Part shown: piece by piece, positions 1 to 24,616 of the stretch
Layout: each line of letters starts with the position of its first letter
Numbering within the stretch: position 1 is the first letter of the stretch
Assembly (NCBI GenBank): GCA_001873285.1
Contig: MNYV01000020.1
Location: forward strand, 1 to 24,616
Reading direction: 5' to 3'
DNA: 24,616 nucleotides
DNA from: Nitrospirae bacterium CG2_30_53_67
Lineage (GTDB): Bacteria > CG2-30-53-67
Translations under genes and position numbers: made by a program
The notes under the pieces: generated by a model
Database searches by the model: none
What the model saw: the letters and a program-made list of their open reading frames with translations, nothing else
Told to the model about the DNA's origin: nothing

Positions 1-71
1 AAAAATGGGCGCTGTCCCTATTTATTCGTTATTTATTCGTCCAAAAATGGGCGCTGTCCCTATTTATTCGT
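1..71. repeat. Tandem pair of a 29-bp repeat
   Basis: An identical 29-bp unit occurs at 1-29 and 43-71, and its last 11 bases (TATTTATTCGT) are repeated once more at 30-40. The inner 16 bases, GGGCGCTGTCCCTATT, recur at 20603-20618 near the right-hand methyltransferase gene. The GGG-N6-CCC core is weakly palindromic. Similar dispersed palindromes in bacteria are often moved by REP-type transposases, but no transposase is visible here, so that link is inference. The window edge may cut a longer array. Confidence 0.8.
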
Positions 72-100
72 CCCGGGTAATATTGAACTCCCGGCAAGTG

Positions 101-160
101 GCCTAACGACAAGCATAAGCGGCGGCGCTTTTTGCCGTCCGCTTGATGCGCTTGTTATGT
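101..160 (-). other. attC: attC site of an integron cassette (attC1)
   Basis: This 60-bp imperfect palindrome, read on the minus strand, starts with ACATAAC (R'' box) and ends with GTTAGGC (R' box, a perfect GTTRRRY). The inner L boxes pair as AAGCGGACGGC against AAGCGGCGGC, leaving one extra A unpaired in the 5' arm. The well-known aadA attC shows the same extrahelical base pattern, and it sets the orientation as gene first, attC second. The site begins 75 bp after the stop of the minus-strand methyltransferase gene. The R'' box pairs at 6 of 7 positions with GTTATAT at 2118-2124, the expected left end of the same cassette. Confidence 0.85.
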
Positions 161-235
161 GTATTTTTTCTTTCATTTATAATCTTGCCCGTCTTTCTCA
201 ACTAAAACAAGGATGGCGGAAGCTGATTCTCTTCA

Positions 236-1159
236 TTATTCAACAACCGCCTTATATTCCGCTATTTGTTCAAATAGAGTAAGTTGTTCAATTCTTTCGG
301 TTTTATACTCGATTGGAATTGCTTTAAAATTCGTAATAAGGGCTTCAACCATAGGGTTGCGATTAGTTTCTTTTCCACCCACATGATAAAAATGTTCACG
401 AGTTAGTATGTCGTAAGAATTCCAGAGCGAATCTATATAGTCATTCTTTCTATAATCGTTATGATGCCATGTAGACAGAATGAATGACGAGTTAGCCTTT
501 TGCAGAGAACTGAAAAGCTCCTTTTCTTTTTCTTCTTCCCACCCATTGAAATAATCTGTATGTCTATCAATGTATGGTGGATCACAATAAATCATGTCAT
601 TTGAATTAGCCATTGCAATTGTCTTTTTAAAATCCTGGCATAAGAATTTAAAATCATTAAACTGAAGCAAATAGTAAACATATTCAATCTGATTCACTAT
701 TTTTGTGACATACGCTTGTGCGAAACGCTCTGGTTTACGGCAAAACGGAACATTAAACCCCCCTTTGCGATTAAATCTTATCATCCCGTTAAAACATGAC
801 CGATTAAGGAAAATAAAATCTAATGGATTATGTTCATTATTAAATCTATCTCGAATTTTGTAATAATGGTCTTCGCCCTTCTCCAATAGAATTGCTCCTT
901 CTCTTTGGAGGTATTCTTTTGCCTTTTCTGGTGTTATGTCCTTTTTTTGTATAGCAGTATAAAAATTGATTAAATGTGGATTGGAGTCAGCCATTATAGC
1001 TTTTTTCGGACATACATTAAATGCTACAACACCAGTGCCCATGAATGGCTCTATCCAAGTACCAGTAAAGGGTTCAGGAATAATACTGTTTATCCAAGGT
1101 ACTAATTTTGTTTTTATACCCTGTGATTTTATCGGAGGAACATATATTTTTTTGTTCAT
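236..1159 (-). CDS. ecoRVM-like: EcoRV-type adenine-N6 DNA methyltransferase
   Basis: This 307-aa alpha-class, Dam-family N6-adenine methyltransferase is expected to protect GATATC by methylating an adenine. I recognise close resemblance along the whole length to M.EcoRV, for example [14 protein letters not shown] near the N-terminus (motif X), [12 protein letters not shown] at 37-48 (AdoMet-binding motif I), [12 protein letters not shown] at 119-130, DPPY at 193-196 (catalytic motif IV) and the C-terminal [10 protein letters not shown] chose the ATG at 1159 because M.EcoRV begins with the same [14 protein letters not shown] and an AGGA ribosome site lies 8 nt upstream. A longer frame to 1195 would overlap the endonuclease gene. 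The gene begins 10 nt after the endonuclease stop, so the two are cotranscribed with the endonuclease first. attC1 follows it. Confidence 0.93.
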
Positions 1160-1169
1160 TAAGAGTCCT

Positions 1170-1997
1170 TCATTCCCCTGTACGTTTAGGGACAATTAGT
1201 TTTGTATCGCCTTTTTTATATTCAACAAACTCTTTTAGATTTGAAACTGTCACTGCTTCATTGTTTTCATTTGTCGTTTTTATTTTCTTATAGTTTATCC
1301 AATATTCATCAAACCATTTTTCTCCAAGTTTTGAGAACATACCACGACCATTTATAATATCCTCAATATGTGTAATGCTACCAATATTAGCTGTATTACC
1401 GCTCCCCCCCTTATCACTTGCAATTTTCCATTTCTCAACAACAAAAAAATTGAAATCTTTAACGACAGAAGATATTGATTTGAGTTTTGAAATATCATAA
1501 GATTTCGTTTCATCAATCGTAACACCGTCAGCCCTGCTATATATGATACCCAAACAGAAATGACCAGAATAGTCGCTATACGGAAACTGAATGTTCTTGG
1601 TGCTTTTACGATTTTGAAAATATTCGCCATGCGAACCCAGCGTAAATCCATTACACAAGTGGGATTTTGCAGGGTTCTTATATGTGGTTTTGAAATCAAC
1701 TGCAAATTTTATTTTTTCATTCGAGGTCTTTACAAATGAAATGTCTGGATAATAATTTTGATGTTCAGCTAATACAATTTTGTAACCATATTTAGACGCA
1801 AATTCCATAATTTTGGGAAAAAGGTGAATTTCAAGGATTTTAGACACAATTTTTGTGTCAGCAGAAATTGTATAGATGTTTTTAAATATGTCGATAAATC
1901 CCTTAACAGTCCATTGTCCATCTTTTGAACTTATGTGGGATTGAAATGTTTTTACAAATTCTTTTAATTGGTTTTCAAACATTTCTTTTTCACTCAT
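1170..1997 (-). CDS. ecoRVR-like: EcoRV-type type II restriction endonuclease
   Basis: This 275-aa PD-(D/E)XK endonuclease is predicted to cut GATATC. Resemblance to EcoRV (245 aa) is seen in the active-site block: QNYYPD (D85) followed 16 residues later by AVDFKTTY (D101, K103), matching EcoRV D74, D90 and K92. It is also seen in the glycine-rich stretch [12 protein letters not shown], which corresponds to GSGNTTNIGSI of EcoRV. An N-terminal extension and a longer C-terminus explain the extra 30 residues. The ATG at 1997 has AAGGA 8 nt upstream; the open frame to 2126 crosses the likely cassette boundary and has no ribosome site. Catalytic residues look intact, so the enzyme is probably active. 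It precedes the methyltransferase in the operon. Confidence 0.92.
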
Positions 1998-2066
1998 TTT
2001 TTTTCCTTTTTTTGCAAGCCCTGTGGACGGTGCGCATCCAAGACGGGCGAATTTTTTAATACACAT

Positions 2067-2085
2067 AACTATTGTATATATAGTT
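2067..2085 (-). promoter_or_regulatory. Candidate operator/promoter palindrome upstream of the EcoRV-type endonuclease
   Basis: AACTAT-N7-ATAGTT forms a 6+6 inverted repeat about 70 nt before the endonuclease ATG. On the minus strand it overlaps a TACAAT hexamer that could be a -10 box; no good -35 box is seen. R-M operons commonly use such palindromes as controller-protein or self-repression sites. No controller gene is visible in the cassette, so the role is inferred. Confidence 0.35.
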
Positions 2086-2117
2086 TCTTGATAAAACCTA
2101 TGGACTGCTCGAATGCT

Positions 2118-2234
2118 ATATAACACACCTTCGTACTCTTTCCCATAAGCTCATGTCTTTCAACGACTTGAATCCTTTCCTCCAAATTTGCGGGGTGATA
2201 TATGGTTTCTATATAACACCCCGCAGCTTCCGGG
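2118..2234 (-). other. attI: Candidate attI recombination site region
   Basis: This is the stretch between the intI stop and the cassette start. It has two identical 11-bp copies of CTATATAACAC (plus strand, 2116-2126 and 2209-2219), each containing the core GTTATAT on the minus strand. The inner copy (2118-2124) fits the cassette junction. Direct core repeats within attI are known from attI1. No R''-type box or attC hairpin lies between the two cores, so the 93-bp segment is not an obvious cassette. The call rests on position and core sequence; attI sites share too little sequence for direct recognition. Confidence 0.5.
2190..2224. repeat. Inverted repeat just downstream of intI
   Basis: GCGGGGTGATATAT pairs with ATATAACACCCCGC (13 of 14 positions) around a 7-nt loop, ending 10 nt after the intI stop. 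One arm contains the outer GTTATAT core. It could be a transcription terminator for intI, although there is only a weak T-run, or a structured part of the recombination site. Confidence 0.6.
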
Positions 2235-3212
2235 CTACAATGAGTCAGCCGGACTGCGGACTCCCTTGCCGCCCCGGTTTAGAACGTGGGTGTAGATCAT
2301 TGTTGTCTTCACGTCCTTATGACCCAGAAGTTCCTGTACGGTACGGATATCATAGCCATCGGACAGCAAATGCGTGGCAAACGAATGCCGGAATGTGTGG
2401 CAGCTCGCACGCCTGATGAGACCGGCCTCACGGACAGCCTCGGCCACCGCCTTCTGAACAAGGGACTCGTGGACGTGATGTCGTCCCTGCTGGCCGGTCC
2501 GGGGATTCAACCACCGCTTCTCCTGCGGGAATACCCACTGCCAGCGCCACTCTGCAGCGGCATTCGGATATTTCCGATCGAGGGCATAAGGCATTTGGAC
2601 GCGGCCCCACCCTTCAGAGAGGTCCTTTTCATGGATGGTCTTGTTTTTCTCCAGGCGATCCTGAAGGGGTTGTTTCGTTGATGCAGGGAGCATGGTAACC
2701 CTGTCTTTCGCGCCCTTTCCGTCACGAACTGTGATCTCGTTCCGGGCGAAATCGATATCCTGAACCCGCAGCCGCAGGCATTCCATGAGCCGCAGCCCCG
2801 CGCCGTACATCAACGAGGCCATGAGCCACTTGTCACCTGTCAGGTGGGTGAGGACGGCCTTCACTTCATCGCGTGTCATGACCACGGGTACACGGTGAGG
2901 CCGACGCGCCCGGATGACCGCTCCCAGATCGCCGACTTCTTTGTTCAGGACGTGCCGGTAAAGAAACAACAGGGCACTGAGTGCCTGATTCTGCGTGGAT
3001 GCGCTGACTTTTTCCTTGACGGCAAGATGGGTCAGGAAGGCGTTGATCTCGGGTTCGGCCATCTCGGATGGATGGCGTTTGTTGTGAAAGTAAATGAACC
3101 GCCTGACCCACAGGCAGTAGGTCTGTTCGGTCCGGCGGCTGTAATGGCGCGAACGCAGGGCCTCGCGCATCTGGTCGAGGAGCCTGGACTTTTGGGGTTG
3201 TGGAGGCCGCAT
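2235..3212 (-). CDS. intI: Integron integrase (IntI), tyrosine recombinase
   Basis: This 325-aa tyrosine recombinase inserts and excises gene cassettes by attI x attC recombination. The catalytic set is complete: R141 ([16 protein letters not shown]), a lysine in GKGAKDR, H272 and R275 ([13 protein letters not shown]), H298 (LLGH) and nucleophile Y307 ([11 protein letters not shown]). The insert found only in integron integrases, absent from XerC/D, is present at about 205-232 ([20 protein letters not shown]). This separates IntI from phage integrases. The start at 3212 ([14 protein letters not shown]) matches the family N-terminus; the open frame continues to 3368 but the added residues look unrelated. 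The ribosome site is weak. The gene reads toward the cassette, an inverted arrangement known from a minority of integrons. Confidence 0.95.
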
Positions 3213-3464
3213 GGTATCAACTTTAAAGGTTATGGGGCAAGAGCTCGGCAGGCAATTAAGTTTAGGCATGGTTTGCACCCTGGTTTTAATGATTTGGCAG
3301 TATATCTTCAGGGAATTACGCCTGTCAAGAATAATTATAACCGGAAAGGGGATGATAAAGAAGTACACTATGCATGGATAGACCGACCGTGAACTGGATT
3401 GAGAAGCATCGAACCAAGAGGCATTTGATTGACAATAGGTATAGTTTAGGTATAATTATTATAT
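3213..3464. other. Intergenic region between intI and brnT
   Basis: This 252-bp divergent region should hold the intI promoter. I see no clear LexA box, attI-like core repeat or attC hairpin on this 5' side of intI, which supports placing attI on the 3' side. The brnT promoter is at its right end. Confidence 0.5.
3429..3456 (+). promoter_or_regulatory. Sigma70-type promoter of brnTA
   Basis: Perfect consensus boxes, TTGACA (3429-3434) and TATAAT (3451-3456), are separated by 16 bp. The expected start of transcription, about 7 nt after the -10 box, falls at 3462-3465, at or next to the brnT ATG at 3465. BrnA normally represses such a promoter. Confidence 0.8.
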
Positions 3465-3734
3465 ATGGAGTTTGAATTCGACGCCAGGAAAGGCGAGGCC
3501 AACAAGATAAAACATGGGATTGACTTCTACGAAGCCCAGGTTCTGTGGGATGACCCGGATTTGATTGAGATCCCCGTAAGAACCAGTGATGAACCAAGAT
3601 TACTTGTAATCGGAAAGATTGGGGGGAAGCATTGGTCAGGGGTTATTACCTATCGGGGCAATAGGACAAGGATTATTTCGGTACGACGTTCGAGGAAAGA
3701 GGAGGTTGATATCTATGAAAGCAAAAGAGTTTGA
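3465..3734 (+). CDS. brnT: BrnT family toxin (DUF497)
   Basis: This 89-aa ribonuclease toxin of a type II toxin-antitoxin pair is expected to stop growth by cleaving RNA unless bound by BrnA. Family signatures are the N-terminal FEFDARKGEANKIKHGIDFYEA, the central VIGKIGGKHWSGVITYRGNRTRIISVRRSRKEE and the C-terminal E/Y-containing tail. Length is normal for the family. The ATG at 3465 lies almost directly at the predicted transcript start, leaving no room for a ribosome site. The gene overlaps brnA by 20 bp, the standard toxin-first order for BrnTA. It sits beside intI but is not flanked by attC sites, so it is probably not a cassette. Confidence 0.92.
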   Translation: MEFEFDARKGEANKIKHGIDFYEAQVLWDDPDLIEIPVRTSDEPRLLVIGKIGGKHWSGVITYRGNRTRIISVRRSRKEEVDIYESKRV

Positions 3735-3939
3735 TGAAAAATTTGATAAAGGCGAGGATATTTCGAAACATCTGGATGTGTCAAAGGCAAGAAGGCCTGA
3801 GCACGAGCAGAAACGGGTGAATGTTGATTTCCCTTTGTGGATGATCCAGTTGTTGGACAGAGAAGCAAAACGTTTGGGTGTGCCTCGGCAATCCATTATC
3901 AAGCTCTGGGTCGCAGAGCGTCTTGAAAAGGTGACTTGA
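3715..3939 (+). CDS. brnA: BrnA-like ribbon-helix-helix antitoxin
   Basis: This 74-aa antitoxin and DNA-binding autorepressor partners BrnT. The N-terminal part (MKAKEFDEKFDKGEDISKHLD) resembles the toxin-wrapping segment of BrnA-type antitoxins. The C-terminal part (KRVNVDFPLWMIQLLDREAKRLGVPRQSIIKLWVAERLEK) is a ribbon-helix-helix fold. I chose the ATG at 3715 inside the brnT end because it begins with the usual MKAKEFDEKFD; an upstream open frame to 3619 reads antisensible toxin codons in another frame. The ribosome site GAGGTTGATATC is modest and lies inside brnT, suggesting translational coupling. Confidence 0.88.
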   Translation: MKAKEFDEKFDKGEDISKHLDVSKARRPEHEQKRVNVDFPLWMIQLLDREAKRLGVPRQSIIKLWVAERLEKVT

Positions 3940-3988
3940 AAGGATCCGCTACACAACTACTTGACGTTATGACGCTACACTTGAAAAC

Positions 3989-4126
3989 ATGAAAACAATT
4001 ACCAAGAGAGCAACCATATACCTCGATTCCCAGATCCATAGAGCTCTGCTACTCAAAGAAATAGAGGCGATTCAGAAGAAAGATCGTCTGCGCATCATGG
4101 AAGAGAAAAACCCATTCAGAATATAG
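3989..4126 (+). pseudogene. Remnant of a ribbon-helix-helix antitoxin gene
   Basis: This 45-codon frame begins MKTITKRATIYLDSQIHRALLLK, the typical start of a CopG/ribbon-helix-helix antitoxin. It then changes to EIEAIQKKDRLRIMEEKNPFRI, which lacks the second helix and the toxin-binding tail. Full-length relatives run about 70-85 residues. There is no ribosome site and no toxin gene follows. It ends 15 bp before the end of convergent thiC. I take it as a truncated leftover of a second toxin-antitoxin locus; a very small functional protein cannot be excluded. Confidence 0.6.
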
Positions 4127-4141
4127 TGAGAACAACTCGAC

Positions 4142-5437
4142 TCAGGGGGTGCGGGGACGCCCGAGGTATTCATTCATCCCTTTGATGGCGCAGAATTCCC
4201 CGCACATGGAGCAGACCTCCTGGTCTTGCGGAGGCGACGACTGCCGAAGGGACCGTGCCCACTCCGGGTCCAAAGAGAGCCGGATCTGTTCCTCCCAGTT
4301 GAGCGCCCGCCTGGCCTTGGCCATGCTCACGTCCCGGTCCATGGCGCCCGGGATCCCTTTGGCAATGTCCGCGGCATGGGCCGCGATTTTCGACGCGATG
4401 ACACCCTGTCTCACGTCCTCGACCGTCGGGAGCCTCAGGTGCTCGGACGGGGTCACATAGCAGAGGAAGTCTGCGCCTGCGGCTGCGGCCAATGCCCCTC
4501 CGATGGCCGAGGTGATGTGGTCATAGCCCGGCGCGATATCCGTGACCAGGGGCCCGAGCACGTAAAACGGCGCGCCGTGACACAGGGATTTCTGCATCTC
4601 CACGTTGGCCTTGATCTGATGGATGGGCACATGCCCCGGCCCTTCGATCATAACCTGGACTTCGGCCTCCCGGGCCCGGCGGGTCAGCTCGCCCAGGGTG
4701 ATCAGCTCCTGGATCTGAGCTCGGTCCGTGGCATCGGCCAGGCAGCCGGGCCGCATGCCGTCTCCGAGACTGAGACAGAGGTCATAGCGCCGGGCAAGAT
4801 CGAGCAGGCGGTCGAAGTCCTCGTACAGCGGGTTCTCCCTCTCATGATGAATCATCCACTCCACAAGAAAGGAACCCCCTCGGCTCACCACATTGAGAAG
4901 GCGGCCCTGATGCTTCAGGGCTTCCAGCGCGGAAAGGGTGACTCCGCAGTGGACGGTGACGAAGTCCACGCCTTCGGAGGCCTGCCGCTCGATCACGTTA
5001 AAGAGATCGTCGGCGTTCATCTGCACGATCCCCTTCTTCTGCTCCGCGGCCAGAAGGGCGGCTTCATAGATCGGTACGGTCCCGACCGGAACAGGAAACT
5101 CCGAAAGGATCCGGCCGCGGATGGCCGGAAGGTCGCCGCCTGTGCTCAGGTCCATGAGGGTGTCGGCCCCGGCCTCCACGGCCGTGCGCGCCTTTGCCAT
5201 CTCTTCGTCCGCCTGCGCGTGGTCTTTTGAAGTCCCGATGTTGGCGTTGATCTTGGTGCGAAGCCCTTGCCCGATCCCGATGGGCACGCCGTTCTTCCGT
5301 GCCCGGCTCTTCACGATCACGATCCTTCCGTCCGACACGGCTTGGGCGATCTGTTCGGAGGCGATCCCCTCGTTCTCGGCCACCTGGTTTACCTCAGGTG
5401 TGATCTCTCCCCTGCGTGAGGCGCTGATCTGGTTCAT
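4142..5437 (-). CDS. thiC: Phosphomethylpyrimidine synthase ThiC
   Basis: This 431-aa radical SAM enzyme rearranges aminoimidazole ribotide to hydroxymethylpyrimidine phosphate, the pyrimidine half of thiamine. It shows the family blocks [32 protein letters not shown] and [20 protein letters not shown]. The C-terminal cluster motif CSMCGEFC is CX2CX3C, in the pattern of short ThiC proteins from anaerobes. The length is that of the short form, lacking the N-terminal domain of the enterobacterial enzyme (about 630 aa). The ATG at 5437 has AAAGGA 6 nt upstream and lies 1 nt after the thiE stop; an in-frame ATG at 5452 has no ribosome site. It is the last gene of the riboswitch-controlled operon. 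Confidence 0.97.
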
Positions 5438-5438
5438 G

Positions 5439-6071
5439 TCATGTCCTTTCATTGATGAGAGAGATAAACTCCCTGGCCGCCTTCCTTACATCCGTTGCGG
5501 TTAGGATGCCGGAGATCAGGGCGATCCCGTGGGCTCCGGCATCGAGAACCGCGTGCGTATTTTCCTTGTTGATCCCTCCGACGGCGAAGACCGGGATACG
5601 GATCTTTCGAGTCACCTCGGAGAGGCGGTCGAGGCCCACCGGCGGGCCGTACGCCCTCTTGGACGGGGTTTCGAACACGGGTCCGAATGTGATGAAGTCG
5701 GCCCCGTCTTCCTGGGCTCGTGCCGCCTCCTCCAGAGAATGCGTGGATACCCCGATGTATTTGGAATCGCCTATGATCTTTCGGGCCTCGGCCGCTGAAT
5801 AACCGCTCTGCGTGAGATGAACGCCGTCCGCCTCCACGGCCGCGGCCAGATCGGCGCGGTCGTTGATGAAGAGCCTCGCCCCGAACTCCCGTGTGAGCTT
5901 GCGCAATTCCAGTCCTGTCTCAAAGATCCTGCGGTCGCTCCAATCCTTCTCCCTGAGCTGTATGGCCTGCACCCCCCCCTCAAGCGCCTCCCGAAGCTCG
6001 GGAAGCAGGGCCTCATCCTTGACCTGGCGCCGGTCCGTGATCAGGCAGAGCTCAAAATCTATTGGTTTCAT
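5439..6071 (-). CDS. thiE: Thiamine phosphate synthase ThiE
   Basis: This 210-aa TIM-barrel enzyme joins hydroxymethylpyrimidine diphosphate and thiazole phosphate into thiamine phosphate. Supporting motifs are LITDRR near the N-terminus, QLREKDW (pyrimidine diphosphate site), [31 protein letters not shown] (thiazole phosphate loop) and FAVGGIN near the C-terminus. Length is typical. The start codon overlaps the thiG stop in an ATGA junction, indicating translational coupling. No thiD kinase gene is present in this cluster, so the diphosphate substrate must be made from a gene elsewhere. Confidence 0.97.
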
Positions 6072-6844
6072 GATTGAATCAGCCCTTCCACCGGGCTGCT
6101 CGCCGAGGCGTAGAGTTTCTTGGGGATTCGGCCGGCCTTAAAGGCCAGCCGCCCGGCCTGAACGGCGTGGTTCATGGCGCGGGCCATCATCACCGGATCT
6201 TTGGCCCCGGCAATCCCCGTGTTCATGAGCACGGCGTCGGCGCCCAGTTCCATGGCGATCGCGGCATCGGATGCGGTTCCCACACCTGCATCCACCACCA
6301 CCGGCAAAGAGACCGTTTCTATGATAATCCGGATGTTGTAAGGATTGCAGATCCCGAGGCCCGATCCGATGGGCGCGCCCAGGGGCATGACCGCCGCGGC
6401 CCCCGCCTCCTCAAGTTTCTTGGCCATGATGGGATCGTCATTGGTGTACGGAAGCACGATGAATCCCTCTTTGACGAGCACGCGGGTCGCCTCGAGCAGG
6501 GCCTCATTGTCCGGGAACAGGGTCTTGGGATCTCCGATCACTTCCAGCTTGACCATGTCCGAGATCCCCGCGGCACGGGCCAGACGGGCCGTGCGTACGG
6601 CTTCATCGGCCGTGAAGCACCCGGCCGTATTCGGAAGGATCTTGTATTTTTTCGGATCAATGTATTCGAACAGGTTCTCCTTGGACGGATCCGTGATGTT
6701 GACCCGCCGGACCGCGACCGTAACCACGTCCGCGCCCGAGGCCTCCACGGCGAGCCGGGTCTCTTCAAAGTCCTTGTATTTGCCGGTCCCGATCCAGAGC
6801 CTGGATTTGAATTCGATCCCCTCAATAACCAACTTGTCTTCCAT
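6068..6844 (-). CDS. thiG: Thiazole synthase ThiG
   Basis: This 258-aa TIM-barrel enzyme forms the thiazole phosphate ring from deoxyxylulose phosphate, dehydroglycine and the sulfur carried on ThiS thiocarboxylate. The Schiff-base lysine is K99 in MVKLEVIGD. Other conserved stretches are [55 protein letters not shown] and [35 protein letters not shown]. Full length. Upstream, 91 bp separate it from thiS, the widest gap in the operon, filled by a purine-rich repeat. A GGGAGAAATC stretch gives its ribosome site. The stop overlaps thiE. Confidence 0.97.
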
Positions 6845-6935
6845 GATTTCTCCCTTCTTTGATCACTGATCCTCTCTACTTTTGCTGTCTTCCGTTCTTG
6901 CTGTCGTCCGTCCTCTGTCCTTCCGCCCGCCGCTC
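6845..6935 (-). repeat. Purine-rich repeat spacer between thiS and thiG
   Basis: On the minus strand this non-coding gap holds a run of imperfect units built on ACGG-A-GACAGCAA (roughly 6880-6925), followed by an 11-bp palindrome GATCACTGATC at 6861-6871. All other gaps inside the operon are overlaps or a few bases, so the insert looks like a later addition. No terminator is evident. Confidence 0.55.
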
Positions 6936-7136
6936 CTATCCTCCCCCCACAAAGCTTACAATCTCAATCCGGTCCCCTTCATGGAGGGGCGTCTTATCAT
7001 AGGCCTCGGGCGGAACGATCTCACGGTTTCTCTCCACGGCCGCACGGGCGCAGGAGATCCCGATCTCTTCGATCAATACAGAGAGTAAGATCCCATCGGC
7101 AACGTCTTTTTCTTCACCATTGACAAGAATTTTCAT
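6936..7136 (-). CDS. thiS: Sulfur carrier protein ThiS
   Basis: This 66-aa ubiquitin-like carrier has a C-terminal glycine that is adenylated by ThiF and converted to a thiocarboxylate donating sulfur to ThiG. It starts MKILVNGEEKDV, has the central hydrophobic strand-helix pattern and ends in VSFVGGG, giving the obligatory GG terminus. I chose the ATG at 7136, preceded by AAGGTGGAG; a GTG two codons upstream (7142) is possible but has no separate ribosome site. It overlaps the end of thiH by 23 bp. The length equals that of typical ThiS. Confidence 0.95.
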   Translation of the reverse strand: MKILVNGEEKDVADGILLSVLIEEIGISCARAAVERNREIVPPEAYDKTPLHEGDRIEIVSFVGGG

Positions 7137-8454
7137 CTCCACCTTTCTGTTTTATTTCAAATTTCAAATTTGAAATTTCAAATTGTTTCTGCGTGGCGCT
7201 GCCGGCATGTTCTCTCAGATATTCCGTGAGAGACGAAAGTGCATGGGTGAGGCAGAAATCCCTGATCTCCCCTTTTCCCGCCTTGGTACGAAACCGCTCT
7301 CCGGTCCGGCCGGCCCGGTAACAGGCGGTGCAGAGACTGGGGAGCAGGCCGGCCCCGAGGACCGAACGGACTACCTCTTCCAGGGATCTTGTGTCGTTCA
7401 AAGAGAATTGGGATGTGCCCCCGCCCTGGTCCGGGTGGGTATACCCTCCGATGTCGGTGCGGGAGCCGGCGCTGATCTGCGATGCGCCCAGATGGATGAC
7501 CTGATCTCGAAGGTCCGCGCTCTCTCGCGTGGAGACCACCACTCCGGCATAGGGGACCGCGATACGATAGACGGCCACGATCTTCCTGAAGTCCCGGTCC
7601 GAAACCGGGAAGGGCGCTTGGATAAGGGCCGCTCCTTCTGCGGGCATCAGCCGGGGAACCGCAATGGTGTGCGGGCCTGCGCCGTAATGCTCTTCCAGAT
7701 ACCGGGCGTGAGCGATCAGGGAGAGGACCTCAAACCGGTAATCGTACAAGCCGAGAAGGGCGCCCATGCCTACATCCTCAAATCCCCCTTCCATGGCCCG
7801 GTCCATGGCCGAGAGTCTTTTATGATAGTCATGTTTTAAACCGGAAGGGTGCATCCTCTCATAGGTCTTTCGGTGATAGGTCTCCTGGAAGCACTGATAG
7901 ACCCCGGCGCCCGAGGCCTTGAGCCTTGAAAAATCCTCTACGGTCATGGGCGCGGCATTGACGTGAACGATGCGGATGCCGGTCTCCCTGTAGACGGCTT
8001 CCACGGCCGCAGTCAGGTATTCCACGGATGAAGCGGATGGGTCCTCGCCTGCCACCAGCAGGAGACGGCGGTGCCCCTTGCCGTAGAGGAAAGCGGCCTG
8101 CTGCGCGATCTCCGGGATGGAGAGGGTCCTGCGGTCCGCCTGTTGATTGTCCCGGCGGAAACCGCAATACAAACAGTTGTTGATGCACCGATTGGAGACG
8201 TACAAGGGGGCAAAGAGGCCGATCCGTTTTCCGAAGGCCTTTTCCTTGATCTCTCTTGCCGTGCTGTAAATCATATCCAGGCATGGTTCCCCGCTCACAT
8301 TCAGAAGGGCCGCAGCCTCATCCAGTCCAAGGCCCTCCCCTCTTGCGGCCCGGTCCAGGATGTTCCTTATCCCATCGGCTTCCACCGGACCGGTCTGCAT
8401 CAGGGAGTGGATGTATTCGTCATCGATTACGAGGTCATGAACCCTCTCCGCCAT
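7114..8454 (-). CDS. thiH: ThiH/HydG-family tyrosine lyase (radical SAM), HydG-type architecture
   Basis: This 446-aa radical SAM enzyme splits tyrosine to p-cresol and dehydroglycine, the glycine unit of the thiazole ring. The SAM cluster motif is C90-C94-C97 (CINNCLYCGF). Unlike E. coli ThiH (about 377 aa) it carries the C-terminal CX2CX22C motif (C375, C378, C401; LCTACYRAGRTGERF) and the GPHTIAVPRL segment (H262) typical of HydG. HydG uses that second cluster to make CO and cyanide for [FeFe]-hydrogenase. The setting between thiF and thiS argues for a thiamine role. No hydE or hydF is nearby. The last 25 residues (QFEISNLKFEI...) are encoded by a palindromic repeat and look like an added tail. 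It starts 2 nt after the thiF stop. Confidence 0.9.
   Translation of the reverse strand: MAERVHDLVIDDEYIHSLMQTGPVEADGIRNILDRAARGEGLGLDEAAALLNVSGEPCLDMIYSTAREIKEKAFGKRIGLFAPLYVSNRCINNCLYCGFRRDNQQADRRTLSIPEIAQQAAFLYGKGHRRLLLVAGEDPSASSVEYLTAAVEAVYRETGIRIVHVNAAPMTVEDFSRLKASGAGVYQCFQETYHRKTYERMHPSGLKHDYHKRLSAMDRAMEGGFEDVGMGALLGLYDYRFEVLSLIAHARYLEEHYGAGPHTIAVPRLMPAEGAALIQAPFPVSDRDFRKIVAVYRIAVPYAGVVVSTRESADLRDQVIHLGASQISAGSRTDIGGYTHPDQGGGTSQFSLNDTRSLEEVVRSVLGAGLLPSLCTACYRAGRTGERFRTKAGKGEIRDFCLTHALSSLTEYLREHAGSATQKQFEISNLKFEIKQKGGDENSCQW
7155..7184. repeat. AT-rich palindromic repeat at the thiH 3' end
   Basis: Units of ATTTCAA/TTGAAAT are arranged around a perfect 20-bp palindrome at 7159-7178. The block codes for FEISNLKFEI at the end of thiH and stands out by its base composition from the GC-rich gene. 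Similar TTGAAAT repeats occur between genes in many bacteria (from memory, not checked). Confidence 0.8.
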
Positions 8455-8456
8455 CT

Positions 8457-9266
8457 TTATTTTTCACCTTCCTCTCCCAGCAGAATACGAAGGACCAGGC
8501 TGGCCTGGTGGTGCGCGGCCACGCCCACCCGGGGGGACATCAGTCCCACACCAGGCCCGGCGGCCGTTGCCCCGTCGCCGACCATGAAGCATCTGCCGGA
8601 AAAACGTGTAATCCGAATCTCTTCAGAAGGTCCGTAGCCGGCCAGGCCCGATACCCCCACCACGAAGCTCTCCGGAAGTTTTGAAAGAACCGTGTTACAG
8701 AGCATGGCCTTGGCCTCCGGGGTGTCGAAGGCCTCCACCACCACCCGGGCGCGCTTCATGATGCCGGGGAGGTTCTCGGGGCTCAGGCGCACCTCATACC
8801 CTGTGATACGGATATAAGGGTTGATTCTTTTCAGGTTCCGGATCGTCGCCTCCACCTTGCTCATGCCGATCTGGTCCGTAAAATACTGCTGCCGGTTCAG
8901 ATTGGACGGCTCCACCACGTCATAGTCCGTGAGAATCAACTCTCCTATTCCAAGCCGTGCCAGCGCCACGGCCACTGTGGAGCCGAGCCCGCCGAGTCCT
9001 GCGATACCCACCACACCCTTTTTTACTTTTTCGTGAACCCCGGGGGTATGACGGGCCGTGACCAGGGTTTGAAACTCCTCTGCAGAAGGGGTTTCCCCCC
9101 GCCGGATCAGGACGATCCTGTCTCCTGGGCTGAGTCTACAGTTTTCCCGCACCGGAAATCCGTTGACGATCAACAGATCGGCATCCGGCTTGAATGCCTT
9201 GTGAATGTCAAATAGGGTCCACGACTCCAAAACGTCATGATAGCTTTCGTTAACCTTGATCTTCAT
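8457..9266 (-). CDS. thiF: ThiF adenylyltransferase with N-terminal ThiS-like domain
   Basis: This 269-aa E1-like enzyme activates the ThiS C-terminus with ATP before sulfur loading. Residues about 1-58 form a ThiS-like beta-grasp domain (MKIKVNESYHDV... LSPGDRIVLIRRGE) that lacks a GG end. The rest is the MoeB/ThiF fold with the nucleotide loop GIAGLGGLGS (88-97), LTDYDVVEPSNLNRQQYF (112-129) and a late GLAGYGP segment. I see no paired CXXC zinc motifs, which fits the shorter ThiF family 2. It is the first gene of the operon, after the TPP riboswitch; its ribosome site (AAAGAAA) is weak. Confidence 0.92.
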   Translation of the reverse strand: MKIKVNESYHDVLESWTLFDIHKAFKPDADLLIVNGFPVRENCRLSPGDRIVLIRRGETPSAEEFQTLVTARHTPGVHEKVKKGVVGIAGLGGLGSTVAVALARLGIGELILTDYDVVEPSNLNRQQYFTDQIGMSKVEATIRNLKRINPYIRITGYEVRLSPENLPGIMKRARVVVEAFDTPEAKAMLCNTVLSKLPESFVVGVSGLAGYGPSEEIRITRFSGRCFMVGDGATAAGPGVGLMSPRVGVAAHHQASLVLRILLGEEGEK

Positions 9267-9320
9267 CTGATTTTTCTTTAAACCAGAATCCGAGGGCTGT
9301 AAACTGAATGATTGGGAGAT

Positions 9321-9343
9321 CCGGATACGAAAGGATTATCCGG
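9321..9343 (-). promoter_or_regulatory. Hairpin in the thi leader between riboswitch and thiF
   Basis: A perfect 7+7 inverted repeat (CCGGATA/TATCCGG) with a 9-nt loop lies between the TPP aptamer and the thiF start. It is not followed by a T-run, so it is not a simple terminator. It may be part of the expression platform. Confidence 0.4.
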
Positions 9344-9390
9344 TGATTTGGAAGGATAGGCATCCCCGGCCGGTGCAAACCATCATCCAA

Positions 9391-9480
9391 ACCGCTTCCC
9401 TACGCTGGCATTACCCAGATCAGGTTCAAGGGGTTGCCCGTGTTTTACAGGCTCTCAGTTGTTACAACTCCCCCAGGGTT
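9391..9480 (-). ncRNA. TPP riboswitch (thi box)
   Basis: On the minus strand the conserved elements appear in order: CTGGGGGAGTT, then CTGAGAG, then ACCCCTTGAACCTGATCTGG followed by GTAATGCCAGCGTAGGGAA. These are the pyrimidine- and pyrophosphate-sensing parts of the TPP aptamer. It lies 125-215 nt upstream of thiF and should turn off the whole thiFHSGEC operon when thiamine diphosphate is plentiful. A plausible promoter ends just before it. Confidence 0.97.
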
Positions 9481-9493
9481 TACTGGAGATTAG

Positions 9494-9522
9494 ACATTAG
9501 CAGAACCGGCTCAGCATGTCAA
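9494..9522 (-). promoter_or_regulatory. Sigma70-type promoter of the thi operon
   Basis: On the minus strand TTGACA (9517-9522) and TAATGT (9494-9499) are 17 bp apart. The predicted transcript would begin near 9487, a few bases before the TPP aptamer, the position expected for a riboswitch leader. Confidence 0.75.
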
Positions 9523-9808
9523 ACGCTTTTCTCTCGGCGGGTTTGTAAAAGCTGTCGAGGGTCTTCAAAAGGCCTTTTTTCTGCAGGATGTTATGGCATC
9601 CGTCTCCCCATGGGACAAGAAGGCGGCATCCGCCCGGATTTGCAATTGACTCTACAGGCGATATATGTTTAAAATGGTTGATGATCAAGGAGTTATCCAT
9701 CTGATTTTGATCCATCTATCTCTATCTTGGACCCAGTCTGAATACATCCAGGGCGGTTTCCCTGAAAGGTGAGGGGTGAAAAGTGTTTAAAAAGACCGGG
9801 CATTGATC
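9523..9808. other. Divergent intergenic region between thi promoter and DUF512 gene
   Basis: About 285 bp with no convincing gene. A 72-codon minus-strand frame (9497-9715) has no family resemblance that I recognise and its stop lies inside the thi promoter. No RNA gene or clear terminator is seen. Confidence 0.5.
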
Positions 9809-11131
9809 ATGAACAGCATCAAGAGAACAGACGGACTCAAGATCATGCGTGTCCACCCCGGGTCCAAGGCCGAGAGGTCCGGAATCAGGGAGGGAGATTT
9901 CCTGCTAAGGATCAACGGCCGTCTCATAGAAGATCCGATTGATTACCGTTTTTTTGAAAGCGAGGAAGATGTCGTTATTGAGATCGAACGCGAGACGGCC
10001 CATCACCGCATGGCATTAACCAAGGAAATGGATGAAGACCTCGGGCTTGAACTTAAAGAGCCGCGTTACAGGACATGCCGGAACCACTGCATGTTTTGCT
10101 TTGTCCGTCAGATGCCCAAGGGTCTGCGGAGATCCCTGTATGTGAAGGACGATGATTACCGGCTCTCCTTCATGCATGGGAACTATATCACACTGACCAA
10201 CCTGACCCAGTCGGATTTTGAACGGATTTTTCAGCAGCGTCTCTCCCCGCTCTATGTTTCAGTTCATGCCACAGAGGATGCGGTCAGGCGAAGGATACTG
10301 GGGAATCCGGAGGCCCCTTCTATTCTCCCGGCCATGAAGCGCCTCATATCCGGCGGGATCCGTCTGCATACGCAGATCGTCTTGTGCCCCGGCGTTAATG
10401 ACGGGGCGGTGCTGGATCACACGGCGGGCGAACTGATGGATCTCTGGCCGGGCGTTTCCTCCGCGGCCGTGGTCCCGGTGGGGTTGACACGGCACCGAGA
10501 GAATTTGGAGCCCCTTCAGGGGATAGATCCGCATTATGCCGGGTGGGTCCTGAATCAAGTCGAGGCCTTCCAGAAGATATGTATCCGGCGGTTTTCAGAG
10601 CCGTGGATCTTTGCCTCCGATGAATTTTACCTGACCGCCGGCCGCTCTTTTCCTCCCGTGAAGCGCTATGGGGAACTCCCCCAGGTCGAAAACGGCGTCG
10701 GCATGACGCCGTTGTTTGTTCAACAGGTGGAAAAGGCGCTGAATCGTCTTCCCAAAGATCAGGCCGGGAGAAGGTATGTCATCGGGACAGGGGTATCGGC
10801 CTATCCCGTCCTTCACAGGCTGATTCAGCGGATTATGGATCAGACCGGATGCAGAGTGGACCTGGTCCGGATCAGGAACCGGTTCTTCGGGGATTCGGTC
10901 ACGGTTTCCGGCCTTCTCACCGGAAGTGACCTGATGGATGCCTTCTTGAAGCATACCCATACCGGCGGCCCCATCATCCTCCCGAACAGTATGCTCAGGC
11001 TTAAGAAGAGGACCTTTTTGGACGGGATGAACATACGCGATGTGGAAAAACAGATAGGCTGGCGGCTCCGGTTTGTGGAAAGCAGCGCGGAGGGGTTTTT
11101 GAGCCCTTTTTTAAAAGTTAGAATTCCTTAA
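9809..11131 (+). CDS. DUF512 family protein: PDZ domain plus radical SAM
   Basis: A 440-aa protein of unknown exact function. Residues about 8-50 form a PDZ-like domain (VHPGSKAERSGIREGDFLLRINGR). Residues about 85-270 form a radical SAM barrel with cluster cysteines CRNHCMFCFV (CX3CX2C, about 90-97) and FMHGNYITLTNLTQSD. The C-terminal DUF512 part holds WIFASDEFYLTAGR, NGVGM, IGTGVSAYP and the late NSMLRLKKRTFLDGM. I chose the ATG at 9809; a TTG two codons earlier is also in frame. The ribosome site is poor. It is divergent from the thi operon and upstream of pilB with a 156-bp gap. Family members are common in anaerobes but no reaction is established to my knowledge. Confidence 0.88.
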   Translation: MNSIKRTDGLKIMRVHPGSKAERSGIREGDFLLRINGRLIEDPIDYRFFESEEDVVIEIERETAHHRMALTKEMDEDLGLELKEPRYRTCRNHCMFCFVRQMPKGLRRSLYVKDDDYRLSFMHGNYITLTNLTQSDFERIFQQRLSPLYVSVHATEDAVRRRILGNPEAPSILPAMKRLISGGIRLHTQIVLCPGVNDGAVLDHTAGELMDLWPGVSSAAVVPVGLTRHRENLEPLQGIDPHYAGWVLNQVEAFQKICIRRFSEPWIFASDEFYLTAGRSFPPVKRYGELPQVENGVGMTPLFVQQVEKALNRLPKDQAGRRYVIGTGVSAYPVLHRLIQRIMDQTGCRVDLVRIRNRFFGDSVTVSGLLTGSDLMDAFLKHTHTGGPIILPNSMLRLKKRTFLDGMNIRDVEKQIGWRLRFVESSAEGFLSPFLKVRIP

Positions 11132-11173
11132 TTTCATTAGAGAAAAATACTTTCCCCTGGATCAGAATAGACC

Positions 11174-11203
11174 TTGACAATTTTGGTCACCATCAACTAA
11201 AAT
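11174..11203 (+). promoter_or_regulatory. Putative sigma70 promoter of the pil cluster
   Basis: TTGACA (11174-11179) and TAAAAT (11198-11203) are separated by 18 bp, about 85 bp upstream of pilB. This is the only good promoter-like match in the 156-bp gap after the DUF512 gene. Confidence 0.5.
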
Positions 11204-11287
11204 TTTAATATAGGCAATGTGACTGTTCCTTCATGGATCCAGGATGCCGTACGCGTCCGGGATGCGGTCGGCTGAGGAGGTTGTTTC

Positions 11288-12985
11288 ATGGCAGGGAGAT
11301 TAGGCGCCCTCTTGATTAACGCGAATCTGATCAGTGAAGAGCAACTGCAGAAAGCCCTTGCCAAGCAAAAAAAAGAAGGCGGAAGACTCGGAAGCAGCCT
11401 GGTTCACATGGGATATATCAAGGAAGACAGCCTGATCGCCTTTTTAAGCCATCAGTACGGCATCCCGTCCGTTGATGTTTCAAAGTTTGAAATCGACCGT
11501 GAAGTGATCAAACTGATTCCCTCCGAAGTCGCCCAGAAATACATGATTATCCCGCTCAACCGGACCGGTTCGACCCTGACCATCGCCATGGTCGATCCCT
11601 CCAATGTCTTTGCCATCGACGATGTCAAATTCATGACCGGGTACAATGTGGAACCGGTGGTTTCTTCGGAGGCCGCGATTAAAGAAGCCATCAACAAGTA
11701 TTATGACTCATCCGACATGCTTCAGACCGTGATGCAGGATATCCAGGAAGATATCAATATTGATATCATCGAAGATACGATAGAGGATGTCGACATCGGG
11801 GAGATCAAGCAGGCGGTCGAGGAAGCCCCGGTCGTCAAACTGGTCAACCTGATCCTCGCTGAGGCCATCAAGAAGGGGGCGAGCGATATTCATATTGAAC
11901 CTTATGAAAAGGATTTCAGGGTTCGTTACCGGATAGACGGCGTGCTCTACGAGGTGATGGCGCCCCCGAAACGGCTCAAGGATGCCCTGACCTCCCGCCT
12001 GAAGATCATGGCTGAGCTGGATATCGCCGAAAGGAGGCTCCCACAGGACGGCCGCATCAAGTTGAAGATGAAAGGCAAGGAAGTGGACCTCCGTGTTTCC
12101 ACCCTGCCGACCCTTTTTGGGGAAAAAGTGGTGATGCGTATCCTGGACAAGAGCAACCTCATGCTCGACATGACCAAGCTGGGGTTTGAGGCCGAAGAGC
12201 TGAAGAAACTGACGAAAGCCATCTTCGCCCCCTACGGCATGGTCCTGGTCACGGGGCCGACCGGGAGCGGTAAATCCACAACCCTTTATTCCGCCCTCGG
12301 ACAGATCAACAAGCCGGAGATCAACATCATGACGGCAGAGGACCCGGTGGAATACAACCTTTTTGGAATCAATCAGGTCCAGATGAAGGAAGAAATCGGG
12401 TTGAACTTCGCGGCCTCTCTCCGATCCTTCCTGCGTCAGGACCCGGATGTGATCATGGTGGGTGAGATCCGGGATTACGAAACCGCCGAGATCGGGGTCA
12501 AGGCGGCCCTGACCGGTCACCTGGTGCTGAGCACCCTCCATACCAATGATGCGCCGAGCACCATCAACCGACTGCTGAACATGGGGATCGAGCCATTTCT
12601 GGTCGCCTCTTCGGTGATCCTGATCATGGCCCAGCGTCTTGCCCGGAAGGTCTGTTCGGAGTGCAAACAGCAGGTGGAGATTCCGGAAAAGACCCTGATT
12701 GATATCGGACTTACGCCCAAGCAGGTCTCAGAGGTCACCATCTACCAAGGCGCCGGATGCGCGGCGTGCAACAATACCGGATACAAAGGCCGGTTGGGCC
12801 TCTATGAAGTCATGCCTGTGGATGAGCACATTCGTGAACTCATCCTTGAAGGGGCCTCTGCGGCGGAGATCAAGCAGGCCGCCATTGAAAACGGGATGAT
12901 GTCCCTGCGCATGGCCGCATTGAATAAGTTGATGAGCGGTGTCACCACGGTTGACGAAGTCCTCCGGGTCACCTTCGGAGACTGA
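11288..12985 (+). CDS. pilB: Type IV pilus extension ATPase PilB
   Basis: This 565-aa cytoplasmic hexameric ATPase powers pilin polymerisation. The N-terminal GspE_N domain (about 1-150; GALLINANLISEEQLQKAL) is followed by the secretion ATPase core. Motifs are Walker A GPTGSGKST (about 324-332), an Asp box (MTAEDPVEYN), Walker B (RSFLRQDPDVIMVGEIRD), the His box (TGHLVLSTLHTND) and a tetracysteine zinc motif (CSEC... CAAC) near the C-terminus, which together mark PilB rather than PilT. A strong GAGGAGGT ribosome site precedes the ATG. It opens the pilBTCSR cluster. Confidence 0.97.
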   Translation: MAGRLGALLINANLISEEQLQKALAKQKKEGGRLGSSLVHMGYIKEDSLIAFLSHQYGIPSVDVSKFEIDREVIKLIPSEVAQKYMIIPLNRTGSTLTIAMVDPSNVFAIDDVKFMTGYNVEPVVSSEAAIKEAINKYYDSSDMLQTVMQDIQEDINIDIIEDTIEDVDIGEIKQAVEEAPVVKLVNLILAEAIKKGASDIHIEPYEKDFRVRYRIDGVLYEVMAPPKRLKDALTSRLKIMAELDIAERRLPQDGRIKLKMKGKEVDLRVSTLPTLFGEKVVMRILDKSNLMLDMTKLGFEAEELKKLTKAIFAPYGMVLVTGPTGSGKSTTLYSALGQINKPEINIMTAEDPVEYNLFGINQVQMKEEIGLNFAASLRSFLRQDPDVIMVGEIRDYETAEIGVKAALTGHLVLSTLHTNDAPSTINRLLNMGIEPFLVASSVILIMAQRLARKVCSECKQQVEIPEKTLIDIGLTPKQVSEVTIYQGAGCAACNNTGYKGRLGLYEVMPVDEHIRELILEGASAAEIKQAAIENGMMSLRMAALNKLMSGVTTVDEVLRVTFGD

Positions 12986-13092
12986 CGTGAGGGCGAGGGT
13001 TGGAGATCCAGGTTAAAACTTTTTTTGTTTCAGGCGCCGTTCCCGGGCGTGATGAAATATAACAAGCCGAGATTTTTTTATAGGAGGGTTCA

Positions 13093-14217
13093 ATGACCCT
13101 GAGTTTACATCAACTGTTGAAAACCATGATAGAAAAAGGCGCATCGGATCTGCACGTCACCACGGGTTCCGCACCCCAGATACGGGTAGACGGAAAGCTG
13201 ATGCCCTTGAATCTCCCGCCCTTATCCTCGGCTGAGACCAAGCAGCTCTGCTACAGTGTGCTGACCGATGCGCAGAAACACCGTTTTGAAGAAGAGAGCG
13301 AACTGGATCTCTCCTTCGGGGTCAAGGGGCTCAGCCGGTTTCGGGCGAATTTTTTTATGCAGCGCGGGGCCATGGGCGGGGCCTTCCGGACCATACCCTA
13401 CAAGATTCTCACCTTCAGCGAGCTGGGGCTTCCGGCCGTTGCAGAGAAACTTTGTGAAAAACCCAGGGGATTGATTCTGGTGACGGGCCCCACGGGAAGC
13501 GGAAAATCAACCACCCTGGCCTCCATGATCGACAAGATCAACAGTGAACGGCATGAACATATCATTACGGTTGAGGATCCCATTGAATTTCTGCACCATC
13601 ACAAGAAGTGCGTGGTGAATCAGAGAGAGGTCAATGCGGATACCAAGTCTTTTAAAAACGCCTTGAAATACATCCTGCGTCAGGATCCCGACGTGGTTCT
13701 GATCGGGGAGATGCGGGATCTGGAGACGATCGAGGCCGCCCTGATCGTCTCCGAGACCGGCCATCTGGCCTTCGCCACGCTCCATACGAATTCCGCCGTC
13801 CAGACGATCAACAGGATTATCGATGTCTTCCCATCCCATCAGCAGTCGCAGGTCCGGGCCCAGCTTTCCTTTGTTCTTGAAGGAGTGCTTTCCCAGCAGT
13901 TGCTTGCCAAGGCCAGCGGAGAAGGACGCGTGCTGGCCATTGAGGTCATGATCCCGAACGCGGCCATCCGGAACCTGATTCGAGAGGACAAGGTCCATCA
14001 GATCTACTCGTCCATGCAGACCGGGCAGGAACAGTTCGGCATGCAGACCATGAACCAGGCGCTCTATGACTTGTATAAAAAACGGTTGATTACCTATGAG
14101 GATGCATTAGGGCGCTCCACGGTGCCTGAAGAGATGCTGGTGATGCTGCAGAGAGGCGGCGCCGTTGGAAATAATGACGATATGAGAAGCCGCCGTTCGT
14201 CAAAGGTGAAATACTAA
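13093..14217 (+). CDS. pilT: Type IV pilus retraction ATPase PilT
   Basis: This 374-aa hexameric ATPase drives pilus retraction and twitching. Diagnostic features are the N-terminal KGASDLHVTTGSAPQIRVDG, Walker A GPTGSGKST (about 131-139), ITVEDPIEF, LRQDPDVVLIGEMRD, TGHLAFATLHTNSA and the PilT-specific AIRNLIREDKVHQI motif needed for retraction. It lacks the zinc tetracysteine of PilB. The ATG has an AGGAGG site 5-6 nt upstream. It lies 107 bp after pilB and 37 bp before pilC. Confidence 0.97.
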   Translation: MTLSLHQLLKTMIEKGASDLHVTTGSAPQIRVDGKLMPLNLPPLSSAETKQLCYSVLTDAQKHRFEEESELDLSFGVKGLSRFRANFFMQRGAMGGAFRTIPYKILTFSELGLPAVAEKLCEKPRGLILVTGPTGSGKSTTLASMIDKINSERHEHIITVEDPIEFLHHHKKCVVNQREVNADTKSFKNALKYILRQDPDVVLIGEMRDLETIEAALIVSETGHLAFATLHTNSAVQTINRIIDVFPSHQQSQVRAQLSFVLEGVLSQQLLAKASGEGRVLAIEVMIPNAAIRNLIREDKVHQIYSSMQTGQEQFGMQTMNQALYDLYKKRLITYEDALGRSTVPEEMLVMLQRGGAVGNNDDMRSRRSSKVKY

Positions 14218-14254
14218 AAACAAACAGCAGTCAAATATTTCCTGGAGATGAATT

Positions 14255-15466
14255 ATGGAAGCTTTCAAGTATGCTGGGAAAACAAGCGCCGGGATCATCA
14301 AGAAGGGCGTCATACAGGCGGCCTCGAAAGACGAGGCCATGTCCATCCTGCGCCAGCAGGGGATTCGCGCCACTTCAGTGAAACCCAAACCCAAAGACAT
14401 TGAGATCAAAATCCCCGGACTGGGGAGGGGAGTCAAGGAAACGGAGATCGTGATCTTCACCCGGCAGTTTGCCACGATGATCGATGCGGGACTCCCTCTG
14501 GTTCAGTGCCTGGATATTCTTTCCTCCCAGACTGAGAACAAGACCTTTGCAAAGGCCATTGCCGCCGTTAAGCAGGACGTCGAAGGCGGATCCACCTATG
14601 CGGATGCCTTGCGCAAGCACCCGAATATTTTCAATGATCTTTATGTCAATATGGTGGAGGCCGGCGAAGTCGGCGGCATCCTGGATACGATTCTCAACCG
14701 TCTGGCCGGCTATATTGAGAAGGCCGTTAAACTGAAGAAGAAGGTGAAGGGGGCCATGGTCTATCCGGCCGTGGTGTTGAGCGTTGCTGTGATCGTGGTC
14801 GCCATCATCATGGTCTATGTGATCCCCGTATTTCAGAAGATGTTTGCGGGGTTCGGAAGCGCTCTTCCCGCTCCGACACGGCTGGTGATCGCGATGAGTG
14901 TTTTTGTAAAAGCAAACATTGTGTTTATGATCATGGCCATTGTTCTTTTCGTCATTGCCTTCTCCCAGGCCTACAAGAGGTCCCAACGCTTTAAGAAAGG
15001 GGTCCATATTGCTCTGCTTAGGTTCCCCTTGATCGGCACCCTGATCCGAAAAGTGGCCGTGGCCAAATTTACGAGAACGCTTGGGACGCTGATCAGCAGC
15101 GGTGTGCCGATCCTGGACGGGCTTGAGATCGTGGCCAAGACCGCCAACAACAAGGTTATCGAAGAAGCGGTCATGAAGACCCGAGAGAGTATCCGGGAAG
15201 GGAAAACCATTGCGGAACCCCTCTCCGAGACCAAGGTCTTTCCGCCTATGGTCGTTCAGATGATCGGCGTCGGAGAGCAGACCGGCGCTCTGGATGCCAT
15301 GTTATCCAAGATCGCCGACTTCTACGACGAAGAGGTGGACAATGCCGTGGCGACCCTGACCTCCATGCTTGAGCCGATCATGATGGTCTTCCTGGGCGGA
15401 ACCGTCGGGTTCCTGGTCGTGGCCATGTACCTGCCGGTCTTCAAAATGGCGGAAGTCGTCCATTAA
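14255..15466 (+). CDS. pilC: Type IV pilus inner-membrane platform protein PilC
   Basis: This 403-aa polytopic membrane protein couples the PilB/PilT motors to the pilus. Two GspF domains are visible: the first around TRQFATMIDAGLPLVQCLDIL (about residues 70-90), the second around FTRTLGTLISSGVPILDGLEI (about 270-290). Membrane segments lie at about 170-195 (VYPAVVLSVAVIVVAIIMVYVIP), 210-235 and at the C-terminus (MVFLGGTVGFLVVAMYLPVF). The conserved GEQTGALD precedes the last helix. CTGGAG gives the ribosome site. Confidence 0.96.
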   Translation: MEAFKYAGKTSAGIIKKGVIQAASKDEAMSILRQQGIRATSVKPKPKDIEIKIPGLGRGVKETEIVIFTRQFATMIDAGLPLVQCLDILSSQTENKTFAKAIAAVKQDVEGGSTYADALRKHPNIFNDLYVNMVEAGEVGGILDTILNRLAGYIEKAVKLKKKVKGAMVYPAVVLSVAVIVVAIIMVYVIPVFQKMFAGFGSALPAPTRLVIAMSVFVKANIVFMIMAIVLFVIAFSQAYKRSQRFKKGVHIALLRFPLIGTLIRKVAVAKFTRTLGTLISSGVPILDGLEIVAKTANNKVIEEAVMKTRESIREGKTIAEPLSETKVFPPMVVQMIGVGEQTGALDAMLSKIADFYDEEVDNAVATLTSMLEPIMMVFLGGTVGFLVVAMYLPVFKMAEVVH

Positions 15467-15483
15467 CCCGGTCCGGTTTCATT

Positions 15484-15498
15484 CCGGTTTAAAACCGG
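15484..15498. repeat. Small palindrome between pilC and pilS
   Basis: CCGGTTT-A-AAACCGG is a perfect 7+7 inverted repeat in the 50-bp gap after pilC. There is no T-run after it, so termination is not indicated; it might stabilise the pilC mRNA end. Confidence 0.4.
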
Positions 15499-15516
15499 CT
15501 TGCCCGGGATGAATCC

Positions 15517-17250
15517 GTGAGGCCGATGTCGGGTCGTTTTCTCATGTCCGAAAGATTTGAATTACATGATGATGACATCACGAACCGCTTGAAGTGGCTC
15601 ATGCTCATGCGCATGATCCTGGTGACCTTCCTGCTTGGGGTCACGCTGATCGCCGGCTTCAAGAGCCGCAGCCAGGAAGTGGTTTCGTCATTTACGTCGC
15701 TCTATCTCCTGATCGGATACTCCTATCTTTTTACGGGTTTTTCTGCGGTTGTATTCAAATATGTGAAGCGGAAGATAGGGCTGAGCTATTTCCAGATCCT
15801 GGGCGATATCGTATTCATCACCGGAGTTCTTCAAATCACCGGCGGGATTGAAAGTCCTTTTGTCTTTCTCTATTTTCTCTCCATCATCAGCGGAAGCATT
15901 CTTTACTATAAGCGGGGGAGCCTGTCCGCCGCCGCCTTGAGCGCCCTTTCTTATATGGTTCTCTTCTATTTCAACACGGCAGGCTGGTCCTGGTTCCATG
16001 CCGGCGGTCATTCCATAACGGAAATGACGCAGCTGTATTACCGGGGTTTCCTGAATCTTTTTTCGTTCTTTGTCATTGCCTTCTTAAGCAATGAGCTGGC
16101 GAAGCGTCTGGAGACGGCCGGGGAGGAGATCAAGGAGAGAGAGGACAGGATTGAGGATCTGCAGGTCTTGCATGAAAATATCATCCGCAGCGTGACCAGC
16201 GGCCTGATCACGACGGATCAAAACGGCATGATCACCTCGGTAAACCTCTCTGCAGAGAAGATTCTTCAGATGTCCATGAATGAGATCCTTCACGCAGGAG
16301 TCGTCCGGATCTTCCCTTATCCCGAAGTCAGGGGCTACCTGAACCGTCATGTTTCGGATGATGATGAAGGCTACAGCCGGTTTGAAATAACCCATATCAG
16401 CCGGCATGGCGATGAGAAGACCCTGGGTATGACTCTGTCGCGCCTTCGGAACACGAAGGGCGACTATACCGGTTTTCTTTGCGCCTTTCAGGATCTGACC
16501 CGATTCAAGTCCATGGAAGAGAAGATGAAAAAAAGAGAACAATTGGCCGTCATCGGCGAGCTTGCCGCGGGCATCGCCCATGAGATCCGAAATCCCCTTG
16601 CTTCCATGAGCGGCTCCATCCAGGTGTTACGATCCGAACTCGATCTCAGCAAGGAGAACAGAAGGCTCATGGATATCATCCTCAAGGAGACGGACCGGCT
16701 GAACAGCCTCATCGGGAACTTCCTGATGTATGCGCGCCCGCGTTCTTTGGAGTGCAGGCCTGTTCGGATCAAAGAGCTGATAGACGAGGCGGTCACCCTT
16801 CTGAAAAACAGCGGAAGGATAGCGGCTTCGATCCGGATCGAAACGGATATCGAAGAAGATACGGAAATTTTTGCCGACCCCGTTTCCATCCGCCAGGTGT
16901 TTTGGAATCTTGCGGTCAATGCCGTTGAAGCCATGCCGGAGGGCGGCATCCTTCGGGTGTCGGTCAAGGCGCAGGACCGGAAGCTCTCCAAAGAGAAAGG
17001 GAGCACGGGATTTGTGCGGATGACGGTCTCGGATACGGGCGGGGGGATCGATCCTGCGGCCAGGAAAAAACTCTTCTTCCCTTTCTATACCACCAAGGAA
17101 CGCGGGTCGGGGCTGGGGCTTGCCATTGTCCATCAGATTGTACAGCAGCATGCGGGCTGGATCGATGTGGTCAATCATCCCGGATCGGGAGTGGAGTTCC
17201 ATCTCTATCTGCCTGAGGCCGCCCCATCCATGGTCTTGAATGGAGTATAG
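15517..17250 (+). CDS. pilS: Sensor histidine kinase PilS
   Basis: This membrane kinase of about 577 aa is expected to phosphorylate PilR and so control pilin transcription. The N-terminal half has about six hydrophobic segments (from about residue 28 to 195). Then come a linker helix, a PAS domain (about 220-330; ITTDQNGMITSVNLSAEKIL), the HisKA phosphoacceptor H355 (AAGIAHEIRNPLASM) and an ATPase domain with the N box (QVFWNLAVNAVEAMPEGG), DTGGGIDP, FFPFYTTKERGSGLGLAIV. The first in-frame start is a GTG at 15517; ATGs at 15526 (GAGG upstream) and 15544 are alternatives. The stop directly abuts the pilR ATG. Confidence 0.95.
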   Translation: MRPMSGRFLMSERFELHDDDITNRLKWLMLMRMILVTFLLGVTLIAGFKSRSQEVVSSFTSLYLLIGYSYLFTGFSAVVFKYVKRKIGLSYFQILGDIVFITGVLQITGGIESPFVFLYFLSIISGSILYYKRGSLSAAALSALSYMVLFYFNTAGWSWFHAGGHSITEMTQLYYRGFLNLFSFFVIAFLSNELAKRLETAGEEIKEREDRIEDLQVLHENIIRSVTSGLITTDQNGMITSVNLSAEKILQMSMNEILHAGVVRIFPYPEVRGYLNRHVSDDDEGYSRFEITHISRHGDEKTLGMTLSRLRNTKGDYTGFLCAFQDLTRFKSMEEKMKKREQLAVIGELAAGIAHEIRNPLASMSGSIQVLRSELDLSKENRRLMDIILKETDRLNSLIGNFLMYARPRSLECRPVRIKELIDEAVTLLKNSGRIAASIRIETDIEEDTEIFADPVSIRQVFWNLAVNAVEAMPEGGILRVSVKAQDRKLSKEKGSTGFVRMTVSDTGGGIDPAARKKLFFPFYTTKERGSGLGLAIVHQIVQQHAGWIDVVNHPGSGVEFHLYLPEAAPSMVLNGV

Positions 17251-18627
17251 ATGGATCCCATTTTAATCGTTGACGATGAAGAAAGCATGCGGGAGTTTCT
17301 CTCCATCATGCTGAAAAAGGAAGGGTACGCCGTGAAGACGGCGGAGAGCGCCGGTGATGCCCTCCGCATGATTGAAAAGCAGATCTTCGCCCTGGTGATC
17401 TCAGACATCAAGATGCCGGGTATGGATGGAATCCAGCTCCTATCAGAGATCCGGAAGATCTCTCCGGATACGCAGGTTCTCATGATCACAGCCTTCGGTT
17501 CCACGGATACCGCTGTGGAAGCCATGAGGAAAGGGGCCATCGATTATGTGGTCAAGCCCTTCAAGGTGGACGAGATCAAGATCATTATTGAGAATGCCCT
17601 GGAGAAAAAGCGCCTGGAGCAGGAGAACGTCCTTCTGAAGCAGGAGCTTTTGTCGCTCGGCGGACTGGACCGGATCGTGGGGAAGAGCCAGGCCATGCAG
17701 CGTGTTTTTTCGGTCATTCAGAAGACGGCCAACAGCAAGAGCAATGTCCTGATTACCGGGGAGAGCGGCACCGGCAAGGAGTTGGTCGCCAGGGCCATCC
17801 ACCGGCTGAGCCAGCGGGCGGACAAGCCGTTTGTCAGCGTGAACTGCGGCGCGCTTCCCGAGAACCTCTTGGAAAGCGAACTTTTCGGTCACCAACGCGG
17901 GGCCTTCACCGGCGCGGTGGAGAACAAGATGGGGTTGTTTCAAGCGGCGGATGGAGGGACGATCTTTCTCGATGAGATCGGCGAGATGACCCCTGCCATG
18001 CAGGTCAAGATTCTGCGCGTCCTGCAGGATCAGGAGTTCCGCAGGATCGGCGGGATTGAGGATATCCGTGTGGATGTCCGCGTGATTGCAGCCTCCAATC
18101 AGAACTTCGACCGGATGGTCAAGGAGAAGAAGTTCCGTGAGGATCTCTATTACCGGCTGAATGTCATCCCGATAGAGGTTCCAAGCCTGAGAGAGAGAAG
18201 AGAGGATATCCCCCTGCTGGTGAGCCATTTTCTCAAAAAGTATTCCCCAAACGGGGTTCTGACCGTAACACAGGAGTGCATGGACCTTCTGGTCCGGCAT
18301 GAATGGAAGGGAAATGTCCGGGAACTTGAAAATATCATTGAGCGGTCCATTGTGATGATGCAGGGGGACCGGATTACCGTTGATTGTCTTCCCAAGCATA
18401 TCCTGGAGGGGGCTGAATCCTCCGGAGATCTCACTGTGGAGATTCCTGCAGACGGAGTGGATTTCGACCGGGTCATCTCGGAGATCGAAAAGGATCTCCT
18501 CCTCAAGGCGCTTCATAAAACCGGGTGGGTCAAGAAGGAAGCCGCCCTCATCTTAAACATGAGCTTCCGTTCCTTCCGCTACAAATTGAGCAAGTACGGC
18601 ATCAGCAAGATTGATGCCGAAGACTGA
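17251..18627 (+). CDS. pilR: Sigma54-dependent response regulator PilR
   Basis: This 458-aa NtrC-type activator contains a receiver domain (about 1-120) with phosphoacceptor D52 in VISDIKMPG and the early acidic pair VDDEE. It continues with an AAA+ domain carrying Walker A GESGTGKE (about 170-177), the sigma54-contacting GAFTGA loop (217-222), FLDEIGEM (Walker B) and FREDLYYRLNVIPI. It ends with a Fis-type helix-turn-helix (EAALILNMSFRSFRYKLSKYGI). It follows pilS with no gap and has GGAG in the pilS end as ribosome site. The usual target promoter, pilA, is not in this window. Confidence 0.96.
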   Translation: MDPILIVDDEESMREFLSIMLKKEGYAVKTAESAGDALRMIEKQIFALVISDIKMPGMDGIQLLSEIRKISPDTQVLMITAFGSTDTAVEAMRKGAIDYVVKPFKVDEIKIIIENALEKKRLEQENVLLKQELLSLGGLDRIVGKSQAMQRVFSVIQKTANSKSNVLITGESGTGKELVARAIHRLSQRADKPFVSVNCGALPENLLESELFGHQRGAFTGAVENKMGLFQAADGGTIFLDEIGEMTPAMQVKILRVLQDQEFRRIGGIEDIRVDVRVIAASNQNFDRMVKEKKFREDLYYRLNVIPIEVPSLRERREDIPLLVSHFLKKYSPNGVLTVTQECMDLLVRHEWKGNVRELENIIERSIVMMQGDRITVDCLPKHILEGAESSGDLTVEIPADGVDFDRVISEIEKDLLLKALHKTGWVKKEAALILNMSFRSFRYKLSKYGISKIDAED

Positions 18628-18722
18628 CGGAATCCATTACTCTGACTCTCCCCATATCAGGCCTGTTCCTGAGTTCTGCGGCTTTTCTAAAAAATCCGGC
18701 GCTTGAATTTTAAATCGGCATG

Positions 18723-18774
18723 TGATAACGTACCCGTTAAAGGTTCACGGCATGCAGGAACTTTGACGTTATCA
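18723..18774. repeat. Perfect 9-bp inverted repeat upstream of lapA
   Basis: TGATAACGT (18723-18731) and ACGTTATCA (18766-18774) frame 34 bp in the 171-bp gap after pilR, ending 24 bp before the lapA ATG. It could be an operator pair for lapAB or a long stem in its leader. No terminator or clear promoter boxes are evident. Confidence 0.55.
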
Positions 18775-18798
18775 TAACCCACCCATGGGGAGAAGGCC

Positions 18799-19143
18799 AT
18801 GCTGATACTCAAGATGATAGTCACGCTGATCATTTTTCTCGGTCTCCTTTTTTTTGCAAATCAGAACAGCACGGATGTTTCAATTTATTACGGCATGAAG
18901 GGCCCCATCCAGCTCCCCCTCTTTCTTGCGATCCTGATATCATTCCTGGCCGGAATGATCATCGCGTTATTCATCAGCTATATTGAGAAGTTTAAGCTCA
19001 AAGGACAAATTCGGGCTCTCAGGAGAGAGAAAAAGGCGATGGAAGGGGAACTGAACTCCCTTAGGAGAATGCCCATACTTGAATCCATGACCCAAAGACA
19101 TCCTGAAGAAATCCCGCCGGATGAGCCCAAGGGGATCGTATGA
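18799..19143 (+). CDS. lapA: LapA-type membrane protein (DUF1049)
   Basis: A 114-aa small inner-membrane protein. Two hydrophobic segments, about 4-22 and 38-62 (FLAILISFLAGMIIALFISYI), are separated by the family pattern ANQNSTDVSIYYG, and a charged coiled-coil tail follows (LKGQIRALRREKKAMEGELNSL). LapA and LapB work together in lipopolysaccharide assembly control in proteobacteria. The GGAGAAGG stretch just upstream is the ribosome site. Its end overlaps lapB by 4 bp (ATGA). Confidence 0.9.
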   Translation: MLILKMIVTLIIFLGLLFFANQNSTDVSIYYGMKGPIQLPLFLAILISFLAGMIIALFISYIEKFKLKGQIRALRREKKAMEGELNSLRRMPILESMTQRHPEEIPPDEPKGIV

Positions 19144-20297
19144 TCCATCCTCAGATCGAGACGATCCTTCTGATCGGGATAGGATTCCTTGCAGGGGCCG
19201 CCCTCGTCCGGATCCTTCCCAGGAAAGACCACGTCTCCAAGAATCAGCAAGAGGGCCGTACCGGCTTTTACAAAAGTCTGAACTATATCCTCTCCAATGA
19301 GCATGATAAAGCCATCGAGGAATTCACCCATATGGTGGAGCTGGATTCCGAAACCGTGGAGGTCTATCTTGCCCTGGGAAGTCTGTTCCGCTCCAAGGGC
19401 GAGGTCGGCCGGGCCATTCGGATTCACCAGAGCATCATCGTCCGCCCTTCACTGGACAAGAGGATCAAGGTCCAGGCATACTTTGATCTGGCCCTGGACT
19501 ACCAGAAGGCCGGTCTTTTCGACAACGCAATCGAAACATTCAGGGCCGTTATTCAGTTGGACCCCCATCATTTCCAGGCGCACCAGCGCCTGGAAAAGAT
19601 CTACGAAGAGGAGAAGAGCTGGGACAAGGCCTTCGAGATCCAGAAGAAGATCCAGAAACTGACCAACACCAAGGACACCATGGTGCTGGCGCATCTGGAA
19701 ACCGAAAAGGCCAAGCGCCTTCAGGAGCAAGGCCCGATAGACGATGCAATCCAGGGCTACAGGAGGGCGATACAGATCGACCGCAGATGTGTGGATGCCT
19801 ATCTGCATCTCGGCGACCTGTTCCATGATCAGGGAAAGTACCAGAAGGCGATCGGCATCTGGGAAGAGGTTTCAGAGCTCATCCCGGAATATGCCTTTCT
19901 GACCTACAAGAGGCTGGAGAATGCCTATTACGAACTCGGCCGGTACGAGGAGATGGGGGAGATCTATAAGAGAAATGTTACCAGGAATTCCAAGGATGTC
20001 CAGAGCCGGTTGGTCCTGGGAGACCACTACATCAGAAAAGGGGAGCTAAACGACGCCGCCCAGGAATACCAGGATGTCATCAGGATCAGTCCGAATTGCA
20101 TTGAGGCCCACCGGAGGATGGCGGAGATCCTGGTATCCCAGGGAAAGATGGATGAACTCAAACGTGAACTGGAGATGGTGATGACGATCTTTTCCACCAA
20201 ATACCTTTTTTACCATTGCAGCGGGTGCGGTTTTGAATCCAAGAATATCCTCTGGCACTGCCCCCAGTGCAAGAGCTGGGATACTTTTGTCCATTAA
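19140..20297 (+). CDS. lapB: LapB-type TPR protein with C-terminal rubredoxin-like zinc site
   Basis: This 385-aa protein has an N-terminal membrane anchor (about 7-25; ETILLIGIGFLAGAALVRIL), then a row of TPR units (for example NEHDKAIEEFTHMVELDSETVEVYLALG and DNAIETFRAVIQLDPHHFQAHQRL). It ends in a metal-binding knuckle with CSGCGFESKNILWHCPQC. This layout and length match LapB (YciM), which adjusts LPS synthesis through LpxC turnover by FtsH. The specific partner in this organism is inference. It is translationally coupled to lapA. Confidence 0.93.
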   Translation: MIHPQIETILLIGIGFLAGAALVRILPRKDHVSKNQQEGRTGFYKSLNYILSNEHDKAIEEFTHMVELDSETVEVYLALGSLFRSKGEVGRAIRIHQSIIVRPSLDKRIKVQAYFDLALDYQKAGLFDNAIETFRAVIQLDPHHFQAHQRLEKIYEEEKSWDKAFEIQKKIQKLTNTKDTMVLAHLETEKAKRLQEQGPIDDAIQGYRRAIQIDRRCVDAYLHLGDLFHDQGKYQKAIGIWEEVSELIPEYAFLTYKRLENAYYELGRYEEMGEIYKRNVTRNSKDVQSRLVLGDHYIRKGELNDAAQEYQDVIRISPNCIEAHRRMAEILVSQGKMDELKRELEMVMTIFSTKYLFYHCSGCGFESKNILWHCPQCKSWDTFVH

Positions 20298-20598
20298 AAC
20301 CGGAATTCGTTATTCGCCCGTGGCCGCCTTGTGGAGTTTGATCTCCACCATATCAAAGCTCCCTTTTCAATGATCCCTTTCTATCAGAATTAATGCTGAG
20401 GACCACGGGCATAAGTCGGCTTGGCCTGATCCTCCTCCTTTACGAGTCATCAACCGCCGGTATGGGAACCATGCATTAGAATGATCTTGACATGAATATC
20501 TATTGGGTGATAAATAACCCTTAACGGTAAAAATAGAAAAAGTGGAAGGCTTGTTTTCTGAAACTTACTTGCATCAGCAGAGGGAAGATTAAACATTA

Positions 20599-20618
20599 AA
20601 TAGGGCGCTGTCCCTATT
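20599..20618. repeat. Third copy of the GGGCGCTGTCCCTATT repeat
   Basis: AATAGGG-N6-CCCTATT is a perfect 7+7 inverted repeat. Positions 20603-20618 are identical to the core of the tandem repeat at 1-71, more than 20 kb away. Confidence 0.8.
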
Positions 20619-20654
20619 ATTTTACTAACACGTAATATCATGACAATAATTGCC

Positions 20655-20684
20655 TTTACTACCTCCCGTTCTTTTTGGTATGAT
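20655..20684 (+). promoter_or_regulatory. Possible promoter of the C5 methyltransferase operon
   Basis: TTTACT (20655-20660) and TATGAT (20679-20684) are 18 bp apart, 25 bp before the methyltransferase ATG. The -35 box is weak. Confidence 0.35.
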
Positions 20685-20709
20685 GATTGACAAATGATAC
20701 GGACATCCC

Positions 20710-22005
20710 ATGACGAAAAATAGAAAATACGATAAAACCAAAAAGGACATCCCTCTCGTTGCGGAAGAAGAAGCCGTTTATCTGGCACGAGTAGACGGAA
20801 CATTACAGGATGTAAAATTAAAACCCAAGCTGATTGATCTATTCGCCGGTGCCGGCGGTATGACGCTCGGATTCACGAAGTTGACCGGTCATGGTTTTGA
20901 GCCGGTTTGGGCGAACGATTTTAACGATCATGCAGCAAGGACGTACAATGCCAATTTCGGCAACCATTGTATCGTCGGCGACATTGTAAGCATTCTCGAA
21001 AACCCACGTACTAAAATTCCGAAAGCCGACGTAGTCATCGGCGGCCCACCCTGTCAAGGTTTCAGCCTTCTCAATAAGAACCGAGACGACGACCCGCGCA
21101 AGCAACTATGGCGACCGTACATGGATATTGTAGAACGCTCCGGCGCCTCCATTTTCGTCATGGAAAATGTCCCCCAAATGCTTGATTCTTTCGAGCATGG
21201 TGAAATCATCGGAGTTGCCGAATCGCTGGGTTTCAAACTTCGCTGGGCTAAGTTATGTGCAGCGGATTACGGCGTATCGCAAACAAGATGGCGTGCTTTC
21301 ATAATAGGCTGTAAATTCGCAGACCCTGAAGGTGTTTTCCCTCCGAAAAAAACAAACTACAATATCAACAACGGTTATCGCAAAGCGTTTTCTGAAGAGT
21401 TCGACTCATATATTGTGAATCCTTCGCCGTGGAGAAACGTTCGCGATGCCATCGCCGATCTGCCGCCGCCGGTCGGAACGGAAATTCGGGACATCCCGCC
21501 CCCGCTTGACCTTCACTTCGGACGTACGCCTACGCCGATGAGTATGAAACGTTATCGCGCTATACCGAAAGAGGGGATGAATCGATTCGACCTTCAAAAG
21601 AAAGCGCCGGATATTACTCCTGCATGTTGGATTCGCAAAACATCCGGCGGTACTGATCTATTCGGAAGGCTCTGGTGGGATAGGCCGTCTTTTACTATAA
21701 GAACGGAGTTTTTCAAACCGGAGAAAGGGCGCTATCTTCATCCCGTGCAGCATCGGCCTATAACCCACCGAGAGGCTGCGAGACTGCAATCATTCCCCGA
21801 TGATTTCAGATTCGTCGGGACAAAGATAGAAGTAGCGAAACAAATAGGCAACGCAGTCCCGCCATTGTTGGCCGCGCGCATCGCCGATTGTGTATACACG
21901 TTGCTTCTGTCCAAGGAAATAAATCGATGTCGGACGTCTTCAGCAGGAAAAAAAGAAGCTGGATTATGGCGCGAGTTTCAGGTAGCAACACAAAGCCTGA
22001 AATAA
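20710..22005 (+). CDS. dcm-like: C5-cytosine DNA methyltransferase
   Basis: This 431-aa enzyme methylates cytosine at carbon 5. All main motifs are present in order: I (LIDLFAGAGGMTLGF, 41-55), IV with nucleophile C115 (GGPPCQGFS), VI (MENVPQ, ENV 152-154), VIII (QTRWRAF, 191-197), a variable target-recognition region (about 200-330), IX (ITHREAARLQSFPDDF) and X (QIGNAVPP). The recognition sequence cannot be read from the protein. The start lacks a clear ribosome site. Its last 79 bp overlap the vsr gene in another frame. With the Vsr and HNH genes it forms a type II restriction-modification operon. Confidence 0.95.
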   Translation: MTKNRKYDKTKKDIPLVAEEEAVYLARVDGTLQDVKLKPKLIDLFAGAGGMTLGFTKLTGHGFEPVWANDFNDHAARTYNANFGNHCIVGDIVSILENPRTKIPKADVVIGGPPCQGFSLLNKNRDDDPRKQLWRPYMDIVERSGASIFVMENVPQMLDSFEHGEIIGVAESLGFKLRWAKLCAADYGVSQTRWRAFIIGCKFADPEGVFPPKKTNYNINNGYRKAFSEEFDSYIVNPSPWRNVRDAIADLPPPVGTEIRDIPPPLDLHFGRTPTPMSMKRYRAIPKEGMNRFDLQKKAPDITPACWIRKTSGGTDLFGRLWWDRPSFTIRTEFFKPEKGRYLHPVQHRPITHREAARLQSFPDDFRFVGTKIEVAKQIGNAVPPLLAARIADCVYTLLLSKEINRCRTSSAGKKEAGLWREFQVATQSLK

Positions 22006-22334
22006 TCGTCCGAAGAATACTTTACGGCTTGGGTTTTCGTTATCGTATAAATGTCCGAAAGTTGCCAGGCACTCCCGATATTGTATTATCGAAGCATAAT
22101 AAAGTGGTCTTCGTTCATGGCTGTTTCTGGCATGGCCATAAAGGCTGTAAACGTTCCAAGAGGCCAACTACGAATGTCGCTTTTTGGAACAGGAAAATAG
22201 ACAAGAACATCGAGAGAGACAAAAACGGTTTAAAAGAACTTCGGCGGCTCGGTTGGAAGCCGCTGGTGATTTGGGAATGCCAGACAAAGAAACTCGAATC
22301 ACTGGAAAAAAGGCTCGTTCGCTTTTTCAAATAG
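21927..22334 (+). CDS. vsr: Very short patch repair endonuclease Vsr
   Basis: This 135-aa mismatch endonuclease nicks at T:G mismatches created when 5-methylcytosine deaminates, protecting the sites of the partner methyltransferase from mutation. Signatures are the N-terminal VFSRKKRSWIMARVSGSNTKPE, LPGTPDIVL (D51), VVFVHGCFWHGHKGC (H64, H69 and the C66/H71/C74 zinc-binding region), NRKIDKNIERDK and LGWKPLVIWEC. The ATG at 21927 follows AAGGAAAT at good spacing and yields the canonical Vsr N-terminus. It overlaps the methyltransferase gene by 79 bp, suggesting coupled translation. Confidence 0.96.
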   Translation: MSDVFSRKKRSWIMARVSGSNTKPEIIVRRILYGLGFRYRINVRKLPGTPDIVLSKHNKVVFVHGCFWHGHKGCKRSKRPTTNVAFWNRKIDKNIERDKNGLKELRRLGWKPLVIWECQTKKLESLEKRLVRFFK

Positions 22335-22344
22335 GGGGTGCTTA

Positions 22345-22893
22345 ATGGGATCGAAAGACAAACTGCGGGCATATCTTGAAGCGAACGTAGGCAAAGTTCT
22401 TAAGACGGCTACACTTCGCAAGGTCGCAGGCGTAAGCGAGTACGCACGAAGACTTCGAGAATTACGCGATCAAGAAGGCATGCAGATTCGCTCCCATATC
22501 GACAGGCACGACCTCAAACCCGGCGAATACGTGCTTGAAAGTCTAAAGAGAATTCCGATGCTGGGACGCGGCATATCACCCCAGCTACGTAATGAAATTC
22601 TTGAGCGCAACGGTTTCACCTGCCGACTATGCGGTGCCGGATCTACCGACCCCGATCCATTCAATCCTTCTCGAAAAATCCGGCTTCATATCGACCATAT
22701 CATTCCACTGAGCCAAGACGGCACAAACGATAAGAACAATCTGCGAGTGCTCTGTTCCGCGTGCAATCAAGGCCGATCAAATATTCAGCCGCTTACCGAA
22801 TCTGCTCGAAATGTTTTGGCCCGTATCCGTCGCCTTCCTCGTGCATCTCAAAAAGAAGTTTATGAAGCGTTGAAGAAGGCATTTGCAGAATAA
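22345..22893 (+). CDS. HNH endonuclease, probable restriction enzyme of the C5 methyltransferase system
   Basis: This 182-aa protein has an N-terminal helical, winged-helix-like part (about 1-65; LRAYLEANVGKVLKTATLRKVAGVSEYARRLRELR) and a C-terminal HNH nuclease. Zinc pairs are C93/C96 (FTCRLCGAG) and C137/C140 (VLCSACNQGRSN), and the catalytic block is LHIDHIIPLSQDGTNDKNNLRVL (H115, D117, H118, N131/N132). The order methyltransferase, Vsr, HNH points to the restriction partner, though specificity is unknown. GGGGGTG is the ribosome site, 10 bp after vsr. attC2 begins 44 bp after the stop. Confidence 0.9.
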   Translation: MGSKDKLRAYLEANVGKVLKTATLRKVAGVSEYARRLRELRDQEGMQIRSHIDRHDLKPGEYVLESLKRIPMLGRGISPQLRNEILERNGFTCRLCGAGSTDPDPFNPSRKIRLHIDHIIPLSQDGTNDKNNLRVLCSACNQGRSNIQPLTESARNVLARIRRLPRASQKEVYEALKKAFAE

Positions 22894-22936
22894 AGTTCGG
22901 CCTGATATATCCTTGTCTTTACAATACGCGATGAAC

Positions 22937-22996
22937 GTCCAACAAGCGGCTCGACACCGTCCGGGCTTCGCCCGGCGGGTCAGCCGCGCGTTATAT
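22937..22996 (+). other. attC: attC-like site (attC2) behind the C5 methyltransferase-Vsr-HNH operon
   Basis: This 60-bp imperfect palindrome starts with GTCCAAC (a perfect RYYYAAC R'' box) and ends with GTTATAT (R' box). The arms pair through GCGGCT-C-GAC against GCGGCTGAC, leaving one extra base in the 5' arm as in known attC sites, and then through CCGGGC around a TTC loop. The extra base sets the orientation as plus, so the genes to the left lie in cassette order before it. The R' core GTTATAT equals the core at the attI/cassette junction at 2118-2124. A plain terminator hairpin is an alternative, but the box pattern and lack of a T-run favour attC. Confidence 0.7.
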
Positions 22997-23054
22997 TTTC
23001 CATCACGCCCCTCGGTCTGACACCAGGTAGAACACCGAGAAGAAGAGGATTTTC

Positions 23055-24616
23055 ATGCCACGACTGACCGAACAAGAACAACAAGAGATCATCCGTTTTC
23101 TGGAGGCGGGCAAACCGCTGCCGGACAAATTTCGTTTCCTGCTCTTTGAGGACAAGCGCGAGGTCGAATTGGTCTGGAACGGCAAGACCAGCGAGGTCTC
23201 CAATATCGTGCTGCCCTTTCAGGTGATCGAGCAGGTGGACGAGCCGCGCGCCGAAAGGCCAGAGGACACGTCACCACAAGGATTGCTTTTTGACGAGCGC
23301 GGCCGCCAACTCAAGGGCTGGACAAACAAGCTCATCTGGGGTGACAACAAGTTGATCCTCTCATCGCTGAAGAACGGCCCCCTGCGCGAGGAGATTGAAA
23401 AGCAGGGCGGCCTTAAGCTGATCTACATCGACCCGCCCTTCGACGTCGGCGCGGATTTCAGCATGGACATCGAGATCGGCGGCGACACCTTCACGAAAAA
23501 CCCCAACATCCTGGAAGAGATTGCTTACCGCGACACCTGGGGCAAAGGCACGGATTCCTTTATCGCCATGATCTACGAGCGGCTGGTGGTGATGCACGAT
23601 TTGTTGGCCGAAGACGGCAGTATTTATGTCCATTGTGATGTGAGAGTTGGAAGTTTTCTAAAACTCGTGCTAGATGAAATTTTTGGTGAAATTGGTTTCA
23701 ATAGCATGGTCATCTGGAAGAGAAGATCAGGCATAGTACAAAAGACAAATCAGTTTGGAATTACGACTGATTTTTTATTCTATTACAACAAAACTGATGA
23801 GTTCACGTTTTCCCCCCAGTTTACAACAGAAGACACAGAGGACTATATCAAGGAAAGATATACTTATAAGGAACCAGGTGGAAGAGTTTACAAGCTTGGT
23901 GATTTAAGCAATCCCGCGAACAGACCTACCCTGAAATATGAATATAAAGGATATGCTCCTCCAGAAAAAGGATGGGCTGTTTCCCGAGAACGAATGGAGC
24001 AAATGGATAAGGAGGGAAGATTATATTTTCCGAAAGACAAAGCTAAAAGATTAATGCGAAAACAATTCCTGGATGAATGGAAAGGTAAACCTGTTCAAAA
24101 CCTATGGGATGATGTTTTTCCTGTTAACTCGCAGGCAAAAGAAAAAGTTGACTACCCCACGCAAAAACCCGAAGCCCTTCTTGAACGCATCATCAAAGCC
24201 TCTTCCAACGAAGGCGACCTGGTTGCCGACTTCTTCTGCGGCTCCGGTACCACCGCCGCCGTGGCGGAAAAGCTGGGGCGCAAGTGGATCGTCAGCGATC
24301 TGGGCAAGTTCGCCATTCACACTACCCGTAAGCGTCTGATCGGCGTGCAGCGGGAACTCAAAGCCGAGGGCAAGGACTACCGCGCCTTTGAAATCCTCAA
24401 CCTGGGCAAGTACGAACGCCAGCACTACATCGGAATAGAACCGCTAATAGACGCGAATGCACGCGAATCAAAAGAAGATATTGGCGTTCATTCGCGTTCA
24501 TTGGCGGTTGAAGATGTTTCCCGCCGGGAAATGCAGCGCCGGATCATCGAACAAAAAGAAAAGGAATTTGTGGAACTGATCCTTCGCGCCTACCGCGCCG
24601 AGAAGACCGACGGCTT
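23055..24616 (+). CDS. mod: Adenine-specific DNA methyltransferase, type III Mod-like (5' part, runs off window)
   Basis: At least 520 residues are open to the window end with no stop. It is a beta-class N6-adenine methyltransferase: the catalytic DPPF (126-129; KLIYIDPPFDVGADF) comes before the AdoMet-binding motif (D392 onward; DFFCGSGTTAAVAEKLGRKW), with the target-recognition region between. EDGSIYVHCD and DYPTQKPEALLERII are further family blocks. The AGAGGA site 6 nt before ATG 23055 supports the start. About 23634-24150, the target-recognition part, is much more AT-rich than either flank. A palindromic repeat is inserted in frame at 24442-24506. A res helicase-nuclease gene would be expected beyond the window; that is inference. 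Confidence 0.93.
   Translation, partial: MPRLTEQEQQEIIRFLEAGKPLPDKFRFLLFEDKREVELVWNGKTSEVSNIVLPFQVIEQVDEPRAERPEDTSPQGLLFDERGRQLKGWTNKLIWGDNKLILSSLKNGPLREEIEKQGGLKLIYIDPPFDVGADFSMDIEIGGDTFTKNPNILEEIAYRDTWGKGTDSFIAMIYERLVVMHDLLAEDGSIYVHCDVRVGSFLKLVLDEIFGEIGFNSMVIWKRRSGIVQKTNQFGITTDFLFYYNKTDEFTFSPQFTTEDTEDYIKERYTYKEPGGRVYKLGDLSNPANRPTLKYEYKGYAPPEKGWAVSRERMEQMDKEGRLYFPKDKAKRLMRKQFLDEWKGKPVQNLWDDVFPVNSQAKEKVDYPTQKPEALLERIIKASSNEGDLVADFFCGSGTTAAVAEKLGRKWIVSDLGKFAIHTTRKRLIGVQRELKAEGKDYRAFEILNLGKYERQHYIGIEPLIDANARESKEDIGVHSRSLAVEDVSRREMQRRIIEQKEKEFVELILRAYRAEKTDG
24442..24506. repeat. Palindromic repeat inserted in frame in the mod gene
   Basis: Two arms of 27 bp (24442-24468 and 24480-24506), made of CGCGAAT/ATTCGCG-type units, pair at most positions around an 11-bp centre. 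The segment keeps the reading frame and adds about 22 residues (LIDANARESKEDIGVHSRSLAV) between conserved parts. Repeats of this CGCGAAT type occur between genes in other bacteria, to my memory; copy number here cannot be judged from one window. Confidence 0.75.

What the first reader, a model, noticed from the sequence alone, without database searches (positions are those of the whole stretch)
107..2123. A complete EcoRV-type restriction-modification operon packaged as an integron cassette
The endonuclease and methyltransferase genes lie between a GTTATAT core and a canonical 60-bp attC whose extrahelical base sets the same orientation as the genes. R'' (ACATAAC) pairs with the GTTATAT at the other end, as required if both ends came from one circular cassette. 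Most cassettes are about 0.5-1 kb with one gene; a two-gene, 2-kb R-M cassette that can move as a unit and be hard to lose is notable.
Basis: partly seen in the sequence, partly recalled or inferred. Interest (0 to 1): 0.8.

Follow-up and report, generated by a model that had tools for sequence, protein, structure and literature searches.

The report
EcoRV-type restriction system as integron cassette
A bacterial DNA-cutting defence system and its protective partner gene sit together inside a mobile integron cassette; such cassettes are a known kind, but this one belongs to a gene family that turns out to have been packaged and carried this way repeatedly across bacterial phyla.

Summary
Confirmed, with one correction. 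The window holds a chromosomal integron: IntI at 2238-3182 (TIGR02249, 485 bits), an attI, and a first cassette carrying an EcoRV-family endonuclease and a Dam-type methyltransferase, closed by a canonical attC at 101-160 (54 bits, E 3e-12 with a model built without it). The cassette is 107-2068, not 107-2123. The true 5' core is GTTATGT (2069-2063), pairing 7/7 (12/12 extended) with R''. Integron-borne R-M systems are already known, so this is a new member of a known kind.

What goes further: EcoRV-type R-M pairs directly precede an intact attC in at least seven other genomes of several phyla. One such cassette is 85-89% identical between Nitrospira and two Methylococcaceae from its core site to its attC region, with unrelated flanks, which shows transfer as a unit. 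Further loci carry decayed attCs at the methyltransferase stop codon. A second attC (22937-22996) follows a DCM/Vsr/HNH system in the same window. Activity of the enzymes and of IntI is untested.

The parts
107..2068 (-). the integron cassette as integrated (1962 bp), from TTATGT... to ...G of the attC
   Evidence: attC model hit plus 7/7 core match extended to 12 nt
101..160 (-). attC site: R'' ACATAAC (160-154), L'' with two extrahelical bases, loop, L', R' GTTAGGC (107-101)
   Evidence: covariance model 54.1 bits E 3e-12; single bulged hairpin with bulges on the L'' side
2063..2069 (-). GTTATGT core: recombination point (G|TTATGT) at the 5' end of the cassette
   Evidence: complementary to R'' over 7/7, 12/12 extended
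1170..1997 (-). EcoRV-family type II restriction endonuclease, 275 aa, ATG at 1997
   Evidence: PF09233 E 8.8e-118; PDB EcoRV E 6e-40 with active-site residues aligned
236..1159 (-). D12/Dam-type N6-adenine DNA methyltransferase, ATG at 1159
   Evidence: TIGR00571 E 4.7e-64, PF02086 E 1.9e-50
2118..2129 (-).
   Evidence: same element, same spacing in G001 in front of another cassette; imperfect second copy at 2209-2222
2238..3182 (-). integron integrase IntI (ORF 2235-3368), transcribed towards attI and the cassette
   Evidence: TIGR02249 485 bits, cut-off 265, full length

Best explanation
A chromosomal integron with its integrase pointing towards attI (as in Treponema) has taken up, at attI, a two-gene cassette encoding an EcoRV-type R-M system. 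Shown by sequence: integrase gene, attI element shared with a same-genus genome, crossover point, both genes, canonical attC in the right orientation, matching core sites. Inferred: IntI recombines the folded bottom strand of the cassette's attC with attI, so the R-M pair enters and leaves as a circle; the endonuclease cuts unmodified incoming DNA (probably GATATC, since the EcoRV recognition loop is kept) and the methyltransferase protects the host; loss of the cassette could be costly because the remaining endonuclease would cut newly unmethylated DNA.
For: gene identities and active site; attC model hit, model built without the window site; matching cassette ends, near zero in the swapped-flank control; attC of the circle folds at -23.3 kcal/mol on the bottom strand, z -6.3; shared attI element and spacing; same chromosomal place in G001: thi genes, BrnTA, intI, attI, array, YhcH, with different cassettes; same kind of cassette elsewhere, once with homology ending at the cassette edges.
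Against: No excised circle or strain with an empty attI was seen. The contig starts at position 1, 100 bp beyond the attC, so the rest of the array is unknown. No promoter-like site was found in the cassette orientation in 1900-2400. GATATC is not depleted in 91 kb of this genome (43 found, 41 expected), so a long-standing EcoRV-like activity is not visible in composition.
Confidence: 0.94

Rival explanations
1. A chromosomal or island-borne R-M operon that lies beside an integron by chance, with an attC-like hairpin downstream.
For: R-M genes gather in islands; this genome carries another R-M island 18 kb away.
Against: Canonical attC with E 2.9e-10 genome-wide, 7/7 (12/12) end match, crossover at the conserved distance from the attI element, and the same arrangement in seven or more other genomes.
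Confidence: 0.03
2. A former cassette, now fixed: the structure is real but IntI or the sites are inactive, so the R-M pair no longer moves.
For: Decayed attCs next to EcoRV-type genes are common elsewhere. A 27-residue intI remnant and scattered attCs exist in this genome.
Against: The window's intI is open and full length, its attC scores like class 1 integron sites, and the same-genus integron holds different cassettes at the same attI.
Confidence: 0.2
3. The cassette starts at GTTATAT (2124).
For: 6 of 7 bases pair with R''.
Against: GTTATGT at 2069 pairs 7/7 and 12/12; GTTATAT with the same 55-nt spacing precedes an unrelated cassette in G001 and recurs at 2217 in the window.
Confidence: 0.02

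Closest known systems
R-M and other anti-phage cassettes of chromosomal and mobile integrons (Xanthomonas: PMC12444791; Vibrio and mobile integrons as reviewed in PMC12409362)
   Same: Defence genes including restriction-modification carried as attC cassettes
   Different: This is an EcoRV-family R plus M pair of ordinary size (about 2 kb); PMC12409362 reports that restriction systems in integrons tend to be reduced in size. The literature searches found no EcoRV-family cassette.
Chromosomal integrons of Treponema with intI transcribed towards attI (PMC3607928)
   Same: intI and cassettes point the same way, attI at the 3' end of intI
   Different: Another lineage, conserved between two species of the window's genus at one locus beside thiC
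EcoRV R-M system of Escherichia coli plasmids
   Same: Endonuclease family, catalytic residues and GSGNT loop; 38% identical over 77% of the protein
   Different: Here R and M are in tandem, inside an integron cassette

Membership tests
integron gene cassette | attC site: R''/R' and L''/L' boxes, bulged hairpin with extrahelical bases on one strand | tested here: met
   54.1 bits E 3e-12, minus strand only; two bulges on the L'' side
integron gene cassette | 5' core GTT... complementary to the cassette's own R'' | tested here: met
   GTTATGT at 2069, 7/7, extended 12/12
integron gene cassette | genes oriented towards the attC | tested here: met
   R and M on minus strand, attC oriented minus
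integron gene cassette | mobilised by IntI as a circle | not testable with these tools
   Needs reads or an assay; indirect support from a relative cassette shared between phyla with sharp edges
integron | integron integrase of the IntI subfamily | tested here: met
   TIGR02249 485 bits, cut-off 265
integron | attI next to intI | tested here: met
   Element GGTGTGTTATAT with 55-nt spacing to the crossover shared with G001
reverse-orientation integron (Treponema type) | intI transcribed towards attI, same direction as cassettes | tested here: met
   intI and cassette both on minus strand, attI at the 3' end of intI; description from PMC3607928
EcoRV-family type II R-M system | EcoRV-family endonuclease with catalytic E/D/DxK | tested here: met
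   PF09233 E 8.8e-118; alignment to EcoRV
EcoRV-family type II R-M system | cognate adenine methyltransferase next to it | tested here: met
   TIGR00571, PF02086; paired in nearly all relatives
EcoRV-family type II R-M system | cleavage and methylation of GATATC | not testable with these tools
   Recognition loop kept; no GATATC depletion in 91 kb

The most novel reading that the evidence does not exclude
EcoRV-type R-M pairs are a recurrent integron cargo: captured or kept as cassettes in several separate lineages, carried whole between phyla, and then fixed in chromosomes where the attC decays around the methyltransferase stop codon, so that ordinary-looking R-M operons are fossil cassettes.
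Probability: 0.75. Interest if true: 0.58.

Novelty: new member of a known kind. Interest (0 to 1): 0.46.

Why it matters
It gives a clean, bounded case of a full-size R-M system travelling as one integron cassette, and shows that a well-known restriction enzyme family has used this route repeatedly. The decayed attCs offer a way to trace how mobile defence genes become fixed chromosomal ones, and the R-before-M order makes safe entry of such a cassette into a naive cell a testable question.

Tried and rejected
Strict R-box patterns (RYYYAAC...GTTRRRY) missed the window's attC because its R'' is ACATAAC; relaxed rules plus a covariance model were used instead. Rfam gathering-score search shows only a TPP riboswitch in the window, no attC family. 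A single origin of the attC-bearing EcoRV loci (six taken as one clade) is rejected (p 3e-47, quick tree), but parsimony cannot tell repeated gain from repeated loss. No 5' core was found for the second cassette-like unit (the few GTTGGAC matches in the window are as many as chance).

Full report
Observation. The window is a whole contig (G000:C20, 24616 bp) of a 2.36-Mb, 183-contig genome. On its minus strand lie an integron integrase (TIGR02249, 485 bits against a cut-off of 265), then an EcoRV-family endonuclease (PF09233 E 8.8e-118) and a D12/Dam methyltransferase (TIGR00571 E 4.7e-64). The endonuclease aligns with solved EcoRV (E 6e-40), keeping the catalytic E, D and DxK positions and the GSGNT loop.

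attC. A covariance model was built from 13 attC sites of class 1 integron plasmids and other genomes, the window excluded. It finds exactly two sites in the window: 101-160 minus (54.1 bits, E 3e-12) and 22937-22996 plus (32.3 bits, E 1.7e-6). In the whole genome the first is the best of nine hits (E 2.9e-10). Its score is in the range of class 1 sites. The bottom strand folds as one hairpin with two single bulges on the L'' side, the asymmetry that sets orientation.

Boundaries. The repeat finder shows a perfect 12-nt inverted pair 154-165 / 2058-2069, which puts the core at GTTATGT (2069-2063). It pairs 7/7 with R'' and 12/12 extended, against 6/7 for GTTATAT. The same-genus genome G001 has the same locus (thi genes, BrnTA, intI, attI), with a different first cassette (an HNH nuclease) whose core GTTAGTT (L034 9036) pairs 7/7, 13/13 extended, with its own attC. 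There GGTGTGTTATAT lies 55 nt before the crossover, exactly as in the window. So GTTATAT belongs to attI, and the cassette is 107-2068, 1962 bp. The attC of the circle, made by joining the two cassette ends, folds at -23.3 kcal/mol on the bottom strand (z -6.3).

Far end of the array. The YhcH-type gene (name from its sequence, not tested) that bounds the array in G001 lies at the end of contig C178 in this genome, so the array probably runs from C20 towards C178, with an unknown number of cassettes in the gap.

Same cassette elsewhere. Among 386 genomes searched as relatives (most only of the same domain), 14 hold an EcoRV-family gene; G001 does not. Reading those loci and 80 more from a species-wide genome collection, intact attCs follow the R-M pair in L080/L154 (one locus, Gemmatimonadetes), L088 (with a second cassette behind it), L111 (Nitrospira, three attCs), L114, L116, L140 and L170 (Desulfobacteraceae, attCs on both sides). 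All 18 model hits in the set are on the gene strand. Requiring a folded attC and a 7/7 core match upstream gives 6 of 95 loci; flanks swapped between loci give 0-1. intI above cut-off is present in 8 of 15 host genomes tested.

Transfer as a unit. L111 (Nitrospira), L116 (Methylococcaceae) and L128 (Methylomonas koyamae) are 85-89% identical in DNA from the GTTATGC core (3916) to the attC (L111/L116 to 5807; L128 to 5752), while flanks are unrelated. L164 and L170 share DNA starting close to the G|TTAGG core. This shows cassette-edge transfer for relatives; for the window cassette it is inferred.

Decayed attCs. In many EcoRV-type loci the methyltransferase stop codon lies in GCATAAC, an R''-like box. 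Scoring the next 18 bases in that fixed register against 25,737 other TAA sites gives p<0.01 in 11 of 95 loci and p<0.001 in 8; five of the 11 have intact attCs, the others (L110, L112, L113, L119, L125, L131) have remnants. Methylobacter loci share their flanks with each other, consistent with a fixed, inherited former cassette. In a tree of 80 R+M pairs the eight intact-attC loci need eight changes of state, and holding six of them as one clade is rejected. The distance from methyltransferase stop to attC also differs (-29 to +76 nt), which favours separate captures, but the tree cannot distinguish gain from loss.

How it most likely works. Shown: anatomy, orientation, sites, family membership. 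Inferred from integron and EcoRV biology: IntI recombines the single-stranded attC hairpin with attI, the cassette enters as a circle, and R and M provide restriction and self-protection. Toxin-antitoxin cassettes are reported to stabilise integron arrays (literature cited in PMC11023631); an R-M cassette could act likewise, but this is untested.

Known or new. R-M systems in integron cassettes are reported in Xanthomonas (PMC12444791), in a review (PMC12409362), and noted in PMC9892861; an intI pointing towards attI is known from Treponema (PMC3607928). No paper found here links EcoRV-type systems to integrons, but most subscription papers are not held. Hence: new member of a known kind, with a family-level pattern of greater interest.

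Limits. The attC model is small and its E-values rough; the tree is a quick one; the 80 loci are the best matches to this family, not a random sample; host genomes are mostly metagenome bins.

Noticed in passing
window 20710-22996 (+): A second attC (22937-22996, R'' GTCCAAC, R' GTTATAT, 32.3 bits) directly follows a DCM methyltransferase, Vsr and HNH endonuclease in gene orientation; no matching 5' core was found, so it may be a damaged R-M cassette.
   Followed up: partly
window 20285-24616 and G000:C120:1-633: A defence island (DCM/Vsr/HNH with attC, then a DNA methylase that looks like a type III Mod; C120 starts with what reads as a type III Res C-terminus) sits between a TPR gene and sat, which are neighbours in the same-genus genome; about 70 bp of the sat 3' end is duplicated at 87% identity.
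   Followed up: partly
L108, L110, L112, L113, L119, L125, L127, L128, L131, L150: Decayed attC-like sequence at the methyltransferase stop codon of EcoRV-type R-M loci: L110, L112, L113, L119, L125, L131 by score, the others by eye only.
   Followed up: yes
window 154-165 / 2058-2069; L034 9036-9048 / 9725-9737: Complementarity between cassette ends runs 12-13 nt, well past the 7-nt R boxes, in both integrons of this genus; whether IntI needs it is unknown.
   Followed up: no
window 1-73; G000 contigs C120, C146, C44, C40, C28, C60 and others: A short repeat (AAAAATGGGCGCTGTCCCTATTTATT) is scattered over the genome, sometimes near contig ends and attC sites.
   Followed up: no
L103 (G000:C40) 10158-12070; L033 (G000:C146) 4752-4838; L104, L105, L106: Further attCs elsewhere in this genome; on C40 they flank a two-ORF cassette, on C146 one lies near a 27-residue intI remnant.
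   Followed up: partly
window 3465-3939: A BrnT/BrnA toxin-antitoxin pair lies next to intI in both species of the genus.
   Followed up: no
window 9380-9484 (-): TPP riboswitch near the thiamine biosynthesis genes.
   Followed up: no

Follow-up and report, generated by a model that had tools for sequence, protein, structure and literature searches.

A Dcm–Vsr–HNH restriction–modification operon that ends in an attC site, a probable relic of an integron cassette

A three-gene restriction–modification (R-M) operon of Nitrospirae bacterium CG2_30_53_67, dcm-vsr-hnh, is very probably a real relic of an integron cassette. Judged by its sequence, it ends in an attC site, attC2, appears to have lost its left end, and sits without an intI gene in an R-M island of ~8 kb between the core genes lapB and sat. 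The window analyzed here, 24,616 bp in length, is the entire contig C20 of a 2.36-Mb draft genome that is 95% complete and comprises 183 contigs. As an earlier note on this DNA had proposed, the operon is not within the array of the resident integron, from which it is 20 kb away: the array occupies positions 1–2068, and the operon belongs to the lapB-sat island.

All three genes of the operon are on the + strand. The first (20710–22005) encodes a C5-cytosine methyltransferase of the Dcm family (PF00145, 3e-57; TIGR00675). The second (21888–22334) encodes a Vsr mismatch endonuclease (PF03852; TIGR00632, 131.7 bits) and overlaps the end of dcm; translation might instead start at a later ATG, near 21927. 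The third (22345–22893) encodes an HNH endonuclease (PF01844; weak PADLOC match to REase_II) presumed to be the restriction enzyme of the system. A candidate operon promoter at 20655–20684 (+), TTTACT-18-TATGAT with an extended −10, was identified by its match to the consensus. T:G mismatches, the substrate of Vsr, arise from deaminated 5-methylcytosine. The operon thus has the gene content of a Type II R-M system with Vsr, namely a C5 methyltransferase, an endonuclease and Vsr, and most likely works as an ordinary one in which Dcm would protect the DNA, HNH cut it and Vsr mend T:G mismatches. A search with the HNH protein, taking one genome per species, yielded 12 loci. The Dcm-Vsr-HNH arrangement is preserved in nine of 11 homologous loci, Vsr not being found in L045 and L046. 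Most homologous loci also keep a dcm/vsr overlap similar to the ~80–118 bp seen here (21888–22005).

The 60-bp palindrome that the earlier note described 44 bp after the operon, in cassette orientation, was recovered at that distance and recognized by a structure model. In this site (attC2; 22937–22996, +), R'' (22937–22943) reads GTCCAAC and R' (22990–22996) reads GTTATAT, with the crossover after G22990. Compared with the consensus boxes RYYYAAC and GTTRRRY, the former is a full match and the latter has one mismatch. The palindrome is imperfect, its L'' arm carrying two bulged, extrahelical bases, C and A. Its fold z-score of −3.4 indicates that it is not a product of chance. In a heuristic scan, attC2 scored 22.2, and six shuffled 24.6-kb strands gave one match of at least 17, at 18.0. 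The three top-scoring sites of the window were attC2, attC1 of the resident integron, and a repeat inside the neighboring mod gene (24435–24513). A strict attC pattern matched attC2 and nothing else in the 2.36-Mb genome.

For the covariance-model scan suggested in the earlier note, we built a model, R2, from six attC sites: attC1, one site on contig C146, one from the array of a Nitrospira (L038), and three from loci adjoining intI genes in other genomes (L097, L101 and L112). attC2 was excluded from training. Covariation among the six sites is strong and real: 10 pairs have changed on both sides, and 94% of cells are paired, versus 75% in shuffles. R2 was used instead of an earlier model derived from two near-identical sites, which was dropped as too narrow, and superseded a 10-site MAFFT alignment that proved to be misaligned. 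According to R2, attC2 scored 21.9 bits, with an E-value of 8e-4 over 146 kb, and was detected on the + (cassette) strand only. This match is moderate, not strong, and the prefilter of a whole-genome attC scan missed the site. Together, the boxes, the imperfect palindrome with its extrahelical bases and the recognition by a structure model confirm, at the level of sequence, that 22937–22996 (+) is a genuine attC site.

Comparison with a second genome located the end of the mobile unit. At locus L047, whose contig begins inside the HNH gene, the last 27 HNH residues are 93% identical to those of the window, and the DNA of the two is alignable through the HNH end, the spacer and the attC up to G|TTA. 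Past GTTA, the two are unrelated (local score p 0.40), L047 having a RidA gene in place of mod. The two loci thus present a gene and an attC in cassette orientation, with a junction that breaks at G|TT. IntI recombination at G|TT predicts such a break, and a terminator would not give it. We accordingly regard it as very unlikely that the hairpin downstream of the operon is a terminator or some other ordinary palindrome. It is GC-rich, stands 44 bp past a stop codon and is followed by TTATATTTT, as a terminator might be. However, it was not called as a terminator, it alone in the genome matches the strict attC pattern, and the similarity to L047 breaks at the crossover base. Moreover, the conserved terminator that the earlier note had named as the observation that would undo its proposal was not encountered: other homologous operons carry unrelated attCs or none, so the hairpin is not a conserved terminator.

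The attC of a cassette has its other half in the left end of the same cassette, so that this end is expected to be complementary to R''. In complete cassettes, this complementarity was found to extend over 7–13 bp: 13 bp in the sister genome G001, 12 bp in cassette 1 of the window, 10 bp in the third cassette of L038, 9 bp on contig C40, 8 bp in L039 and L040, and 7 bp on C146. From attC2, the predicted left end is GTTGGACGTTCATC. A search of the window for its start, GTTGGACG, turned up the complement of attC2 and no other copy, which bears out the earlier note's failure to find a matching left end upstream. In the 2.8 kb upstream, the best match was 6 bp and lay inside genes. Such an absence alone is not rare, because the attC-ended gene of C23, the second cassette of G001 and two genes of L038 also lack a left end that matches R''. 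Nevertheless, because the predicted GTTGGACG is absent, whereas complete cassettes have such a complement of R'' at their start, we consider the left end to be lost and not merely unseen, and for this reason we call the operon a cassette relic rather than a cassette. Three candidate left ends were rejected: GTTATTC at 20308 is the native sat stop region, common to sister genomes, and GTTTTCT at 20553 and GTTCTTT at 20669 have GTT alone in common with the prediction.

Where the left end might have been, the DNA contains two repeats. A promoter-like repeat, CTTGACAT...GATAAATAAC.CTTAACGG (20462–20551, +), also stands ahead of the C23 gene that ends in an attC and ahead of a G001 antitoxin-like gene. 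A REP-like palindrome, AATAGGGCGCTGTCCCTATT (20599–20618), is a genome-wide repeat, present also at the start of the contig. REP-like palindromes GGGCGCTGTCCCTATT are found both at window positions 1–75, beside attC1, and at 20599–20618, upstream of dcm, with copies on several contigs. The C23 gene (L146, positions 779–1341, same genome) is small, ends in an attC (33.5 bits) and is without a left end; a sequence similar to the REP-like element accompanies the promoter-like repeat upstream of it.

The resident integron comprises an IntI integrase gene (2235–3368, −; TIGR02249, 485 bits), whose product is 81% identical to an IntI encoded at the same locus in G001, and cassette 1 (107–2068, −), which encodes an EcoRV-family endonuclease (PF09233) and a Dam-type methyltransferase (TIGR00571). 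The left end of cassette 1, GTTATGTGTATT, pairs over the above 12 bp with its R''. Its site, attC1 (101–160, −), was recognized by the heuristic and by R2, in whose training set it stands. The integron is of the inverted type, with intI and cassettes on the same strand and the array downstream of intI. The integron of G001, a sister species in the same genus, has other cassettes and two attC sites. The resident system (intI 2235–3368, array 1–2068), which G001 has at the same locus, is a sedentary chromosomal integron; the Dcm-Vsr-HNH operon is not part of it. The earlier note had equated the R' core GTTATAT of attC2 with the sequence at the attI junction. The motif does occur near intI, with its G at 2124 and at 2217 on the minus strand, and is conserved in the sister species (GGTGTGTTATAT), but it is not at the crossover. 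The attI/cassette crossover is ATAG|TTATGTGTATT, with its G at 2069 and cassette 1 beginning at 2068; in the window and in G001 alike it lies ~55–60 bp further on. Because the crossover is ~55 bp past GTTATAT, the 7-mer in common provides no evidence about attI.

R2 also recognized attC sites on contigs that have no complete intI. Those of this genome comprise two on C40, one on C23, a weak one on C125 and one on C146, which carries an intI fragment. In G001, they are on C84, C68 and C97, and those of C68 and C97 keep matching left ends. Because the draft contigs are short, some of these strays may be broken arrays. On C146 (L151, positions 13752–14633), a second integron remnant retains 27 C-terminal IntI residues, behind which lie cassettes with a strong attC of 57.8 bits, the C146 site on which R2 was trained. 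A clean empty site was sought for the isolated attC of G001 C97, and the comparison found no downstream synteny.

The island that contains the operon has recognizable edges. lapB occupies 19140–20297, and foreign DNA begins at ~20356. Between them, at 20297–20355, the native lapB end is joined by a minus-strand copy of the final ~45 nt of sat, and the blastn alignment to G001 ends at 20355. The other edge is on contig C120, where the 3' end of res (1–403) is followed by the lapB-sat spacer and a complete sat, with a second copy of the sat 3' end at 563–633 (87% over 71 bp) ahead of the latter. The sat 3'-end copies at the two edges, ~64–71 bp, form an imperfect direct repeat of the kind left by elements that enter at the 3' ends of genes; the left repeat is without 40 bp that are present in the right one. 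In G001, lapB is directly followed by an intact sat on the opposite strand, and in four further genomes of the family (G002–G005) sat is downstream of lapB with no island. The empty site in relatives that the earlier note called for thus exists for the island, in G001–G005, not for the cassette alone; for the latter, we define the true empty site as lapB-...-TTATATTTTCC-mod without the operon.

The second R-M system of the island adjoins the first. A Type III-like mod methyltransferase gene (23055–24616, +; PADLOC MTase_III, 326 bits), cut by the contig end, starts 58 bp after attC2, as the earlier note had observed. Adjacent mod and res genes on a single plasmid show 61% identity to this mod and 80% identity to the C120 res end, respectively, which argues that C20 and C120 belong to one island. 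mod and res together make this neighbor a Type III R-M system. The gap between the contigs, estimated from the plasmid mod-res at ~3 kb, would hold only the rest of mod-res, unless it is larger. C78 was tried as the missing middle and rejected, since it carries a different helicase gene. No attC was found behind res (R2 on C120 1–525), and no integrase was seen in the sequenced part of the island. The suggestion in the earlier note of a cassette cluster specialized in R-M systems, with further attCs to the right, was therefore not borne out: one attC is present, and since none was detected for the Type III system, the operon is best described as a single cassette.

How the operon reached the island can be outlined in conditional terms. 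In an array, it would have moved as a circle through the action of IntI on the folded bottom strand of its attC. The cassette would then have been carried or inserted into the lapB-sat island, and its left end replaced by the upstream DNA that bears the promoter-like repeat and the REP-like palindrome. The operon is now probably expressed from a local promoter and would no longer be precisely excisable. With the left junction of the cassette itself lost, two routes have to be weighed. We see about an even chance that recombination at the sat 3' end, either homologous or site-specific, brought in the whole island together with a fragment of a donor array, attC2 being passive. The sat copies at both flanks, the presence in the island of two unrelated R-M systems of which one has an attC, and the close relative of attC2 in another genome all fit this route; the lack of a visible integrase and the 40-bp deficit of the left repeat count against it. 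Direct out-of-array insertion is possible but doubtful. Here, IntI of this cell or an ancestor would have placed a circular cassette at an attG-like G|TTATAT upstream of a pre-existing mod, and the left junction would have been rewritten later. An intact integron with an R-M cassette is on the same contig, other attCs lie on intI-less contigs of this genome and its sister, with matching left ends on G001 C68 and C97, and attG insertion is described as an activity of IntI (PMC12901181). However, no left junction G|TT with attC2-derived sequence was found, attC2 is closer to the attC of L047 than to those of the local integron, and no clean insertion was recognizable at the C97 site of G001. A broader idea, that IntI scatters cassettes around the chromosome in this genus and that the promoter repeat and REP-like element, by replacing left ends, fix strays as permanent genes, with the window operon and the C23 gene as examples, is speculative and seems to us unlikely.

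Homologues bear on when the attC was acquired. Loci L040 and L039 contain Dcm-Vsr-HNH cassettes with left ends GTTCGCTG and GTTGGCTG, respectively, complementary to their own R'' as noted above; by the left-end test, these are complete, two-ended cassettes. In the Nitrospira locus L038, a C-terminal remnant of intI is followed by Dcm-Vsr-HNH, whose attC (E 1.5e-5) precedes further attC cassettes. In L044, L036 and L037, which are closest to the window in their Dcm and HNH sequences, no attC was found, so that the operon can do without one. Homologues of HNH and Dcm on plasmids and in viruses are distant, and those of their loci that were examined had no attC match. On the 14-kb plasmid pGT2 of Acidithiobacillus ferriphilus (L156), a related HNH gene and a C5 methyltransferase gene adjoin a tyrosine recombinase gene. 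On the trees, whose support is weak, loci with the operon as a cassette and loci without are intermingled, with ~3 changes of label, and the attC type of the window and L047 is unlike that of L039 and L040. These two observations suggest that the operon probably became a cassette, or swapped its attC, more than once, and that at least two lineages carried it as a cassette, with attC sites unrelated to each other. The same intermingling, the two unrelated attC types serving one kind of operon and the absent left end could also mean that attC2 was joined onto a resident operon, which would be a cassette in the making rather than a decayed one. We consider this quite improbable: in L047 this HNH-spacer-attC unit stands in different genomic surroundings, which argues that attC2 was attached before the unit came to the window locus. 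A decayed cassette thus remains the preferred reading.

The kinds of locus that this case resembles have all been described before, and the case is instructive rather than unprecedented. Clusters of attC sites lacking integron integrases (CALINs) and single-attC loci likewise place attC-ended cargo away from intI. A CALIN comprises at least two attCs without a nearby intI, and the island contains one. IntegronFinder 2.0 by default asks for two attCs, and its authors note that single sites can be true (PMC9024848). Insertion of cassettes into genomes at attG sites, reported by Loot et al. (2024, Nat Microbiol) as cited in PMC11023631 and PMC12901181, likewise yields out-of-array cassettes in intI-bearing genomes; to be recognized, it needs both junctions and an empty site, and in the window the left junction is lost. 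R-M and methyltransferase cassettes occur in integrons and phage CALINs (PMC9892861). The window operon resembles these in its DNA-methyltransferase cargo and differs in being a three-gene Dcm-Vsr-HNH unit that occurs across phyla with two attC types unrelated to each other. Out-of-array cassettes have recently become known from experiments, and natural cases that can be set against sister genomes help in learning how defence genes leave integrons and settle. Comparing a left end with its own R'' offers a simple sequence test that separates complete from truncated cassettes.

Two further features of the window were recorded. An Rfam scan at gathering thresholds gave a TPP riboswitch as the sole match, at 9380–9484 (−), beside thiamine biosynthesis genes. 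Within mod, the palindromic repeat GACGCGAATGCACGCGAAT...ATTCGCGTTCATTGGCG (24435–24513) is in frame and adds ~24 residues that the plasmid homologue does not have, which likens it to the palindromic elements inside Rickettsia genes.
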